Positions 1 through 64,000 of a stretch of 64,000 bases of DNA are shown here, piece by piece. The notes beneath the pieces are model-generated. The model had not been told where the DNA came from and made no database searches. It saw nothing but the letters and a program-made list of their open reading frames with translations. Source of the stretch: Bradyrhizobium sp. CCGB12. Lineage in GTDB: Bacteria > Pseudomonadota > Alphaproteobacteria > Rhizobiales > Xanthobacteraceae. The DNA is taken from the NCBI RefSeq assembly GCF_024199845.1, contig NZ_JANADO010000001.1:1178001-1242000 (forward strand), in the 5' to 3' direction. Position 1 is the stretch's first letter, and each line of letters opens with the position of its first letter. Position numbers and translations under genes: made by a program.

Positions 1-1473
1 AAGAATTTGATAGCTCTGCCATCAGATGTACAAGCAGCTCGCGAGCTAGGATCAAGTCCTCATTCAGGAGGTCATCTCGGGAACTATAGCAAGATTTTTT
101 GCAAGTTTCTTGGTCAACTCCAGTCGCACCCGTCCTTCGCCGCTGCTCAGGAAGGCGATACCGCTGCCATTGATCAACTTGATGCCGAGATGAGCAGCTT
201 TCTCGCCGCTGCGAAGTATGCTCTCGCGAAGGGACACTTGCTCACCAATACACCCTCGGGAATGACACAGGAGGACGCGAACAGGCGTATCGAAGACTGG
301 TACGCAAATTGGCGAACGTATGCCAAAGAGAATCGAGACAACATTCAGCAGATGCTGGATACCGTCGACCAACTCCATGGCGCTAACCAATGGGAAGCCG
401 CTCTGCGCGGTCCTATCCTCCTTCCGGACGACACTCTCAGTCTCGCGGACAGGATAGCGATCTTGGCGCGATACCACTCCAGTTCGCATATTTCTCAGCA
501 CTTCGCGCCTGTTGGACCTGTTCCCGATCTGCCTGGCCTCGTTGCCCCCGTTATCGATACGCGTCTGCCCGGCTTTACTCCGTCTCTACCTGGAGATTTG
601 GATCGACCGGAGGGATTCACGCCAAGTCCGCTTCAAACCTATGGACCGCCCGGCTTCCCGGTGGTCGATCCGCGAGGCTTTGGGCAATTACCTCCAACAA
701 GGGCTGCTCCATCGGAGCCGCAAGTCTTGCAATTCCATTCCGAGACAAGCCAACCGCTGATGTTCACTGATGGCTCACCTGTGTTAGGGCCGCCGATACC
801 TCCTGATGGAGGCTCCGCCTTGTTGATGGGAGCGGGTGTGCTTGGTGCGGGCGCCCTGATGATACCTGGATTGCAGGGGCTCGGTGCTAGGTTACTCGCA
901 GGTGCGACTGCGGCCGCTCTCACCCGACCTGCTTTTTCAGCGAGTGTCTCAGGTGATGCCAACGTTGCAGATGGAAGTGTTTTCTCCAAAGGGGCGGCTC
1001 CTTACAATCCGTTCGACTTCGGCCGTCCGGCACACGACGCGCAGGCGGTTCAGGCCAGCCCCTTTGCTGATCGCTTCGGACGTTGGACCGACATCTCGGC
1101 AGGCACTCCGCTCGCGCAGCCCTCGAACGTACAGGAAGTGCTCGACACTCCTACCGCGGAAGCTGTCGCGCCCGAAGATGTGCGGCGTCTCACCCGTGTT
1201 AACGCGTCGAATGCGGGCAGCGTGTTCTCGTCTGGCACTGCGCCGCTCCCATATCTGCCCTCTACCGAATTCAATGAGCGGTTTGGCCGTTGGACCGTGC
1301 CGACCGCTGACGGCCGGCAACCGCAGACGAGCAAGCCGATAGGTATATTCGCGGATGAGCCAAGCTACCTCATTCCACCGCCGATCTTCGGAGTGGATGG
1401 TCCGGGCAATCCGCACAACGACGCTGAGGAGTGGTTCTCGCGCTGGATACGGCCACTGCTTCGCCCGGAGTGA
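1..1473 (+). CDS. Hypothetical protein with C-terminal FGRWT repeats (possibly 5'-partial)
   Basis: I do not recognise this family. The reading frame is open to the left edge, and the first in-frame start inside the window is TTG at 7 (488 aa), with no visible ribosome site, so the true start may lie outside. Seen: a charged, helical N-terminal half; a Pro-rich middle; a Gly/Ala/Leu-rich hydrophobic stretch at about residues 269-306 that could enter a membrane; then two related C-terminal units, GSVFSKGAAP...FADRFGRWT (about 323-361) and GSVFSSGTAP...FNERFGRWT (about 404-430), with a degenerate third near the end (WFSRW). Codon use looks less GC-rich than in the catabolic genes, which hints at acquired DNA. 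It is followed by sRNA cassette copy A. Confidence 0.6.
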   Translation, partial: KNLIALPSDVQAARELGSSPHSGGHLGNYSKIFCKFLGQLQSHPSFAAAQEGDTAAIDQLDAEMSSFLAAAKYALAKGHLLTNTPSGMTQEDANRRIEDWYANWRTYAKENRDNIQQMLDTVDQLHGANQWEAALRGPILLPDDTLSLADRIAILARYHSSSHISQHFAPVGPVPDLPGLVAPVIDTRLPGFTPSLPGDLDRPEGFTPSPLQTYGPPGFPVVDPRGFGQLPPTRAAPSEPQVLQFHSETSQPLMFTDGSPVLGPPIPPDGGSALLMGAGVLGAGALMIPGLQGLGARLLAGATAAALTRPAFSASVSGDANVADGSVFSKGAAPYNPFDFGRPAHDAQAVQASPFADRFGRWTDISAGTPLAQPSNVQEVLDTPTAEAVAPEDVRRLTRVNASNAGSVFSSGTAPLPYLPSTEFNERFGRWTVPTADGRQPQTSKPIGIFADEPSYLIPPPIFGVDGPGNPHNDAEEWFSRWIRPLLRPE

Positions 1474-1514
1474 AGACTGACTACGCAGCCGCGTAATGTC
1501 TTCGAGCTCAATCG

Positions 1515-1600
1515 TTTGACACGTCGGGCAAAAACACTGGCAGAATGGCATCATCGAAATAGTTCAGACAAGGCCCGCGGGATACCGCGGGCCTTGTGTT
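1515..1600 (+). ncRNA. Putative promoter-sRNA-terminator cassette, copy A
   Basis: TTGACA at 1516-1521 is followed 19 nt later by CAGAAT at 1541-1546, then the conserved GGCATCATCGAAA. A perfect 13-bp hairpin follows (arms 1568-1580 and 1585-1597, loop GATA) ending in GTGTTT. Transcription from this promoter would give an RNA of about 50 nt. The spacer has one extra A compared with the other copies. The hairpin may also terminate the convergent monooxygenase gene. Promoter and transcript are inferred from sequence only. Confidence 0.45.
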
Positions 1601-1625
1601 TAGACGGCAGCGAGACCTTCATGCG

Positions 1626-3092
1626 CTACGTCGCTGCCGCTGCTCCGAACCATCTCGCCAACGCTTCCGCAAGTCCGCGCTGGCCTTCGTCTCCCACCCA
1701 GGCCACATGGCCGTCGGGCCGCACGAGCACTGCGTCTGGCGCTGCGACCGGTCCAAGGGCTGGAAGCTCCCATGGGCCGTCGTAGTCGGCATTGATGACA
1801 CCGATGCGATCGGCCCAGGGCGTGATGTCAATGCCACCGGGCTTGCCGAAACCAAGCAGCACGCCGCGCGCGCCGTGCAGCAGCGTGAACAATCTCAGCT
1901 TCTGTCCTTCGACCGTCAGATCGAGGTCGGGCATGCGGCGGCCGAGCAGCGCGTGTCCCTCGCCAAGATCATAGTGAATGTCGAGACCGCTCATCATCGC
2001 GCCAAAACGCTGGCGCGGCTGGTCCATGGCGAGCAGTTCGGCGACGGCATCACGCGCGGCCTTGAGGCCGTCGTCGCCGCGGCGGAGCAGGGCGATCTGC
2101 GCCATGGCGTTTTGCAGCACGCGCGCCGCGACGGGATGGCGCTCGGCGTGGTAGGTGTCGAGCAGGCTGTCGGGCGACATGCGATTGACCACCTGCGCGA
2201 GCTTCCAGCCGAGATTGACGGCATCCTGCACGCCGGTGTTGAGGCCTTGCCCGCCAACGGAGTGATGGATATGCGCGGCATCGCCCGCGAGCAGCACGCG
2301 TCCTTTGCGATAAGACACCGCCTGCCGTGCCGCATCGGTGAAGCGGGAGATCCAGGCGGGATTCTCGAGACCGAAGTCGGTGCCGTAGACCGCGACAAGG
2401 GCCTCGCTGAGATCGCGCAATGTGGGCTCGCCGGTGCGATCGAGCGTCGCTTCCGTCACGACGACCAGCACGCGTCCGCTTTCGGTCTTGCTGAGGCCGT
2501 GAAAGCCGAGCGCGTCGTGACGTAGGCCAAAGGCGGGGGCATCGCGCATCTCGACCTCGGCCATGAGGTTGCTGAGCGTCGGATCGAAACCGGCGAAGTC
2601 GATGCCAACAGCCTTGCGCACCAGGCTGCGACCGCCGTCGCAGCCGACGAGATAGTTTGCGCGCAGCGTCTCGCCGCCGGACAGCACGACATCGATGCCG
2701 GTCTCATCCTGCGCAAAACCCGTCACCTCGAAGCCTCGATAGACCGGCACTGCGAGCTCTTCGACCCAGCCGGCGAGGATGCGTTCGATGTGGCTCTGCC
2801 GGAGCACGAGGCCGTAAGCGTGCCTTGTGGGGAGGTCGCTGATGTCGAGCCGCGTCCAGGCGAAGCCGGCGAGCTGGGTGATCTGGCCCTCGCGCAGAAA
2901 GCGGTCTGCGACGCCACGCTGATCGAGGATCTCGATGGTGCGCGCGTGCAGTCCACCGGCGCGCGTGCCGATCAGGTCTTGGTTGCTGCGGCGCTCGACC
3001 ACCGCGACGTCGACATTCGCGAGAGCGAGCTCAGCGGCCAGCATCAGCCCGGTCGGGCCGCCGCCGGCAATGATGACGGCATGATCGGCCAT
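1626..3092 (-). CDS. FAD-dependent aromatic monooxygenase (PHBH fold, class A)
   Basis: A single-component flavoprotein hydroxylase of 488 aa, expected to use NAD(P)H and O2 on an aromatic or polyketide-like substrate in the cytoplasm. The Rossmann motif GGGPTG is at residues 10-15, the second FAD/NAD(P)H motif CDGGRS at 151-156, and the GD motif AGDAAHIHHSVGGQG near 280. The last ~110 residues resemble the thioredoxin-like tail found in the RdmE/pentachlorophenol hydroxylase group. I chose the ATG at 3092 because AAGGA lies about 8 nt upstream; the frame also extends to 3161, but that extension looks non-coding. It is flanked by sRNA cassettes A and B and has no obvious pathway partner, so the substrate is unknown. 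Confidence 0.85.
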   Translation of the reverse strand: MADHAVIIAGGGPTGLMLAAELALANVDVAVVERRSNQDLIGTRAGGLHARTIEILDQRGVADRFLREGQITQLAGFAWTRLDISDLPTRHAYGLVLRQSHIERILAGWVEELAVPVYRGFEVTGFAQDETGIDVVLSGGETLRANYLVGCDGGRSLVRKAVGIDFAGFDPTLSNLMAEVEMRDAPAFGLRHDALGFHGLSKTESGRVLVVVTEATLDRTGEPTLRDLSEALVAVYGTDFGLENPAWISRFTDAARQAVSYRKGRVLLAGDAAHIHHSVGGQGLNTGVQDAVNLGWKLAQVVNRMSPDSLLDTYHAERHPVAARVLQNAMAQIALLRRGDDGLKAARDAVAELLAMDQPRQRFGAMMSGLDIHYDLGEGHALLGRRMPDLDLTVEGQKLRLFTLLHGARGVLLGFGKPGGIDITPWADRIGVINADYDGPWELPALGPVAAPDAVLVRPDGHVAWVGDEGQRGLAEALARWFGAAAAT

Positions 3093-3283
3093 CGCTGCGG
3101 TCCTTGCGCCGGCTGGCTGTGCCTGCTGGCGTAAACGGGACTTCGGAAGCAATACAGGCATGTCGTGACCCCTCGGTGTGTGGCTGGGCCACGGGTTCTA
3201 CGGCAGGGAAGGGGACTTGAAGCAAGCCCCTTGCGCACCACATATCTAGCTGGGAGGAAGACCTCTTCTCTTGTCCGGCCCTG

Positions 3284-3375
3284 TTTGACACGTCGGGCAA
3301 AACACTGGCACAATGGCATCATCGAAAGAGTTTGGTTCAACCCGCGCGGGAGCAATCCGCTGCGGATTTTCTTTT
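3284..3375 (+). ncRNA. Putative promoter-sRNA-terminator cassette, copy B
   Basis: TTGACA at 3285-3290, an 18-nt spacer, CACAAT at 3309-3314, then conserved GGCATCATCGAAAGAGTTTGG and a GC-rich hairpin (CCGCGCGGG pairing with TCCGC-T-GCGG, one bulged T) followed by ATTTTCTTTT. It lies between the divergent start of the flavin monooxygenase and the 3' end of the response-regulator gene. Predicted transcript about 55 nt. Inferred from sequence only. Confidence 0.45.
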
Positions 3376-3389
3376 GGGCCCGACGTTCA

Positions 3390-3731
3390 TCAAATGCCGG
3401 TGGTCCGCTGCATGACGTCGGCGAGCTCGTCGAACGAGAACGGCTTCCGGATCATCGGCAGGCCGCCGCGCCGGGGCTCGCGACCTGACAATTGCAGCAT
3501 CTTCAGCTCCGGACGGATGCGCTTGGCGCGCTCCGCCAGCTCATGCCCATCCATGCCGGGCATGTTGATATCCGTGATGAGGATGGAAATGTCTCGGTTC
3601 TGCCCGAGCCGGTCGAGTGCGTCCGCGCCGCTCTGGGCGCTGATCACCTGGTAGCCGAGATCTTCCAGCATGCCCACGATCACGTCGAGGACGGCGGGAT
3701 CGTCGTCAACAACCAGGACAGTGTGACTCAT
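3390..3731 (-). CDS. Single-domain response regulator (CheY-like receiver)
   Basis: A 113-aa protein that is a receiver domain and nothing else, so it probably acts by protein contact or as a phosphate shuttle rather than by binding DNA. Seen: acidic pocket D9-D10-D11, phospho-acceptor D54 in LITDINMPGMDG, switch residue S82 (QLSGRE) and K96 in IRKPF, so all residues needed for phosphorylation are present. The start is the ATG at 3731 (MSHTVLVVDDD), preceded by AGAAGGAA; a longer reading to 3836 would add 35 residues encoded partly by a decayed sRNA cassette and is unlikely. No histidine kinase is nearby, so the partner is unknown. Confidence 0.88.
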   Translation of the reverse strand: MSHTVLVVDDDPAVLDVIVGMLEDLGYQVISAQSGADALDRLGQNRDISILITDINMPGMDGHELAERAKRIRPELKMLQLSGREPRRGGLPMIRKPFSFDELADVMQRTTGI

Positions 3732-3814
3732 CGCACGAACGTTCCTTCTGACGAAGGAATCAACGCGCCGCTCGCCGGGTAAGTTCCGGCAGGGCCGGCC
3801 GCATGCACGGATGT

Positions 3815-3859
3815 TTGACAGGTCGGGCTCGAGCATCGCCGGAACGGCATCATCGAAAC
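3815..3859 (+). repeat. Decayed cassette copy F
   Basis: TTGACA (3816-3821) plus GGTCGGGC and GGCATCATCGAAA match the other cassettes. The middle has diverged and is one nucleotide longer, the -10 equivalent reads about CGGAAC, and no clear U-tailed hairpin follows. It sits just upstream of the response-regulator start, antisense to its leader. Most likely a degenerate copy. Confidence 0.4.
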
Positions 3860-3880
3860 GCGCGCCGCCCGCCGGTTCGT

Positions 3881-4099
3881 CTAATCGTCTTTTGAGAGAT
3901 CGCCGGGTTTCGTGGGAAGGTCGAGGGTGCCGCCATCGCCGTGCACGAGGTCGCGGTCTCTGTCCTCGGTCTCGCCGGCGTCTTGGATGATCGCCTCTTG
4001 CGTGTCGCGCGCCTTGTCGATGCGCGGCTTGTTATCACTGCGCGGCTTGCCTCCCGGCAGGTTTCGCGATGCCTCTTGTGACGTCGTCTTGAGTGTCAT
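3881..4099 (-). CDS. Small charged hypothetical protein (72 aa)
   Basis: Not recognised. From the ATG at 4099, which has an AGGAGG site ten bases upstream, the frame encodes 72 residues rich in Lys, Arg, Asp and Glu (for example DRDRDLVHGDGG) with no hydrophobic segment, so probably a soluble, perhaps disordered cytoplasmic protein. A longer frame to 4168 would begin MFCPTCQTN, but those residues are the antisense translation of sRNA cassette copy C, so that start is rejected. Cassette copies F and C flank the gene. Bradyrhizobium genomes carry many such small stress-type proteins, but I cannot assign a role. Confidence 0.55.
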   Translation of the reverse strand: MTLKTTSQEASRNLPGGKPRSDNKPRIDKARDTQEAIIQDAGETEDRDRDLVHGDGGTLDLPTKPGDLSKDD

Positions 4100-4146
4100 T
4101 GGCCGATCCTCCTGATGGGCTAACTTGCACGCAGCCCGTAAGTTCG

Positions 4147-4240
4147 TTTGACACGTCGGGCAAAACACTGGCAGAATGGCATCATCGAAAGAGGTTTGGT
4201 TCAGCCCGCGCGGAGAATTCTGCGGCGGGCTCCTTCATTT
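4147..4240 (+). ncRNA. Putative promoter-sRNA-terminator cassette, copy C
   Basis: TTGACA 4148-4153, 18-nt spacer, CAGAAT 4172-4177, conserved GGCATCATCGAAAGAGGTTTGGTTCA, then a hairpin whose outer stem is GCCCGC/GCGGGC (4204-4230) and whose inner part AGAATTCT is itself self-complementary, followed by TCCTTCATTTT. It starts about 50 nt from the divergent 72-aa gene. Inferred only. Confidence 0.45.
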
Positions 4241-4250
4241 TCAAGACAGG

Positions 4251-4340
4251 TTTTGACGCGTCGGGCAACACACCGGCATGATGACATCATCGAGACGAGT
4301 TTGGTTCACCCGCGCGGAAACATCCGCCGCGGGTTTTTTT
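4251..4340 (+). ncRNA. Putative promoter-sRNA-terminator cassette, copy D
   Basis: A diverged copy about 10 nt after copy C: TTGACG 4253-4258, 18-nt spacer, CATGAT 4277-4282, then ACATCATCGAGACGAGTTTGG and the strongest terminator of the family (ACCCGCG-CGGA pairing with TCCGCCGCGGGT, then seven T, 4309-4340). The -10 changes leave A2, A5 and T6 intact, as expected if promoter function is kept. Inferred only. Confidence 0.45.
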
Positions 4341-4594
4341 CGTTCTCGATGCCAGAATCGGACGGTGGCCTACGCACAGCGGCCACGCACTTGCTTGATA
4401 CGCGTTCAGGGAGCGCCGATCGGCGTGCCGCCGTCCGAACCATTGCTGGCCGTGCACGCGCGAACGTGCCGGCCCGCGGCGCCGGGCCATTGTCCGCGCC
4501 GCTGCGGTCTCCGGGAACGGAGATAGGGTTCGCGCCCGAAACGATCGCGCCTCATTGCGCGATCTGCCGCGCATTTTCTTCTCAAGGAGAGACG

Positions 4595-4666
4595 ATGACG
4601 CTTTACCTGATATCGCTCGCGCTCACGGGCCTGGTCGCAATCGCGCTGTGGGAGACGTTCTCTTGA
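4595..4666 (+). CDS. Predicted 23-aa single-pass membrane peptide
   Basis: ATG at 4595 is preceded by AAGGAG (spacing about 6 nt) and opens a 23-codon frame, MTLYLISLALTGLVAIALW plus four residues, which is almost entirely one hydrophobic helix. Its TGA overlaps the TTG start of the next gene (TTGA), an arrangement typical of translational coupling. Such peptides are often missed by gene callers. It may be a real small membrane protein or a leader that sets translation of the downstream gene; no family is recognised. Confidence 0.45.
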   Translation: MTLYLISLALTGLVAIALWETFS

Positions 4667-5004
4667 GCGAGGAGGAGAGCGAGCATGAGAGCGCGCCGGT
4701 CCGCTTGCCCGCGACCAGGAAGACGTCGCGGGCGCGGACGTTGACCGAGATCCGCTCGCTGGCACGCAGCCACACCAGGACCGCCATCCGTGTCCTCGTC
4801 GGCATCATGCGAAGCGATGATGCGACGCCGGCAGCGCGCGTCTCGGCGGCCAATGCCATCCTCGACCGCGGCTGGGGCAAGGCCGCGCAGCCGGTCGAGA
4901 ACGGTGAAGACCTGCCGCTGGAATTGGTTCACCGGGTCGAGCGCGTCATCGTGCATCCGAAGGATGGGAGCGATAGTGAAGCCGAGAACGAGGGCTTGAG
5001 CTGA
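4663..5004 (+). CDS. Conserved hypothetical, small-terminase-like helical protein (113 aa)
   Basis: The frame extends upstream to 4555, but the protein-like part begins at TTG 4663, eight nt after GGGAG and overlapping the stop of the 23-aa peptide. The core, LTEIRSLARSHTRTAIRVL through ANAILDRGWGKA, matches a motif I associate with phage-type small terminase or DUF5681-like proteins common in Bradyrhizobium: helices around an 'AA..ILDRG.G' signature. The C-terminal ~35 residues are acidic. Function is not established; no large terminase or other phage gene is visible. Cassette copy E follows directly. Confidence 0.6.
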   Translation: MSEEESEHESAPVRLPATRKTSRARTLTEIRSLARSHTRTAIRVLVGIMRSDDATPAARVSAANAILDRGWGKAAQPVENGEDLPLELVHRVERVIVHPKDGSDSEAENEGLS

Positions 5005-5035
5005 CGGATGTCGATTCGGAATTTTCGATTGGATC

Positions 5036-5123
5036 GTTGACACGTCGGGCAAAACACTGGCAGAATGGCATCGTCAAGATTTAGTTGGTTCAGCCCGCGC
5101 CGTGCAATTGGCCGCGGGTTTTT
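5036..5123 (+). ncRNA. Putative promoter-sRNA-terminator cassette, copy E
   Basis: TTGACA 5037-5042, 18-nt spacer, CAGAAT 5061-5066, GGCATCGTCAAGATTTAGTTGG, then a hairpin (CCCGCGCC pairing with GGC-CGCGGG, one bulge) and TTTTT at about 5119-5123. It may also terminate the convergent 193-aa gene region. Inferred only. Confidence 0.45.
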
Positions 5124-5142
5124 CGTTTCGATGACCCTTCCG

Positions 5143-5724
5143 CTAGTTCTTGGTCTGCTTGCTCGTCCGGCGTTGCGCAGTGTAGGTACGCTGCACCTGG
5201 TCGCTGCAATAGGACAGCTTTCGGCCGTCGCCAGTGAAATGTCCGTCTTTGATGATCCAGAGGATGACGCTCTTGTCGTCGATCTTCTTGAACATCAGAT
5301 TCTCGCGGTCCGGCGTGAGGTCCATATGTTGTACGCTGACGGCCTCCGGTCCCGGCGCTGCCTGCGGTGTGCAGGTCGCGCCGATCCTGACTGTGTCGGG
5401 AAGCTGGACCCGCGTCTTTTCGATCTTGCACGTGTTCGAGGCTGTCGTGATCGACTTTCCGGAGAATGCAACGACCGTGTCGCTTGACTTTGCGCAGCGC
5501 TCGTCGAAATCGGTTCCCGCCGCGTAAACACCATCTCTCGGGTAGGCGTACGCTTCTGCTTTGGCGCTCAGCTCAGGTTCGGCAAGGGCGCGCTGCGTCT
5601 CCAGAGGGCAGTAAGCCGCTCGCCAGGGAGGACCCTTGAGCTTCCCGTTCAGGCTTTTCTGAACGGATATTGCGACCGGTCTGATGGGAGCGGTCTGGCT
5701 CGGTGTCAAGGTCGTGCTGGGCAA
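5143..5724 (-). CDS. Hypothetical Cys-containing protein (193 aa, start uncertain)
   Basis: Not recognised. The frame reads like a real protein: it has five well-spaced cysteines (YCPLE, ERCAKS, NTCKIE, ATCTPQ, SYCSDQ) and a C-terminal domain with alternating beta-type segments (KSVILWIIKDGHF). That suggests an exported, disulfide-bonded protein, yet no signal peptide is present. The only in-frame start near the 5' end is TTG at 5724 with a weak GAGG; the frame stays open about 12 codons further with no start codon. The gene may have lost its signal sequence or begin at a non-canonical codon. It is divergent from the GNAT gene across only about 63 bp. Confidence 0.45.
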   Translation of the reverse strand: MPSTTLTPSQTAPIRPVAISVQKSLNGKLKGPPWRAAYCPLETQRALAEPELSAKAEAYAYPRDGVYAAGTDFDERCAKSSDTVVAFSGKSITTASNTCKIEKTRVQLPDTVRIGATCTPQAAPGPEAVSVQHMDLTPDRENLMFKKIDDKSVILWIIKDGHFTGDGRKLSYCSDQVQRTYTAQRRTSKQTKN

Positions 5725-5787
5725 GTGAGCCTCGACCGCCTTGGAGGCGCAGTCGCGGACTCAAGATCTCCTCACTAGGCTATTCCT

Positions 5788-6216
5788 ATGTACAAAATTC
5801 GTACCGTCGATGCAGACGATGACGAGACTGCCGAGATCCTCGGCGATTTGCACCGGCTGACATTCTTCGATGGGGCGGCCATGCCGCAATTCGGGTCGGG
5901 TGCGTGGTGGCTCGCCTATCACGAGGAAGACGCGGTTGCCTTCGCCGGCGTGGTGCCGTCGACCCATGTGCGAAACAGCGGATATTTTTGCCGGGTCGGG
6001 GTTTTGCAGCGGCATCGGGGGCGAGGACTTCAACTCAGGTTGATGCGGGCGATCGAGGCGCGAGGGCGGCGTCTTGGATGGAATAGCATCGTCTCCGATA
6101 CGACGGACAATCCGGCATCTGCCAACAATTTCATCGAGGCAGGTTATCGGCTCTACGAGCCCGAGGCGCCCTGGGCCTGGTCGCATACGCTTTACTGGCG
6201 AAAGTGGCTGCGTTGA
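5788..6216 (+). CDS. GNAT family N-acetyltransferase
   Basis: A 142-aa single-domain acyltransferase, the usual size for GNAT enzymes, which transfer an acetyl group from acetyl-CoA to an amine of a small molecule or protein. The CoA pyrophosphate-binding motif is visible as VGVLQRHRGRGLQLRLM (about 71-87; R/Q-x-x-G-x-G type) and is followed by the usual helix and NNFIEAGYRLYE (motif B). The substrate cannot be told from sequence. It is monocistronic: the gene upstream is divergent and a strong terminator lies at 6316-6349. Confidence 0.85.
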   Translation: MYKIRTVDADDDETAEILGDLHRLTFFDGAAMPQFGSGAWWLAYHEEDAVAFAGVVPSTHVRNSGYFCRVGVLQRHRGRGLQLRLMRAIEARGRRLGWNSIVSDTTDNPASANNFIEAGYRLYEPEAPWAWSHTLYWRKWLR

Positions 6217-6315
6217 GCCTTTGAAGCTGGTTTCCCGTGATGCGGAACGTGACTTTCTCCAACTCGAACGGCGCCGCGAGATGCGCGTAGGCCCCATACG
6301 CTCAGAGTATCTATC

Positions 6316-6349
6316 GGCCCGGCAGCCCGACGGGCTGCCGGGCCTTTTT
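6316..6349 (+). terminator. Strong intrinsic terminator
   Basis: Perfect 13-bp GC-rich stem (arms 6316-6328 and 6332-6344, loop GAC) directly followed by TTTTT. It lies 100 nt after the GNAT stop codon. The 6217-6459 interval otherwise shows nothing clear, apart from a weak TTGCGA-N16-CTTTAA pair at about 6376-6403 that could drive the CoA-transferase gene. Confidence 0.8.
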
Positions 6350-6459
6350 GCGTTTTCAGTAATGCGGGTCAAGCACTTGCGAAGTCGGCGGAGCCGGGCT
6401 TTAAGTTTGCTCTTGCAGGAAATTCGGCGGCCATAAGCCGATGTAAGGGAGCGCTACCA

Positions 6460-7728
6460 ATGCCCACAAAGCCTCAATTGCCGGAACGTTCGTCGCGGGC
6501 GACGGGAGGGCAAACTGCGCTCGACGGTCTAGTGGTCGTCGATTTTACGCGTGTCGTCGCTGGTCCGGCATGCACACAGACGCTGGCCGATTTCGGCGCG
6601 CAGGTCATCAAGATTGAAAATCCAGACGGCGGCGATGACACGCGCGCCTATGAACACGCTGAAATCGGCGGAGAGAGTGCCGCTTATCTCAGTCTGAACC
6701 GCAACAAGCGTGGCGTTGCGCTCGACCTTACCGTACCCGAGGCCCGCGAGATCGCGCTCGACCTGATCCGCAAGGCGGATGTCGTCGTGGAGAATTTTTC
6801 GAGCGGGGTCATGAGAAAATTCGGCCTCGACTATGAAGCCGTCGCTCCGCTCAATCCGCGGCTGGTCTATTGCTCGATCTCCGCCTACGGACGCACCGGA
6901 CCGTTCGCTTCGCGCCCGGGTTTCGATCCCATCACGCAGGCGGAAAGCGGCTTCATGTCGCTTAACGGGTTTGCCGACGGCCCAGCGGTGCGTACCGGCC
7001 CGCCGATCGTGGACATGGCAACGGGAATGTCTGCCTGCAACGCAATCCTGCTGGCATTACTGGCGCGGGACCGGCTCGGCCGCGGGCAACATGTCGAGGT
7101 TGCCCTGTTCGACATTGCGATGGGGATGACCGGTTTCTACGGCATGGCCTATCTGATCAACGGCGAGAATCCCGGCCGGTTTGGCAATTCACCGAGCGGA
7201 TCCCCTACCGTCGGGGTCTATGAGGCCTCCGATGGGCCGCTCTACATGGCCTGCGCCAACGACCGACTCTATCGCCGGCTGGTCGTCGAGGTCCTGAACC
7301 GGTCCGACCTGATCACGGATCCTCAGTTCGCCACGCGCAAGGCGCGCTCCGAGAACAAGGAGCTCCTGCGGGCAGCCATCGCGGAAGTCTTTGCCGGCGA
7401 TACGCTCGAGAACTGGATGGCGAAGATGAAGCAGGCCAACATCCCGGTCGGCTATCTCCGAACGGTCGAGGAAGGGTTCAATGCGCCCGAGGCCCGCGAG
7501 CGCCATCGCTTGAGCCGGATTCCGCATCGTAAAGCGGAGTGGGTCCCCAACATCGAGCCGGCAATTGCGATGAGTCTGACCGGCGCGATTGATCCTGTTG
7601 CCGCTCCTCTCCTGGGTGAGCATACCGAGGTCGTGCTGCGTGATGTGCTCGGTTATGATCAGCATCGGATTGCGGAGTTCACCAAAAAGGGTGCCTTTGG
7701 GACGGGCAAGGCCTCGACGTCGGCTTGA
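6460..7728 (+). CDS. Class III CoA-transferase (CaiB/BaiF/Frc family)
   Basis: A 422-aa enzyme predicted to move CoA between carboxylic acids through an aspartyl-CoA anhydride. The N-terminal signature GLVVVDFTRVVAGPACTQTLADFGA..KIE is typical, and the catalytic aspartate is expected in GPPIVDMATG at about residue 185. Length fits the family (about 400). ATG at 6460 is preceded by GGGAG. It heads a same-strand group with the two-component monooxygenase, so it probably activates the organic acid that this cluster breaks down. The specific acid is not known; annotations such as formyl-CoA or crotonobetaine transferase would be over-precise. Confidence 0.9.
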   Translation: MPTKPQLPERSSRATGGQTALDGLVVVDFTRVVAGPACTQTLADFGAQVIKIENPDGGDDTRAYEHAEIGGESAAYLSLNRNKRGVALDLTVPEAREIALDLIRKADVVVENFSSGVMRKFGLDYEAVAPLNPRLVYCSISAYGRTGPFASRPGFDPITQAESGFMSLNGFADGPAVRTGPPIVDMATGMSACNAILLALLARDRLGRGQHVEVALFDIAMGMTGFYGMAYLINGENPGRFGNSPSGSPTVGVYEASDGPLYMACANDRLYRRLVVEVLNRSDLITDPQFATRKARSENKELLRAAIAEVFAGDTLENWMAKMKQANIPVGYLRTVEEGFNAPEARERHRLSRIPHRKAEWVPNIEPAIAMSLTGAIDPVAAPLLGEHTEVVLRDVLGYDQHRIAEFTKKGAFGTGKASTSA

Positions 7729-7915
7729 GCCTGAGCGTCGAACGTAATGGGGCAGGGGCCTCGCACGGCTTTCGGACCGCGGCTCCGCGATGCCGGCCCT
7801 CGCAGCGTCGTATCCTTCAAGAAACGAGGCTCATGGTCATAGTACCACCTCGTCCTGCATCGGCTTGATTTGGCGTGGGACCGGCCGCATAAATGTGCCC
7901 AAGCAAGGGATACGA

Positions 7916-9145
7916 ATGGCGCCTGGTCGAGAGCCGAGCATCAGTGGGCCCACCGGACTGGAAACCGGTGAACGCGCCTATGCGGCCATGATCGCGGGGG
8001 CCCGGGCGCTCGTACCACAGCTGCGCGAGCGGGCAGCGCGGACCGAAGAGTTGCGGCACCTTCCGCCGGAAACCGAAAGGGATCTTCACGACGCTGGCCT
8101 GTTCCGGATGCTTCAGCCGAGACGGGTTGGCGGCGCAGAGCTTGACTATGTCGCCCTGATTGACTGCGCCGAGCTGCTCGGATCGGCGGATGCCTCGGTG
8201 GCCTGGAATTTCGCCAACCTGGCAAGCCACCACTGGATGCTGGGCATGTTCGAGCAGAAGACGCAGGATCTGGTCTGGGACCAGGATCCGGACGCGTTGA
8301 TCGCATCCTCGTTCATTTTTCCTGCCGGACGCGCCACGAGAGTAGAAGGGGGATACCGGCTGCATGGTAGCTGGCCCTTTTCCTCGGGCGTCGCCTCCTG
8401 CGAATGGAACATGCTTGCAAGCGTTGTTTATTCCGACGATGAGGCAGACGGCATCGAGTATCGGATCTTTCTGCTGCCGAAAGGCGACTACAAAGTCCTC
8501 GACACCTGGAATGTCGCGGGATTGCGCGGGACGGGCTCTTGCGACGTGGAGGTCAGGGACGTCTTCGTGGCCGACCATATGACGATTGCCGTCGGCGATC
8601 TTGCCGGGGGCCCGACGCCGGGAAGCAAGGTCAATCCGAATCCGCTGTATACACTCCCCGTCTTCTCGCTGTTTCCTTACGTCCTCTCCGGCGTCGCGCT
8701 GGGGAATGCGCAGGCGTGCCTCGACGACTATGCGGAGGTCGCGCGTCATCGCATTTCAACCTACAATCGTGCCAAGCTGAGCGATTTTCAAAGCACGCAG
8801 ATCAAAATCGCGGAGGCCTCGGCGAAGATCGACGCGGCGCGCCTGATCATGCGCTCGGCCTGTCTGGATGCCATGGCGAATGCGCGGCGCGATCATGTGC
8901 CTGACATGGGAACCAAGACCAGATATCGGCGCGATGGTGCCTTTTCGGTGAATCTGTGCACCGAGGCGGTCTCCATGCTATTTGCCGCGAGCGGAGCGCG
9001 CGGCCTGTTCACGACTGGCGTGTTGCAGAGGCAATTCCGCGATGCGCACGCGATAAACTCGCATCTCGCATTCAACTTCGATGCGGCCGGGACCAATTAT
9101 GGACGCGTGGCGCTGGGGCTGCCGTCCGAGAATCTCACGCTGTGA
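7916..9145 (+). CDS. Flavin-dependent monooxygenase, oxygenase component (acyl-CoA dehydrogenase fold)
   Basis: A class D flavoprotein hydroxylase of 409 aa, related to HsaA and the Acinetobacter HpaH-C2 type. It takes reduced flavin from a partner reductase and hydroxylates an aromatic substrate. The acyl-CoA dehydrogenase-like architecture is visible: helical N-terminal domain, beta domain around GGYRLHGSWPFSSGVASCEW, then a helical C-terminal domain (DYAEVARHRISTY). I place the start at ATG 7916 (MAPGREP) with AAGGGA upstream; the frame extends to 7790 but that part is not protein-like. The flavin reductase follows 9 nt downstream, which strongly supports a two-component system. The substrate is unknown. 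Confidence 0.85.
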   Translation: MAPGREPSISGPTGLETGERAYAAMIAGARALVPQLRERAARTEELRHLPPETERDLHDAGLFRMLQPRRVGGAELDYVALIDCAELLGSADASVAWNFANLASHHWMLGMFEQKTQDLVWDQDPDALIASSFIFPAGRATRVEGGYRLHGSWPFSSGVASCEWNMLASVVYSDDEADGIEYRIFLLPKGDYKVLDTWNVAGLRGTGSCDVEVRDVFVADHMTIAVGDLAGGPTPGSKVNPNPLYTLPVFSLFPYVLSGVALGNAQACLDDYAEVARHRISTYNRAKLSDFQSTQIKIAEASAKIDAARLIMRSACLDAMANARRDHVPDMGTKTRYRRDGAFSVNLCTEAVSMLFAASGARGLFTTGVLQRQFRDAHAINSHLAFNFDAAGTNYGRVALGLPSENLTL

Positions 9146-9154
9146 GGCCGGCCG

Positions 9155-9718
9155 ATGAATGATCTGCCGAAGCAGCCGGCCGTTCCCGATCCAGCCAACG
9201 AGCTCGCGAGCGACAGCTCGCCGATCGACCCCCGCGATTTTCGCAATGCGCTCGGCACCTACGCTACGGGCGTGACGATCATCACGGCCGCGGCTGCCGA
9301 CGGCAAGCCCTACGGCCTGACCTGCAACTCGTTCGCGTCGGTCTCGCTGAATCCTCCGCTGGTTCTATGGAGCCTCGTCGTCTATTCCTCGAGTCTGACC
9401 GTGTTCCAGAACGCCAGCCATTTCGCGGTCAACGTTCTCGGCGCTTCCCAGCAGGCGCTTGCGAACAAATTCGCAAAATCGTCCGACGACAAATTCACCG
9501 GTGTCGATTGGACGCCGGGGCTTGGCGGCGCGCCGGTGCTGGCAGACAGCGTCGCCAATTTCCAATGCCGCTCCGTCAATCGCTACTACGGCGGCGACCA
9601 CGTGATCTTTCTCGGCGCGGTCGAAGCTTATACCTACGATGCGAAGGAGCCGCTGCTCTTCGCGCGCGGGGCGTTTGGTCGCTTTCTGGTCGACGATGAG
9701 CGGAAGAAGGCACCGTAA
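9155..9718 (+). CDS. Flavin reductase (HpaC/NTAB-DIM6 family)
   Basis: A 187-aa NAD(P)H:flavin oxidoreductase that supplies reduced FMN or FAD to the oxygenase encoded just upstream. The flavin_Reduct core spans about residues 28-180: FRNALGTYATGVTIIT, GLTCNSFASVSLNPPLVLWSL and the C-terminal FARGAFGRF are all diagnostic. An ~27-residue polar N-terminal extension precedes it. The 9-nt gap to the oxygenase indicates one transcript. The next gene is convergent and begins only 16 nt beyond its stop. Confidence 0.9.
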   Translation: MNDLPKQPAVPDPANELASDSSPIDPRDFRNALGTYATGVTIITAAAADGKPYGLTCNSFASVSLNPPLVLWSLVVYSSSLTVFQNASHFAVNVLGASQQALANKFAKSSDDKFTGVDWTPGLGGAPVLADSVANFQCRSVNRYYGGDHVIFLGAVEAYTYDAKEPLLFARGAFGRFLVDDERKKAP

Positions 9719-9734
9719 CGCACTTCACGTCGCC

Positions 9735-10652
9735 CTAGACAGCTTGATGCTCTGCCGCTGAGAGCTTGTAGATTTCCAGCGCGTCGGCTTCCGCGCCTCG
9801 CGCTGCCTTCGCCAGTCTGAAAAGTTGCCCCGCAAGCGATGCCATCGGCACTGGCGTCGACGTCGCTTGCGCGACGTCGGCGACTGTATCGAGGTCCTTG
9901 AGCATAGTCGCGATGTGACCAAGCGGCGGGGCGTGGATACCCTGAACCATTCGCGGCACGAAGAGCTGGAGTGGGATGGAATCCGCGAAGCCGCCGGCGA
10001 GCGCTTCGGGCAATCGGTTGGCGTCAATTCCGGCGTTCACGGCAAGGCGCGTTGCTTCCGCGAGGACGGCCATCGCGCATCCGACGATCACCTGATTGCA
10101 TAGTTTTGTGGTCTGGCCGGCGCCGATCGGGCCCATGTGGGTGAATCTGCGTGCCATGGACAGCACATAGGGCCGTACCCTCTCGATGTCAGCGGCTTCT
10201 CCGCCCGCCATGATCGCGAGTGTACCTTCCTCGGCGCCTTTCGAGCCTCCGGACACGGGCGCATCGATCCAGCCCGTACCGTTTGCTTGTTTCAGTCGCG
10301 TTGCAAGATCGCGTGCGGCGTCAGGATGGATCGACGAGAAGTCGACGACAAGCTTGCCGGCCCCGGGAGCCGATGAAAGGCCCTCGCGCCCGAAGATCAC
10401 CTCTTCGACGGCAGCGGCGTCCGTCACGCACATGAATATGATGTCCGAGCTGGACATCGCGTCGCGGGGGGTGGCGGCGCGAATTGCACCGGCCTCGACG
10501 AGGGGAGCCATCTTGTCCTGCGAGCGATTCCAAACGGTGACCTGATGGCCAGCCTTGAGCAGCCGGCGGGACATGGGTGTCCCCATGAGTCCAAGGCCGA
10601 GATAGCCGAGCCTCGCGACATTTTGCGGGTTTGTGTTGCTCGCATCAGCCAT
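9735..10652 (-). CDS. NAD(P)-dependent beta-hydroxyacid dehydrogenase (3-hydroxyisobutyrate dehydrogenase-like)
   Basis: A 305-aa oxidoreductase of the 6-phosphogluconate/3-hydroxyisobutyrate dehydrogenase family. Seen: the nucleotide-binding LGYLGLGLMGTPMSRRLL at about 15-32, substrate-binding DAPVSGGSKGAEEGTL, and catalytic lysine in GAGQTTKLCNQ. Members oxidise or reduce beta-hydroxyacids such as 3-hydroxyisobutyrate, tartronate semialdehyde or L-threonate derivatives. ATG 10652 follows an ideal AAGGAGG; the frame runs further to 10679. It is divergent from the ABC transporter operon over about 180 bp, so it may be co-regulated with it. Confidence 0.87.
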   Translation of the reverse strand: MADASNTNPQNVARLGYLGLGLMGTPMSRRLLKAGHQVTVWNRSQDKMAPLVEAGAIRAATPRDAMSSSDIIFMCVTDAAAVEEVIFGREGLSSAPGAGKLVVDFSSIHPDAARDLATRLKQANGTGWIDAPVSGGSKGAEEGTLAIMAGGEAADIERVRPYVLSMARRFTHMGPIGAGQTTKLCNQVIVGCAMAVLAEATRLAVNAGIDANRLPEALAGGFADSIPLQLFVPRMVQGIHAPPLGHIATMLKDLDTVADVAQATSTPVPMASLAGQLFRLAKAARGAEADALEIYKLSAAEHQAV

Positions 10653-10829
10653 AGGTTGCCTCCTTCTGCCGCAGCGCAACGCCGCGCGACCGCCGCCTTA
10701 CCTTACATGGCGCGTCGCCTGGCGAAACCGCTGAGCCCGCATGGCTTGCCTGATTGTTTGAACCATGAAACATTTGGGGCGGTCGGGTTGGGTGGCGCCG
10801 GTCGGCGCCGGAGCAGCGGAGAGGGCACG

Positions 10830-11813
10830 ATGCGGACCGTTTCGAGATGGATCATGGCATTGGGTGCGGTTGCGGCCGTGATCGCGGGTTCAGGCCCGTC
10901 GCGGGCGCAACAGACGATCCGCGTTGGCTGGACGATTCCGGCCGAGGAATCCAAGTACTGGATGATGCGCCGCCCGGCTGAGTTTCCCAACATCGGAAAG
11001 GCCTACAACATCGAATGGACCCAGTTTCAAGGTACCGCGCCGATGACGCAGGCACTGGCAGCCGGCGCGCTGGATTGCGCAACGCAGGCGCCGCTGTCGC
11101 TTGCGAATGGCGTGGTCGGCGGCAATCTCAAGGCCTATATCGTGGCACAGCACGTCTTCGAGAAGCCCGGCGGCTTTTCGGTCTATTGGGCGGTGATGGA
11201 TGACTCGCCGATCAAGACCATTGCTGATCTGAAGGGTAAGACGATCGGCATTTCCGTGATCGGCGGCGGCACGCAAGGGCCATTCAACCTGCTCCTGAAG
11301 CAGAATGGCGTCGATCCGGCCAAGGACATCAAGCTGGTCGAGGTTGGCTTTGCCGTCTCCGAAGACGCGCTCCGCCAGGGTCGTGTCGATGCGGTCAACA
11401 TGAACCAGCCGTTTGCCGCGCGCGCCGAGGCAAAGGGCGGCACCCGAAAGCTGTTCTCGCTGTCGCAGGCCATGCCGAACATCGTGCACATCCTGGAAGC
11501 CTGCCGTGCCGATTTCGTCGACAAGAATCCGGAGGTGGTGAAGGCCTATGTCCGTGACATCACGTCGGGCATGAAGAAGGCGCTGGCGAACCGCGAAGAG
11601 ACCTTGAAAGTCGTGTCCGAGGTGCTGAAGGCGCCCGTTCCAGTGCTTGAAACCTACTTGCTCAAGGACAACGACTTCGGTCGCGATCCGGGTGCGGCTC
11701 CGAACTTCCCTGCGATCCAGAAAATGCTGGACATCTATGCAGAGACGGGAATGCTGCCCAAGCTGGATGTCGCACAGTTCAAGCATCCGACGATCGTTGC
11801 TCCGCTGCAATAA
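10830..11813 (+). CDS. ABC transporter substrate-binding protein (NitT/TauT/SsuA type)
   Basis: Periplasmic ligand-binding component of 327 aa. A Sec signal peptide covers about residues 1-26 (MRTVSRWIMALGAVAAVIAG, cleavage near SRA-QQ). The mature protein has the SsuA/NMT1-like pattern: QQTIRVGWT, AGALDCATQAPLSLA and LKGKTIGISVIGGGTQGPFNLLLK. GGAGAGG precedes ATG 10830; the frame upstream is not coding. It is the first gene of a transport operon with the ATPase at 13712 and permeases at 14554 and 15336. These importers carry sulfonates, pyrimidines or aromatic acids, and the neighbourhood favours an aromatic or heteroaromatic acid. Confidence 0.88.
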   Translation: MRTVSRWIMALGAVAAVIAGSGPSRAQQTIRVGWTIPAEESKYWMMRRPAEFPNIGKAYNIEWTQFQGTAPMTQALAAGALDCATQAPLSLANGVVGGNLKAYIVAQHVFEKPGGFSVYWAVMDDSPIKTIADLKGKTIGISVIGGGTQGPFNLLLKQNGVDPAKDIKLVEVGFAVSEDALRQGRVDAVNMNQPFAARAEAKGGTRKLFSLSQAMPNIVHILEACRADFVDKNPEVVKAYVRDITSGMKKALANREETLKVVSEVLKAPVPVLETYLLKDNDFGRDPGAAPNFPAIQKMLDIYAETGMLPKLDVAQFKHPTIVAPLQ

Positions 11814-11848
11814 GCGAGCAGGCGCATCATCCAAACCGGAAGATCGCG

Positions 11849-11871
11849 GCGTCCCGGATCATCCGGGACGC
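11849..11871 (+). other. Intercistronic stem-loop after binding-protein gene
   Basis: GCGTCCCGGA-TCA-TCCGGGACGC, a perfect 10-bp stem without a T tract, 36 nt after the stop of the binding-protein gene and 21 nt before the next start. Such hairpins commonly protect the 3' end of abundant binding-protein mRNA; that role is inferred. Confidence 0.6.
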
Positions 11872-11891
11872 TACATGAAGAAGATGCACGT

Positions 11892-13586
11892 ATGAAGAAA
11901 TTGCGATCACGGGTCACCACGGACGGTCTCGACCGAGCCCCGCATCGTGCGTTCATGCGCGCCATGGGTCTCGACGATGCCGCGATCGCCAGGCCGATGG
12001 TCGGCGTCGTCAGCATGAAGGGTGAGCAAACGCCCTGCAACATGACGCACGACTTTCAGGTCGCCGCGGCCAAGACCGGAATCGAGGAGGCCGGCGGCAC
12101 ACCGCGGGAATTCTCAACCGTGTCGGTTTCCGATGGCATCAGCATGAATCACGAGGGGATGAAGTTCTCCCTGTTTTCGCGCGAGCTGATCGCGGACTCG
12201 ATCGAAGCGGTCGTCCATGGCCTCGCCTACGACGCGCTGATCGGATATGGCGGATGCGACAAGACGCTTCCCGGCGTGATGATGGGCATGGTTCGCTGCA
12301 ACGTGCCATCCATTTTCATTTATGGCGGCAGCTCGCTTCCGGGGCGCGTGGACGGGCGGACGCTGACGGTGCTCGACTCCTATGAGGCCGTCGGCAGCTT
12401 CACGACTGGCGAGATCGACGGTGCCACCCTCGAGCGGATCGAGCGCGCCTGCCTGCCGACCATCGGTGCCTGTGCCGGCCAGTTCACCGCGAACACGATG
12501 GGGATGGTGTCGGAGGCGATGGGCCTCACCATTCCCAACGTCTCGATGGTGCCCGGAGTCTACGCTGAGCGCGCGCAGATCTCGCGTCGCGCCGGCCGGC
12601 TGATCATGGAGATGCTGGAACGCGGCGGGCCGCTGCCGCGCGACATCGTGACGCGGAAATCCCTGGAGAATGGTGCCGCGATCGTGGCTGCGACGGGCGG
12701 CTCGACCAATGCCGCACTGCATCTGCCGGCGATCGCCAATGAGGCCGGCATCGCGTTCAGCATCGATGACGTCGGCGAGGTTTTTGCCAGAACACCGCTG
12801 ATCGGCAATCTGCGGCCTGGGGGCAAATACACGGCGAAGGATGTCTACGACATCGGTGGCGCGGCCGTCGTCATCTGCGAGCTGATCCGGAGCGGTCATA
12901 TCGATGGCAGCTGCATCACGATCACGGGCCGCACGCTTGCCGAAGAATATGACGCGGCCAACGCGCCCGATGGCGAGGTCGTTTACGCGTCCCGCGCGCC
13001 GATCATGCCCGATGGCGGCGTGGCGGTGCTGAAAGGCAATCTTTGCCCCGACGGCGCGGTGATCAAGGTTGCGGGATTGAAGAGCCAGTTCTTCGAGGGC
13101 GTGGCACGCGTTTTTGAGGATGAGGAGGCCTGTGTCGCAGCAGTGCGCGACCGCAGTTACAAGGCGGGCGAGGTGCTGGTGATCCGCAATGAAGGGCCGG
13201 TCGGTGGCCCCGGCATGCGCGAGATGCTTGGGGTCACCGCGCTGATCTACGGGCAAGGCATGGGCGAAAAAGTGGCCCTGATCACCGACGGACGGTTTTC
13301 TGGCGCGACCCGAGGGATGTGCATCGGCTACGTGTCGCCCGAGGCCTTCGTCGGCGGTCCACTGGCGCTTGTCCGTGACGGCGACAAGATCCGGATTGAT
13401 GCCGCAAACCGACGGATGGATATGCTGGTCGACGAGCAGGAACTCACGGCCCGCCGGCGCGATTGGAAACCGCGATCACCGCGGCATCGCGCCGGCGCGC
13501 TCGCAAAATATGCGCGACTGGTCGGGCAGGCGCCGGGCGGAGCCGTGACGCATGAAGGCCCGGCAGAATGGCCCTGGTTCGAATGA
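11892..13586 (+). CDS. IlvD/Edd family dehydratase (dihydroxy-acid dehydratase-like)
   Basis: A 564-aa Fe-S dehydratase that removes water from 2,3-dihydroxy acids. The three cysteines expected to bind the cluster are present: TPCNMTH near 42, GGCDKTLPG near 116 and [12 protein letters not shown] near 194. [26 protein letters not shown] is close to the IlvD signature. Although most callers would say IlvD (branched-chain amino acid synthesis), it lies between a binding-protein gene and its ABC ATPase, so a catabolic sugar-acid or hydroxy-acid dehydratase role is at least as likely. Sequence alone cannot decide. The 125 nt before the ATPase gene hold no clear signal. Confidence 0.85.
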
Positions 13587-13711
13587 CGCGCCGCACTGGC
13601 GCGAAAGCGGCGGCCAATCTGGCAAGTTTTTTGCTAAGCTCGTGCCGCTGATGACGGACGCTCAGTGGGTACGTTGCGAGATGTCCGTGCGCGGGTGAGG
13701 CGAGAGACGCG

Positions 13712-14557
13712 ATGAAGGTAGTGCCTTCGAGATCGAGCGAATGGGTGAGACCGGTGACGCGACAACAGCCGGCTTCTGCGATCATCGAGATCGACCGCGT
13801 CTCGCAGGTTTTTCAGACCTCGGCGCGCAGGGATCATGTGGCGCTATCGGACATCTCGCTGACGATCGAGGAGAGAGCTTTTGTCTCGATCCTCGGTCCA
13901 TCTGGTTGTGGCAAGTCGACCCTGCTCTACATTGTCGGAGGCTTCGTCAGTCCGACCAGCGGCGCGGCGAAGATGAAGGGGCAGGCCATCACGGGGCCGG
14001 GACCGGATCGTGGACCGGTGTTCCAGGAATTTGCGCTGTTTCCCTGGAAGACCGTGCTCGGCAATGTGATGTACGGCCCGCGCCAGCAAGGGGTGCGCGC
14101 CGCCGAGGCTGAAGCGCAGAGCCAAGCCTTGATCGAGATGGTCGGCCTCAAGGGCTACGAGAACTTCTATCCCAAGGAGCTGTCGGGGGGCATGAAGCAG
14201 CGCGTCGCGCTGGCGCGAACGCTCGCCTACCATCCCGAAGTCCTGTTGATGGACGAACCGTTCGGCGCGCTCGACGCGCATACCCGGACGCGCTTGCAGA
14301 ACGATCTGTTGAACATCTGGGAGCGTGATCGCAAGACGGTGCTATTCGTCACCCACTCGGTCGACGAAGCCGTCTTCCTCTCCGACAAGGTCGTGATGAT
14401 GTCGAAATCTCCCGGCCGCATCCGGCAGATCATCGACATCGATCTGCCTCGCCCGCGCCGCCGCAACGAGCTGTTGCTCGATCCACGGTACCAGAAGTAC
14501 GTCGTCGACATCGAGCGCATGTTCGATGAGAGCGACGAAGCCGGCGCGCCCGCATGA
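13712..14557 (+). CDS. ABC transporter ATP-binding protein (NitT/TauT type)
   Basis: The 281-aa cytoplasmic ATPase of the importer. Walker A GPSGCGKST at about 63-71, Q-loop FQEFALFPWKTV, signature LSGGMKQRVALARTL, Walker B VLLMDEPFGALD and switch FVTHSVDEA are all intact. The ~25-residue N-terminal leader before ASAIIEIDRVSQVF is not typical, so translation may start later, though no better ribosome site than GAGGCGAGAG upstream of 13712 is seen. It overlaps the first permease by 4 nt (ATGA), indicating translational coupling. Confidence 0.92.
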   Translation: MKVVPSRSSEWVRPVTRQQPASAIIEIDRVSQVFQTSARRDHVALSDISLTIEERAFVSILGPSGCGKSTLLYIVGGFVSPTSGAAKMKGQAITGPGPDRGPVFQEFALFPWKTVLGNVMYGPRQQGVRAAEAEAQSQALIEMVGLKGYENFYPKELSGGMKQRVALARTLAYHPEVLLMDEPFGALDAHTRTRLQNDLLNIWERDRKTVLFVTHSVDEAVFLSDKVVMMSKSPGRIRQIIDIDLPRPRRRNELLLDPRYQKYVVDIERMFDESDEAGAPA

Positions 14558-15339
14558 TGTCGTCGGCTGTCATGGTCAAGCGCGCCGCCCCGGTGCTCGC
14601 CTGCATCGGATTGCTGGCGGTGTGGCAGGTCGCGTCGCTCGCGCTGAAGAATGACAGCTTTCCGACGGCCATCGAGGCGATCCGGGCGATTCCGGACATC
14701 CTTGGCGACAAGGAATCCCTGATCAACATCCTGGCCTCGCTCCGCCGCATGGCGATCGGGTTTGGCGTGGCCGTGGGTGTTTCGATTCCACTTGGTCTCC
14801 TGATGGGACGTAGCGCTGCGGTCGCGGCCTTCTTCAATCCGCTCCTGATGGTGATCTATCCGGTGCCGAAGGCGGCCTTGATGCCGATCATCATGCTGTG
14901 GCTGGGCGTTGGCGACGTCACGAAGACGTTGGTGATCTTCCTCGGCGTCAGCCTGCCCGTGATCTATCACAGTTTCGAGGGCGCCAAGGCGGTCGAAGAG
15001 AAGATGCTGTGGTCAGGCGCCGCGATGGGGCTTTCTCCGGCGCAACGTCTGGTGCGCATCGTGCTGCCGGCGGCACTGCCGGAAATCCTGACGGGGTGTC
15101 GTACGGGATTGGTGCTGGCGCTGATCACGATGATCACCAGCGAGATGATCGCCCGTCAGTCCGGTGCCGGGAACATCCTGTTCAACGCGCTCGACATGGG
15201 CCAATATGACACCGTCTTTGCGATGATCATCATCGTGGGGGCAATGGGAATCTGCCTCGACGCGATCTTCGAAAGGGTTCGTGCCAGGCTCGTGCGCTGG
15301 TCCGAGCCGCAGTTCGACATGCCGCTGAGCTTCTCATGA
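14554..15339 (+). CDS. ABC transporter permease (NitT/TauT type)
   Basis: A 261-aa inner-membrane permease with about six hydrophobic helices, of the BPD_transp_1 family. The EAA loop that contacts the ATPase is readable around MLWSGAAMGLSPAQRLVRIVLPAALPEILTG (about 150-180). It overlaps the ATPase gene upstream and the second permease downstream by 4 nt each. With 15336-16103 it would form a heterodimeric channel. Confidence 0.9.
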   Translation: MMSSAVMVKRAAPVLACIGLLAVWQVASLALKNDSFPTAIEAIRAIPDILGDKESLINILASLRRMAIGFGVAVGVSIPLGLLMGRSAAVAAFFNPLLMVIYPVPKAALMPIIMLWLGVGDVTKTLVIFLGVSLPVIYHSFEGAKAVEEKMLWSGAAMGLSPAQRLVRIVLPAALPEILTGCRTGLVLALITMITSEMIARQSGAGNILFNALDMGQYDTVFAMIIIVGAMGICLDAIFERVRARLVRWSEPQFDMPLSFS

Positions 15340-16103
15340 TGTCGCGTCTTCTCTCCCCAAACGCCGTTCTTGGCATCGCCCCGATCGTGCTGGTGATCGC
15401 GTTGTGGCAAGGCCTGGTGTCGTTCGGCTTCGCGCCCGCGGTTTTGCTGCCGCCGCCAGGCTTCGTCTTCAGCCGGCTGCTCGAGCAGCTCGTGACGTGG
15501 ACGTTTCAGCAGGAGATCGCGGCAACCCTGATCCGGCTCTTTGCCGGGTTCGCGATTGCGGTCGTGCTGGGTGTCAGTATTGGCATCGCCGCCGCTGCCA
15601 ATCCCGCGATCAACGCGGTCGTTCGACCGATCGTACGTGTATTAGCGCCCTTGCCCAAGGTTGCGCTCTATCCGGCATTGCTGCTGCTGCTCGGCTTCGG
15701 CCACGGGTCGAAGATCACGCTAGTGGCTGCCGATGCGCTCTTCCCCATTCTGTTGTCCACCTATTACGGCGCATCGACCGTGGAGCAGAAGCTGATCTGG
15801 TCGGCCATGGCCGCGGGAACGCCGCGCTACGAAATCCTCTTCAAGGTGGTGCTGCCGGCGGCGATGCCATCGATCCTGACCGGTTGCCGGATCGGCCTTG
15901 TCATTTCATGCATCGTGGTGTTTCTGGCCGAGATGATCACGTCGACGGATGGACTGGGTCATGCGCTCGTGACGGCGGCTCGAACCTTTCAGGCCGTGGA
16001 CATGTTCGTCCCCCTGATCACGATATCGCTGCTGGGGCTGATCCTGAACGGCCTCTTGGGGGTCGTGCGGTCATACCTGCTCCGGGGCTTTCCCGAAGCG
16101 TGA
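15336..16103 (+). CDS. ABC transporter permease (NitT/TauT type)
   Basis: Second permease, 255 aa, with the same topology as the first and its own EAA loop (LIWSAMAAGTPRYEILFKVVLPAAMPSILTG). The start ATG overlaps the previous stop (ATGATG context). Having two different permease genes is less usual for this transporter type, where one permease often homodimerises. The NicX-like gene follows after 32 nt with a strong GGGAGG ribosome site, so it is probably in the same operon. Confidence 0.9.
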   Translation: MMSRLLSPNAVLGIAPIVLVIALWQGLVSFGFAPAVLLPPPGFVFSRLLEQLVTWTFQQEIAATLIRLFAGFAIAVVLGVSIGIAAAANPAINAVVRPIVRVLAPLPKVALYPALLLLLGFGHGSKITLVAADALFPILLSTYYGASTVEQKLIWSAMAAGTPRYEILFKVVLPAAMPSILTGCRIGLVISCIVVFLAEMITSTDGLGHALVTAARTFQAVDMFVPLITISLLGLILNGLLGVVRSYLLRGFPEA

Positions 16104-16135
16104 CAAAGAAGAATCCTGACGACCGGGAGGGAACC

Positions 16136-17182
16136 ATGCTGGCTGATCGCATCGAAGCAAAATGGATTGACGCATTTTGCGAGATCTTTGAGCGATGTGC
16201 CGTTAAGGCCGGCGATACCGCGGCGATCCTCTCGGAAACCCAGTCGCGTGCGTTGAACGTGCATCTTGCGGAGCTGGCGCTGTTGCGCATGGGGGCGCGG
16301 CCGTTTCACGTGGTGATGCCGACACCGCGTAATCGGAATATCGTTCCGGTTCGCTCGACCGGAGCGAGCGAGGCCATCCAACGGCTTGGTCCGGTCATCA
16401 CCGCACTTCAGCAGGCCGGCTTCGTGGTGGATTGCACCATCGAAGGCCTGATGCACGCGGTGGAGACGCCAGAGATCCTCAAGGCCGGCGCTCGGATCCT
16501 GGTGATCTCCAACGAGCATCCCGAGGCGTTGGAGCGGATGGTGCCAGATCTCGCGCTCGAGAAGCGTGTTCGCGCCGCGGCAAAAATGTTGCGCGGAACG
16601 AAGCGGATGCGGGTCACCTCAAAGGCGGGAACGGCGCTCGATGTCGACATGGTCGGGGCCTCCACGGTCGGCGTGTGGGGTTGGACCGACAAACCTGGCA
16701 CGCTGGCGCATTGGCCCGGCGGCATTGTCGTCAGCTTTCCCAAGAGCGGGACCATCAACGGCACGCTGGTGATGGCGCCTGGCGATATCAACCTGACCTT
16801 CAAGCGCTACCTGGCCTCGCCGGTGAAAATGACGCTAAAGGACGATTATGTCGTCGAGCTGGAAGGCGAAGGCACCGATGCCGCGATGATGCGCAGCTAT
16901 CTCGCCGCCTGGGGAGATCGCGAAGCCTATGCCGTCTCGCATGTCGGTTTCGGCATGAATCCCGGCGCGCGGTACGAGGCACTCTCGATGTACGACCAGC
17001 GGGACACCAACGGCACGGAACTTCGCGCTGTATCCGGCAACTTCCTGTTCTCGACCGGTGCGAATGAGTTCGCGGGCCGCTACACGGCCGGTCATTTCGA
17101 CCTGCCAATGATGGGAACCACCATCGAACTCGACGGCGTTGCCGTCATTCGAGAAGGTGTACTTCAGGACGTCTTCGGCTAA
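16136..17182 (+). CDS. NicX-like extradiol-type dioxygenase (2,5-dihydroxypyridine 5,6-dioxygenase family)
   Basis: 348 aa. Automatic annotation often labels this family 'leucyl aminopeptidase (M29)'. The C-terminal half matches what I recall of NicX, the Fe(II) enzyme that opens 2,5-dihydroxypyridine: H269 in SHVGFGMNPGARY and the H320-x-D322 pair in AGHFDLPM are at nearly the same positions as the known ligands (His265, His318, Asp320 in the Pseudomonas enzyme). GTLAHWPGG and GNFLFSTGAN are also family features. It is the last gene of the ABC operon, suggesting that the imported compound, or its hydroxylated product, is ring-cleaved here. The exact substrate is inferred, not shown. Its TAA overlaps the TAG of the convergent neighbour. 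Confidence 0.75.
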   Translation: MLADRIEAKWIDAFCEIFERCAVKAGDTAAILSETQSRALNVHLAELALLRMGARPFHVVMPTPRNRNIVPVRSTGASEAIQRLGPVITALQQAGFVVDCTIEGLMHAVETPEILKAGARILVISNEHPEALERMVPDLALEKRVRAAAKMLRGTKRMRVTSKAGTALDVDMVGASTVGVWGWTDKPGTLAHWPGGIVVSFPKSGTINGTLVMAPGDINLTFKRYLASPVKMTLKDDYVVELEGEGTDAAMMRSYLAAWGDREAYAVSHVGFGMNPGARYEALSMYDQRDTNGTELRAVSGNFLFSTGANEFAGRYTAGHFDLPMMGTTIELDGVAVIREGVLQDVFG

Positions 17183-18171
17183 CCGCGATCGAGCACAGGC
17201 GGGCGCGCCAGGCCAAAGTGGCGGAGCAAGTCGACCATGGCCTTGAGGCGCTCGACACGATAGGCATCGACATCGAGGCCGGAATAGTCGAGGAAGCCAG
17301 CGCCCGTCCGCAGGCCGATCCGTCCCTCATTCATGTTGCGCGAGATCACCTCTGGTGCCCGATAGCGATCGCTGCCGAGGGCGCCCTCGAGGTAGCGGCT
17401 CGCGTAGTACAGGATGTCGCCGCCACCCCAATCGATGAATTCCAGCAGGCCGAGCACGGCGTAGCGAAAGCCGAAACCATAGCGGATCGCTTTGTCGATC
17501 TCTTCCGCGCTGGCGACACCCTCCTCAACCATGCGAGCGGCCTCGTTCATCGCCAGCGCCTGGATGCGCGGGACGATGAAGCCTGGCGTCGCCGCGCAGA
17601 CCACAGGCACCTTGCCGATGCCCTCGAGCAGCGTCTTGACCTCGTCGACAATGGTGGGGTCAGTGGCCTTGCCGGGCGATATTTCGACGAGCGGGATCAG
17701 ATAGGCCGGGTTGAGCCAATGCACGTTGAGGAAGCGGCGAGGATTCACGATTGCGCCTGAGAGATCATCGACGAGGATCGTCGACGTCGTCGATGCAATG
17801 ATCGTGTCCGGGCCGACTTGCCTTGACGCTGACCCCAGCACCTCGCGCTTGAGCTCGACCACCTCAGGAACGCCCTCGAAGACGACACCGGCCTCGGCGA
17901 GCGCTGCAGCGCTTTTGCCGGCTGCCGCCACCGAGACGCGCGCAATGAGCGGGGCAACGTCCGCTTCGGTCAGTAGACCAAGCTTGGACAGGCTGGCGAA
18001 GGTCTTTCTGACCTCGCCGAGCGCGTCCGCTTCCAGCTTGCTGAAGTCCTCAGCCGAACGCGTCTTGATGTCGATCATCGTGACGCTGTGCCCGGCGTAA
18101 GCGAACGCGACGGCGATGCCGCGCCCCATGCGGCCAGCCCCGAGACACACGATATTGACGCGATTTGTCAT
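17179..18171 (-). CDS. 3-hydroxyacyl-CoA dehydrogenase (NAD-binding)
   Basis: A 330-aa dehydrogenase that oxidises a 3-hydroxyacyl-CoA to the 3-oxoacyl-CoA. Seen: Rossmann LGAGRMGRGIAVAFAYAGHSV at about 10-30, a STTSTILVDDL segment where the active-site region begins, NVHWLNPAYLIPLVEIS with the catalytic His at about 149, and the C-terminal domain TPGFIVPRIQALAMNEA. It is the last gene of a five-gene minus-strand run (22917 to 17179) that starts at a predicted MarR-family operator. Its role is probably beta-oxidation of a ring-opened aromatic CoA ester. Confidence 0.9.
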   Translation of the reverse strand: MTNRVNIVCLGAGRMGRGIAVAFAYAGHSVTMIDIKTRSAEDFSKLEADALGEVRKTFASLSKLGLLTEADVAPLIARVSVAAAGKSAAALAEAGVVFEGVPEVVELKREVLGSASRQVGPDTIIASTTSTILVDDLSGAIVNPRRFLNVHWLNPAYLIPLVEISPGKATDPTIVDEVKTLLEGIGKVPVVCAATPGFIVPRIQALAMNEAARMVEEGVASAEEIDKAIRYGFGFRYAVLGLLEFIDWGGGDILYYASRYLEGALGSDRYRAPEVISRNMNEGRIGLRTGAGFLDYSGLDVDAYRVERLKAMVDLLRHFGLARPPVLDRG

Positions 18172-18174
18172 CGA

Positions 18175-19263
18175 TCAGAATCCATTGCGAAGCAGCGTCT
18201 GCAGTTCGGCCTTCCCGAGATTGCCGAGCCCGAGTGTCTCGAGCGTTCGGCCGCCTCGCGCAAAATCCTCGCCGCAGATCGCGCCGCCGATCGACAGGAA
18301 CGCCTTGGCCAGCGGTGTGTTGACGCCCGCCAGGCCGGCGACGGACACCAGCAGCGACAGCCCGAGCCGCAGGTCCTCCCGCATGTAGCGGTGCTCGGTC
18401 AGCACGATCCGTTCGCGCCAGTCGCCGGAATCGGTCAGCCGGTCGTGCGAGCCGCGGCCATACATCCAGATCTCGCCTTCCTTGGCATAATGGTGCGCGA
18501 GCGGAAAATGCGGTGCACTGTAACCGAGTGCCTCGCGCACCGCGATGCGTTCCGCGTCGAGCGCGTCAGTGACACGACGGATCGCGGCTTGCGTACCCTC
18601 CTTGTGAATGTCCCAGCGCTCGAAATGTTCGATCGGACCGGCGTTCATCACGATCAACGGCGGATGGATGATGGGTCCTGCATTCATCAGCGCTCCGGAC
18701 AGCGCGTCCCCACACGGTTCGATCACGCCCGGGAATGCGCGTCCGATGACTTCGAGTGCATGCGGCGCCTGATCGAGCGGAAACACGCCGACCGGAAGTC
18801 GCTTGGCGCGGATGGTGATCGCGACCTCGAACGGTCCGTGCTTGCGGGTCAGCCAGGGTAATGTGCCGGTCTCGGCAAAGCTTGGCTTCGCGCGGTTGCC
18901 GGCATCTTGGGCGGTCTGGGCGAAGATCATCGAGCCGAATGTCGCCGGCGGCAGAAATACGACCTGGCCGTCCCGCAGATGCGGAGCGAGCAGGCGGGCA
19001 ATGTCCGGCTGTGCGAAGGCGGGGGCAGGGCAGAGGATCAGCTCAACGCCGTCAACGGCTTCGGCGATGTCGGCCGTGACCAGCGCGAGCTTCACGTCGT
19101 GGCGACCGTTATGATCCTTGACCACGATGCGCGAGCCGGCGGCGCGGTGCGCGGCGACCTGATCCGCGTCGCGGCGCCAGAGCCGGACCTCATGCCCCGA
19201 CAGCGCAAAATCGCCCGCGGCCGCGAAAGAGCCGTTTCCCCCGCCCAGAACCGTAATCTTCAA
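18175..19263 (-). CDS. NAD/NADP octopine/nopaline dehydrogenase family protein
   Basis: 362 aa with an N-terminal Rossmann domain (MKITVLGGGNGSFAAAGDFALSGHEVRLW) and a C-terminal octopine-dehydrogenase domain, including MNAGPIIHPPLIVMNAG, where the family's catalytic His is expected. Characterised members condense or split amino-acid/2-oxoacid opines, but many catabolic-cluster members act on other hydroxy- or oxoacids. It overlaps the ligase gene by 4 nt and is 3 nt from the dehydrogenase gene, so it is firmly in the operon. Function in an aromatic CoA pathway is not established. Confidence 0.82.
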   Translation of the reverse strand: MKITVLGGGNGSFAAAGDFALSGHEVRLWRRDADQVAAHRAAGSRIVVKDHNGRHDVKLALVTADIAEAVDGVELILCPAPAFAQPDIARLLAPHLRDGQVVFLPPATFGSMIFAQTAQDAGNRAKPSFAETGTLPWLTRKHGPFEVAITIRAKRLPVGVFPLDQAPHALEVIGRAFPGVIEPCGDALSGALMNAGPIIHPPLIVMNAGPIEHFERWDIHKEGTQAAIRRVTDALDAERIAVREALGYSAPHFPLAHHYAKEGEIWMYGRGSHDRLTDSGDWRERIVLTEHRYMREDLRLGLSLLVSVAGLAGVNTPLAKAFLSIGGAICGEDFARGGRTLETLGLGNLGKAELQTLLRNGF

Positions 19264-20795
19264 GATGTTTCTCCTTGCGCGCGCGATTGCGCATCGAGCT
19301 GCTTCAGCAGGAAATGCTGGACCTTGCCCAGCGCCGTGCGCGGCAGGTCGGTGACGAAGACGATTTCGCGTGGAACTTTGTAGCGCGCGAGCTGCGCCTG
19401 GACGTGTGTTCTGAGCTCATCCGCCTCGAGCCGGGAGCCGGATCGCCGGATCACATAGGCGATGGGGACTTCGTCCCAGCGCGGATCCGGCCGGCCGATC
19501 ACGGCGCATTCGCTGACATCGGGATGTTCGAGCAGGACGCGCTCGACCTCTGCCGGATAGACATTCTCGCCGCCGGAAATGATCAAGTTCTTCTTGCGGT
19601 CGCGCACCCAGAAATAACCGTCCGCATCGCACAGGCCGACATCTCCGGTGCGAAACCAGCCGTCGTGCAGCGCATCGCGCGTGGCGTCGGCATTGCCCCA
19701 ATATTCGAAGAACACGCTGGCGCCGCGCACTGCGATCTCGCCCGGCGTGCCCGGCGGCATCTCGGCGCCAGCCTGATCGATGACCTTTGCTTCGCAACAC
19801 AAGCCGGCAATTCCGGTCGATCCCACCCGCGAGAGGTCGCCGCCGAGGCGCGTATAGATCGCGATGGGGCAGGTTTCCGTGGAGCCGTAGACCTGAAGCA
19901 CGGGAACACTCCGCGCGGTGAAGCGATCGATCAGGTGCGGCGGCACGATGGTCGAACCGGTGGCAACGGCCTTCAGTGACGAGAGATCGGCCGCTGCCCA
20001 GGCTGGATGCTCGCTCACGGCCTGGATGATCGTCGGCACCATCACGGTCAGCGTCGGCCGCTCGCGCTCGATCGCCGCGAGCGCCGTATCCGGCGCGAAG
20101 CGGGCGTGGACCGTGACGGTTGCGCCCAGTTGCAGCGCCGGCGTGGTCTGGATATTGAGGCCGCCGACGTGGAAGAACGGCAACACGGTCAGCACATGAT
20201 CGTCAGACGTCATGTTGTGCATATGTTGGCTCATGACGCCGTTCCAGAACAGCGCCTCTTGCCGCAGCACCGCGCCCTTTGGCCGTCCCGTCGTTCCCGA
20301 CGTGTAGACGATGAGGAGCGGGCAGGAGAGATCGGTGTGCGGGTTGCCGCCATTGCCCTCGCTGTCTTCCAGCAGACTTTGAAACGTCGTGCCGCCAGGG
20401 GGCTCGAAGTCGAGGCCGACGACGGATATTCCCGGCGCGGTCCGCCCAAGTTCGGCAAGGACTTCCGCAAATGCCTGCTCGAGCACCAGGACCTTGGCGC
20501 CGGCGTCACTCAGAATGAACAGCTGCTCGGCGACGGCCAGCCGCCAGTTCAGCGGCACGAGCATCGCCCCGAGCCGCGCGCAAGCGTAGAGAAGGACCAG
20601 GTAGTCCGGCCGGTTCAGGCTCAAGATCGCGACGCGGTCGCCGCGGCCGACGCCGAGCTCCCGCTTCAGGGCGCTTGCGGTCCGTTCGATGCGAGCGGCG
20701 AATGCCGCATAGCTCAGCCGTTCGCCTTCGAAGGCAATGGCCGTCTTGTCTGGCGCGAACGCCGCGTTGCGATCGATCAGACTACAGAGGTCCAC
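19260..20795 (-). CDS. AMP-dependent acyl-CoA synthetase/ligase
   Basis: A class I adenylate-forming ligase of 511 aa that makes an acyl-CoA from acid, ATP and CoA. AMP-binding motif VYTSGTTGRPKGAVL near 160, YGSTETCP near 290, GWFRTGDVGLCDADGYFWVRDRKKNLIISGGENVYPAEVE, and the C-terminal lysine in RTALGKVQ are present. The frame extends to 20951 inside the preceding gene; the most sensible start is GTG 20795 (VDLCSLIDRNAAFAPDKTA), right after the stop of the acyl-CoA dehydrogenase. Second ligase of the region besides 31090; its substrate may be a downstream aliphatic acid. Confidence 0.9.
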   Translation of the reverse strand: MDLCSLIDRNAAFAPDKTAIAFEGERLSYAAFAARIERTASALKRELGVGRGDRVAILSLNRPDYLVLLYACARLGAMLVPLNWRLAVAEQLFILSDAGAKVLVLEQAFAEVLAELGRTAPGISVVGLDFEPPGGTTFQSLLEDSEGNGGNPHTDLSCPLLIVYTSGTTGRPKGAVLRQEALFWNGVMSQHMHNMTSDDHVLTVLPFFHVGGLNIQTTPALQLGATVTVHARFAPDTALAAIERERPTLTVMVPTIIQAVSEHPAWAAADLSSLKAVATGSTIVPPHLIDRFTARSVPVLQVYGSTETCPIAIYTRLGGDLSRVGSTGIAGLCCEAKVIDQAGAEMPPGTPGEIAVRGASVFFEYWGNADATRDALHDGWFRTGDVGLCDADGYFWVRDRKKNLIISGGENVYPAEVERVLLEHPDVSECAVIGRPDPRWDEVPIAYVIRRSGSRLEADELRTHVQAQLARYKVPREIVFVTDLPRTALGKVQHFLLKQLDAQSRAQGETS

Positions 20796-20797
20796 CG

Positions 20798-22087
20798 TCA
20801 GTCGTCCGTCTCGCCGGCTTCGTACAGTGCCTCGCGTCCGATCCGGTCGAGGCAGAGCTCGGCGGTCCAGGGCAGCATCAGCGAGCCGCAGCGGCTGTCG
20901 CGATAGATCCGCTCCAGCGGCAATGACCGCAGCATGGCCTGACCACCGCAAGTGCGGATCGCGAGCGCGGCGAGCTCATTAGCGCCCTCCATCACCGAAT
21001 ATTGCGCGGCATAGGAGCGAAGAACCTGTTCCTTGCTCGGATTGGCGCGGGCTTCGGTCACGGCCTGGAACCAGATTGCCTTGATCTGCTCGAGCTTGAT
21101 CTGCATCTGCGCGACCGCGATCTGCTTGGTCGGGTACATCCTGCGTTTCACGGGCGGCATGCCCGGAACTTCGCCGCGCAGGTACCGTACTGTGAAATCG
21201 TAGGCGGCTTGCGCCAGGCCCATATAGGTCGGCGACAGCGTCAGGAACATGTGCGGCCAGCGCATTGCGGCCTGGAAATAGACGCCGCGCGGCATCAGCG
21301 CGGAATCCTCCGGCACGAACACGTCCTTGAACAGGAGCGTCCGGGAGACTGTTCCCCGCATGCCGAGCGGATCCCAATCGCCCACGACGGAGACGCCTTC
21401 CGACCTGGCGGAGATGGCCAGATAAAGCGTATTGCGTCGCGATGCCTTCGCGCCTTCCTCGATCTCGGTGCAGAGCACGCCGTAATAGTCGGCATGACCG
21501 GAAAGCGATGCAAAGATTTTCTTGCCGTTGACGATCCAGCCACCCGCGACCGGCCTTGCCTCCGTGCCAAAAGCGACGCCGCCCGCGGCCGCTGCCCCCC
21601 CTTCGGAGAAGGGCTGTGAATAGATCGCACCGTCCTCGACGATGCGCTTGTAGTGAACCGCGCGCCGTCGCTCGTGCTCAGCGCGGGTGTCCGCGTCCAT
21701 ATCGAGATCGTCGGCGAGGGGGCCCGACCACAGGGTCGAGCAGACATGCATGTTCCAGGTCAGCGCGGTCGCGCCGCAGTACCGGCCGATCTCGGCCGCT
21801 GCCAAGGCATAGGTCTGGTAGTTCGCGCCGAGACCGCCGTGCTTCTTGGGGACGGCAATGCCGAGCAGGCCGACGCGATGCAGATCGCGATAATTCTCGG
21901 TCGGGAAGGTCGCCTCGCGATCGTAGGTCGCGGCGCGGCCCGCGAACACGGTCTGGCCGATCTCGCGGGCGCGCGCGATGATCGCGGCCTGCTCGTCGCT
22001 CAGGCGGAATGCCACGGGATCGAAGATCGGAGCATCGAGCACGACCTTGTCGCTCGCGCCAATGTTCTTGCGGACTTGCATGGTCAT
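20798..22087 (-). CDS. Acyl-CoA dehydrogenase family protein
   Basis: A 429-aa flavoenzyme with the three-domain acyl-CoA dehydrogenase layout: helical N-terminus (LGIAVPKKHGGLGANYQTYALAAAEIGRYCGAT), beta-barrel middle (SQPFSEGG...GGWIVNGKKIFAS) and helical C-terminus (SVMEGANELAALAIRTCGGQAM). The EGANE segment near 375 is where the family's catalytic Glu and adenine contacts often lie. Expected to oxidise an acyl-CoA to the 2-enoyl-CoA. A second ATG two codons in is equally possible as the start. It is followed without a gap by the ligase gene. Confidence 0.9.
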   Translation of the reverse strand: MTMQVRKNIGASDKVVLDAPIFDPVAFRLSDEQAAIIARAREIGQTVFAGRAATYDREATFPTENYRDLHRVGLLGIAVPKKHGGLGANYQTYALAAAEIGRYCGATALTWNMHVCSTLWSGPLADDLDMDADTRAEHERRRAVHYKRIVEDGAIYSQPFSEGGAAAAGGVAFGTEARPVAGGWIVNGKKIFASLSGHADYYGVLCTEIEEGAKASRRNTLYLAISARSEGVSVVGDWDPLGMRGTVSRTLLFKDVFVPEDSALMPRGVYFQAAMRWPHMFLTLSPTYMGLAQAAYDFTVRYLRGEVPGMPPVKRRMYPTKQIAVAQMQIKLEQIKAIWFQAVTEARANPSKEQVLRSYAAQYSVMEGANELAALAIRTCGGQAMLRSLPLERIYRDSRCGSLMLPWTAELCLDRIGREALYEAGETDD

Positions 22088-22101
22088 GGCAGAATCCCGC
22101 C

Positions 22102-22917
22102 TTACGCTTTTGCCGTGATGGAGTTCAGGAAACGGCCCAGAACCTCGTCAAAGGCATCAGGGCGTTCGAGATTGGCGAGATGGCCAACGCCTGCGAGCTC
22201 GACATATTCAGCTCCAGGGATGTATGTCGCCGTCTTCGCCATCATCGACGCAGGCGCGTTGTTGTCCTTGGAACCCGACAGCAGCAGCGTCGGGACGGAA
22301 ATATTCTTGAGCGTGCTGCGCTGATCGAAGCCGATGAGAGCCAGCATCATGGCGCGATAGCTGGCCTCAGGCACGCTCCCCATGCAGTCGCGAGCGAGCT
22401 CCATGCCCTCAGGATCGGGATCGTCGCCGACCAGCTCCTTTACCAGCGAGGGTGCGAGCGACTTCATCGTTTCTCCGCTATCGAGCGGCCCAAGGCGCGC
22501 CGCGATGAACGATCTCTGCCAGTCGCCGTCGGCCTTGCCGAAGGCCGGGCTGGTCTGCGCCAGCACGACCGCGCGCGCCGGTTTCGGCGACTGCACCAAC
22601 CATTTCTGGACGATCATGCCGCCGATCGAATGGCCAACCAGTACAGGCCTGCTAACGTCGAGCTGCTCAATGAATTGTTGGAGCGCATCCGCCAGCGCAG
22701 CGATGCTGACGCTGGCGAGCGGCGCCGAACCGCCATAGCCCGGCATATCCCATGCGATCGCGCGAAAGCGGTTACCGAATGTGGCAAGCTGGTGTCGCCA
22801 GGCTCGCGCCGCGCCGCCAATGCCATGCAGGAAAATCAAAGGTGTTGCGCCCGGATCGCCCGCGGCTTCGTAGGCGAAGCGTCCGTCTTTTGTTATCATT
22901 GGCGCAGGCTGCGACAC
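22102..22917 (-). CDS. Alpha/beta hydrolase (PcaD/enol-lactonase-like)
   Basis: 271 aa. The nucleophile elbow VGHSIGGM (Ser about 96), the acid in LLLSGSKDNNAP and the His in AGVGHLANLERP complete a catalytic triad, and HGIGG gives the oxyanion region. Closest by eye to 3-oxoadipate enol-lactonase and to C-C or ester hydrolases of aromatic pathways. It is the first gene of the minus-strand operon; an ATTTTATACTTAAAGC operator-like site lies about 60 bp upstream of its start. Possible roles are ring-opening hydrolysis or thioester cleavage. Confidence 0.88.
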   Translation of the reverse strand: MSQPAPMITKDGRFAYEAAGDPGATPLIFLHGIGGAARAWRHQLATFGNRFRAIAWDMPGYGGSAPLASVSIAALADALQQFIEQLDVSRPVLVGHSIGGMIVQKWLVQSPKPARAVVLAQTSPAFGKADGDWQRSFIAARLGPLDSGETMKSLAPSLVKELVGDDPDPEGMELARDCMGSVPEASYRAMMLALIGFDQRSTLKNISVPTLLLSGSKDNNAPASMMAKTATYIPGAEYVELAGVGHLANLERPDAFDEVLGRFLNSITAKA

Positions 22918-22977
22918 GCGACATCCTTTTGCTTGGCCCGTTGATGCTAACAGGCTTGCCGGCGATGGGAAGGGATA

Positions 22978-22993
22978 ATTTTATACTTAAAGC
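22978..22993 (-). promoter_or_regulatory. Predicted MarR-family operator, site 1
   Basis: ATTTTATACTTAAAGC, a 16-bp match to the palindrome ATTTTARGCYTAAAAT found at five other places in 22.9-31.1 kb. It lies 61 bp upstream of the minus-strand operon and 116 bp upstream of the SDR gene. The right half-site is imperfect, so this is the weakest of the six. Confidence 0.5.
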
Positions 22994-23054
22994 AATTTTC
23001 GGGCCGGTCGTCGTGCGGGTGTTCGCGATATCGATCGGCGCTTTCGTTGCAAAA

Positions 23055-23070
23055 ATTTGAAGGTTAAAAT
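23055..23070 (+). promoter_or_regulatory. Predicted MarR-family operator, site 2
   Basis: ATTTGAAGGTTAAAAT, 39 bp upstream of the SDR start codon. It contains TAAAAT in the position of a -10 box, as at sites 3 and 6. With site 1 it makes the 22918-23108 divergent promoter a two-operator region. Confidence 0.6.
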
Positions 23071-23108
23071 ATATCGAGGGAACGATCAGCATCTTAGGGA
23101 GCCAGCGC

Positions 23109-23870
23109 ATGTCCGGATTGCCGCATTCGCCGCACGCGCTGGTGACCGGTGGCGGTCGCGGCATCGGCCGCGCGATAGCCGCTTCTCTCGTCGGCGCTGG
23201 CGCGACCGTAACCGTGCTCGGCCGGAATGCGGCGAGCCTTGCCGAAGTCGTCGACGCAGGCTCCGCGCATATTTCAGCTGTTGCCGACGTCTCCGACGAA
23301 GCGTCGTTGAAGGCGGCCATCCTTGAAGCGGGTGCGCGCAAGCCGATCGATATCCTGATTGCCAACGCGGGCAGCGCTGAATCGGCACCGTTCGCGAAAT
23401 CGGACGACGCCCTCTTCAACCGCATGATGGACGTTAATTTCATGGGCGTGGTCCATGCCATCCGTGGCGTGTTGCCGGGGATGAAGGACCGCCCCTATGG
23501 CCGCATTGTTGCGGTCGCGTCCACGGCCGGTCTCAAGGGCTACGCGTATGTCAGCGCGTACGCTGCCGCCAAGCACGCCGTGGTCGGACTGGTGCGTTCG
23601 CTTGCGCTCGAAATGGCCGGAAGCAACGTGACTGTGAACGCGGTGTGTCCCGGCTTCACCGACACCGACCTGGTCGCCGGTAGCATCGAAAACATCATGA
23701 AGAAGACCGGCCGAACCCGCGAGCAGGCGATCGCCGAGCTTGCGAAACATAATCCGCAAGGGCGTCTGATCACGCCTCAGGAGGTTGCCGACGCGGTGCT
23801 CTGGCTATGCGGCGAGGGTGCCGGCGCGATCACCGGACAGGCGATCGCGGTTGCCGGCGGTGAAATCTAG
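23109..23870 (+). CDS. SDR family NAD(P)-dependent oxidoreductase
   Basis: 253 aa, a classical short-chain dehydrogenase: cofactor motif TGGGRGIG at about 14-21, NAG near 88, catalytic Ser in VAVASTAGL and YAAAK (Tyr about 155). The C-terminus LWLCGEGAGAITGQAIAVAGGEI is typical of hydroxyacyl-CoA-type members. First gene of a + strand group with the crotonase and the bifunctional monooxygenase/reductase. It could oxidise or reduce the 5-hydroxy/5-oxo group of the cyclohexene-carboxyl-CoA formed from 2-aminobenzoyl-CoA; that step is inferred. Confidence 0.92.
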   Translation: MSGLPHSPHALVTGGGRGIGRAIAASLVGAGATVTVLGRNAASLAEVVDAGSAHISAVADVSDEASLKAAILEAGARKPIDILIANAGSAESAPFAKSDDALFNRMMDVNFMGVVHAIRGVLPGMKDRPYGRIVAVASTAGLKGYAYVSAYAAAKHAVVGLVRSLALEMAGSNVTVNAVCPGFTDTDLVAGSIENIMKKTGRTREQAIAELAKHNPQGRLITPQEVADAVLWLCGEGAGAITGQAIAVAGGEI

Positions 23871-23912
23871 CGTGTGTGCGCAGACGCGGAACAAGGAATC
23901 CAAGGAGATCGC

Positions 23913-24749
23913 ATGAGCAGACCAGCCAATCCCGTCACCATACCGCTTGCGGATTACTCGCCGCAGCACTTCCTGCTGGCCGTGGTCGACGGTGTCGCGA
24001 CTGTTACGCTCAACCGCCCCGAGCGAAAGAATCCGCTCACCTTCGAGAGCTACCGGGAACTGACGGATTTCTTCCGCGCCTGTGCGTTCGACGACGCGGT
24101 CAAATCCATCGTCGTCACGGGCGCCGGCGGCAATTTCTCGTCCGGCGGCGACGTGTTCGAGATCATCGGCCCGCTCGTGAAGATGGATACCAAAGGGCTG
24201 ACCGCCTTCACGCGCATGACCGGCGATCTCGTCAAGGCGATGCGGGCCTGCCCGCAGCCGATCGTGGCTGCGGTCGAGGGCATCTGCGCCGGGGCGGGCG
24301 CGATCATTGCCATGGCCTCGGACATGCGCCTCGCGGCGAGTGGCACAAAGGTCGCGTTCCTGTTCAACAAGGTGGGGCTGGCCGGCTGCGACATGGGCGC
24401 CTGCGCAATTCTGCCGCGGATCATCGGGCAGTCACGTGCCTCCGAACTGCTCTACACCGGCCGGTTCATGACCGCTGACGAAGGCGAGCGCTGGGGCTTC
24501 TTCAGCCGCCTCGTCACGTCCGAGCAGCTGCTGCCGCAGGCGCAGTTGCTGGCCAAGCAGGTCGCGGAAGGACCGACCTTCGCCAACACCATGACCAAGC
24601 GGATGCTGGCGATGGAGTGGGCGATGTCGGTGGAGGAGGCGATCGAGGCCGAAGCCGTTGCCCAGGCGCTGTGCATGACGACGGCGGATTTCGAGCGCGC
24701 CTTCGAGGCTTTTGCCAACAAGGTCAAGCCGGTCTTCAGGGGCGATTAG
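23913..24749 (+). CDS. Enoyl-CoA hydratase/isomerase family protein
   Basis: A 278-aa crotonase. The oxyanion-hole segments are readable as [12 protein letters not shown] (about 68-79) and [21 protein letters not shown] (about 122-142), followed by [26 protein letters not shown] 23913 follows AAGGAG; an earlier ATG at 23874 has no ribosome site. The residues at the usual catalytic Glu positions are not the canonical pair, so the reaction may be hydration, isomerisation or ring hydrolysis. It sits 42 nt after the SDR gene and 102 nt before the bifunctional enzyme, which has its own predicted promoter. Confidence 0.9.
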
Positions 24750-24789
24750 GGCGGTCATCTTTGCGGGGGCCACATCAGCAACGGGGGAC

Positions 24790-24817
24790 TTGCGTGAAAT
24801 TATTTTAGGCTTAAAAT
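24790..24817 (+). promoter_or_regulatory. Promoter with overlapping MarR-family operator, site 3
   Basis: TTGCGT (24790-24795), 16-nt spacer, TAAAAT (24812-24817). The palindrome ATTTTAGGCTTAAAAT (24802-24817) covers the spacer and the whole -10 box. The same layout occurs at 31013-31040. A repressor bound here would block RNA polymerase. Confidence 0.65.
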
Positions 24818-24851
24818 AGTTTCCATGACCAGGTGAATTGGCGAGGCTCCC

Positions 24852-27203
24852 ATGAAAGTCGCGATCATCGGTGGTGGACCTGCGGGTCTCTACGCTGCGA
24901 TCCTGCTCAAGAAGCAGCGCCCGGGCGCCGAAGTCGCCGTGTATGAGCGCAATCGGGCCGATGATACCTTCGGCTTCGGCGTGGTGTTCTCCGATGCCAC
25001 GCTGGACAATTTCGAGAAGCACGATCTTCCGAGCTACCGCCGCATCACCCAGGAATTCGCCTATTGGGATGACATTGCCGTGCATTTCCGCGGCACGGTG
25101 CATCGGGTCGGCGGCAACGGCTTCTGCGGCTGCTCACGGCAGAAGCTGCTGCTGATCCTCCAGGAGCGTGCGCGCGAGCTGGGCGTCGCCCTGCATTTCG
25201 AAGTGGATATCGACGACGAAGCCCGCTTCGCCGACGCCGACCTCATCCTGCTTGCGGACGGCATCAATAGCCGCTTCCGTGAGAAGTATCTCGATCATTT
25301 CCAGCCCGAGGTCGACGTTCGCTCCAACAAGTTTGCCTGGATGGGCTCGACCAAACCGCTCGATGCCTTCACCTTCATCTTCCAGGAGACCGAGTGGGGG
25401 CCGTTCATTGCCCATGCCTATCAGTATGAGGTCGGGCATTCGACCTGGATCTTCGAGACGGACCCTGAAACCTTCGAGCGGGCCGGGCTGACAGGGCTGG
25501 ACGAGGCTCAGTCCGCCGCGCGGATGGCGGACATCTTCGGCTGGTTCCTCGGCGGGCATCAGCTGCTGACCAACCGCTCGATGTGGCGCAACTTCCCGAT
25601 GATCCGCAGCAAGCGCTGGGTCAAGGACAACATGGTCCTGCTCGGCGACGCCAAGGCGAGCGCGCATTTCTCGATCGGCTCGGGCACCAAGCTCGCGATG
25701 GAGGATGCGATCGCGCTGGCCGACGCGATGGAGAAGGCGCCCAGCGTCAAGGCCGCGCTTGAGGTCTACGAGCACGGCCGCCGCGAGGAGGTCGAGAAGA
25801 CGCAGCACGCCGCCGACGTCTCGCTGGTCTGGTTCGAGCACGTCGACCGCTTCTGGGACTTTGATCCCGTGCAGTTCGCCTTCGGCGTCATGACGCGCTC
25901 GAAGGCGATCACCTATGACAATCTGAAGCTCCGCGCGCCGGATTTCGTGGCGCAGGTGGATAAATCGTTTGCGAGGCAGGTGCGCGGCAACGGCTTCGAT
26001 GTCGACACCGACCGGCCGATGGTGCCGCTGTTCCAGCCTTTCCGTTTGCGCGAGATGGAACTCGCCAATCGTGCCGTGGTGTCGCCGATGTGCATGTATT
26101 CGGCCAAGGAAGGCGTGCCGACCGATTTCCACCTGGTGCATTACGGCTCGCGCGCGATCGGCGGCGCCGGGCTTATCTTCACCGAGATGACCTGCGTCAG
26201 CCGTGACGCCCGGATCACGCCTGGCTGCGCCGGCCTGTGGAATGACGAACAGGAAGCGTCGTGGCATCGCATCGTGGATTTCGTCCACGGCAATTCGGCC
26301 GCGAAGATTTGCTTGCAACTCGGCCATGCCGGCCGCAAGGGCGCGACCAAGCTGATGTGGGATGGGATGGACCGGCCGCTCGATCAGGGCGGCTGGGAGG
26401 TCTTTTCGGCATCGCCGCTGCCCTATTTCCCCGACAGTCAGGTGCCGCGCGAGCTCGATCGCGCCGGCATGAATGCGGTGAGAGACGCGTTCGTTGCGGC
26501 AGCCGAGCGCGGCGAGCGCTGCGACTTCGACATGCTCGAATTGCACTGCGCCCACGGCTATCTGCTCGCCAGCTTCATCTCGCCGCTGACCAACACCCGC
26601 ACGGACGAGTATGGCGGTTCGCTCGCCAACCGTCTGCGTTTCCCGCTCGAGGTCTTCGAGGCGCTGCGATCGGTGTGGCCGTCGCACAAGCCGATGTCGG
26701 TTCGCATTTCTGCGACCGATTGGGCTGAAGGCGGTATCGGCGGCGACGACGCTGTCGCCATCGCGCGTGCGTTCGCCGAGGCCGGTGTCGATCTCGTCGA
26801 CGTCTCGACCGGGCAGACCGTGCGCGATTCGCAGCCGGTCTACGGGCGCATGTTCCAGACGCCGTTCTCCGACCAGGTCCGCAACGAGGCGCGGGTGGCC
26901 ACCATGTGCGTCGGCAACATCACGACGGCGGACCAGGCCAACACCATCCTTGCCGCCGGCCGCGCCGACCTTGTCGCGCTCGGCCGTCCGCATCTGGTTG
27001 ACCCCTTCTTCACCATGAAGGCGGCGGCCTGGTACGGGGCAAATGACGCGTTCTGCCCGCCGCAATATCTGCCCGGAAAAGATCAGATTTTCCGCAACAG
27101 CGTCCGCGATCGGCAGGACCTCGAGGAGCTGAGAATTAAGGCTAAGCCCAAGACCCGGGCCGAGCTCAAGGCGGAGGCGACAAAGCCGCTTGCGGCGGAG
27201 TGA
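24852..27203 (+). CDS. Bifunctional 2-aminobenzoyl-CoA monooxygenase/reductase (salicylyl-CoA 5-hydroxylase/oxidoreductase family)
   Basis: 783 aa, two fused enzymes. Residues about 1-385 are an FAD monooxygenase ([15 protein letters not shown] at the N-terminus, [22 protein letters not shown] near 265). Residues about 390-760 are an Old Yellow Enzyme-type FMN reductase ([69 protein letters not shown]). This fusion is the hallmark of the aerobic anthranilate pathway first studied in Azoarcus, in which 2-aminobenzoyl-CoA is hydroxylated and dearomatised by one protein. The CoA ligase at 31090 and RidA at 32791 fit this. Salicylyl-CoA as substrate cannot be excluded. Expression is predicted to be controlled by operator site 3. 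Confidence 0.9.
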
Positions 27204-27254
27204 CCGCCCGTGCGACGTTAACCCATTGCCTGTGTTTCGAGTGGAGTTTGGGCG

Positions 27255-28505
27255 ATGAAGGCGATTATCGTCGGTGGCGGTATCGGTGGTCTCACCACGG
27301 CATTGATGCTGCGCTCGCGCGGCCTGGATTGTGAGATCTTCGAGCAGGCCGACACCATTCGCGAGCTCGGCGTCGGCATCAACACGCTGCCGCATGCCAT
27401 GCGCGAGCTGGCAGGGCTTGGCCTGTTGCAGAAGCTCGACGACGTCGCGATCCGCACCGATCAGCTCTATTATCTCAATCGCCACGGCCAGGAGGTCTGG
27501 CGCGAAGCCCGCGGCATCGACGCCGGCCACGACGTGCCGCAATTCTCGATCCACCGTGGCCGTCTTCAGGGCGTCATCCATCGCGCGGTCGAGGAGCGGC
27601 TCGGACAGGCCGCGATTCACACCGGCTGCCGGCTCGGCGCTTTCACGCAGGACGAGGGCGGTGTCACCGCCTATTTCTTCGATCGCGCCGGTGCACATGT
27701 TCACACCGCGCGAGGCGATATCCTGATCGGCGCCGACGGCATCCATTCGCGCGTCCGAGAGACGCTGTTCCCGAACGAGGGCCCGCCGTGCTGGAACGGC
27801 CTGATGCTGTGGCGCGGTGCGCGTGACTGGCCGCTATTCCTGACCGGCAAATCCATGATCGTGGCCGGCGGTCTCAATGCCAAGGTGGTGATCTATCCGA
27901 TCGCGGAAGGATCGAGCCCGGCGAGCCGCCTGACCAATTGGGCCGTCCTGGTGAAGGTCGGCGAGGGCAACGCTCCGCCGCCGCGGAAAGAAGATTGGTC
28001 CCGGCCGGGCCGCCGCGAAGAGCTGATGCCGCACGTCGCGCGCTTCTCGGTCCCCTATATCGACGTCAAGAGCCTGATCTCCGCGACGCCCGAATTCTAC
28101 GAATATCCGACCTGCGACCGCGATCCCTTGCCCTATTGGTCATCGGGGCGCGTCACGCTGCTCGGCGACGCCGCGCATCCCATGTATCCGGTCGGATCGA
28201 ACGGCGCCTCGCAGGCCATCCTCGACGCGCGCTGCCTTGCGGACGCGCTGGTGCGCGCCGAACACCCGCGTCAGGCGTTGCTCGAATACGAGAAGAAGCG
28301 CCTGCCGATGACGGCGGATATCGTCCGGTCCAACCGGCGCGGCGGTCCCGAGGGCGTCATCGACGCCGTCGAGCAGCTCGCGCCTGATGGCTTTGACAAT
28401 GTCGACAACGTCCTGAGCTACTCCCAGCGCGAAGCCATCGTGCGCGGCTATGCCACCAAGGCAGGCTTCGCCGCAGTGCCGGGACTTGCGGCGGTGCGGG
28501 CTTAA
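27255..28505 (+). CDS. Flavin-dependent oxidoreductase/monooxygenase (PhzS/salicylate hydroxylase-like)
   Basis: 416 aa, a single-component FAD hydroxylase. GGGIGGLTTALMLRSRG at about 7-23, the conserved DG motif GADGIHSRVR near 158, and GDAAHPMYPVGSNGASQAILDARCLADAL near 300 are intact. It follows the bifunctional enzyme by 51 nt on the same strand with GGAGTTTGGGCG before its ATG, so it is probably cotranscribed. A plausible job is hydroxylation of a free aromatic acid feeding the CoA pathway, for example a salicylate- or 3-hydroxybenzoate-type reaction; the substrate is not determined. Confidence 0.87.
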   Translation: MKAIIVGGGIGGLTTALMLRSRGLDCEIFEQADTIRELGVGINTLPHAMRELAGLGLLQKLDDVAIRTDQLYYLNRHGQEVWREARGIDAGHDVPQFSIHRGRLQGVIHRAVEERLGQAAIHTGCRLGAFTQDEGGVTAYFFDRAGAHVHTARGDILIGADGIHSRVRETLFPNEGPPCWNGLMLWRGARDWPLFLTGKSMIVAGGLNAKVVIYPIAEGSSPASRLTNWAVLVKVGEGNAPPPRKEDWSRPGRREELMPHVARFSVPYIDVKSLISATPEFYEYPTCDRDPLPYWSSGRVTLLGDAAHPMYPVGSNGASQAILDARCLADALVRAEHPRQALLEYEKKRLPMTADIVRSNRRGGPEGVIDAVEQLAPDGFDNVDNVLSYSQREAIVRGYATKAGFAAVPGLAAVRA

Positions 28506-28514
28506 GACACGCTG

Positions 28515-28970
28515 CTAGCCGCCGGGCGGCGGCGGCAGGAAGTGGATATTGAACTCGGCGGCCATCGCCACCACGTCCTCGGGCTTCTGCTCCTTCATGT
28601 TGTGAAGGCCCCAGAACAACTCGAACAGCTTGCGGCTCGGCGACACCCAGAACAGCACCTTTGCCGTCTGCTCCGACTTGTTGAAGATGCCGTGCGGTAC
28701 GCCCATGCCGAGCCGGATCAGATCGCCCGCGGTCGCCTGCGACTCCGAATTGCCGAGCATGAAGTCGAGCTTGCCCTCCAGCATGTAGAGATACTCATCC
28801 TGGTCGGGATGAATGTGCGGCGGCACGAAGGTGCCCGGCGGCAGTGTCGCATGCCAGGAGAAGCTGTGCTCCGTCTTGCTTTTCGGCACATAGGTCTGGC
28901 CGAGGATGTTCCAGGAAATGCCCTGGATCCCCTCGTTCGCCCGCGTGATGCCGGTGATTTCGCTGCTCAT
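28515..28970 (-). CDS. Cupin domain protein
   Basis: A 151-aa single-cupin beta-barrel. Motif 1 is PPHIHPDQDEYLYMLEGKLDFMLG (about 50-73; two His and one Glu that can bind a metal) and motif 2 is GDLIRLGMGVPHGIFN (about 82-97). Small cupins of this kind occur in aromatic catabolic clusters as dioxygenases, isomerases or sensors. It is convergent with the preceding monooxygenase (9 nt between stops) and 29 nt upstream of the binding-protein gene's 3' end on the same strand, so the two minus-strand genes may share a transcript. Confidence 0.88.
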   Translation of the reverse strand: MSSEITGITRANEGIQGISWNILGQTYVPKSKTEHSFSWHATLPPGTFVPPHIHPDQDEYLYMLEGKLDFMLGNSESQATAGDLIRLGMGVPHGIFNKSEQTAKVLFWVSPSRKLFELFWGLHNMKEQKPEDVVAMAAEFNIHFLPPPPGG

Positions 28971-28999
28971 TGACGTCCTCCCTTGACGCGACGCTCGGC

Positions 29000-30175
29000 T
29001 CAGTTCGCCGCCTTGCAGTCCTTGGCATAGCGGTCGCCGTAATTCTCGAAGACCTTCTGCACGATCTCGGTCTGGAACTTGCCGTCCGGGCGCTTGGCGA
29101 CCTTGGTCAGGTAGAAATCCTGGATCGGATAGCCGTTGGTGTTGAACTTGAAGGTGCCGCGCAGCGAGGTGAAGTCGGCCTTCTTGAGCGCCGCCCGAAC
29201 GGCATCCTTGTTCGAGAGGTCGCCCTTCACCGACTTCACCGCGCTGTCGATCAGCATCGCGGCGTCATAGGCCTGGAAAGCGTAGGTGCCGGGCACGCCG
29301 TTATAGGCAGCCTCATAGGCGGCAACGAACTTCTTGTTCTGCGGGTTGTCGAGATTGGGCGCCCAGTTTGCACCGCCGAACATGCCGACCGCCGCGTCCT
29401 GCTGCGCCGGCAAGGTCGATTCATCCACCGTGAAGGCCGAGAGCACCGGAATGCTGTCGGCGAGGCCGGCCTGCCGGTATTGCTTGACGAGATTGACGCC
29501 GAGACCGCCCGGCATGAACGTGAACAGCGCATCGGGCTTCTGCGAGGAAATCTTGGAAAGCTCCGGCTGGAAGTCCAGCGTGTTGAGCGGCATGTAGGAT
29601 TCCTCGACGATCTCGCCCTTGTAGTCGAGCTTGAAGCCCGCCACGGAATCCTTGCCGGCCTGATAGTTCGGGACCATCAGATACATGCGCTTGTAGCCGC
29701 GATCCTGCGCGACCTTGCCGAGGATCTCGTGCACCTGATCGTTCTGATAGGACGTCACATAGAAGAACGGGTTGCAGTCCTTGCCGGCGAACGTCGACGG
29801 ACCGGCATTGGGGCTGATCAGGAAGGTCTTCGACTCTGTGATGGGCCTGTGGATCGCCTGGAGGATGTTGGAGAAGATCGGGCCGACCACGAAGTCGACC
29901 TTGTCGCGCTCGAGCAAGCCCTTGACCTTGGTCACCGCCGCGTCCGGCTTGAGCTCGTCATCGACCACGACGACCTCGACGTCGCGGCCGCCCATCTTGC
30001 CGCCGAGATCCTTCACCGCGAGTGCAAAGCCGTCACGCACTTGCTGGCCCAGCGCAGCGGCAGGTCCCGACAGGGTCACGACCACACCCAGCTTGATTTT
30101 CTCCTGGGCGAGGGCAGGGGTCATCGCGGTGCCGAGCAGCATGGCGGCTGCGGCCAAGGTCATTTGCGTCTTCAT
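29000..30175 (-). CDS. Branched-chain amino acid/aromatic-type ABC substrate-binding protein
   Basis: 391-aa periplasmic binding protein of the LivK/Peripla_BP_6 family, with a signal peptide at about residues 1-23 (MKTQMTLAAAAMLLGTAMTPALA-QE). EKIKLGVVVTLSGPAAALGQQVRDGFALAV and GKMGGRDVEVVVVDDE are characteristic. ATG 30175 has GAGGGA upstream; the longer frame to 30313 crosses into promoter DNA. No permease or ATPase genes are adjacent, so it must use subunits encoded elsewhere. In rhizobia this type often carries aromatic acids. It is divergent from the MarR gene, with two operator-like sites between them. Confidence 0.9.
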   Translation of the reverse strand: MKTQMTLAAAAMLLGTAMTPALAQEKIKLGVVVTLSGPAAALGQQVRDGFALAVKDLGGKMGGRDVEVVVVDDELKPDAAVTKVKGLLERDKVDFVVGPIFSNILQAIHRPITESKTFLISPNAGPSTFAGKDCNPFFYVTSYQNDQVHEILGKVAQDRGYKRMYLMVPNYQAGKDSVAGFKLDYKGEIVEESYMPLNTLDFQPELSKISSQKPDALFTFMPGGLGVNLVKQYRQAGLADSIPVLSAFTVDESTLPAQQDAAVGMFGGANWAPNLDNPQNKKFVAAYEAAYNGVPGTYAFQAYDAAMLIDSAVKSVKGDLSNKDAVRAALKKADFTSLRGTFKFNTNGYPIQDFYLTKVAKRPDGKFQTEIVQKVFENYGDRYAKDCKAAN

Positions 30176-30315
30176 GATCTGTCCCTCGTGACGATCGGCT
30201 CGCGTTGCAAGCCACGTACTCCAATCCAAGCTTATGCCGATGATGGCCGCCGCGGCAAGCCAAGCGCGACGCGTTACATCCTGCGGCAGCGGCCCATGCA
30301 AGCGGCGCGCCAATT

Positions 30316-30331
30316 ATTTGAAGCCTAAAGA
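30316..30331 (+). promoter_or_regulatory. Predicted MarR-family operator, site 4
   Basis: ATTTGAAGCCTAAAGA, 141 bp upstream of the Liv-type binding-protein start (minus strand) and 82 bp upstream of the marR start. Both half-sites match the family. Confidence 0.6.
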
Positions 30332-30384
30332 AATCGACGTGCGGTTGATTGCTGCAGCTTTGGACTTGCAGCCGGCTCCGATTT

Positions 30385-30400
30385 ATTTGAAGCTCAAAAC
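30385..30400 (+). promoter_or_regulatory. Predicted MarR-family operator, site 5 (autoregulation)
   Basis: ATTTGAAGCTCAAAAC, ending 12 bp before the GTG start of the MarR gene, a position expected for self-repression. Confidence 0.6.
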
Positions 30401-30412
30401 GTTGGGGAATTC

Positions 30413-30943
30413 GTGCCCGCGCCAATGCCGGCCGTGATTGACTGCATCAACATGCTCGATTCCGAGACCAAGGCCGTCGAAACGCCGGAGGACCACGCCG
30501 AAGAGCTTCGGCTGTGGCTGCGGCTCCTGACCTGCACGACCCTGATCGAGGGCGAGGTTCGTGGCCGGCTGCGCCAGCGCTTCGACGTCACTTTGCCGCG
30601 TTTCGACCTGATGGCGCAGCTCGACAAGGCGCCGGATGGCATGACGCTGTCCGATGTGTCCAAGCGCATGATGGTGTCGAATGGCAATGTCACCGGCCTC
30701 GTCGAGCGTCTCGTGGAATCCGGTCATCTCGACCGGCGAACCTCGGACACGGACCGCCGCGTCCAGGTGATCCGCCTCACGAAACTCGGGCGTGCCGAGT
30801 TTCGCAGGATGGCTGCGGAACACGAAACCTGGATTGCCGACCTCTTCGCCGACCTCTCGCCGAAGGATGTGCGCGAACTGATGCGGCTCTTGGCCAAGAC
30901 CAAGGCGTCGGCGCAGAAATCGGCCGCGCGCCGCCGGCCGTAA
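30413..30943 (+). CDS. MarR family transcriptional regulator
   Basis: A 176-aa winged-helix repressor. The DNA-binding region is TLSDVSKRMMVSNGNVTGLVERLVESGHLDRRTSDTDRR (about 80-118), with the MarR wing DRRVQVIRLT; flanking helices form the dimer interface. GTG 30413 is used here; ATG 30425 or 30452 are alternatives. MarR proteins in aromatic pathways usually sense the CoA thioester intermediate and release DNA. Six copies of one 16-bp palindrome precede its own gene, the flanking binding-protein gene, the ligase, the bifunctional enzyme and the divergent SDR/hydrolase promoters, which makes it the likely pathway regulator. The ligand is inferred. Confidence 0.9.
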   Translation: MPAPMPAVIDCINMLDSETKAVETPEDHAEELRLWLRLLTCTTLIEGEVRGRLRQRFDVTLPRFDLMAQLDKAPDGMTLSDVSKRMMVSNGNVTGLVERLVESGHLDRRTSDTDRRVQVIRLTKLGRAEFRRMAAEHETWIADLFADLSPKDVRELMRLLAKTKASAQKSAARRRP

Positions 30944-31012
30944 CCGCGCGGGCGGGACAGGCCGCCAAACCCTTTTGCCACAGGAAAAAGCACGTCAGGC
31001 CAAAATCCGCTA

Positions 31013-31040
31013 TTGCGCGAAATTGTTTTAAGCCTAAAAT
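31013..31040 (+). promoter_or_regulatory. Promoter with overlapping MarR-family operator, site 6
   Basis: TTGCGC (31013-31018), 16-nt spacer, TAAAAT (31035-31040), with the palindrome GTTTTAAGCCTAAAAT (31025-31040) over the -10 region. It drives the ligase-RidA operon. The surrounding bases GAAATT and GTTTCC are also shared with site 3. Confidence 0.65.
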
Positions 31041-31089
31041 GTTTCCAGATCGTGCTGCCGGGTGCAATCCATGCTGAAAGGAGCGTGCG

Positions 31090-32775
31090 ATGGCCAACGC
31101 CGCCAAGGTTCAAGTGTCGGGCTCGTGTGACGGCAATGCTGCGACGGCCCATATCGATACGTTCGCGCGGCAACATCTGCCGCCGCGCGAGCTCTGGCCC
31201 GATTTCATCTTCACGCGGCCGGAGCTGCGCTATCCGGCGCGATTGAACTGCGTCAGCTACTTCCTCGATCGCTGGGTCGAGCAGGGCCACGGTGATGCGC
31301 CTTGCGTCATCAGTCCTGCGGTCAGCTACACCTATCGCGAGCTGCAGGCTCTCGTGAACCGCATCGCAAACGTGCTGGTCGGCAAGCTGGGGCTGGTGAC
31401 CGGCGGGCGCGTGTTGCTGCGCTCGGCCAACAATCCGATGATGGTCGCAACCTATCTCGCGATCATCAAGGCCGGGGGCATCGTCGTCGCCACCATGCCG
31501 CTGTTGCGCGCCAAGGAGCTGTCTTATCCGATTCAGAAAGCGGAGATCACGCTTGCGCTGTGTGACGGAAAGCTCTCCGAGGAGATGGAGAAGGCGAAAT
31601 CCGCGGCGCCAGGCTTCAAGCACGTGGTCTATTGGGGCAACGGCGGCCCCGATTCGCTCGAAGCGCTGACCGCGGATGCGAGTCCGGAGTTCAGGGCCGT
31701 CGATACCGCCTTCGACGACGTCTGCCTGATCGCCTTCACGTCGGGCACGACAGGCGATCCCAAGGGCACCATGCATTTCCACCGGGACATGCTGGCGGTG
31801 TGCGACGGCTACGCGCGCAACATCTTGCGCGCCGAGCAGAAGGATCGCTTCGTCGGATCGGCACCGCTCGCCTTCACCTTCGGCTTTGGCGGCGTGTTGT
31901 TTCCGATGCATATCGGTGCCTCCTTCGTCGTGCTGGAAAAGACGACGCCGGACGACATTCTGAATGCGATCGAGCAGTACAAGACCACGGTCTGCTTCAC
32001 GGCGCCGACCGCATACCGTGCCATGGTCGCCAAGCTGCCGGGCCGCGACATCTCCTCGCTCCGCAAATGCGTCTCCGCGGGCGAGACGCTGCCGAAGCCG
32101 ACATTCGAAGCCTGGCTGAAGGCCACGGGCATCAAGCTGATGGACGGCATCGGTTCGACCGAGCTGCTGCACATCTTCATCAGCGCCACCGAGGACGAGA
32201 TCCGCCCCGGCGCGACCGGCAAGCCGGTTCCGGGCTATGAGGCCAAGATCGTCGACGACGAGGGCGCCGACGTGCCGCCCGGGACGATGGGCCGCCTGGC
32301 GGTACGGGGGCCGACCGGCTGCCGTTATCTTGCCGACGAGCGGCAACGCAAATATGTCCAGAACGGCTGGAACATCACCGGCGACACCTACCTGATGGAT
32401 AGCGATGGTTACTTCTGGTATCAGTCGCGCTCCGACGACATGATCGTGTCGGCCGGCTACAATATCGCTGGGACCGACGTCGAGGCGGCGCTGCTCACGC
32501 ATTCCTCCGTCGTCGAGTGCGGTGTGGTGGGAGCGCCGGACGAGGCGCGCGGCATGATCGTGAAAGCGTATGTCATTGCAGCGCCCGGTGTGACGCCGGA
32601 CGCGCAGCTCGTCGCCGAGCTGCAGGAGCATGTCAAACGCGAGATCGCGCCGTACAAATATCCGCGCGCGATCGAATTCGTGACGCAATTGCCGAAGACC
32701 GAGACCGGCAAGTTGAAACGCTTCGCCCTGCGTCAGCTGGCGCAGGCGACGTCCTCGGGCGTCGCGGCGGAATGA
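31090..32775 (+). CDS. Benzoate-CoA ligase family protein, probable 2-aminobenzoate-CoA ligase
   Basis: A 561-aa AMP-forming aryl-CoA ligase. AMP-binding motif FTSGTTGDPKGTMHF near 218, DGIGSTELLHIF near 353, NITGDTYLMDSDGYFWYQSRSDDMIVSAGYNIAGTDVE and the C-terminal lysine in KTETGKLKR are present; length and the N-terminal PPRELWPDF..PELRYPARLNCVSYFLDR block fit the benzoate-CoA ligase group. It makes the CoA ester that the bifunctional monooxygenase/reductase uses. The linked RidA gene and monooxygenase point to 2-aminobenzoate, though benzoate or salicylate remain possible. The operon starts at promoter 31013-31040. Confidence 0.9.
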   Translation: MANAAKVQVSGSCDGNAATAHIDTFARQHLPPRELWPDFIFTRPELRYPARLNCVSYFLDRWVEQGHGDAPCVISPAVSYTYRELQALVNRIANVLVGKLGLVTGGRVLLRSANNPMMVATYLAIIKAGGIVVATMPLLRAKELSYPIQKAEITLALCDGKLSEEMEKAKSAAPGFKHVVYWGNGGPDSLEALTADASPEFRAVDTAFDDVCLIAFTSGTTGDPKGTMHFHRDMLAVCDGYARNILRAEQKDRFVGSAPLAFTFGFGGVLFPMHIGASFVVLEKTTPDDILNAIEQYKTTVCFTAPTAYRAMVAKLPGRDISSLRKCVSAGETLPKPTFEAWLKATGIKLMDGIGSTELLHIFISATEDEIRPGATGKPVPGYEAKIVDDEGADVPPGTMGRLAVRGPTGCRYLADERQRKYVQNGWNITGDTYLMDSDGYFWYQSRSDDMIVSAGYNIAGTDVEAALLTHSSVVECGVVGAPDEARGMIVKAYVIAAPGVTPDAQLVAELQEHVKREIAPYKYPRAIEFVTQLPKTETGKLKRFALRQLAQATSSGVAAE

Positions 32776-32790
32776 GAGAAGGATAGAGAA

Positions 32791-33255
32791 TTGTCCGTGA
32801 CGACGCCAAATGGCCCTCAGCTCGCGGTGCTGCCGACGGCAGCCGAGCACGAAACCCGCCCCAAGGCGCAGATCCTCCAGCCGTCTGGCTGGCCGGTGCC
32901 GAAGGGTTATGCCAACGGCATGGCTGTTGAGGGACGTATCGTCGTCACTGGCGGGGTGATCGGCTGGGATGCCGAAGAGCGTCTCGCGGACGGCTTCGTC
33001 GCGCAGGTGCGCCAGACCCTGGGTAACATCGCCGCGATCCTGGCCGAGGCCGGCGCCCGGCCCGAGCACCTCGTACGCCTGACCTGGTACGTCGTCGACA
33101 TGAACGAGTACCTGGGCAATCTGAAGGAGCTGGGCAGGGTCTATCGCGAGGTCTTCGGAGCGCACTATCCTTCGATGGCCCTGGTCCAGGTCGTCCGGCT
33201 CGTCGAGAAGGCGGCGCGCGTCGAAATCGAGGCCACCGCCGTCATTCCTCGCTGA
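32791..33255 (+). CDS. RidA family protein (enamine/imine deaminase-like)
   Basis: 154 aa from a TTG start at 32791 with AAGGA 8 nt upstream. The YjgF/RidA fold is recognisable from GYANGMAVEGRIVVTGGVIGWDAE, RLTWYVVDMNEY and the C-terminal AARVEIEATAVIPR, whose Arg corresponds to the residue that binds the substrate carboxylate in active deaminases. It is 15 nt after the ligase. An enamine hydrolase makes chemical sense here: dearomatised 2-aminobenzoyl-CoA is an enamine and must lose ammonia before beta-oxidation. That assignment is inference. Confidence 0.88.
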   Translation: MSVTTPNGPQLAVLPTAAEHETRPKAQILQPSGWPVPKGYANGMAVEGRIVVTGGVIGWDAEERLADGFVAQVRQTLGNIAAILAEAGARPEHLVRLTWYVVDMNEYLGNLKELGRVYREVFGAHYPSMALVQVVRLVEKAARVEIEATAVIPR

Positions 33256-33314
33256 GCCCGGCCGCGATCAGCATACGCGAAGCTTAGATCAGGGGCTGCG
33301 GAGGAGTTTGACGC

Positions 33315-33356
33315 ATGTCAACAGAGATCATGTCAACAGAGATAATGCACACCTAG
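33315..33356 (+). CDS. Possible 13-aa micro-ORF made of a tandem repeat
   Basis: Two direct 15-bp units (33315-33329 and 33330-33344) encode MSTEI-MSTEI, followed by MHT and a stop. GGAGGAG is centred about 10 nt before the first ATG, an excellent ribosome site. Its end overlaps the 3' end of the convergent CHAD gene by 4 nt. It may be a real micropeptide or chance; nothing similar is known to me. Confidence 0.25.
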   Translation: MSTEIMSTEIMHT

Positions 33357-34339
33357 TCCTCGGGCTCCGAATTCGGCGCGAGGTCCGAGGAGCGGAACGG
33401 CTTGGCCTTGTCCAGCTTCCGATAGGCCTTCGAGGCGGCTCGCAGTAACTTCTTTTCCCGCTTGCGGTCGAGGAAGCGAATCCCTGCCTCGGGGACGATT
33501 TCATTCAACGAGGCCGCCAGCGTTTGCCCGCGAGCATCATCGTTCAACTGGCCGAGCGACTTTTGCGCCTTTCGCAATTGCTTGAGGATCGACTTCTGCT
33601 TCGTCAAGGACTCGTCGGCGAACAGGTCTTCCAGCGACTCGACTGAATATGTCATCCGCTTGTTGAGGAGCCGTAGCTTGTGGCGCTTCTCGACGTCGAG
33701 CTTGCGGAGCTTGCGCGCCTTTTTGAGCAGCGTCTTTTCCCACGCGGTCAGCTGCGCCATCGCATGGTCGGCGAGCGAGGTGCGACGCAATCTGATCGCT
33801 TCCTTGCTGCGCCGGGTCGACCAGGGGCCGCTCTCGATCCAGCCGGAAGTTTGCTCGACCAGGCGGCGATAGCGCGCGGATTGCAGCGCGCGCGCCAGCA
33901 GGCGGTGGCTCTCGGCGCGCTTCTCGTCCCAATGTCGGAGCTCGGCGATCACGGAGAGCTCGTCGCCGGTCTCGGCGACGACGCGCTCGATCGCCACGTC
34001 GAGGTCCCTGACCATGCCGAGTTGGCCGTTCAGCCATTTCAACTCGGTCCAGATCTCCGGCCGCCGCGCGTCGTCGACCATTCGCGAGAAGAAGCGAATG
34101 GCGGTGCGCAGATGCGTCAGCGCGATCCGGATCTGGTGCAGGGCGTCGGGGTCGCCGCGGCAGGTGCCGTCGTGCTGGGCGAGCACGGCATCGAGGTGAC
34201 GGCGGGCGATGATCCGGAACGCCGTGTCGCAGGCCATGCCGGGGCTGAGGCGGCCGGGCAAGGCACTACGCCGCGTCGCCGGCATGGCGCGAGCGGCCGT
34301 CGAGGTCGTGCTGGGTCGCGCCATCCTTGCCCGCGTCAA
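33353..34339 (-). CDS. CHAD domain-containing protein
   Basis: 328 aa. The conserved histidine alpha-helical domain is clear: LHQIRIALTHLRTAIRFFSRM (about 67-87) with His/Arg spacing typical of CHAD, then several Lys/Arg/His-rich helices such as KKARKLRKLDVEKRHKLRLLNKRMTYSVESLEDLF. CHAD proteins bind polyphosphate and often sit on polyphosphate granules. The TTG start at 34339 follows AAGG; ATG 34324 is an alternative. The preceding gene ends 10 nt upstream, so the two are an operon. No CYTH domain is fused, unlike many family members. Confidence 0.88.
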   Translation of the reverse strand: MTRARMARPSTTSTAARAMPATRRSALPGRLSPGMACDTAFRIIARRHLDAVLAQHDGTCRGDPDALHQIRIALTHLRTAIRFFSRMVDDARRPEIWTELKWLNGQLGMVRDLDVAIERVVAETGDELSVIAELRHWDEKRAESHRLLARALQSARYRRLVEQTSGWIESGPWSTRRSKEAIRLRRTSLADHAMAQLTAWEKTLLKKARKLRKLDVEKRHKLRLLNKRMTYSVESLEDLFADESLTKQKSILKQLRKAQKSLGQLNDDARGQTLAASLNEIVPEAGIRFLDRKREKKLLRAASKAYRKLDKAKPFRSSDLAPNSEPED

Positions 34340-34349
34340 TCAGATTGCC

Positions 34350-35882
34350 TTATTTGCCCTCAACGATTGCGTCCCGACAGCTCTGCAGCGTCTGCTCTTG
34401 TGTCCCGGATGCATCGATGGTCGCCCAACCGACATGGCCGATATTATAGCCCTCCTGCTGCGCGGCAACCTCTTGCGTGGCGTCGGATGCGTCTCCCCGG
34501 CGACGTCCGATTCGCGCCTGGCGGGTGGCGAGATCCGCAACCAGGAACAGCCCGTTCAACGGCGCGTTGCTCTCGCGCGCCAGTGCGGCGATCGCGTCTC
34601 GTTCGTCCTCGGCGGCGAATACACCGTCGATGATCGCCGAATGGCCTTGCGCCAGCACCCGCCGGGCGTGCTGAGCCAGCGTGTCGTAGACGCGGGCCGT
34701 GACCTCTGGCGTGTATGCGGATGGCGGCAGCCGCTGCGTGTCCTTGACCCCGAACATCTGCTTGCGGATGACGTCGCTGCGCAGCACGATTGCTCCCGGC
34801 GACGGCGCGACGAACGGCGCGAGCGCGCGCGCCAAAACCGTCTTTCCGGTGCCTGACAGTCCGCCGACGGCAATCAGCCGCGGAGCGGCAGGCTGGATCA
34901 GCACCCGGGCGAGGTCGAAATAGCGCCGTGCGTCGTCAAGGATATCAGGGTCGTCACAACGCGGCGGCTTTAGCCGTGCCAGCGCCACCTGGGCGCGGAT
35001 TGCCGCCCGGATCGACATGAACAGCGGCAGGACGGAGAGCGCGCCGAGATTGTCGGGCGGAGTCGCAGCGAGATATCGGTTCAGGACGATGTTGGCCGCG
35101 CGTGCCTGATCGTGGCGCAACAGGTCCATCAATGTGAATGCGAGATCGTAGAGCACGTCGACAGTTGCGATTCTCGCATCGAATTCGATGGCGTCGAACA
35201 TTACAGGCTGTTGGTCGATCGACACGATATTCGCAAGATGCAGGTCGCCGTGGCAGCGCCGCACGAAGCCGAGGCGGCCGCGCTCCTCGAGCAGAGGCCG
35301 AAGGCGCAGGAATGTCGCGTGCGAGGCCCTGCCGAGCAGTCCGATCGCATCAGCTTCGAGATGGTTGCCGGTCCGCAGGCCACTGTCGTTTCCATCGATC
35401 AGGCCGCGGATGGAGGAAACCCAAGCCCTGCCGTCGGAGCGGGGCGCTGCGGCATGCGAACCCACGATCGCGTCGGCGGCAGCCGAGGCGAGAGTCTCAT
35501 CCAGCGGGCCGTCCTTGGCCAGATGATCCAGCGTTTGGCTTTCGTCGAAGCGCGACATCTCGACCGCATATTCGATCGGCCGGCCGGGCCCGTCGATCTG
35601 CACCGAGCCATCAGGCTCCTCCGTGATCGCGACGACGCGATGATAGATCTGCGGCGCCAGCGGCCGGTTGATCCTGATCTCCTCCTCGCAGGCCGCCTTG
35701 CGCTTATCGAGCGTCGAATAATCGAGGAACGGAAAATGCACGGCCCGCTTGATTTTCAGCGCGCGCTTGCCGTCGAGAAAGACCGAGGCGGCGTGCGTAT
35801 CGATCCGTCTCACGCCCGGATGTATGGCGGAATCGGTGAGAGCCGCAAAGATCCGGTCCTGGGTCGCAGACTCGTCGGTCAT
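34350..35882 (-). CDS. Fused aminoglycoside-phosphotransferase-like / AAA kinase-like protein
   Basis: 510 aa. The N-terminal ~330 residues resemble the APH kinase fold: FVRRCHGDLHLANIVS carries the catalytic HGDLHLxN loop and FDAIEFDARIATVDVLYDLAF the following Asp. The C-terminal ~170 residues form a P-loop ATPase with Walker A GGLSGTGKTVLARAL near 350 and a distal region like zeta-toxin/gluconate kinases. Such fusions are widespread in proteobacteria and have no firmly assigned substrate. It lies upstream of the CHAD gene and divergent from the large acyl-CoA synthetase. Confidence 0.85.
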   Translation of the reverse strand: MTDESATQDRIFAALTDSAIHPGVRRIDTHAASVFLDGKRALKIKRAVHFPFLDYSTLDKRKAACEEEIRINRPLAPQIYHRVVAITEEPDGSVQIDGPGRPIEYAVEMSRFDESQTLDHLAKDGPLDETLASAAADAIVGSHAAAPRSDGRAWVSSIRGLIDGNDSGLRTGNHLEADAIGLLGRASHATFLRLRPLLEERGRLGFVRRCHGDLHLANIVSIDQQPVMFDAIEFDARIATVDVLYDLAFTLMDLLRHDQARAANIVLNRYLAATPPDNLGALSVLPLFMSIRAAIRAQVALARLKPPRCDDPDILDDARRYFDLARVLIQPAAPRLIAVGGLSGTGKTVLARALAPFVAPSPGAIVLRSDVIRKQMFGVKDTQRLPPSAYTPEVTARVYDTLAQHARRVLAQGHSAIIDGVFAAEDERDAIAALARESNAPLNGLFLVADLATRQARIGRRRGDASDATQEVAAQQEGYNIGHVGWATIDASGTQEQTLQSCRDAIVEGK

Positions 35883-36035
35883 TCCTGCTGGTGCCTGAAC
35901 GAGATCGTCTGGGGCGGTGTGACAAGACCGTCATTGGCCAGCCACCATGTTGGGTTATGATCTCGTACCAGGCTCGCAGTTTCCAGCCTGAATTTCCATC
36001 ATCGGAACCGTCAGCGACCGGGTGCATTTGCTTTC

Positions 36036-38729
36036 ATGTCGACCTACCGTCTGAAGAATCTGCTGTCGCCGCGCTCCGTCGCGCTGGTCGGCGCGAGTGC
36101 CCGCCCGGTCTCCGTGGGACGCGCCGTCCTCGACAACATCCGCAGCGCCGAATTCAAGGGACAGTTTGGCCTCGTCAATCCGCGCCATGCCGAGATCGGC
36201 GGCATCGCCGCGGTGAAGAGCCTGGACAAGTTGCCTTTCGTTCCCGAGCTCGTGGTCATCACCGCGCCGGCGCGGGAGGTTCCTGGGATCATCGACCAGG
36301 CCGGGCATCGCGGCACGGCGGGCGCGCTGATCGTCTCGGCCGGGCTCGGCCACGGACCGGGCTCCCTGCACGAGGCTGCAATCGCCGCGGCCCGAAAATA
36401 CGGCATGCGGCTGATCGGTCCGAACTGTCTCGGCATCATGATGCCCGAGGTGAACCTCAATGCCAGCTTCGCCGCACACATGCCGGGAGCAGGCAATCTC
36501 GCACTGATTTCGCAATCGGGGGCGATCGCAGCCGGCATGGTCGATTGGGCGGCGCAACGTGGCGTCGGCTTCTCCGGCATCGTCTCGATCGGCGATCAGA
36601 TCGACGTCGACCTTGCCGATCTGCTCGACTATTACGCGATGGATCACAAGACCCGCGCGATCCTGCTCTATATCGAGGCCATCAAGGACGCGCGCAAGTT
36701 CATGTCGGCCGCCCGTGCCGCCGCGCGCGTGAAGCCGGTCGTCGTGGTGAAGTCCGGCCGCATGGTGCAGGGCGCGAAGGCCGCTGCCACGCATACCGGC
36801 GCGCTCGCCGGCGCCGACGCGGTCTACGACGCCGCGTTCCGCCGCGCGGGCGTCCTGCGGGTGTCCGACCTGCGCGAGCTGTTCGATTGCGCCGAGACGC
36901 TCGGCCGCGTTGAATCGCCGACGGGAAAGCGTCTCGCCATCCTGACCAATGGCGGCGGCCTCGGCGTCCTCGCCATCGATCGATTGGTCGAACTGGGCGG
37001 AATTCCGGCATCGATCTCGGCGGAGGCCCGCAAGAAACTCGATGCCGCGCTGCCGCCGACCTGGTCCGGTGCAAATCCCGTCGACATCGTTGGCGACGCT
37101 GACGCCGCGCGCTACGCGGCGGCGCTGGAGGTGCTGCTCGCAGATCCCGACAATGACGCAGTCCTTGTCCTCAACGTGCAAACGGCGATCGCCTCGGCTG
37201 CCGACATCGCCACGGCCGTGACGGAGCTCGTCGCAAGATACCGCGAGCAGCATCGCCGATGGGCAAAGCCTGTGCTGGCCGGCTGGGTCGGTGCCGATCA
37301 GAAGATCATTCAGTCGCTCTCCGGCGCGGGCATTCCGAATTACCCGACCGAGGACGATGCCGTGCGCGGCTTCATGCATCTGGTCCGGCATCGCGAAGTG
37401 GTGGAGGAGCTGAGTCAGGTTCCGCCCGCGATGCCCGAAACATTCGTCCCGGACGCCCGGGCCGCCAGACAGATCGTGACCGCAGCCATCGCCGACGGCC
37501 GCAAGTGGCTCGAGCCCGTCGAGATCAAGCACCTGCTCGAAGCCTACGACATCGCGATGGTGCCGACCTATGCCGCTGAGGGTGTCGAGCAGGCAGTGGC
37601 CTATGCGAACGAGATCTTCGTGCAAGGTGCCACCGTCGTCTTGAAGATCATGTCGCGCGACATCGTTCACAAGTCGGATGTCGGCGGTGTCGTCCTCAAT
37701 CTGACCACGCCGGATGCGGTGCGCGCGGCCGCCACTGACATTCTCGACCGGGCGAGGAAGCTGCGGCGCGACGCCCGCATCGGTGGGGTCATTGTGCAAG
37801 CGATGGTGGTCAAGGCGAAGGCGCGCGAGCTGATCCTCGGCCTCGCCGACGATCCCACCTTCGGAATCGTCGTCGTGTTCGGCCGGGGCGGGACGGCTGT
37901 GGAGATCATCAACGACAAGGCGCTGGCGCTGCCGCCGCTCGACCTGCAACTCGCCCGCGACTTGATCGACCGCACGCGCGTATCACGGCTTCTTCGCGCC
38001 TATCGAGACGTGCCGGCCGTGAAGCCGGATGCCGTCGCCATGGTGCTGGTCAAGCTGGCGCAGATGGCCGCCGACGTTCCTGAGATCCGCGAATTCGACA
38101 TCAACCCGCTGCTTGCGGACGAAACCGGCGTGACCGCCGTCGATGCCCGTGTCGCGGTGGGGCCGCCGCAGCGGAAGTTCGCCGGTTCCGGACCGGCCAA
38201 TTTTGCCGTTCGGGCCTATCCGTCGCAATGGGAGCGGCACGTGAAGCTGAAGGACGACTGGCGCATCTTCGTGAGGCCATTGCGTCCCGAGGACGAGCCG
38301 ACCATCCATGAATTCCTGCGTCACGTCACGGCGCACGACCTCCGCCTGCGCTTCTTCGCACCGATGAAGGAATTTACCCACGAGTTCATCGCGCGCCTGA
38401 CCCAGCTCGACTATGCGCGCGCGATGGCCTTCATCGCATTCGACGAGGAGACCGGCGAGATGGTCGGCGTCGTCCGGCTGCATTCGGACTCAATTTACGA
38501 GAGCGGCGAATACGCCATCCTGCTGCGGTCTGATCTCAAGGGCAGGGGACTCGGATGGGCCCTGATGCAGCTGATCATCGACTACGCGAAGTCGGAAGGA
38601 CTGAAGACCATATCGGGCGACGTGCTCCAGGAGAACACCGCGATGCTCGAGATGTGCCGGCAGCTCGGCTTCGAAGTGAAGCCGGACCCGACCGAGCCTG
38701 ATATCTGCGACGTCAGGCTGAAACTCTGA
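36036..38729 (+). CDS. ADP-forming acyl-CoA synthetase/GNAT fusion (Pat-like protein acyltransferase)
   Basis: 897 aa with CoA-binding domain at about 1-135 (LLSPRSVALVGAS), a succinyl-CoA-ligase-like flavodoxin region (about 145-460; GNLALISQSGAIAAGMVDWA), an ATP-grasp domain (about 480-700; VVLKIMSRDIVHKSDVGGVVLNL) and a C-terminal GNAT domain (about 738-897; AILLRSDLKGRGLGWALMQLIIDYAK). The architecture is that of protein lysine acetyltransferases such as Pat/YfiQ, which silence acetyl-CoA synthetase. The His that is phosphorylated in true ligases is not seen at its usual place, consistent with a regulatory role. Given the many acyl-CoA ligases nearby, control of ligase activity is an attractive but unproven role. 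Confidence 0.88.
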   Translation: MSTYRLKNLLSPRSVALVGASARPVSVGRAVLDNIRSAEFKGQFGLVNPRHAEIGGIAAVKSLDKLPFVPELVVITAPAREVPGIIDQAGHRGTAGALIVSAGLGHGPGSLHEAAIAAARKYGMRLIGPNCLGIMMPEVNLNASFAAHMPGAGNLALISQSGAIAAGMVDWAAQRGVGFSGIVSIGDQIDVDLADLLDYYAMDHKTRAILLYIEAIKDARKFMSAARAAARVKPVVVVKSGRMVQGAKAAATHTGALAGADAVYDAAFRRAGVLRVSDLRELFDCAETLGRVESPTGKRLAILTNGGGLGVLAIDRLVELGGIPASISAEARKKLDAALPPTWSGANPVDIVGDADAARYAAALEVLLADPDNDAVLVLNVQTAIASAADIATAVTELVARYREQHRRWAKPVLAGWVGADQKIIQSLSGAGIPNYPTEDDAVRGFMHLVRHREVVEELSQVPPAMPETFVPDARAARQIVTAAIADGRKWLEPVEIKHLLEAYDIAMVPTYAAEGVEQAVAYANEIFVQGATVVLKIMSRDIVHKSDVGGVVLNLTTPDAVRAAATDILDRARKLRRDARIGGVIVQAMVVKAKARELILGLADDPTFGIVVVFGRGGTAVEIINDKALALPPLDLQLARDLIDRTRVSRLLRAYRDVPAVKPDAVAMVLVKLAQMAADVPEIREFDINPLLADETGVTAVDARVAVGPPQRKFAGSGPANFAVRAYPSQWERHVKLKDDWRIFVRPLRPEDEPTIHEFLRHVTAHDLRLRFFAPMKEFTHEFIARLTQLDYARAMAFIAFDEETGEMVGVVRLHSDSIYESGEYAILLRSDLKGRGLGWALMQLIIDYAKSEGLKTISGDVLQENTAMLEMCRQLGFEVKPDPTEPDICDVRLKL

Positions 38730-39282
38730 GCGAGGGGGCGCTAGAGCATGAATCCGGACCCGAAGGGCCGCGTTAGCGCAAACTGTGCAGCAGTTGGCCC
38801 GTCTTCCGCAGATTCTCGATGATGCACGCGATCAGCGGCCCCAGTATCGGCACGACCGGGCTGAGTAGATGATGCACTGCACCTGACACCTGAGCCTCGG
38901 GAGCGTACGCGTCGTCGCGATCTTCGTCGCATTTGCCGCGGTCTGGCCTGGGCGGACCGGCAAACCAGAGCAAAGCCACTCGATCCGGATTTCGGGCGCT
39001 TGAGCTCCGAAATGCTCCTCCGATCCAACCCGCCGACCGACGGTGTTCGTCCGGCCGGCCTCGGCGGTTCGGCAGCGCCTCAACGCAATCGCGACTTGCG
39101 TTGCCTGCAACTTTGCATCGATTTGAGTGCATCGGCGCATCCTTTGGATGCCGCCCTCCGCCTGACCACGGCGTTTTCGCAGCAATGGCCCGACACCGCA
39201 CCCCCTGCTTTCCGGTTGAAAAGCTTGATAACGTTGACTACGCAGGAACCTCAGTGCCTCGCAGTCTTAGGAGCTCCGCGGC
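38730..39282. other. Long intergenic region without a convincing gene
   Basis: About 550 bp. Short frames exist on both strands, the longest on the minus strand at 38773-39201, whose last ~27 residues (VVPILGPLIACIIENLRKTG) look like an amphipathic helix, but none has a ribosome site or protein-like composition throughout. No terminator or operator stands out. It contains the upstream control region of the Crp/Fnr gene. Confidence 0.5.
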
Positions 39283-40011
39283 GTGCCTCAGGACAAGACC
39301 GGCGATCCCCGACAGTCGGCGGGTAACAAACTATCGGTCCTGCGCAAGCACCCGATCTTCGCGGATCTGGAGCCGGACGCGCTCGATCAGCTCTGCCGCT
39401 ATGCCAAGCACACCACCGTGAAGCGCGGTTCGACGATCGCCGCCAAGGGCGATCCCGGCAACAATTTGTTCGCGGTGATCACGGGAACGGTGAAGATCTC
39501 CTCTTCCTCGCCGGATGGACGGAATGCCATTCTCAATCTGATCGGTCCGGGAGAAATCTTTGGCGAGATCGCGGTGCTCGACGGTGCGCCCCGGTCGGCC
39601 GACGCCACCGCCAACACCAATTGCGAGCTCTACATCATCGACCGCCGGGACTTCCTGCCCTTCGTGAAGAGCCAGCCGGCGCTGGCGATGAAGTTCATCG
39701 AACTGCTCTGCGCGCGCCTGCGCTGGACCAGCCAGCAGGTCGAGCAGGTGATCCTCCAGAACCTGCCGGGCCGGCTCGCCAGTGCGCTGCTCGGTCTCAC
39801 CGAGGAGCGCAAGCTCGACTCCGGCAGCGGCACGCTTGCCATTACCCAGCAGGAGATCAGCGAGATGGTGGGGATGACGCGCGAGAGCATCAACAAGCAA
39901 TTGCGCGCCTGGTCCGGCCGCAACTGGGTTCGCCTCGAGCACGGCGCCATCGTCGTGCTGGATACCGATGCGCTGCGCGAACTTGCCGAGAGCGGCCTCG
40001 ACGGCGCGTGA
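39283..40011 (+). CDS. Crp/Fnr family transcriptional regulator
   Basis: A 242-aa regulator from a GTG start. The cyclic-nucleotide-binding-like beta-roll covers about 22-140 (GNNLFAVITGTVKISSSSPDGRNAILNLIGPGEIFGEIAVLDGAPRSADATA, where GEIAVLDGxxRSA is close to the cAMP phosphate-binding cassette). The winged helix includes ITQQEISEMVGMTRESINKQLRAW (about 182-205). It lacks the N-terminal cysteines of FNR oxygen sensors, so a cNMP-type ligand or none is likely. The target genes are unknown; the neighbouring cyclase gene is convergent. Confidence 0.9.
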   Translation: MPQDKTGDPRQSAGNKLSVLRKHPIFADLEPDALDQLCRYAKHTTVKRGSTIAAKGDPGNNLFAVITGTVKISSSSPDGRNAILNLIGPGEIFGEIAVLDGAPRSADATANTNCELYIIDRRDFLPFVKSQPALAMKFIELLCARLRWTSQQVEQVILQNLPGRLASALLGLTEERKLDSGSGTLAITQQEISEMVGMTRESINKQLRAWSGRNWVRLEHGAIVVLDTDALRELAESGLDGA

Positions 40012-40021
40012 TTCCTCGGAC

Positions 40022-40798
40022 CTAGCCGTCGATGATGGCGACCGCGCGGGTCCAGCCGGCGGAGGCGCGCTCGATCTTCACCGGGAAGCATGAGACCGTG
40101 AACCCGGTCGCGGGCAATTGATCGAGATTGTGCAGCTTCTCGAGATGGCAATAGCCGATATGCCGTCCCGCCTTGTGACCCTCCCAGATCAGGCCGGCGT
40201 CTTTCGTTTCGGCATATTTCTTCGCGGTGTAGACGAACGGTGCGTCCCAGCTCCAGCCGTCGGTGCCGGTCAGGCGGACGCCGCGCTCGAGCAGGTACAT
40301 GGTGGCTTCATAGCCCATGCCGCAGCCGGAGTTGACGTATTCGGCTTGACCGAATTTTGCGCCGGCGCTGGTGTTGACGACGACGATCTCCAGCGGCGAC
40401 AGCGTGTGGCCGATCCGTTTCAGCTCCTTCTCGACATCGTCGGCGCTCGCCACGTAGCCGTCGGGCAGATGCCGGAAGTCGAGCTTCACGCCGGGTTGAA
40501 AGCACCATTCCAGCGGCACCTCGTCGATCGTCCATGACCGTTCGCCGCGGTTCATGGTCGGATGGAAGTGCCAGGGCGCGTCGAGATGGGTGCCGTTATG
40601 GGTCGACAGCGAGACCTGTTCGACGGCCCAGCCCTGGCCGTCCGGCAGGTCCTGCGCCTTGAGACCGTCGAAGAACTGCAGCATGCGCGGCAGACCCTGC
40701 TGGTGATCGATATACTGGATCGTCGGGTGGTTACCCGGTGGATCGGCCGTCACGTCGTTTCTGAGCGGCACGGAGATGTCGACCAGCTTCCGCGGCAT
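40022..40798 (-). CDS. Cyclase family protein (kynurenine formamidase-like hydrolase)
   Basis: 258 aa, metal-dependent hydrolase family PF04199. The metal-binding signature HNGTHLDAPWHF is at about 68-79, with a further His in the C-terminal half (GRHIGYCHLEKLHNL). Known members include KynB kynurenine formamidase and isatin hydrolase. ATG 40798 is chosen because AAGGAG sits at ideal spacing; a GTG two codons upstream is too close to it. It is divergent from the TRAP transporter operon with a 31-bp palindrome between, so the enzyme probably acts on the transported compound. A link to kynurenine/anthranilate would suit the region but is unproven. Confidence 0.85.
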   Translation of the reverse strand: MPRKLVDISVPLRNDVTADPPGNHPTIQYIDHQQGLPRMLQFFDGLKAQDLPDGQGWAVEQVSLSTHNGTHLDAPWHFHPTMNRGERSWTIDEVPLEWCFQPGVKLDFRHLPDGYVASADDVEKELKRIGHTLSPLEIVVVNTSAGAKFGQAEYVNSGCGMGYEATMYLLERGVRLTGTDGWSWDAPFVYTAKKYAETKDAGLIWEGHKAGRHIGYCHLEKLHNLDQLPATGFTVSCFPVKIERASAGWTRAVAIIDG

Positions 40799-40924
40799 GG
40801 GCACTCCTTCCAGATGGTCCGCTGCGCCGGGCAGCTTGGAGGACCTCCATTGCTGGCGTCAAGTAACGTGCCGGCGACGTCGAGCCTGCCCGCTGCACCC
40901 GCCATAATGCGAATTGCGCCAGAA

Positions 40925-40955
40925 ATCGATCGATGCAACTGTTGCATCGATCGAT
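40925..40955. promoter_or_regulatory. Perfect 31-bp palindrome in divergent promoter (operator candidate)
   Basis: Arms ATCGATCGATGCAAC (40925-40939) and GTTGCATCGATCGAT (40941-40955) around a single T. It is centred 142 bp from the cyclase start and 157 bp from the TRAP start, with no coding sequence. Its size and symmetry suit a dimeric regulator; no regulator gene is adjacent. Confidence 0.6.
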
Positions 40956-41096
40956 GCCGGATTTGGCTTGGACAGAGAATGCCGCCCGCCCTAGGGACGA
41001 CATTGGCGCTTGACTTCACGCCTGAGGTGGAGCGACCCAAGGCAGCTCGCAGCACTTGCCCGACAACGACATAATCAATCCAGGAGGAAAGCCCAG

Positions 41097-42068
41097 ATGA
41101 AGACACTCACCGGTATCATTACAGCCGTTGCACTGGCGGTCTCAGCGCCCCTGGCGACCGCACGCGATTTCCGCTCCGCCGACGTCCATCCTGCCGACTA
41201 TCCGACCGTCGAGGCCGTCAAGTTCATGGGCAAGCAGCTCGCGGCGGCGAGCGGCGGCAAGCTCGGCGTGAAGGTGTTTCCGAACGGCGCCCTGGGCTCC
41301 GAGAAGGATACTATCGAGCAGCTCAAGATCGGCGCGCTCGACATGATGCGGATCAACGCATCGCCGCTGAACAACTTCGTGCCCGAAACCATCGCGTTGT
41401 GCCTGCCCTTCGTCTTCCGGGACACGCAGCACATGCGCACTGTCCTCGACGGGCCGATCGGCGATGAGATCCTGGCGGCGATGGAGCCCGCGGGATTGGT
41501 CGGGCTTGCCTATTACGACAGCGGCGCCCGGTCCATCTACACCGTCAAGGCACCGGTCAAATCGCTCGCCGACCTCAAGGGCCTGAAGATCCGCGTGCAG
41601 CAATCCGACCTGTGGGTCGGCATGATCCAGAGCCTCGGGGCCAACCCGACGCCGATGCCCTATGGCGAGGTCTATACCGCGCTCAAGACCGGGTTGGTGG
41701 ACGCTGCCGAGAACAACTGGCCTTCCTACGAATCCTCGCGCCATTTCGAGGCCGCCAAGTACTACAACGTGACCGAGCACTCGCTGGCGCCCGAAGTTCT
41801 CGTGATGTCGAAGAAGGTCTGGGACACGCTGAGCAAGGAGGATCAGGCGATGATCCGCAAGGCGGCCAAGGAATCGGTGCCCGTCATGCGCAAGCTCTGG
41901 GACGAGCGTGAGCAGGCCTCCCGCAAGACCGTCGAGGCGGCCGGCGTCCAGGTCGTCACGATCGCCAACAAGGCGGAATTCGTCGACGCGATGAAGCCGG
42001 TGTACGACAAGTTCGCCGGTGACGAGAAGCTGAAGGGCCTCGTCAAGCGGATCCAGGCCACGAAGTAA
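41097..42068 (+). CDS. TRAP transporter substrate-binding protein (DctP family)
   Basis: 323-aa periplasmic binding protein with a signal peptide over about residues 1-22 (MKTLTGIITAVALAVSAPLATA-RD). DctP features are plain: HPADYPTVEAVKFMGKQLAAASGGKLGVKVFPNGALGSEKDTIEQLKIGALDM, then LKGLKIRVQQSDLWVGMIQSLGANPTPMPYGEVYTALKTGLVDAAENN, which contains the conserved Arg that binds the ligand carboxylate. AGGAGG precedes ATG 41097. It works with the two membrane subunits downstream for Na+-driven uptake of an organic acid; the ligand is unknown. Confidence 0.93.
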   Translation: MKTLTGIITAVALAVSAPLATARDFRSADVHPADYPTVEAVKFMGKQLAAASGGKLGVKVFPNGALGSEKDTIEQLKIGALDMMRINASPLNNFVPETIALCLPFVFRDTQHMRTVLDGPIGDEILAAMEPAGLVGLAYYDSGARSIYTVKAPVKSLADLKGLKIRVQQSDLWVGMIQSLGANPTPMPYGEVYTALKTGLVDAAENNWPSYESSRHFEAAKYYNVTEHSLAPEVLVMSKKVWDTLSKEDQAMIRKAAKESVPVMRKLWDEREQASRKTVEAAGVQVVTIANKAEFVDAMKPVYDKFAGDEKLKGLVKRIQATK

Positions 42069-42085
42069 GAAAGACCACAGCGTCG

Positions 42086-42116
42086 GGTCCGGCGTCGCCC
42101 AAGGCGACACCGGACC
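42086..42116 (+). other. Intercistronic stem-loop between dctP- and dctQ-like genes
   Basis: Arms 42086-42099 and 42103-42116 (14 bp with one mismatch, loop CAA), no T tract. It lies 17 nt after the binding-protein stop, so probably protects that part of the mRNA and lowers downstream expression. Confidence 0.6.
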
Positions 42117-42133
42117 TTCCAGGGGAGGCGCGC

Positions 42134-42682
42134 ATGACAGACCCACACGTCGCAAGCCACGAGCAGGAGGTCGCCGGACGCCCGTCGACCGGCTTGCTGT
42201 CGCGGATCAATGCTCCCGTCGCTCGCTTGGGCATGTATCTGTCGGTGACCGGCCTGCTCGCCATCGTCGTCATCGTGTTCTACCAGGTGTTCGGGCGGTA
42301 CGTGCTCAATTCCAGCCCGACCTGGACGGAGAACCTCGCGCTGGTCCTGATCCTCTACGTCACGCTGATCGGCGCCGCCGTCGGCGTGCGCGATGCCGGA
42401 CACATCGGCATGGACAGCTTGCTGGTCATGCTCCCGGATCACGTGCGGGAGAAGATCGAGCTCTTGATCCACGTCCTGGTGGCCGTGTTCGGCGTTGCGA
42501 TGGTCTACAACGGCTGGATCCTCGGCGCGTCGGTCGGGACCGTGCATATCCCCAATCTCGGCCTGCCCGAGGTTGTCCGCTACGTGCCGCTGATCGCCTC
42601 AGGTCTCCTGATCGTCTCCTTTTCAATCGAGCACATCATTGCTCTCCTCCGCGGCGAAGAGGTCGTCCCCTCATGGAACTGA
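42134..42682 (+). CDS. TRAP transporter small permease (DctQ family)
   Basis: 182 aa with four predicted membrane helices (GMYLSVTGLLAIVVIVFYQVF, WTENLALVLILYVTLIGAAVGV, IELLIHVLVAVFGVAMVYNGW, YVPLIASGLLIVSFSIEHII). RxxxNSSPTWTENLAL is the typical DctQ signature. GGGGAGG lies before its ATG, and its end overlaps the large permease gene by 10 nt. Confidence 0.92.
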   Translation: MTDPHVASHEQEVAGRPSTGLLSRINAPVARLGMYLSVTGLLAIVVIVFYQVFGRYVLNSSPTWTENLALVLILYVTLIGAAVGVRDAGHIGMDSLLVMLPDHVREKIELLIHVLVAVFGVAMVYNGWILGASVGTVHIPNLGLPEVVRYVPLIASGLLIVSFSIEHIIALLRGEEVVPSWN

Positions 42683-43965
42683 TCATCCTCGGCGCCACGT
42701 TCTTCGGCTTCCTCATCCTCGGCGTTCCCGTCGCCTTCGCGATCGGCCTCTCGGCGATCTGCACCATCCTTTACGAAGGCCTGCCGGTCGCCGTCATCTT
42801 CCAGCAGATGATGTCGGGGATGAACATCTTCTCGTTCCTCGCCATTCCGTTCTTCGTCTTCAGCGGTGAGCTGATGCTGCATGGCGGCGTCGCCGACAAG
42901 ATCGTGCAGCTCGCCAAGAATCTCGTCGGGCACATCCGCGGCGGGCTCGGCATGTCGAACGTGGTCGCCTGCACCCTGTTCGGCGGTGTTTCGGGCTCGC
43001 CCGTGGCCGACGTGTCGGCCATGGGCGCCGTGATGATTCCGATGATGAAGAAGGAAGGTTTCGATACCGACTACGCCGTCAACGTCACCACCCACGCCTC
43101 GCTGGTCGGAGCCTTGATGCCGACCAGCCACAACATGATCATTTATGCCCTGGCCGCCGGCGGCAAGGTCTCGATCGGCGCGCTGATCGCGGCCGGCCTC
43201 CTGCCGGCGATGGTGCTGATGGTCTGCATGCTGGTCGCCGCCTATGCAGTCGCGGTGAAGCGAGGCTATCCGGCCGGCAAGTTTCCGGGCTGGCCCGAGG
43301 TTTTCCGCTCGCTGGCGGCCGCGCTGCCGGGGCTTCTGATCGTCGGCATCATCCTGGCGGGCATCCTGTCCGGCGTCTTCACGGCAACCGAATCCGCAGC
43401 TGTCGCGGTCACCTATACGATTCTGCTGACCTTCTTCATCTACCGCACCATGTCCTGGGGCAATTTCCTGCGCGCCGCCGCCAAGGCGGTGAAGACGACG
43501 GGCGTCGTGCTGCTGCTGATCGGCGTCTCCACCATGTTCCAGTATCTGATGGGATTGTACGAGGTGGCCGACCTCGCCGGCGAGATGATGAGCAAGGTGT
43601 CGACGCAGCCCTGGGTCGTCTTCCTACTCATCAACGTCATCCTGTTCGTGCTCGGCACGTTCATGGACATGGCCGCGACCATTCTGATCTGCACCCCGAT
43701 CTTCCTGCCGATCGCGATGAAGGCAGGCATGGATCCGGTGCAGTTCGGCATGCTGATGCTGATCAACTGCGCGCTTGGGCTCAATACCCCGCCGGTCGGA
43801 ACGACGCAATTCGTGGGCTGCGCCATCGGCGGCATCTCGGTCGGCGCGGTCATGCGCACCATCCTGCCGTTCTATGCCGCACTGATCGCAGCACTGATGT
43901 TCGTGACCTACGTCCCTGCATTCTCGCTGTGGCTGCCCCGCCTGCTGATGGGGTACAAGGGCTAG
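42673..43965 (+). CDS. TRAP transporter large permease (DctM family)
   Basis: 430 aa, about 12 hydrophobic segments. Characteristic DctM stretches are FLAIPFFVFSGELMLHGGVADKIVQLAKNLVGHIRGGLGMSNVVACTLFGGVSGSPVADVSAMG near the N-terminus and LNTPPVGTTQFVGCAIGGIS near the C-terminus. Overlap with the small permease indicates coupled translation. Followed after 22 nt by an SDR gene. Confidence 0.93.
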   Translation: MELIILGATFFGFLILGVPVAFAIGLSAICTILYEGLPVAVIFQQMMSGMNIFSFLAIPFFVFSGELMLHGGVADKIVQLAKNLVGHIRGGLGMSNVVACTLFGGVSGSPVADVSAMGAVMIPMMKKEGFDTDYAVNVTTHASLVGALMPTSHNMIIYALAAGGKVSIGALIAAGLLPAMVLMVCMLVAAYAVAVKRGYPAGKFPGWPEVFRSLAAALPGLLIVGIILAGILSGVFTATESAAVAVTYTILLTFFIYRTMSWGNFLRAAAKAVKTTGVVLLLIGVSTMFQYLMGLYEVADLAGEMMSKVSTQPWVVFLLINVILFVLGTFMDMAATILICTPIFLPIAMKAGMDPVQFGMLMLINCALGLNTPPVGTTQFVGCAIGGISVGAVMRTILPFYAALIAALMFVTYVPAFSLWLPRLLMGYKG

Positions 43966-43987
43966 CAGCTACAGGGAGACTTCGTTC

Positions 43988-44794
43988 GTGACGGACTATC
44001 GCAAGCTCTTCGATCTCACCGGAAAGACCGCCGTCGTCCTCGGTGCCGCATCCGGCATCGGCAAGTCGTCGGCCGAGGCCTTGGCCGGGCTCGGCGCCCG
44101 GGTCGTCTGCGCCGATCGCGCACGCGACGCCGCGGAAGCGACCGCCGCCGGCATTCGCGACAAGGGTGGCTGGGCGGAGGCAGCGGCTTGCGACGCCGCA
44201 AGCGCTGCGGACGTCAACGCGCTCGCCAAAACCGTCATGCAGAAATTTTCGCGACTCGACATCGCCGTGACGACGCCCGGGCTCAACATCCGCAAGACCA
44301 TCCTCGACTATACCGAGGAGGATCTCGATCGCGTGCTGAATCTCAACGTCAAGGGCACGGTCTGGTTCTTCCAGGCCTTTGGCCGCATCATGGTCGAGCA
44401 GAAGGGCGGCAGCATCATCGCCTGCTCCTCGGTGCGCGCAGTTACCATCGAGCCGGGTCTCGGCGTCTACGGCTCGACCAAGGCGGCGATCGGCCTCCTG
44501 GTGAAGGGCTTTGCCTCCGAGGTCGGCCACGCCGGCGTGCGCGTCAATGCGATCGCGCCGAGCATCGCCGAGACCGCGTTGACCGGCCCGTTCAAGCAGC
44601 GGCCCGACATCTACAATCTCTACGCCGGCCACACCGTGTTCAACCGCTGGAGCAGCGCCGACGAGGTCGCCACCGCCGTGGCCTATCTCGCCTCGGATGC
44701 CGCGAGCTATGTCAGCGGCAGCACGCTGTTCGTCGATGGCGGCTGGACTGCCGTCGACGGCCCGCCGACCGGTCTCACCCAGCTGCACAAATAG
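43988..44794 (+). CDS. SDR family oxidoreductase
   Basis: 268 aa from GTG 43988 with CAGGGAG upstream. The cofactor motif GAASGIGKSSAEALAGLGA (about 19-37) and the active-site YGSTK are present. The usual NNAG/NAG motif reads TTPGLN (about 95-100), an unusual substitution at a structurally important place. DGGWTAVDGPPTGL at the end is typical of the family. It is the last gene of the TRAP operon, so it probably oxidises the imported hydroxy-compound. Confidence 0.9.
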   Translation: MTDYRKLFDLTGKTAVVLGAASGIGKSSAEALAGLGARVVCADRARDAAEATAAGIRDKGGWAEAAACDAASAADVNALAKTVMQKFSRLDIAVTTPGLNIRKTILDYTEEDLDRVLNLNVKGTVWFFQAFGRIMVEQKGGSIIACSSVRAVTIEPGLGVYGSTKAAIGLLVKGFASEVGHAGVRVNAIAPSIAETALTGPFKQRPDIYNLYAGHTVFNRWSSADEVATAVAYLASDAASYVSGSTLFVDGGWTAVDGPPTGLTQLHK

Positions 44795-44808
44795 GGCGTC
44801 GCCGGCAT

Positions 44809-45507
44809 CTAGCCGGTAAAGCCCGCTTGCCGGCGCAGCTCCTTCCGGTCTGCGCCGGTCAGCAACGCGATCAGCGCGGCGGCCTCTTGCGGATGGGCGG
44901 CCCGCGTGGTGACGCCGGCGGTGTACATCGTCACGAGCTCGCAGCCCGGTGGCAGCGACCCCGACAGCGCGATACCCTCGGTCGCGATGATCTCGGTCGC
45001 CTGCGTGCAGCCGACCGGCCGTTGCGCGGTGGACGCAGCAAGCTCCCGCATCGCGGTTGCGCCGTTCGGAAATACCTTGAGGCGTGACGCGGTCTCATAG
45101 GCGATGCCGAGCTGGTCCAGCACCTTTGCAACGTGCTGTCCTGCCGTCGAGGCCTTGGTATCGGGCACGTAGATCGCATCAGACCCGCGCAGCACGTCAC
45201 GCAGATCGGCTTCGGTCTTCACCGTCACCCTGGGATCGCGGTTGCGGACCGCGAGCGCTGTCTCGACCCGGCCGACATCGGCGATCGAAGAGGGGATGAC
45301 GAGCTTTTCCGCGGCGAGCTTTGCAAGCAGCGCCTGGGTCAGGATCACGAGATCCGCCTGCGTTCCCGCGCGCAGCTTGTCGGCCATGATGCCGACCGCG
45401 CCGAATTCGCCGTCGATGCCGAAGCCGGTCTGCGCCTTGAAGGCGTCGGTGAGGCCGCGCACCAGGCCTTGCGCTGCGCCGCCGCTCAAGATGTTCACTG
45501 TCGTCAC
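44809..45507 (-). CDS. ModA-like solute-binding protein lacking a signal peptide
   Basis: 232 aa of periplasmic-binding-protein fold related to molybdate/sulfate binding proteins: NILSGGAAQGLVRGLTDAFKAQTG, DLVILTQALLAKLAAEKLV and VGCTQATEIIATEGIALSGSLPP. It starts directly with MTTVNILSGG, where exported homologues have ~25 extra hydrophobic residues, and its ATG overlaps the stop of the molybdenum hydroxylase gene by 4 nt, so a longer form is unlikely. It is therefore predicted to be cytoplasmic. As the third gene after the hydroxylase subunits it may assist cofactor loading or sense substrate; this is conjecture. Confidence 0.8.
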   Translation of the reverse strand: MTTVNILSGGAAQGLVRGLTDAFKAQTGFGIDGEFGAVGIMADKLRAGTQADLVILTQALLAKLAAEKLVIPSSIADVGRVETALAVRNRDPRVTVKTEADLRDVLRGSDAIYVPDTKASTAGQHVAKVLDQLGIAYETASRLKVFPNGATAMRELAASTAQRPVGCTQATEIIATEGIALSGSLPPGCELVTMYTAGVTTRAAHPQEAAALIALLTGADRKELRRQAGFTG

Positions 45508-47630
45508 GATGCAAGCTCCGCGGCTGCAATGATCCTGTCGCGCGTGATCGGCAGGTCGCGCACGCGCACGCCGAGGCAGTCGTAGACCGCATTGGCGATC
45601 GCCGCCGTCACCGGACCGTGCGCGGCTTCGCCGGCGCCGACCGGTTCGATCTCCGGCCGTTGGATGATCTCGACATCCACCGCCGGCACCTCGCTGAATT
45701 TCAGGATCGGATAGTCCGTCCAGGAGGTCGACATGATGCGCGACCGGTCGAAGCGAACACGCTCCTTCAGGACCCAGCTCGTCGCTTGGATGGCACCGCC
45801 CTCGATCTGGTTGATGACGCCGTCCGGATTGATGGCCTCGCCGACATCGACCGCAAGCGTCAATCGCTTCACGCGGATGTCGTCAGTGCCCTCGATTTCG
45901 GCAATCGCCGCGCAGTAGGCCCCCATGTTCTTGTAGCGGGCAAAGCCGACGCCATGGCCGATGCCGGACTGCTTCTGCGGCTTCCACGCGGCGCGCCGCG
46001 CTGCGGCGCGGATGACATCCTTGGCGCGTTCGTCGCGCAGATGCCGCAAACGGAACGCGATCGGGTCTTCGCCGCGCAGGGCGGCGATCTCGTCGAGCAG
46101 GGATTCGATGGCGAACACGTTGCCTTGCGCGCCGAGCGTCCGCAGCGCCGAGGTGCGCACCGGCATGGTCAGCAGCCGGTGGCTCATGACCGTCCAGGCT
46201 GGAAGGTCATAGAGCGGCACCGAGTTGCGATCGCCGCCGCCGCCATTCGCCGCGGGCGGATTCGTCGAGATCATGCGCGGGTAGGGGTTTGCGATCTCGG
46301 TCGCCGCAAGCAGCGCGGGCTGCGTCGCGCGTCCCGGCCGTGCTGCGTGGCCGTTGCTCCAGATCGCATGGCGCCAGCCGATGATTTCGTTGCCCGCATC
46401 GAGATCGGCCTCGATTTCGATGGCCATGGCCGCGCCGAACGGCGCGTGGGACATCTCGTCGTGGCGCGACCATTGCACCCGCACCGGACGGCCGCCGGCA
46501 GCCTTCGCCAGCAGCACCGCATCGAGCGCGACGTCATCGGCCGCGTTGTGTCCGTAGCAGCCGGCGCCCTCCATATGCTCGACGACGATGTTCTCGGCCG
46601 GCAGCTTGAGCACGATCGCAAGATCGGCGCGTAGCAGATAGACGCCCTGGCTGTGGGTCCAGACATGGACGCGATCGCCATTCCATTGCGCCACGGCGCA
46701 GGATGGCGCGATCGAGCCGTGTGCGATGTAGGGGCGGGTGTATTGCCGGCGCAGGGTTTGGGCCGGCCTGTCCGTCGTCGCCGTCCTGGTGTCGATGACA
46801 TCAGTCTCGACCGGCTGGCTCCTCAGAAAGCTCGCCAGATCATCCTCGTCGGGCAGCGGCTCGCCGGCCGACCAAGTCGCGCCCTTGCCCAGGGCTTTTA
46901 GCGCGGCTTCCGCCGCTGCCTCGCTGTCGGCAACGACGCCGGCAAAGCCGCCGTCGCGGACGATCGTGAGGAGGCCTGGAACGTTGTCCGCAGCCTCTTC
47001 ATTGAGCGCAATCAATTTAGCGCCCGAGACATCCGGCCGTAGTACGCATCCGTGCAAAAGGCCCGGCAGCGCATAGTCGTGGATGAAGCGCGGTCGCGCG
47101 AACACCTTGTCGGGAATGTCGACCCTTTGGACCGAGTGTCCGGCGATGGCTCGCTCGGCGGCACTCTTCGCTGTCGCGCCCGCGGTGGCGTCGTGGTCGA
47201 GCGAGACGTCACCAGCGAGCTCCCAATAGCTGGTCCTGACATTGCCGGGTCCCGCGATCGTGCCGTCGTCGATATCGAGCAGCGACGCATCGACGCCGAG
47301 ACGTTCCGATGCCGCGGTCAGGAAGCGCTGGCGGACTTCGGCACAGGCATGGCGCAGCGCGCGGCCGGATTGCTGGATCGAGAGGCTGCCGGAGGTGACG
47401 CCTTCGTTAGGGCTGGCCGCCGTCGAGGCGCGGATCATCTCGATGCGCCCAATATCGACATCGAGCTCGTCCGCGGCGATCTGGGCCAACGCCGTCACGA
47501 TGCCCTGGCCGATCTCGACCTTGCCGGGCGAGATCGCCACCCGGCCTTCGGTAAACCTCACCCAGGACGACAGCCTTGGATTGGCTGCGAGGCTGACGGG
47601 CAGCTTCGGGGCAGGGGACGGCACATTCAT
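45504..47630 (-). CDS. Molybdopterin-dependent hydroxylase large subunit (IorB/NicB-like)
   Basis: 708 aa, xanthine dehydrogenase-family catalytic subunit carrying the molybdenum cofactor. Seen: VEIGQGIVTALAQIAADELDV, EGAGCYGHNAADDVALDAVLLAKAAGGRPVRVQWSRHDEM, and the C-terminal VGAGEAAHGPVTAAIANAV with the catalytic Glu of the GxGE motif (about 671-674). No Tat or Sec signal is present, unlike many isoquinoline-oxidoreductase homologues, so it probably works in the cytoplasm. The family hydroxylates N-heteroaromatic rings or aldehydes next to a heteroatom. It overlaps the Fe-S subunit gene by 4 nt. No FAD (CoxM-like) subunit is nearby, as in the two-subunit Ior type. Confidence 0.9.
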   Translation of the reverse strand: MNVPSPAPKLPVSLAANPRLSSWVRFTEGRVAISPGKVEIGQGIVTALAQIAADELDVDIGRIEMIRASTAASPNEGVTSGSLSIQQSGRALRHACAEVRQRFLTAASERLGVDASLLDIDDGTIAGPGNVRTSYWELAGDVSLDHDATAGATAKSAAERAIAGHSVQRVDIPDKVFARPRFIHDYALPGLLHGCVLRPDVSGAKLIALNEEAADNVPGLLTIVRDGGFAGVVADSEAAAEAALKALGKGATWSAGEPLPDEDDLASFLRSQPVETDVIDTRTATTDRPAQTLRRQYTRPYIAHGSIAPSCAVAQWNGDRVHVWTHSQGVYLLRADLAIVLKLPAENIVVEHMEGAGCYGHNAADDVALDAVLLAKAAGGRPVRVQWSRHDEMSHAPFGAAMAIEIEADLDAGNEIIGWRHAIWSNGHAARPGRATQPALLAATEIANPYPRMISTNPPAANGGGGDRNSVPLYDLPAWTVMSHRLLTMPVRTSALRTLGAQGNVFAIESLLDEIAALRGEDPIAFRLRHLRDERAKDVIRAAARRAAWKPQKQSGIGHGVGFARYKNMGAYCAAIAEIEGTDDIRVKRLTLAVDVGEAINPDGVINQIEGGAIQATSWVLKERVRFDRSRIMSTSWTDYPILKFSEVPAVDVEIIQRPEIEPVGAGEAAHGPVTAAIANAVYDCLGVRVRDLPITRDRIIAAAELAS

Positions 47631-48097
47631 GACGTCGCCATCTCCGATGCGGCCCGCATCACCGCGCGGACCATACGATTATGCGATCCGCACCGGCACA
47701 GATTGCGATCGAGCGCCGCTCTGACCTCGGCCTCCGTCGGCGACGGATTGCGCTTGAGCAGCGCCGCCGCGCTGATCAGGATTCCCGAGACGCAATAGCC
47801 GCATTGCATCGCCTGCTCGGAGATGAAGGCGCGTTGCAGCGGATGCGGCTGTTCGACCGTGCCGAGGCCTTCCACTGTGACGACGTCCTTGCCCGCGACC
47901 GACCACATCGGCATGTCGCAGGCGGCCAGCGCGCGGCCCTCGACCATGACGTGACACGCACCGCACTCACCGGCGCCGCAGCCGAAATGTGCACCGGTGA
48001 CGCCGAGCCGGCCGCGCAGCACATCGAGCAGCGTCCGATCGGGATCGACGTCCACGGCCGTCGCCGCGCCGTTGAGCTGGAATTGGATGGCGGACAT
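47627..48097 (-). CDS. (2Fe-2S)-binding small subunit of molybdenum hydroxylase (IorA-like)
   Basis: 156 aa. The plant-ferredoxin-type cluster site FGCGAGECGAC (about 39-49) plus a later Cys (AACDMP) and the second cluster site MQCGYCVSGI...RNLCRCGSH (about 97-140) are complete. It passes electrons from the molybdenum centre to an outside acceptor. First gene of the three-gene run hydroxylase small, large, ModA-like. A Bug-type binding protein gene lies 15 nt upstream on the same strand and may be cotranscribed. Confidence 0.93.
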   Translation of the reverse strand: MSAIQFQLNGAATAVDVDPDRTLLDVLRGRLGVTGAHFGCGAGECGACHVMVEGRALAACDMPMWSVAGKDVVTVEGLGTVEQPHPLQRAFISEQAMQCGYCVSGILISAAALLKRNPSPTEAEVRAALDRNLCRCGSHNRMVRAVMRAASEMATS

Positions 48098-48112
48098 TCT
48101 CGCTCTACGACC

Positions 48113-49087
48113 TCAGCTCTTGTCAAACTTCTTGACGACGTCGGCCCATTTCTCGATGTCGCCGCGCAGGAATTTCTCGAATTCCTCCGGTGTCATCGAC
48201 ATGGGGACGGCACCCTGCTCGGTCCAGAGCTTGACGATGTCGGGTCGCTTCACCATTGCGTTGACGGCCGCATTGAGCTTGTCGATGACGGGCTTCGGCG
48301 TCCCCGCGGGCGCCATCAGGCCGAGCCAGATCGTCGCCTCATAGCCGGGCACTCCGGCCTCGATCGCGGTCGGCACGTTCGGCAGCACCGCCGAGCGCTG
48401 CTTGCCGGTGGTGGCGAGTGCGCGGACCTGGTTTTCGCCGATGTTCGGGGCCATCGCCGGCACGGCGTCGATCATCATCTGTACCTGTCCGCCGATCACG
48501 CCGCTGCGTGCCTCGCCGCTGTTGCGATAGGGGACGTGGACGATGTCAGTTCCGGCCATGGCTTTGAACAGCTCGCCCGCCATGTGATAGGGCGTGCCCT
48601 GGCCGGAAGAGGCGTAGTTCAATTTGCCCGGTTGCGCCTTGGCGAGCGCGATGAACTCCTGCAGTGTCTTCGCGGGAACTTGCGGGTTCACCACGATGAC
48701 GAGGTCGGAATAGTTCACCGGCGCAATCGGCACGAGGTCGCGCATCAATTCATATTTGCGCTTGTCCAGGGTCAGCAGCGATTCATTCGCGGTCTGGGTG
48801 TTGGACATCATCAACAGCGTGTAGCCGTCGGCGGGTGCTTTCGCCGCTTCGATCGTGCCGATCACACCGCCAGCCCCGGTGCGGTTCTCGATCACGAAAG
48901 GCTGGCCAAAGCTCTCCTGGAGGACGTTGCCGATCAGCCGTGCCGCGACGTCCGCCGGTCCGCCGGCGCCAAAGGGCACCACGATCCGGACCGCGCGGGT
49001 GGGATAGTCCTGAGCCAATGAGGGGACTGCAGAGAGGGCCCCGAGCAGGCTGGCAGCCAGCGCCAGCATGAACCTTCGGGCTGTCAT
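48113..49087 (-). CDS. Bug/TctC-type tripartite tricarboxylate binding protein (orphan)
   Basis: 324 aa with a signal peptide at about residues 1-25 (MTARRFMLALAASLLGALSAVPSLA-QD). Mature sequence DYPTRAVRIVVPFGAGGPADVAARLIGNVLQESFGQPFVIENRTGAGG is the standard Bug N-terminus. GGGAGG precedes ATG 49087; the longer frame reaches 49420 over promoter DNA. No TctA/TctB genes follow, so it is an orphan that may serve a transporter elsewhere or act as a sensor. Its position at the head of the molybdenum hydroxylase operon suggests it binds the hydroxylase substrate. Confidence 0.92.
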   Translation of the reverse strand: MTARRFMLALAASLLGALSAVPSLAQDYPTRAVRIVVPFGAGGPADVAARLIGNVLQESFGQPFVIENRTGAGGVIGTIEAAKAPADGYTLLMMSNTQTANESLLTLDKRKYELMRDLVPIAPVNYSDLVIVVNPQVPAKTLQEFIALAKAQPGKLNYASSGQGTPYHMAGELFKAMAGTDIVHVPYRNSGEARSGVIGGQVQMMIDAVPAMAPNIGENQVRALATTGKQRSAVLPNVPTAIEAGVPGYEATIWLGLMAPAGTPKPVIDKLNAAVNAMVKRPDIVKLWTEQGAVPMSMTPEEFEKFLRGDIEKWADVVKKFDKS

Positions 49088-49319
49088 GCCCACCTCCCTG
49101 ATGTCGTTCTTGTTGGCCGGCACTGTAGCGGCAGGGGATACGAACTGTCGACGGATCACAAGGTCGATCCTGCCAGGAATATCGGGACGGTTTCGGTGTG
49201 ACCGTGCGCCCTTCGCAGTCGCGGCAGGAACCGGCGGCGCACGTGATCTGAGCAAATCGCATGGGCATTGCCGGATAAATGCCTCGGCTGACAGGTATTT
49301 TGATGTTACGAATTTGGCC

Positions 49320-51410
49320 ATGAACCAGCACGCCAAGATCGAAATTCGCCATTCGACCTGTCCGCATGATTGCCCCTCGGCCTGCGCCCTCGATGTCGAG
49401 GTGGTCGAGGGACGCAGCATCGGCCGCGTCCGCGGTTCGAAGAAGCAGACTTATACGGCCGGCGTCGTCTGCGCCAAGGTCGCCCGCTACGCCGAGCGCA
49501 TCCATCATCCTGAAAGGGTGATATTTCCGATGCGCCGCATCGGGCCGAAGGGCTCCGGACAGTTTGCTCGGATCTCCTGGGATGAGGCGCTGGACGAGAT
49601 CGCCGATCGCTTCAACCAGGCCGAGCGCGAGTTCGGCGCGGAATCGATCTGGCCCTATTACTACGCCGGCACGATGGGGCTGGTGATGCGCGATGGCCTC
49701 AACCGCCTCACCCATGTGAAGAAATATTCGCGCTTCTATCAGACCATCTGCGCCAATGTCGCGCGTATCGGATTCGCGATCGGCACCGGCAAGATCGCCG
49801 GCGTCGATCCGCGCGAGATGGCGCTGTCCGACCTCGTGGTGATCTGGGGCACCAATCCCGTCAACACCCAGGTCAACGTGATGACGCACGCTGCCCGCGC
49901 GCGCAAGGAGCGCGGCGCGAAGATCGCGGCGGTTGACATCTACGACAACGACACCATGAAGCAGGCTGACATCAAGATCATCCTGCGGCCCGGCACCGAT
50001 GGCGCCTTCGCCTGCGGCGTGATGCATGTCCTGTTCCGCGACGGCTATGCCGACCGCGCCTACATGGACAAATATACCGATTGCCCGGATGAGCTCGAGG
50101 CGCATCTGAAGACGCGCACGCCCGAATGGGCCTCGGCCATCTCAGGCGTGCCGGTGTCGGAGATCGAGGCCTTTGCCAGGGCCGTCGGCGAGACCAAGCG
50201 GACCTTCCTGCGTCTCGGTTACGGCTTCACCCGCTCGCGCAACGGCGCGACTCAGATGCACGCAGCGCTGTGCATTTCCGCGGTGACGGGCGCCTGGCAA
50301 TATGAAGGCGGCGGCGCGTTCTTCAACAATTACGCGCTATGGCACTTCAACGAATCCATCATCGAAGGCCACGACGCCATCGACAAGACCACGCGTGCGC
50401 TCGACCAATCGCAGATCGGCCGCATCCTCACCGGCGACGCCGAAGCCCTGCACGGCAAGGGCCCGGTCAAGGCGATGCTGATCCAGAACACCAACCCCAT
50501 GACGGTGGCGCCGGAGCAGGCGCTGGTACGGCAGGGCTTTGCGCGCGAGGATCTGTTCGTCGTGGTGCACGAGCAGTTCATGACCGAGACCGCCGCGATG
50601 GCCGACATCGTGCTGCCGGCGACCATGTTCATGGAGCATGACGACCTCTATTACGGCGGTGGCCATCAGCACATCTCGGTCGGGCCGAAGCTGATCGATC
50701 CGCCCGGCGAGTGCCGCTCCAACCACGAGGTGTTGCAGGCACTGGCGCCGCGGCTTGGCGCGAAGCATCCGGGCTTCGAGCTGACGCCGCGCGAATTGAT
50801 CGATGCGACGCTGAAGCTCAGCGACCACGGCGACATCGCCGGGCTCGAAGCCGATCTCTGGCGCGACCTGCAACCGGATTTCCGCACCTCGCATTATCTC
50901 GACGGCTTTGCCCATGCCGACAAGAAATTCCACTTCAGGGCGGACTGGGCGCATCCGCCGTTCGGCCAGACCATGGGTGATTTCGACAAGATGCCTGATC
51001 TGCCGGACCATTGGGCGGTGATCGAGCACACCGACCAGGTCCATCCGTTCCGGCTCGCGACCAGCCCCTCGCGCAGCTTCCTCAACACCACGTTCAACGA
51101 GACGCCATCCTCGCAGGCGCGCGAGGGCAGGGCCAGCGTGATGATCCATCCCCTGGATGCCGCCGCGCTGGGCATCGCCGATGGCGATGCGGTGACGCTC
51201 GGCAATACGCGCGGTGAGACCACGCTGGTCGCTGCGCTGTTCGAGGGCGTGCGGCGCGGCGTGCTGGTCGCCGAATCCGTTCACCCGAACAAGAATCATG
51301 TTGGCGGCCGCGGCATCAACATGCTGACGGGCGCGGACACCATCGCGCCGATCGGCGGCGCTGCATTCCACGACAACAAGGTCTGGATCAGGAAGGCTAT
51401 TTACGTCTAA
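49320..51410 (+). CDS. Molybdopterin (bis-MGD) oxidoreductase, DMSO reductase superfamily
   Basis: 696 aa. The N-terminal [4Fe-4S] motif is STCPHDCPSAC...AGVVCAK (about 12-50). Central domains include LVVIWGTNPVNTQVNVMTHAARARKERGAKIAAVDIY and VKAMLIQNTNPMTVAPEQALVRQGFAREDLFVVVHEQFMTETAAMADIVLPATMFMEHDDLYYGGG. The C-terminal cap is VMIHPLDAAALGIADGDAVTLGNTRGE. There is no Tat signal, so it is cytoplasmic like formate-dehydrogenase-type and assimilatory enzymes. Electron partners are not encoded alongside. The substrate is unknown. ATG 49320 has only a weak ribosome site; it is divergent from the Bug gene by 232 bp. Confidence 0.9.
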   Translation: MNQHAKIEIRHSTCPHDCPSACALDVEVVEGRSIGRVRGSKKQTYTAGVVCAKVARYAERIHHPERVIFPMRRIGPKGSGQFARISWDEALDEIADRFNQAEREFGAESIWPYYYAGTMGLVMRDGLNRLTHVKKYSRFYQTICANVARIGFAIGTGKIAGVDPREMALSDLVVIWGTNPVNTQVNVMTHAARARKERGAKIAAVDIYDNDTMKQADIKIILRPGTDGAFACGVMHVLFRDGYADRAYMDKYTDCPDELEAHLKTRTPEWASAISGVPVSEIEAFARAVGETKRTFLRLGYGFTRSRNGATQMHAALCISAVTGAWQYEGGGAFFNNYALWHFNESIIEGHDAIDKTTRALDQSQIGRILTGDAEALHGKGPVKAMLIQNTNPMTVAPEQALVRQGFAREDLFVVVHEQFMTETAAMADIVLPATMFMEHDDLYYGGGHQHISVGPKLIDPPGECRSNHEVLQALAPRLGAKHPGFELTPRELIDATLKLSDHGDIAGLEADLWRDLQPDFRTSHYLDGFAHADKKFHFRADWAHPPFGQTMGDFDKMPDLPDHWAVIEHTDQVHPFRLATSPSRSFLNTTFNETPSSQAREGRASVMIHPLDAAALGIADGDAVTLGNTRGETTLVAALFEGVRRGVLVAESVHPNKNHVGGRGINMLTGADTIAPIGGAAFHDNKVWIRKAIYV

Positions 51411-51414
51411 TCGG

Positions 51415-51549
51415 CCATCCTTCGAGACGCCCGCCCTTGGTGGGCCCTCAGGATGAGGACGGAGTGTGCGGCGGCAATTTCAACAGGGCAAAGATGGCGC
51501 TCAGCCTCATCCTGAGGAGACCGCAAAGCGGTCGTCTCGAAGGACGAGG
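51415..51549. repeat. Pair of inverted REP-like palindromic units
   Basis: Unit 1 (51415-51458) reads CATCCTTCGAGACGC...CCTCAGGATGAGG; unit 2 (51505-51549) reads CCTCATCCTGAGGAG...GTCTCGAAGGACGAGG. They are opposite in direction and about 46 bp apart, and each can form its own hairpin. This is a BIME-like arrangement of a repeat I associate with Bradyrhizobium. It lies between two convergent genes and may help end transcription. Confidence 0.75.
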
Positions 51550-51617
51550 CGCTCGTTCGGGCGCGGCCGAGGAGCGCAGCTGCGTTCGCGGAGCGCTACG
51601 CCCTAAATCATCGCGCC

Positions 51618-53003
51618 TCAAGGCACGCACTCCGTGACGCCGTAGCCCGCGAACTCCTTCGCGATATCAGGGTTCATCGACTTCGCCTGCGCGATGTCGG
51701 TGGCGCCGTCGCCGCCGCTCTTGCGGGTGGCGACGCCGCGGCCGAACAGCGAGGATGAGGAGCGCGGGTTGCGCTGGATCGCGTCGGTGTAATCTTTGAT
51801 CGCCTCGGTGGTCCGCCCGAGCTTGAGGTTGACGAGCCCGCGGCTGTCGAGCGCATCGCTCAATCCGGGATTGACCTGCAGTGCGAGATTGCAGTCGGCG
51901 AGCGCGCCCTGCAGGTCGCCGGTCGCAGCCCGGGTCCAGCAGCGGTTGTTCAGCGCTTCCCCATCCCTGGGAGCGCGGCGGATCACGACGTCGAAATCCT
52001 GCATGGCGAGCGCATAGGCGCGCTTGATCGCGTAGACCTGGCCGCGCTTGTAGCGTGACGCGAGGTCGTTGGCATTGGCCGCGATCTTGCGACTGAGGTC
52101 GGCGATGACTGGATCTCTTGCCAACTCGTCGGCGGTTGGGGCGGGCGCTACTTGCGGCACCTCGCAGGCCGGCCTCTGCGGCTCCTGCGTCTGGGTGTCC
52201 GGCCTGGCCTGAGCCTTGTTGTCCGGTGGTCGCGTGACGGTACCCGCGAATGAGAATTCCGTCGTCAGCGAGGAGGACAGCCACGGCACCTGCTCGCGGT
52301 TGGTGGCAGCGACCACGCCGTTCTTGGTGTTGGTCAAGGCCTGCTCGGCGCTGATGTTCGGCGCGCGCATCTCGCGGAGCAGCTCGGAGACGAACAGGCT
52401 GCGATCGGTCTTGCCGCTGGCCGTGACCGCGCCGAGCGCGGCCGAGTAGAGCACGAGCGAATTGTTCGGCGCGATCGCCGGCGCAAGGCCGGCCGAATAG
52501 CGGCGGAAACGCCGCTCGAACGGGTTGCGGCGCGAGGCGTCGATCAATGCGATCTTGATCGCGGCGCCGCGCGTGTTCACCTCGGCGAGAATGGTGTCGA
52601 GGCTGAAGCCGTCGCGCGAGACATCAGGCTCGGTCCAGATTTGCGCGTCGACCGGTAGCAGGTAGGTCTGCCGGTTGGACTGGATGGCGAAGCCGTCGAA
52701 GAAGATCAGCGCTACCGCGCCGCGTTCGATGCGGGCGTAGAAGCGATCCAGCACCTGTCGCATGGCATCGCCCGTGAGGTTACTCTGCCTGTCGACGACG
52801 AAACCGTCGCGCTTCAATTCCTCGGCGACGTCCTGTGCGTCGTTGGCGACGTCGCTGAGCACGAGTTCATTGTCCGGATATCTCGCATTGCCGATCACGA
52901 GCGCGATCTTCGCGGCATCGGCCGCGCGGCTGGCGGTGCCGCCGCTTAGCACGACCAGCCCGGCCAGCAACAACACAAGTGCGGCGCGCATGAAATGGCT
53001 CAT
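51618..53003 (-). CDS. Caspase-fold (peptidase C14-like) TPR protein, catalytically degenerate
   Basis: 461 aa, exported (signal peptide about 1-28, SGGTASRAADA). Residues about 30-250 have the p20 caspase-like fold: KIALVIGNARYPDNELVLSDVANDAQDVAEELKRDGF. The active-site His segment, normally FFYxGHGxQ, reads FFDGFAIQ (101-108), and the active-site Cys segment, normally LDACRxNPF, reads IDASRRNPF (154-162, Ser157). Both catalytic residues are therefore replaced, and it is probably a pseudo-peptidase. The C-terminal ~150 residues contain TPR repeats (ALNNRCWTRAATGDLQGALADCNLALQ, ALDSRGLVNLKLGRTTEAIKDYTDAIQ), suggesting a periplasmic scaffold. Confidence 0.85.
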   Translation of the reverse strand: MSHFMRAALVLLLAGLVVLSGGTASRAADAAKIALVIGNARYPDNELVLSDVANDAQDVAEELKRDGFVVDRQSNLTGDAMRQVLDRFYARIERGAVALIFFDGFAIQSNRQTYLLPVDAQIWTEPDVSRDGFSLDTILAEVNTRGAAIKIALIDASRRNPFERRFRRYSAGLAPAIAPNNSLVLYSAALGAVTASGKTDRSLFVSELLREMRAPNISAEQALTNTKNGVVAATNREQVPWLSSSLTTEFSFAGTVTRPPDNKAQARPDTQTQEPQRPACEVPQVAPAPTADELARDPVIADLSRKIAANANDLASRYKRGQVYAIKRAYALAMQDFDVVIRRAPRDGEALNNRCWTRAATGDLQGALADCNLALQVNPGLSDALDSRGLVNLKLGRTTEAIKDYTDAIQRNPRSSSSLFGRGVATRKSGGDGATDIAQAKSMNPDIAKEFAGYGVTECVP

Positions 53004-53170
53004 CGGTGATCAAAATCTCCCGTCAGGATAGCGGCCACGACCCGTAATTCAATCGACCAACGAAGTTGCGCCCACACGCTATGGTGACAGGGCATTGCAG
53101 ATTGCCCTTGCGTGCGCCGCCCGACCTGCCGCAAATGACAGCAAAACGGGAGCAAGGAAGCGAGCGTGCC

Positions 53171-53953
53171 ATGACCAACTCCATTGGCGTCATCACCGAG
53201 AAGCGCGGGCAGGCGTTCTGGATTACCATCAACCGGCCGGAGAAACGCAACGCGCTGAACGGCGACGTCATCGCCGGTATCACCAAAGGCTATCGCGACG
53301 CGCATGACGACAAGGACGTCCGCGTCATCGTGCTGACGGGCGCGGGCGACAAGGCGTTCTGCGCGGGCGCCGACTTGCAGAATTCCGGCGCGGCTTTCGC
53401 GATGGATCATTCCAAACCAAATGTCGACTATGCTGATCTGTTACGTTTGTCACAGAACTCCACCAAGCCAGCGATTGCGCGGGTCGGCGGCGTCTGCATG
53501 GCCGGCGGCATGGGCCTGTTGTGCATGACCGACATGGCGATTGCGGCCGACCACGTCATCTTCGGCCTGCCGGAGGTGAAGGTCGGCGTGTTCCCGATGC
53601 AGGTCTTGAGCCTGCTCCAGCGCATCGCGCCGCCGCGGCTCGTCAACGAATGGGCGCTCACGGGCGAGCCGTTCGACGCCAGGGCCGCGCTGGGCGCAGG
53701 CCTTCTCAACTACGTCGTGCCCACAGCCGAGCTCGATGCCAAGGTCGATTGGCTAATCGGCCGCATCGTCGACAAATCGCCGACCGCGATCCGCCGCGGC
53801 AAATACGCCATGCGCGCGATCGCCTCGATGTCGTTCGACGAGAGCATCGCCTACACCGAAAGCCAGATCGCGTTGCTCGCGATGACCGAGGACGCCAAGG
53901 AAGGCCTGAAGGCGTTCAGCGAGAAGCGCAAGCCGGTCTGGACGGGGAGGTGA
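53171..53953 (+). CDS. Enoyl-CoA hydratase/isomerase family protein
   Basis: A 260-aa crotonase. Oxyanion-hole segments TGAGDKAFCAGADL (about 56-69) and VGGVCMAGGMGLLCMTDMAIAA (about 103-124) are clear, and FGLPEVKVGVFP follows. ATG 53171 begins MTNSIGVITEKRGQAFWITINRPEKRNALNG, a standard N-terminus; the frame upstream is not coding. It is monocistronic, divergent from the caspase-like gene and followed by hairpin repeats. The natural acyl-CoA is not known. Confidence 0.9.
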   Translation: MTNSIGVITEKRGQAFWITINRPEKRNALNGDVIAGITKGYRDAHDDKDVRVIVLTGAGDKAFCAGADLQNSGAAFAMDHSKPNVDYADLLRLSQNSTKPAIARVGGVCMAGGMGLLCMTDMAIAADHVIFGLPEVKVGVFPMQVLSLLQRIAPPRLVNEWALTGEPFDARAALGAGLLNYVVPTAELDAKVDWLIGRIVDKSPTAIRRGKYAMRAIASMSFDESIAYTESQIALLAMTEDAKEGLKAFSEKRKPVWTGR

Positions 53954-53966
53954 GGGAAGTTCTTGG

Positions 53967-53992
53967 GTCGTCCTGGCGACAGCCAGGACGAC
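53967..53992. repeat. Short hairpin repeat
   Basis: GTCGTCCTGGC-GACA-GCCAGGACGAC, a perfect 11-bp stem just after the crotonase gene. The sequence resembles a hairpin I recall as common in Bradyrhizobium intergenic DNA. No T tract follows, so a terminator role is uncertain. Confidence 0.6.
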
Positions 53993-54025
53993 GTTGGCGA
54001 GGAATTGCGAAAATGCTCCAACGCT

Positions 54026-54105
54026 CGTCATTGCGAGCGCAGCGAAGCAATCCAGTATCTTTCCGCGGCGGCTGTCTGGATTGCTTCGCTGCGCTCGCAA
54101 TGACG
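54026..54105. repeat. Perfect 30-bp inverted repeat element
   Basis: Arm CGTCATTGCGAGCGCAGCGA... (54026-54055) is the exact reverse complement of 54076-54105, with a 20-nt loop. It sits between convergent genes. Such a long perfect stem in RNA would block both transcripts' 3' ends. A known type of Bradyrhizobium intergenic repeat by my recollection. Confidence 0.8.
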
Positions 54106-54166
54106 GAGCAAGGGGAAGGGCCGTCGTCCCGCCTTGTGCCAAGAGGGCGCGTCCCGGAATGACGAG

Positions 54167-54595
54167 CTACCCCGCGTTCGCCTTCAATCCCGCCGTCTGG
54201 ATACCCGCGACCGCGCAGGCTTCGTCATTGTCGGAGGTGTCGCCGGAGACGCCGACGGCGCCGAGCAGCGTCGAGCCGTCCATGATCAGCACGCCGCCGG
54301 GGACCGGCACCAGCGCGCCCTTGGCGATGGTGTTCACGGCGTCGATGAAATAGGCCTGCTCCTGGGCGCGCTGGAACAGCGCGCGTGAGCCCATGCCCAT
54401 GGCAAGCGCGCCATAGGCCTTGCCGTGCGCGATCTCGGCGCGCATCAGGCTTGTGCCGTCCTGCGCCGCCGCGAGCTTGAGCACGCCGCGTGCGTCGAGG
54501 ATGGTGACGACCAGCGGCTTCAGCTTCAGCTCGCCGGCCTTGGCGAAGGCAGCGTCGAGGATCTTGCGGGCGATTTCGAGCGTGAGTTCAGCCAT
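54167..54595 (-). CDS. GlcG/HbpS family heme-binding-like protein
   Basis: 142 aa. The family pattern is visible across the whole length: LTLEIARKILDAAFAKAGELKLKPLVVTILDARGVLKLAAAQDGTSLMRAEIAHGKAYGALAM and the C-terminal VPGGVLIMDGSTLLGAVGVSGDTSDNDEACAVAGI. GlcG is encoded in glycolate (glc) operons, and here the gene overlaps by 8 nt the end of a GlcD/GlcF-like oxidase gene, which strengthens a glycolate-type assignment for both. The precise function of GlcG is unclear; some relatives bind heme. Confidence 0.9.
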   Translation of the reverse strand: MAELTLEIARKILDAAFAKAGELKLKPLVVTILDARGVLKLAAAQDGTSLMRAEIAHGKAYGALAMGMGSRALFQRAQEQAYFIDAVNTIAKGALVPVPGGVLIMDGSTLLGAVGVSGDTSDNDEACAVAGIQTAGLKANAG

Positions 54596-57563
54596 GGCTG
54601 GGTTCCTTTGCAGCTGGAGAAGTGGAGTTGATGTCGGCGCGATCGAGGCTCATCGCCAGCACGCGGGCGACGTGGAGCGCTTCGCGCTGGGCGCCGTCGT
54701 GGATCTGGTGCCGGCACGAGGTGCCGTCGGCAACGACGAGCGTATCTCTGTCCGCACGCCGCACGGCCGGCAGCAGCGACAGTTCGGCCATCTCGATCGA
54801 GGCGTCATAGGTGTCCGCACCGTAGCCGAAGGCGCCGGCCATGCCGCAACAACTCGACTCGATGGTCTCGACCTCAAGGCCGGGGACGAGGCGCAGCACC
54901 TGCTCGACCGGCTTGAAGGCGCCGAAGGATTTTTGGTGGCAATGGCCGTGCACAATCGCTTTGTCAGCGATGGTACCGAGCGGCAATTGCAGCCGGCCGG
55001 CCTCGGCCTCGCGTACCAGGAACTCCTCGAAGGTCAGCGCGTGGGCGCCGACCGCCCTGGCATCGTTGTCCTTGCGTAGCGAAGAAAGCTCGTCGCGCAG
55101 CGTCAAGAGGCAGCTCGGCTCGAGGCCTATGATTGGCACTCCGCGCGCCGCAAAGGGCGCGAAGGCGGCCACCAGGCGATCGAGCTCGGCCTTGGCTTCA
55201 TCGACGAGACCGGCCGACAGGAAGGTCCGGCCGCAGCACAGCGGGCGACTGCCACTCGCGGGCTTCGGCAGATGCACGCGATAGCCGCCGGCCGCGAGCA
55301 CGCGCAGTGCGGCCTGAAGATTTTCGCGTTCGTAGATGCGGTTGAACGTATCAGCGAACAGAACAACCTCGCGGCCGGTCTCCGGACCGACGCTTTCAGC
55401 CGGCGGCACAAAGACGTCGCCGCGGAAGGCGGGCAGGGCCCGTCGCGCGCTGATGCCGGCAAAGCGCTCGAACAGCTTTCGCAGCAGCGGGCTATTGTTG
55501 CGCAAGTTCGCCAGTGGCGCGAAGCGTGAGGCAAGGCCGGCATAGCGCGGGAGGTAGCCGACCAGCCGGTCGCGCAGTGTCAGGCCGTGAGAGGCGGCGC
55601 GCGCGGCAAGCACCTCGATTTTCATCTTGGCCATATCGACGCCGGTCGGGCACTCGTGACGGCAGGCCTTGCAGGATACGCAGAGCTTCAGCGTCTCCAT
55701 CATTTCGTCGGAGGAGAGCGCATCGGCACCAAGCTGGCCGGAGATCGCGAGCCGCAAAGTGTTCGCACGCCCTCGCGTGACGTCCTTCTCGTTGCGCGTG
55801 GCGCGATAGGACGGGCACATCACGCCGCCTTCGAGCTTGCGGCAGGCGCCGTTGTTGTTGCACATCTCGACCGCGCCCTGGAAGCCGCCGCCGGCGCCGG
55901 GATAGGCCGACCAGTCGAGTTTTGTCTTCAGCTCGCCGACGCGATAGTCGGGCTTGAAGCGGAACAGCGAACGATCGTCCATTTTGGGCGCATCGACGAT
56001 CTTGCCGGGATTGAGCACGCTGTCGGGATCGAAGCGGTGCTTCACTTCCCTGAAGTCGGCGACGAGGCGCTCGCCGAACATCGTCTCGTGGAATTCGGAG
56101 CGCACCAGTCCGTCGCCATGCTCGCCGGAATGCGAGCCCTTGTATTCGCGCACCAGCGCGAAGGCCTCCTCGGCGATGGCGCGCATCGCCTTGACGTCCT
56201 TCTCCAGCTTCAGGTTCAGCACCGGGCGCACGTGCAGGCAGCCCTCGGATGCATGGGCATACATCGTGCCGCTAGTGCCGTGCCTGGCAAACACCTCGTT
56301 CAGCCGCGCGGTGTAGTCGGCGAGGTGCGGCAGCGGCACGGCGCAGTCCTCGACGAAGGAGACCGGCTTGCCCTCCTGCTTCATCGACATCATGACGTTG
56401 AGGCCGGCGGCGCGGAAATCGGCAATGCCGCTCTGCAGCGCAGGTTCAGTGATCTCGACCACGCCGCCCCATTTGCGCGTGTCGTTGTTCCAGCCGAAGC
56501 CGAGATCGCCCATCAGCTCGCCGAGCTGCTTGAGGCGCGCGAGATTGTCCGCCTGGTCCTCCTCGGCGAACTCGACCACCAGCACGGCATCCGGATCGCC
56601 CTTGATCGCGGCGGAGATGATTGGCCTGAACATCGCGATGTCGCGGCCGAGCGCGATCATGGTGCGGTCGACCAGCTCGACTGCGATCGGCTTCAGCTTG
56701 ACCAGATGCTGGGCCGCGTCCATCGCCTCGTAGAAGCTGCCGAAATGGCAGACGCCCAGCGCCTTGTTGCGGATCACAGGCCACAGCTTCAGCTCGACCT
56801 TGGTGGTGAAGGCCAGCGTGCCTTCGGAGCCGACCAGCAGATGCGCCATGTTGTTCGGCGCATTGCGCGGCACCAGCGCATCGAGATTGTAGCCGCCGAC
56901 GCGGCGCTGCACCTTTGGGAAGCGCGTCGCAATCTCGTCGGCCTCGCGGGCCCCGAGATCGAGCATGTCGCGGAACAGGGCGCGTGCGCTGTCGCCGGGC
57001 CCAAGATCGGAGAGATCGCGCGACACTTCGCCGAAGCGGCTCAGCGTGCCGTCGGCAAGCGCGGCCTCCATCGACAGCGTGTTGTCGCGCATGGTGCCGT
57101 AGCGCAAGCTACGGCCGCCGCAGGAATTGTTGCCGGCCATGCCGCCGATGGTGGCGCGCGAGGCCGTGGAGACGTCGACCGGAAACCACAGGCCGTGCTT
57201 TTTGAGCTGGCGGTTGAGGTCGTCGAGCACGATGCCGGGCTCGACCACGCAGGTCCGGTTCTCGACGTCGAGCGACAGGATCCGGTTCAGGTGCTTGGAG
57301 AGATCGACCACGAGCCCGTCATTGACTGTCTGGCCGCATTGCGAGGTGCCGCCTCCGCGCGGGGTGACCTTCAGCCCCTCGTCGCGGGCGATCGCCAGCG
57401 CCCGCAAGGCCTCGTCCATGGTCCGGGGGACGACTACGCCCGCCGGCATGATCTGGTAGAACGAGGCATCGGTGGCATAGCGGCCGCGGCTGAAGCCGTC
57501 GAACAGGACGTCGCCGGTCATTTCGGCGCGCAGGCGCCGTTCGAGCGAGGAGGCGTTTGTCAT
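54588..57563 (-). CDS. Fused FAD-linked oxidase / Fe-S 2-hydroxyacid dehydrogenase (GlcD-GlcF type)
   Basis: 991 aa. The N-terminal ~520 residues form an FAD-binding type 4 flavoprotein (VVVPRTMDEALRALAIARDEGLKVTPRGGGTSQCGQTVNDGLVVDLSKHLNRI, then GMAGNNSCGGRSLRYG). The C-terminal part has two [4Fe-4S] sites (CNNNGACRKLEGGVMCPSYR and LCVSCKACRHECPTG) and CCG domains (LCCGRTFLS, SSCCGMAGAFGYG). Such fusions oxidise D-2-hydroxyacids (glycolate, D-lactate, D-2-hydroxyglutarate) and give electrons to the respiratory chain. Linked aminotransferases that use glyoxylate suggest glycolate. An AT-rich promoter region with ATTCAT/ATGAAT half-sites lies at 57611-57645. Confidence 0.9.
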   Translation of the reverse strand: MTNASSLERRLRAEMTGDVLFDGFSRGRYATDASFYQIMPAGVVVPRTMDEALRALAIARDEGLKVTPRGGGTSQCGQTVNDGLVVDLSKHLNRILSLDVENRTCVVEPGIVLDDLNRQLKKHGLWFPVDVSTASRATIGGMAGNNSCGGRSLRYGTMRDNTLSMEAALADGTLSRFGEVSRDLSDLGPGDSARALFRDMLDLGAREADEIATRFPKVQRRVGGYNLDALVPRNAPNNMAHLLVGSEGTLAFTTKVELKLWPVIRNKALGVCHFGSFYEAMDAAQHLVKLKPIAVELVDRTMIALGRDIAMFRPIISAAIKGDPDAVLVVEFAEEDQADNLARLKQLGELMGDLGFGWNNDTRKWGGVVEITEPALQSGIADFRAAGLNVMMSMKQEGKPVSFVEDCAVPLPHLADYTARLNEVFARHGTSGTMYAHASEGCLHVRPVLNLKLEKDVKAMRAIAEEAFALVREYKGSHSGEHGDGLVRSEFHETMFGERLVADFREVKHRFDPDSVLNPGKIVDAPKMDDRSLFRFKPDYRVGELKTKLDWSAYPGAGGGFQGAVEMCNNNGACRKLEGGVMCPSYRATRNEKDVTRGRANTLRLAISGQLGADALSSDEMMETLKLCVSCKACRHECPTGVDMAKMKIEVLAARAASHGLTLRDRLVGYLPRYAGLASRFAPLANLRNNSPLLRKLFERFAGISARRALPAFRGDVFVPPAESVGPETGREVVLFADTFNRIYERENLQAALRVLAAGGYRVHLPKPASGSRPLCCGRTFLSAGLVDEAKAELDRLVAAFAPFAARGVPIIGLEPSCLLTLRDELSSLRKDNDARAVGAHALTFEEFLVREAEAGRLQLPLGTIADKAIVHGHCHQKSFGAFKPVEQVLRLVPGLEVETIESSCCGMAGAFGYGADTYDASIEMAELSLLPAVRRADRDTLVVADGTSCRHQIHDGAQREALHVARVLAMSLDRADINSTSPAAKEPSHG

Positions 57564-57670
57564 CCCTGAGTCCCGCCTGATCCAGCGAGGTGGGTCACCC
57601 TTGCTGAGTTATTCATTATGGATCGCGTTCGATTATATTATGAATTCAAATTGAGCAAGCCAGGCGGCGC

Positions 57671-58408
57671 CTAAGGCGAGGCCGGCGCGCCCTCTTCGGG
57701 CTCGGCGAGGTGCTCGATCGCGGCCGCCCGCTTGTTGCGCAGATGCTGGAACAGGATGTCGCTGAGCTCGCTGCCGGCGCGGCGGCGCAGCGCATCGAGG
57801 ATCGCCTCGTGCTCGCGCATCGCCTCCGCCCAGCGCTGACGCTTGCGGGCGAAATTGGCGGAGTAGCGGACGCGGCGGATCCGGCCGGCGAAATTGGCGT
57901 AGGCCGTCTTCAGCGTCTCGTTGCGCGCGGCCGCGACGATGCTCTCGTGGATGCGCTGGTTGGCCTGGAAATAGCCGTGCATGTCGCGATGCAAATAGTG
58001 GCCATACATCTCGTAATGCAGCTGCTCGATCGCGGTGATTTCCGCATCCGTAATGGTTTCGCAGGCGAGACGGCCGGCGAGGCTCTCCAGCCCGGCCATC
58101 ACGTCGAACAGCTCCTCGAGGTCGCGCTGGCTGAGCTGCCGCACCCGCGCGCCGCGGTTGGGCAGGAGCTCGATCAGGCCCTCGGCGGCGAGCACCTTGA
58201 GCGCCTCGCGCAATGGCGTGCGGGAGATGCCGAGCATCTCGCAAAGCTGCCGCTCGGGAACGCGAGCGCCTTCCGGAATGTTGCCCTCGACCACGTAATC
58301 GCGCAGCCGCAAGAGGATCTCGTCATGAAGCGAGGCGTCCTGGCGGTCGCCGCCATTTGCGGTCGGCGGGGCGATCGGAACCCCGGTGTCGGGAATCGTG
58401 GATTTCAT
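57671..58408 (-). CDS. GntR family regulator, FCD subfamily
   Basis: 245 aa. The N-terminal winged helix is ILLRLRDYVVEGNIPEGARVPERQLCEMLGISRTPLREALKVLAAEGLIELLPNRGARVRQLS (about 31-93), textbook GntR. The all-helical FCD ligand domain follows, with the metal/ligand histidines spread over LHYEMYGHYLHRDMHGYFQANQRIHESIV and REHEAIL. FCD regulators answer to 2-oxo- or hydroxyacids. It lies between the oxidase gene (same strand) and the divergent aminotransferases, so it probably controls both; GACC-GTTT-GGTC at 58426-58437 is a possible operator. ATG 58408 lacks a good ribosome site, so the start is not certain. Confidence 0.9.
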   Translation of the reverse strand: MKSTIPDTGVPIAPPTANGGDRQDASLHDEILLRLRDYVVEGNIPEGARVPERQLCEMLGISRTPLREALKVLAAEGLIELLPNRGARVRQLSQRDLEELFDVMAGLESLAGRLACETITDAEITAIEQLHYEMYGHYLHRDMHGYFQANQRIHESIVAAARNETLKTAYANFAGRIRRVRYSANFARKRQRWAEAMREHEAILDALRRRAGSELSDILFQHLRNKRAAAIEHLAEPEEGAPASP

Positions 58409-58542
58409 TTGCAGCACAATAGTTTGACCGTTTGGTCGCGTCGATGGATACAATCGAATACCAAATTTTGATTGAAAGGACAAAAAATGAATGCAAAATA
58501 GCCGGAAAGAGCCGAGCAGAACCCGCCGAAAGGGAGGTTTTC

Positions 58543-59742
58543 ATGCATCAGGGACGCCATTTCCTTCAGATTCCGGGCCCGAGCCCGGTCCCTGAGCGCG
58601 TTCTGCGCGCGATGGACATGCCGGTCATCGACCACCGCAGCGCGGAGTTCGGCGAACTCGGCCGGACCGTGCTCGAAGGCAGCCAGAAGATCTTCCAGAC
58701 CAAAGGACCGGTCGTGATCTTCCCCTCGTCGGGGACGGGGGCGTGGGAGGCTGCGATCGTCAACACGCTGTCGCCGGGTGACACGGTGCTGATGGTCGAG
58801 ACCGGCCATTTCGCCACCTTGTGGCGGCAGATGGCCGGGCGTTTCGGCATCGAGGTCGATTTCGTCCCGGGCGATTGGCGCCGCGGCGCCGATCCGGCCG
58901 TGATCGAGGCCAGGCTCGCCGCCGACGCCGCGCACGCGATCAAGGCCGTCATGGTCGTTCACAACGAGACCTCGACCGGTGCGACCAGCCGTATCGCCGA
59001 GATCCGCGCCGCGATCGACCGCACCTTGCATCCCGCTCTCTTGATGGTCGATACCATCTCCTCGCTAGGCTCGGTCGACTATCGCCACGACGAATGGAAG
59101 GTCGACGTCAGCGTCAGCTGCTCGCAGAAGGGGTTCATGCTGCCGCCCGGCCTCGGCTTCAACGCGATCTCGGAGAAGGCCCGCGCCGCATCCAAGACCA
59201 ACAGGATGCCGCGCTCCTATTTCGACTGGGAGGAGATGCTCAAGCCCAACGCAAAAGGCTTCTTCCCCTACACGCCGGCGACCAATCTGCTGTACGGCCT
59301 GCGCGAGGCGATCGCGATGCTGCTCGAGGAGGGGCTCGACAACGTGTTTGCGCGCCATCAGCGGCTCGCGGCCGCAACGCGCGCTGCCGTCAATCATTGG
59401 GGCCTCGAGATCCTCTGCCAGGAGCCGGCCGAATTCTCGCCGGTGCTCACGGCGGTGCTGATGCCGCCGGGACATGACGCCGATCAATTCCGGAAAGTGG
59501 TGCTCGACAATTACAACATGTCGCTCGGCTCGGGCCTGTCGAAGGTTGCCGGCAAGGTCTTCCGCATCGGCCATCTCGGCGAATGCAACGCGTTGACGCT
59601 GCTCGGCGCGCTCACCGGCGTCGAGATGGGCCTGTCCGTCGCCGGCGTGCCGCACCGTGCCGGCGGCGTCGATGTCGCGATGAAGCTCCTGGAGCAGCGG
59701 CCGCAGGGCAATGCCTCGCCGCACCTGAAAGTGGTCACGTGA
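58543..59742 (+). CDS. Serine-glyoxylate/alanine-glyoxylate type aminotransferase, paralogue 1
   Basis: A 399-aa class V PLP enzyme. GRHFLQIPGPSPVPERVLRAMDMPVIDHR opens the protein as in serine-glyoxylate aminotransferases; IFPSSGTGAWEAAIVNTLSPGD forms the cofactor phosphate region; SCSQKGFMLPPGLGF carries the PLP lysine (about residue 196). ATG 58543 follows AGGGAGG. It would turn glyoxylate plus serine (or alanine) into glycine and hydroxypyruvate. It is divergent from the GntR gene and followed by a second gene of identical length, so the pair arose by tandem duplication. Confidence 0.9.
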   Translation: MHQGRHFLQIPGPSPVPERVLRAMDMPVIDHRSAEFGELGRTVLEGSQKIFQTKGPVVIFPSSGTGAWEAAIVNTLSPGDTVLMVETGHFATLWRQMAGRFGIEVDFVPGDWRRGADPAVIEARLAADAAHAIKAVMVVHNETSTGATSRIAEIRAAIDRTLHPALLMVDTISSLGSVDYRHDEWKVDVSVSCSQKGFMLPPGLGFNAISEKARAASKTNRMPRSYFDWEEMLKPNAKGFFPYTPATNLLYGLREAIAMLLEEGLDNVFARHQRLAAATRAAVNHWGLEILCQEPAEFSPVLTAVLMPPGHDADQFRKVVLDNYNMSLGSGLSKVAGKVFRIGHLGECNALTLLGALTGVEMGLSVAGVPHRAGGVDVAMKLLEQRPQGNASPHLKVVT

Positions 59743-59882
59743 GGGTGTTCGCGGGGAGGGGGATGGCATCCGAGGGCAGGCCCGCCTGCCATGCTCGGAC
59801 GGCCCCTTTAGAGAGGGGACAAGCCGGTCAAATGGTGCTATTCGGCGGCCATCAAACCAAGGCTAGACCGGGAAGGACGCCG

Positions 59883-61082
59883 ATGACCGTGCATACTGGA
59901 AGGCATTTCTTACAGATTCCAGGACCGACCAACGTGCCCGATAGGGTGCTGCGGGCGATGGACATGCCGACGCTGGACCATCGCGGTCCGGAGTTCGCCG
60001 AGCTCGGCTTTGCGGTTCTCGCCTCGATGCAGCGGGTGTTCCGCACCAAGCAGCCCGTGATCATCTTCCCCTCGTCCGGCACCGGCGCCTGGGAAGCGGC
60101 GATGGTCAATGTGTTCGCGCCCGGCGACAAGGTCCTGATGTGCGAGACCGGCCAGTTCGCCGTGCTGTGGCGCGGCATCGCCGACAAGTTCAAGCTCGAC
60201 GTCGACTTCATCCCGAGCGACTGGCGGCATGGTGCCGACCTCGCCGAGATCGAGAAGCGCCTTGCCGCCGACAAGCAGCATGCGATCAAGGCGGTCTGCG
60301 TCGTCCACAACGAGACCTCGACCGGCTGCGTGACGCCGCCGCTCGAAGTGCGCAAGCTGCTCGACCGCGTCAAGCATCCGGCGCTCTTGATGGTCGACAC
60401 CATCTCCGGCCTCGGCTCGATGGAATATGAGCACGATGCCTGGGGCATCGACGTCTCCGTCGCAGGCTCCCAGAAGGGCCTGATGCTGCCGCCCGGCCTC
60501 GGCTTCAACGCTGTCTCTGAAAAGGCGCTCAGCGTTGCGAAGGCCAACCCCGGCATGCGCTCCTACTGGGACTGGCAGGAGGTCATCAGCTTCAACCAAC
60601 TCGGCACCTTCCCCTACACGCCCGCAACCAACCTGCTCTATGGCCTGCGCGAAGCGGTCAAGATGCTGGAAGAGGAGGGACTGGAGAACGTCTGGAGCCG
60701 CCACAAGCGCCACAGCGCCGCGACGCGCGCCGCGGTCAAGGTCTGGGGCCTGGAGACGCAATGCGCCGACCCTGCCGCACATTCGCCGGCGCTGACCGGC
60801 GTGCGCGTTCCCGATGGACACGACGCCGATGCCTTCCGCAAGGTGGTGCTGGAAAACTTCGACATGTCGCTCGGCACCGGCCTGAACAAGGTCAAGGGCA
60901 AGGTGTTCCGCATCGGCCATATCGGCCATTTCAACGATCTGATGCTGATGGGCACGCTCGCGGGCGTCGAGATGGGCCTCGATCTTGCGAAGATTCCGCA
61001 CCGGAGCGGCGGCGTGTTGGCGGCGATGGACGTCTTGAAGGGACGCGACGCGGTGCCGATGGCAAAAGCTCAGGTGGCCTAG
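59883..61082 (+). CDS. Serine-glyoxylate/alanine-glyoxylate type aminotransferase, paralogue 2
   Basis: 399 aa, the same length as paralogue 1 and roughly two-thirds identical by eye. TGRHFLQIPGPTNVPDRVLRAMDMPTLDHRGPEF, IFPSSGTGAWEAAMVNVF and VAGSQKGLMLPPGLGF (PLP lysine) are conserved. ATG 59883 has GGAAGGACGCCG upstream; the frame extends to 59583 through unrelated DNA. The 140-nt gap from paralogue 1 may hold its own promoter. The differences lie mainly in the substrate-facing half, so the copies may prefer different amino donors. Confidence 0.9.
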   Translation: MTVHTGRHFLQIPGPTNVPDRVLRAMDMPTLDHRGPEFAELGFAVLASMQRVFRTKQPVIIFPSSGTGAWEAAMVNVFAPGDKVLMCETGQFAVLWRGIADKFKLDVDFIPSDWRHGADLAEIEKRLAADKQHAIKAVCVVHNETSTGCVTPPLEVRKLLDRVKHPALLMVDTISGLGSMEYEHDAWGIDVSVAGSQKGLMLPPGLGFNAVSEKALSVAKANPGMRSYWDWQEVISFNQLGTFPYTPATNLLYGLREAVKMLEEEGLENVWSRHKRHSAATRAAVKVWGLETQCADPAAHSPALTGVRVPDGHDADAFRKVVLENFDMSLGTGLNKVKGKVFRIGHIGHFNDLMLMGTLAGVEMGLDLAKIPHRSGGVLAAMDVLKGRDAVPMAKAQVA

Positions 61083-61128
61083 AGGTTGAGCTGGCCTGAA
61101 CCGACCTAAATAGAAGAAGAGACGCGCG

Positions 61129-61923
61129 ATGAACGCACCGACGACGAACGAAGACCTGCTCTACTCCGTCCAGGACGGCATCGCGCGGATCACCTTCAAC
61201 CGCCCGCAGGCGCGCAACGCAATGACCTTCGCCATGTATGACCGCATGGCGGAGATCTGCCAGGAGATCAACGCCGATCGCTCGATCAAGGCGCTGATCC
61301 TGACCGGGGCCGGCGACAAGGCGTTTGCCTCCGGCACCGATATTTCTCAGTTCCGTGCGTTCAAAACCGCGCAGGATGCGCTTGACTATGAGGCCCGCAT
61401 CGACCGCGTGCTCGGCACGCTCGAGCAGTGCCGCGTGCCCGTGATCGCGGCCATTGCCGGTGCCTGCACCGGCGGCGGCGCCGGCATCGCGGCCTGCTGC
61501 GATCTCCGCATCGGTACCGAGACGACGCGGATGGGCTTTCCGATCGCGCGCACGCTCGGCAACTGCCTGTCGATGTCGAACATCAGCCGCGTCGTCGCGC
61601 TGGTGGGTCCCGCCCGCACCAAGGATATGATCTTCAAGGCGCGCCTCGTCGAGGCGCCGGAAGCCCTCGCACTCGGCCTGCTCAACGAAGTCGTGCCCGA
61701 CGTTGAGACGTTGCAGCGTCGCGCCGACGAGACCGCAAGGCTCGTCGCCAGCCACGCGCCGCTCACGCTGGAAGCGACCAAGGAAGCGGTGCGCCGCATC
61801 CGTCGCACGCTGTCGCGCGAAGAAGGCGAGGATCTGATCCTGAAAGCCTATATGAGCGAAGACTTCCGCGAAGGCATGGATGCCTTCCTCAACAAGCGCG
61901 CGCCGATCTGGAAGGGCAGGTAA
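61129..61923 (+). CDS. Enoyl-CoA hydratase/isomerase family protein
   Basis: 264-aa crotonase. TGAGDKAFASGTDISQF (about 63-79) and AGACTGGGAGIAACCDLRIGTE (about 110-131) give the oxyanion hole, then MGFPIARTLGNCLS. AAGAAGAGACGCGCG precedes ATG 61129, 46 nt after the second aminotransferase, so cotranscription is likely. Why a crotonase belongs with glyoxylate aminotransferases is not evident; it may process an acyl-CoA derived from the acid carried by the adjacent tripartite transporter. Confidence 0.9.
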   Translation: MNAPTTNEDLLYSVQDGIARITFNRPQARNAMTFAMYDRMAEICQEINADRSIKALILTGAGDKAFASGTDISQFRAFKTAQDALDYEARIDRVLGTLEQCRVPVIAAIAGACTGGGAGIAACCDLRIGTETTRMGFPIARTLGNCLSMSNISRVVALVGPARTKDMIFKARLVEAPEALALGLLNEVVPDVETLQRRADETARLVASHAPLTLEATKEAVRRIRRTLSREEGEDLILKAYMSEDFREGMDAFLNKRAPIWKGR

Positions 61924-62067
61924 AGCATCATGGGCTTTCGGCTCCGTCAGTCGAAAGTCATATGCGTCGAATTGCCCGCCTGCTTGAACTCGTCAGTATT
62001 AGTCCGCACAATGCAGAGATAGAATTTTCCGCAACACAAAGTCAAAAAACATCAGGGGACGAAACTC

Positions 62068-63054
62068 GTGCGAATTCCAGTGAAAGCCGTCGGCGCCGCG
62101 ACGGCGCTGTTGTTGAGCACGCCGGCTTTCGCCGGCTGGGAACCGGCAAAGCCCGTCGAGATCGTGGTGGCGGCGGGTGCGGGTGGCGCCTCCGACCAGA
62201 TGGCGCGGATGATGCAGGCTGCGATCCAGAAGAACAATCTGATGAAGCAGCCGATGGTCGTCTCGCTCAAGGGCGGCGCATCGGGCGCGGAAGCGCTGAT
62301 GTACATGAAATCGAGCGAGGGCGATCCCAACAAGGTGCTGATCGCCTATTCGCTGATCTACATGCTGCCGCTGTCGGCGAAGATCCCGTTCAACTGGCGC
62401 GAGCTGACCCCGGTCTCGGTGATCGCGCTCGACCAGTTCGTGCTGTGGGACAACAGCGCGGGTCCCAAGACGGTGAAGGAGTTCGTCGCCGCCGCCAAGG
62501 CGGCAAGCGCGCCGTTCAAGATGGGCGGCACCGGCTCCAAGCGTGAGGATCACGTGCTGACCGTCTTCCTGGAGCAGAAGACCGGCGCGAAGTTCTCCTA
62601 TCTGCCCTACAAGTCCGGCGGCGAGGCCGCGACCCAGCTCGTCGGCAATCACACCGAATCCAACGTCAACAATCCTTCCGAAAATCTCGAGGTCTGGCGC
62701 GCCGGCCAGGTGCGTCCGCTCTGCGTGTTCGACAAGGAGCGCATCGCCTACACCACGAAGGTGACGGAGACGCAGTCCTGGGCCGACATCCCGACCTGCA
62801 AGGAGGAGGGCGTCGACGTCCAGTATCTGATGCTGCGCGCGATGTTCCTGCCCGGCAAGGTCACGCCGGAGCAGCAGGCGTTCTATGTCGATCTGTTCCA
62901 CAAGGTGACGCAGACCGCCGAGTACAAGGACTACATGGAGAAGCAAGCGCTGAAGCCGATCTTCCTCACCGGCAAGGACATGGTGAAATTCCTCGAGGAG
63001 GACGACGCCGTCAACAAGTCGCTGATGACGGAAGCCGGCTTCGTCGCGAAGTGA
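62068..63054 (+). CDS. Tripartite tricarboxylate transporter substrate-binding protein (TctC/Bug family)
   Basis: 328 aa from GTG 62068 with AGGGGA upstream. Signal peptide about residues 1-22 (VKAVGAATALLLSTPAFA-GW). The mature part, KPVEIVVAAGAGGASDQMARMMQAAI and KMGGTGSKREDHVLTVFLEQKTGAKFSYLPYKSGGEAATQLVG, is Bug-like but differs from the orphan at 48113. It should deliver an organic acid to the TctA/TctB membrane pair encoded downstream. A ~165-bp repeat separates it from them. The ligand is unknown. Confidence 0.9.
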   Translation: MRIPVKAVGAATALLLSTPAFAGWEPAKPVEIVVAAGAGGASDQMARMMQAAIQKNNLMKQPMVVSLKGGASGAEALMYMKSSEGDPNKVLIAYSLIYMLPLSAKIPFNWRELTPVSVIALDQFVLWDNSAGPKTVKEFVAAAKAASAPFKMGGTGSKREDHVLTVFLEQKTGAKFSYLPYKSGGEAATQLVGNHTESNVNNPSENLEVWRAGQVRPLCVFDKERIAYTTKVTETQSWADIPTCKEEGVDVQYLMLRAMFLPGKVTPEQQAFYVDLFHKVTQTAEYKDYMEKQALKPIFLTGKDMVKFLEEDDAVNKSLMTEAGFVAK

Positions 63055-63066
63055 CCGGTTTTCTTC

Positions 63067-63233
63067 ACCTCGCCCCGCTTGCGGGGAGAGGTCGGATTGC
63101 ACCTGCCGATGCGAAGCATCGTCCAGCGCGATCCGGGTGAGGGGGACTCTCCACGAGTCCAACTTTCACCGTCTCCGTGGAGACTCCCCCTCCCCCTCAC
63201 CCTAACCCTCTCCCCGCAAGCGGGGAGAGGGGA
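63067..63233. repeat. Composite palindromic intergenic repeat
   Basis: Outer units CTCGCCCCGCTTGCGGGGAG (from 63069) and CTCTCCCCGCAAGCGGGGAG (to about 63229) are each self-complementary. Between them GTGAGGGGGA...CTCCACG and CGTGGAGA...TCCCCCTCAC form a long inverted repeat. The element sits inside the tctC-tctB-type operon. A repeat type common in Bradyrhizobium/Rhodopseudomonas by my recollection. Confidence 0.75.
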
Positions 63234-63259
63234 TTGGCCACAGCGTTTGTTGTTAGAGC

Positions 63260-63802
63260 ATGTCCCAAACCGAACTTGAAATCGTCGTCGAGGATCCGAC
63301 CGCGCCTGAAGACGACTCCCCTTCCGTCGTCTCTTCGGCCACGATCGAGGTCATCGTCTGCCTCCTGCTGCTCGCGCTTGCCGTCACGCTTGGCTACGAC
63401 AATTGGCGCACCGGCGCGTCCTGGGATGCGACCGGGCCCGAGCCCGGCTATTTCCCGTTCTACCTCTCCATCATTCTCGGCGGCGGCAGCCTCTACGGCC
63501 TGATCGTGGCGCTCGTCGCGCACCGCACCGCGCGCGAGAGCTTCGTCACGCGGGCGCAAGCCCGCCGCGTGATGGCGGTATTCGTGCCGACGCTGCTGTT
63601 CTGCCTGGTGACCCAGTTCCTCGGCCTCTATGTCGCGAGCTTCCTTTTGATCTCCGGCTTCATGCGCTTCGTCGGCAAGATCGCGCTGTGGAAGTCGCTG
63701 CTCACCGCTGTCGTGTTCACGGCGATCATGTTCGTTACCTTCGATGTCGCCTTCGACGTCATCATGCCGAAAGGGCCGCTCGAAGCGGCCTTCGGGCGCT
63801 AG
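63260..63802 (+). CDS. Tripartite tricarboxylate transporter small membrane subunit (TctB family)
   Basis: 180 aa with four hydrophobic helices (TIEVIVCLLLLALAVTLGY, FYLSIILGGGSLYGLIVALVAH, RVMAVFVPTLLFCLVTQFLGLYVASFLLISGFM, LLTAVVFTAIMFVTFDVAFDVIM). GPEPGYFPFYLSIILGGGSL is the TctB signature. The ~30-residue acidic N-terminal tail is cytoplasmic. It follows the binding-protein gene across the repeat element and is 12 nt before the large subunit gene. Confidence 0.9.
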   Translation: MSQTELEIVVEDPTAPEDDSPSVVSSATIEVIVCLLLLALAVTLGYDNWRTGASWDATGPEPGYFPFYLSIILGGGSLYGLIVALVAHRTARESFVTRAQARRVMAVFVPTLLFCLVTQFLGLYVASFLLISGFMRFVGKIALWKSLLTAVVFTAIMFVTFDVAFDVIMPKGPLEAAFGR

Positions 63803-63814
63803 GACGGGTCCGCG

Positions 63815-64000
63815 ATGGAAGCTCTCGGTCTCCTGCTTCACGGCTTCGCCGTCCTGCTGACGTGGAAGACGCTCGTGCTGATGATGGTCGGGCTGGTGCT
63901 CGGCATCTTCGTCGGCGTGCTCCCCGGCCTCGGCGGCCCCAACGGCGTTGCGATCCTGTTGCCGCTCACCTTCACGATGGATCCCACCTCGGCGATCGTG
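63815..64000 (+). CDS. Tripartite tricarboxylate transporter large subunit (TctA family), 3'-truncated by window end
   Basis: Only the first 62 codons lie in the window. From ATG 63815 the translation begins MEALGLLLHGFAVLLTWKTL and continues LGIFVGVLPGLGGPNGVAILLPLTFTMDPTSAI, the highly conserved TctA N-terminus, including the GxLPGLGxxNGVAILLPLT signature. Full proteins are about 500 aa with ~12 membrane helices. It completes the transporter with the genes at 62068 and 63260. Confidence 0.92.
   Translation, partial: MEALGLLLHGFAVLLTWKTLVLMMVGLVLGIFVGVLPGLGGPNGVAILLPLTFTMDPTSAIV

Follow-up and report, generated by a model that had tools for sequence, protein, structure and literature searches.

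Repeated units between the genes of a variable island

The locus examined here raises the question of what is encoded by a short sequence that recurs in the gene gaps of a variable island on the chromosome of Bradyrhizobium sp. CCGB12. The window, the 64,000-nucleotide stretch of this genome that was analysed, contains six units on the plus strand at 1514–5125, five of them intact and one decayed. They are listed below, with positions given from the first base of TTGAC.

Unit A, 1516–1600, plus strand: TTGACA at 1516–1521, 19-nt spacer, −10 box CAGAAT at 1541–1546
Unit A predicted RNA, about 1553–1600, plus strand: 13-bp terminator hairpin
Unit B, 3285–3371, plus strand: TTGACA at 3285, −10 box CACAAT at 3309–3314, predicted RNA about 3321–3371
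Unit C, 3815–3891, plus strand: decayed; TTGACA kept, spacer altered, −10 box lost (CGGAAC), without a stable hairpin
Unit D, 4148–4239, plus strand: TTGACA at 4148, −10 box CAGAAT at 4172–4177, predicted RNA about 4184–4239
Unit E, 4253–4340, plus strand: TTGACG at 4253, −10 box CATGAT at 4277–4282, predicted RNA about 4289–4340
Unit F, 5037–5125, plus strand: TTGACA at 5037, −10 box CAGAAT at 5061–5066, predicted RNA about 5073–5125

The following genes of the island surround them.

Gene left of unit A, 7–1473, plus strand: remainder of an ORF beginning left of the window; its N-terminus matches AHH nuclease (PF14412)
Imm11 (PF07791) gene: outside the window, directly left of the AHH ORF
Gene between A and B, 1626–3161, minus strand: FAD-dependent aromatic-ring hydroxylase-like monooxygenase
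Gene between B and C, 3390–3836, minus strand: response-regulator receiver protein (listed ORF)
Conserved right border of the island, 6460–9718, plus strand: CoA-transferase III, acyl-CoA dehydrogenase and flavin reductase genes

The response-regulator gene probably starts further in than its listed ORF. The three families of the right border were found in 24, 23 and 21, respectively, of the 35 arrays fetched for comparison.

A 36-base promoter pattern, allowing up to three mismatches, matched the window four times (B, D, E and F), as compared with 0.00 matches in 100 shuffles; unit A escapes the pattern because of one extra A in its spacer, and unit C because it is too diverged. A promoter scan returned five sites against 0.4 ± 0.6 expected, the same four units being among them. 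These results and the coordinates confirm what the sequence-only reading had reported, namely five intact copies and one decayed copy on one strand, and the −10 boxes that it had given agree with those listed above for A, B, D, E and F. The terminator scan (six sites against 2.3 ± 1.4) is weak by itself, because only three of its sites fall in units (B, E and F). When single RNAs were folded and compared with their own shuffles, unit A stood out (z −6.6), D and E were moderate (−2.75 and −2.65), F and B were weak (−1.6 and −0.7), and unit C was no better than its shuffles (+1.5). The presumed orthologues of unit C at four congener loci (L040, L041, L053 and L054) retain a good core.

Rather than starting at 1515, the array runs leftwards out of the window: an intact unit (L035:16419-16502) lies 3.1 kb to the left of unit A, and further, weaker units occur at L035:17598 and L035:9396. 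The claim that nearly every gap holds a unit stands between the gene ending at 1473 and the gene with its low end at 5143, except for a possible gap without a unit near 4666–4684, which separates two small plus-strand ORFs; gaps were judged here from the ORFs alone.

Conservation of the units across Bradyrhizobium

Comparison of 35 arrays, our own and those of 34 congeners, yielded 210 matches, 175 of which are intact units; every one of the 210 lies on the same strand as the rest of its array. A terminator was predicted at 162 of the 175 intact units, leaving 13 that failed the criterion, as against 50 of 490 random places; with the added threshold of dG ≤ −10 the figures were 161/175 and 15/490. 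The RNAs predicted from the 162 units are 44–62 nt long (mean, 52 nt). Information content, computed for 172 of the 175 intact units (three without any variant of the anchor decamer were left out, and the decamer itself fixes positions 6–15), climbs steeply at TTGAC and drops again behind ATCGAAA.

The hairpins differ between units and still pair, as the sequence-only reading had stated. In an alignment of 75 of the 159 distinct units (A1), 28 two-sided covarying cells were found, as compared with 8.2 ± 2.2 in shuffles, none of 500 of which reached this number. The inner stem is of the GCC/GGC type in unit F and CGG/CCG in most other units. A model built from 75 units scored seven full units in our own genome at 76–101 bits and everything else at 48 bits or below.

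Conservation within four orthologous groups was 0.91–0.92 for the core, 0.68–0.82 for the linker and 0.79–0.87 for the hairpin. The 5′ flanks scored 0.27 for unit E (33 sequences), 0.48 for the unit after the AHH gene (13), 0.42 for unit F (6) and 0.75 for the unit between the monooxygenase and the response regulator (11). Among unit E orthologues, the promoter (0.91) and hairpin (0.84) are retained while the 5′ flank drifts. Their 3′ flank also shows conservation, at 0.78 over the 25 nt nearest the unit and 0.66 over the following 45; together with the one 5′ flank at 0.75, this makes the contrast between unit and flank uneven. Unit E has an orthologue in 33 of the 35 arrays, and two of three divergent congeners (L166 and L167) keep it, with AAATCA for AAAACA in the core and a terminator recognised by eye. 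One full unit that stands alone outside the array is shared, as an orthologue, by our genome and the congener genome G308. The G308 array itself lies at 6718948-6728680 on the minus strand, with predicted unit starts on that strand at 6722242, 6721688, 6719912, 6719782 and 6718998.

The most conserved segment of the unit is the promoter, spacer included, rather than the RNA body. The linker is less conserved and differs between paralogues, and the body motif GTTTGGTTCA was found with up to two mismatches in just 74 of 169 units. In unit E, the 5′ ATCGARACGA can pair with TCGTYTCGAT behind the U-tract, and this optional outer helix covaries. A shared single-stranded 5′ seed, as the sequence-only reading had envisaged, is therefore not general. 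The GGCATCATCGAAA-like segment to which it had drawn attention is indeed conserved, but corresponds mainly to −10 to about +6 of the promoter, counted from the predicted start, and is mostly common to dispersed sites with no excess of terminators (see below); the proposal of an RNA seed is not supported in that form. The fifth −10 position, an A in each intact unit of the window, varies across the family (CAGAGT in 14 and CATAGT in 13 of 168 units).

Probable short RNAs, or possible punctuation of the neighbouring genes

Comparison of the sequences shows constraint on promoter, linker and hairpin, as well as conserved strand and position. The information profile, the terminator excess, the covariation and the conservation among orthologues all support the proposed selection, with the promoter, the short body and the pairing of the hairpin as its objects. 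We consider a multicopy family of RNAs of about 50 nt to be the best reading of the units, with a probability of roughly 0.6. Each unit would have a promoter of the sigma-70 type (TTGAC, an 18-nt spacer and CANAAT), from which transcription is predicted to start some 7 nt downstream of the −10 box; the transcript would consist of a linker, mostly of 10–14 nt, followed by a GC-rich hairpin and a U-tract. The units most likely encode sibling small RNAs that would be expressed in concert, under a single putative regulator that may read the almost invariant promoter spacer. These RNAs could act in trans, using the linker, of which each orthologue keeps its own, for base pairing. The promoter core seems to mark out a separate regulon. 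Points against this reading are the absence of the listed USDA 110 5′ ends from the array (see below), the weaker conservation of the linker and its differences between paralogues, the conservation seen in some flanks, the 13 intact units that fail the terminator criterion and the unexceptional folds of B and F. A small protein gene was ruled out, since 157 of the 162 predicted RNAs lack a start codon with an in-frame stop.

Alternatively, the units could act in cis, the promoter and terminator insulating or interfering with the neighbouring genes and the RNA being a by-product. The stronger conservation of the promoter than of the RNA body would fit this, as would the location of the units in gaps, where A and B end 25 and 18 nt short of the 3′ ends of opposite-strand genes. 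Against it, linkers are conserved within ortholog groups, the outer helix of unit E covaries, one full unit occupies a conserved place elsewhere, and the presence of a unit varies between the same neighbours (5 of 18 arrays have one between gene families 8 and 10). We regard such punctuation as unlikely.

The core at dispersed sites

At some 30 dispersed sites, the same core is found without the terminator, preceded by an invariant CCCCATGCACAGTAG block. The bipartite element so formed consists of the block GCGAAAACAACCCCATGCACAGTAG, then some 60–130 bp, then the 43-bp core; both halves are present at about 30 sites per chromosome and the block at 68. Terminators were no commoner than chance at dispersed core sites (4/49, versus 50/490 random places). 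The block is strand-polarised and tends to be oriented towards the inferred origin of replication, dnaA (0.894 Mb in G308, 6.927 Mb in our genome) lying about 0.2 and 0.5 Mb, respectively, from the switch in polarity. hemE failed as an origin marker, being about 2 Mb from the switch in both genomes. Sense and antisense RNAs at the ntrC 3′ end are reported in PMC4842269 and PMC5082802; they were ruled out as examples of the dispersed element, because the G308 region behind ntrC has neither block nor core.

These sites suggest that the core might primarily be a binding site for a regulator or chromosome-architecture protein, the array being one use of it. In 49 dispersed sites, the spacer bases AAACA (positions 15–19, outside the anchor octamer) carry 1.5–2.0 bits, versus 1.2, 1.2 and 0.2 bits for A-C-N of the −35 box. 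Nine sites of our genome were compared with their orthologues in G308; the block is identical in all nine and CGTCGGGCAAAACA in eight, whereas the intergenic DNA, between the two halves as well as around them, shows varying divergence. The polarity of the block also speaks for such a site. However, both sets of loci were chosen for carrying the core, so that sites that lost it go unseen; the dispersed sites have the promoter geometry of the array, and the array terminator stands at a nearly fixed distance, which would be superfluous for a binding site alone. This explanation appears improbable. A tentative possibility is that the core is recognised by a regulator or chromosome protein of Bradyrhizobium that is so far undescribed, and that it serves both as array promoter and as half of the bipartite element; this would tie the small RNA family to a system marking chromosome direction or gene 3′ ends. 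How direction may be marked on Bradyrhizobium chromosomes can be tested starting from the linked element.

Mobile repeats and cassette borders as unlikely readings

The sequence-only reading had also considered a mobile repeat; a MITE-like element bearing a promoter and a terminator would be one. While the short-RNA half of that proposal is favoured by the comparison, mobility is very unlikely: although copies per genome are many and, for unit E, some of the species show complementary ends, all matches lie on one strand per array, and units occupy orthologous positions, as unit E does in 33 of the 35 arrays. The small excess of complementary ends over all 162 units (4.94 versus 4.53 in shuffles) comes from the 34 unit E orthologues, the other 128 units being at shuffle level (4.29 versus 4.27). 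It is equally remote that the units are integron-like recombination borders of gene cassettes, as their single orientation, the accessory genes between them, the changed block order in a few arrays (L038 and L081, for example) and the lower pooled adjacency (117/391 gene pairs with a unit versus 383/703 without, confounded by merged families) might suggest, for the attC core GTTRRRY was at the unit start in 0/210, the commonest unit-split pairs are stably adjacent (families 10-1 in 14/16, 1-13 in 11/14) and none of the 16 neighbouring proteins scanned is an integrase.

Comparison with known RNAs and repeats

The Rfam search that had been suggested returned no family matching the units: Rfam 15 gave one weak match in the window at E ≤ 1, elsewhere (isrG, 25085), and at the gathering score 20 loci gave just a cobalamin riboswitch and a tRNA. 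No paper on the unit or the dispersed element was recognised by title or abstract opening, and a full-text search with sequence strings gave an unrelated match only. If transcribed, the units would constitute a genus-wide small RNA family with an unusual layout, not found in the literature searched. Their lineage is that of the best studied soybean symbiont, and the predicted start points can be checked in existing data, such as the USDA 110 dRNA-seq set GSE69059 named in PMC4842269.

Two groups of elements come from the same genus. BjsR1–BjsR10 of B. japonicum USDA 110 resemble the units in being mostly Bradyrhizobium-specific, in having two to four copies in some cases and in having RpoD-type promoters in part; their study chose prominent intergenic peaks without claiming completeness (PMC5082802). 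None of the 5′ ends in its table of ten lies inside the G308 array, if G308 is USDA 110, and 13 loci around the listed positions carried no unit (best E 0.17; BjsR8, 10b and 10c left out), which rules out the units as these BjsR RNAs. Br-REP1 and Br-REP2, repeated intergenic elements described in the same source, were likewise excluded: their consensus sequences are absent from the 175 units, the best matches having 5 mismatches in 20 positions and 17 in 40.

Among other rhizobia, multicopy small RNAs offer a further parallel. The SmelA075-SmelA099-SmelC201 RNAs carry a CU-rich anti-Shine-Dalgarno motif. CCTCC, a motif that blocks Shine-Dalgarno sequences, occurred in none of our 162 predicted RNAs. 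According to PMC3927594, the Smel RNAs presumably act by blocking ribosome binding sites and are, like the units, multicopy, from Rhizobiales and built of hairpin modules. Sibling small RNAs such as LhrC, OmrA/OmrB, Qrr and PrrF likewise comprise several related short genes per genome with intrinsic terminators. Unlike these, the Bradyrhizobium units form a unidirectional array through an accessory island, where most gaps hold either one unit or two, and their promoter is more invariant than the predicted RNA.

Arrays of promoter-terminator units

A profile search of the 64-kb window detected six units and no others:

1514-5125, plus strand: units A to F (A at 1516, E at 4253, F at 5037; C decayed)

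The unit comprises TTGACA, an 18-nt spacer (19 nt in unit A), a CANAAT-like -10 box, GGCATCATCGAAA, a linker, a GC-rich hairpin and a U-tract; the expectation for this pattern by chance was 0.00, and it is thus beyond chance. The array extends leftward of the window in the 9.43-Mb genome, with further units at G000:C1:1176419 (intact) and at 1177598 and 1169396 of the same contig (both weaker).

We fetched 34 congener arrays, chosen by clustered matches, and added the own array. The 35 arrays gave 210 matches at E<1e-3, each on the strand of its own array (two matches 14 nt apart in one array, L081, are probably one unit and are both counted), and 175 of them scored at least 45 bits. By our terminator criterion, 162 of these 175 units have a hairpin with a U-rich tail behind it; three of the 13 exceptions were unit C orthologues. 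Since 50 of 490 random places in dispersed loci passed as well, about one-tenth of the terminator calls can be due to chance. When ΔG ≤ -10 was also demanded, the counts were 161/175 units versus 15/490 random places. The predicted RNAs are 44-62 nt long (mean 52).

Constraint on the units

Column information over 172 units was high from position 0 (TTGAC) to 42 (ATCGAAA), a 43-bp segment hereafter called the core, and low upstream. The spacer was at least as constant as the hexamers, the variable positions being base 6 of the -35 box and bases 3-5 of the -10 box, although the invariance at positions 6-15 is partly due to the alignment anchor. The sequence-only reading had A2, A5 and T6 of the -10 box kept while the other positions varied, which is right for the units in the window but does not extend to the whole family, in which roughly one-fifth of the units carry G as the fifth base.

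The same reading held that the hairpins differ yet still pair, and covariation bears this out. In an alignment of 75 units picked out of 159 distinct ones (104 columns; a 12-pair hairpin scored), 93.3% of the cells were paired. Two-sided changes affected six pairs and 28 cells, as against 3.4 and 8.2 in shuffles and 5-15 cells in slid versions, although kinship of the units can inflate such counts.

Mean column identity in groups of orthologous units, set by neighbour genes
Group; n; 5' flank; core; linker; hairpin; 25 nt past U-tract
Unit E; 33; 0.27; 0.91; 0.74; 0.84; 0.78
AHH-type gene/monooxygenase gap; 13; 0.48; 0.91; 0.71; 0.87; 0.44
Monooxygenase/response regulator gap; 11; 0.75; 0.92; 0.82; 0.79; 0.35
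Unit F; 6; 0.42; 0.92; 0.68; 0.83; 0.65

By these identities, three groups stand out clearly from their 5' flank and two from their 3' flank. The linker motif GTTTGGTTCA occurred exactly in 33 of 169 units and with up to two mismatches in 74, compared with about one in shuffled linkers.

From their sequences, we infer that the units would be transcribed into RNA. Because orthologues keep promoter, linker and terminator, at different rates, the units are most likely sibling sRNAs under a common regulator, a reading to which we give a probability of roughly 60%. The main rival, that they serve as punctuation in cis, we regard as rather unlikely.

The postulated free 5' seed is not a uniform property, since the first ten bases of unit E can pair with a stretch past its U-tract. 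The variable pair there covaries (G-C 18, A-T 5, G-T 1 and A-C 3 in the 27 of 34 sequences readable by pattern; Fisher p 0.004, ignoring kinship). Outer pairing showed no excess in the other 128 units. Past unit E (window 4356-4437), the aligned arrays share a conserved stretch that contains AATCGGACGG; in the window, CCGTCCG at 4431-4437 is a possible pairing partner for it.

Island setting

With island genes defined by a custom ORF selection, the right border (CoA-transferase, acyl-CoA dehydrogenase and flavin reductase) was common to most fetched arrays, and the left border consisted of neighbour-gene families 14 and 5. Between them lie accessory genes for AHH nuclease-like, Imm11 immunity, monooxygenase and response regulator proteins and small proteins of unknown kind. 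Between the same neighbours, a unit is present in some arrays and absent in others, and decayed units occur in two fetched stretches (L046 and L047), which indicates gain or loss of individual units. At L035:16839-18498 and window 1-1473, a gene for an Imm11 immunity protein precedes one for an AHH nuclease, with a weak unit behind the former gene and unit A behind the latter; the two genes form a toxin-immunity-like pair within the array.

Distribution among genomes

An exact 43-mer spanning the core (TTGAC to ATCGAAA) occurred in 35 stretches of the genome collection, 34 of them in records titled Bradyrhizobium; the remaining record (JAUEPE010000001.1), titled Frankia sp. RB7, is probably a misnamed genome. 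Within the genus, a 19-base promoter piece (≤2 mismatches) was present in 59/98 genomes and a 41-base core (≤1 mismatch) in 128/265. With up to three mismatches, the core was found in 10 of 198 family genomes sampled, all among the 11 of this genus, and in none of the 46 other genera.

A covariance model built from 75 units matched all seven genus members in a 149-genome draw, recovering three genomes (G199, G216 and G232) with no core match or only 3-mismatch ones. The other 142 genomes gave two weak matches (E 4.5e-8 and 6.6e-5), under stricter filters that can lose weak matches. In the three recovered genomes, the units stand in pairs or triplets with a shifted core, AAATCA replacing AAAACA, as likewise at the G232 places from the core search. 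One such unit each in the fetched stretches L166 and L167 is followed by ATCGGACGG and is therefore the unit E orthologue, which was not seen in L168.

Dispersed cores and an upstream block

In the own genome, BLAST listed 40 places (40 of 61 candidates were scored), and the covariance model gave 42 places, of which eight belong to the 14-kb array, 33 are dispersed (28-47 bits) and one is a full unit elsewhere. The lone full unit, at 4171681, has an orthologue in a second genome (G308, presumably strain USDA 110); both loci (L003:1500-1590 and L101) have the block described below upstream, and L003 has a cobalamin riboswitch downstream. At dispersed loci, terminators were no commoner than at random places (4/49; 24 loci own, 25 G308). 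The sequence CCCCATGCACAGTAG lay within 300 bp upstream of the core in 24/24 own loci and 43/49 overall. At nine sites orthologous between the two genomes, block and core stand out in variably diverged intergenic DNA; because the core served to choose these loci, its own conservation there partly reflects that choice, the block's less so.

The block, GCGAAAACAACCCCATGCACAGTAG, is invariant and intergenic, with 68 places in each genome at up to one mismatch (L171-L190 are examples from the own genome) and none in reversed controls of either. The array's promoter core follows about half of these places.

The strand of the block switches at one chromosomal point in each genome. Within 2 Mb of this point, which was chosen post hoc with the data already seen, 28/31 own and 28/29 G308 blocks point to it, and 51/68 do so over the whole chromosome in each. 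Cores alone showed the same tendency more weakly (23/34 own, 19/26 G308; the latter count is 40 rows minus six array and eight weak ones, weak row 991342 being kept because a block adjoins). Among 20 sampled 20-kb stretches of G308, GC skew was negative in 6/6 at 5.7-8.8 Mb, mixed (-, +, -) at 0.1-0.62 Mb and positive in 6/7 at 0.7-3.0 Mb. This change of sign, coarse as it is, suggests that G308 has its replication origin in the rough vicinity of the 0.73-Mb switch.

Comparison with known RNAs and repeats

The unit had no match in Rfam, and a full-text literature search for its sequence found no paper on it. The published BjsR sRNA loci examined and the Br-REP elements do not match it, and both identities were rejected. 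The unit family could still be one of the BjrC sRNAs of 2012.
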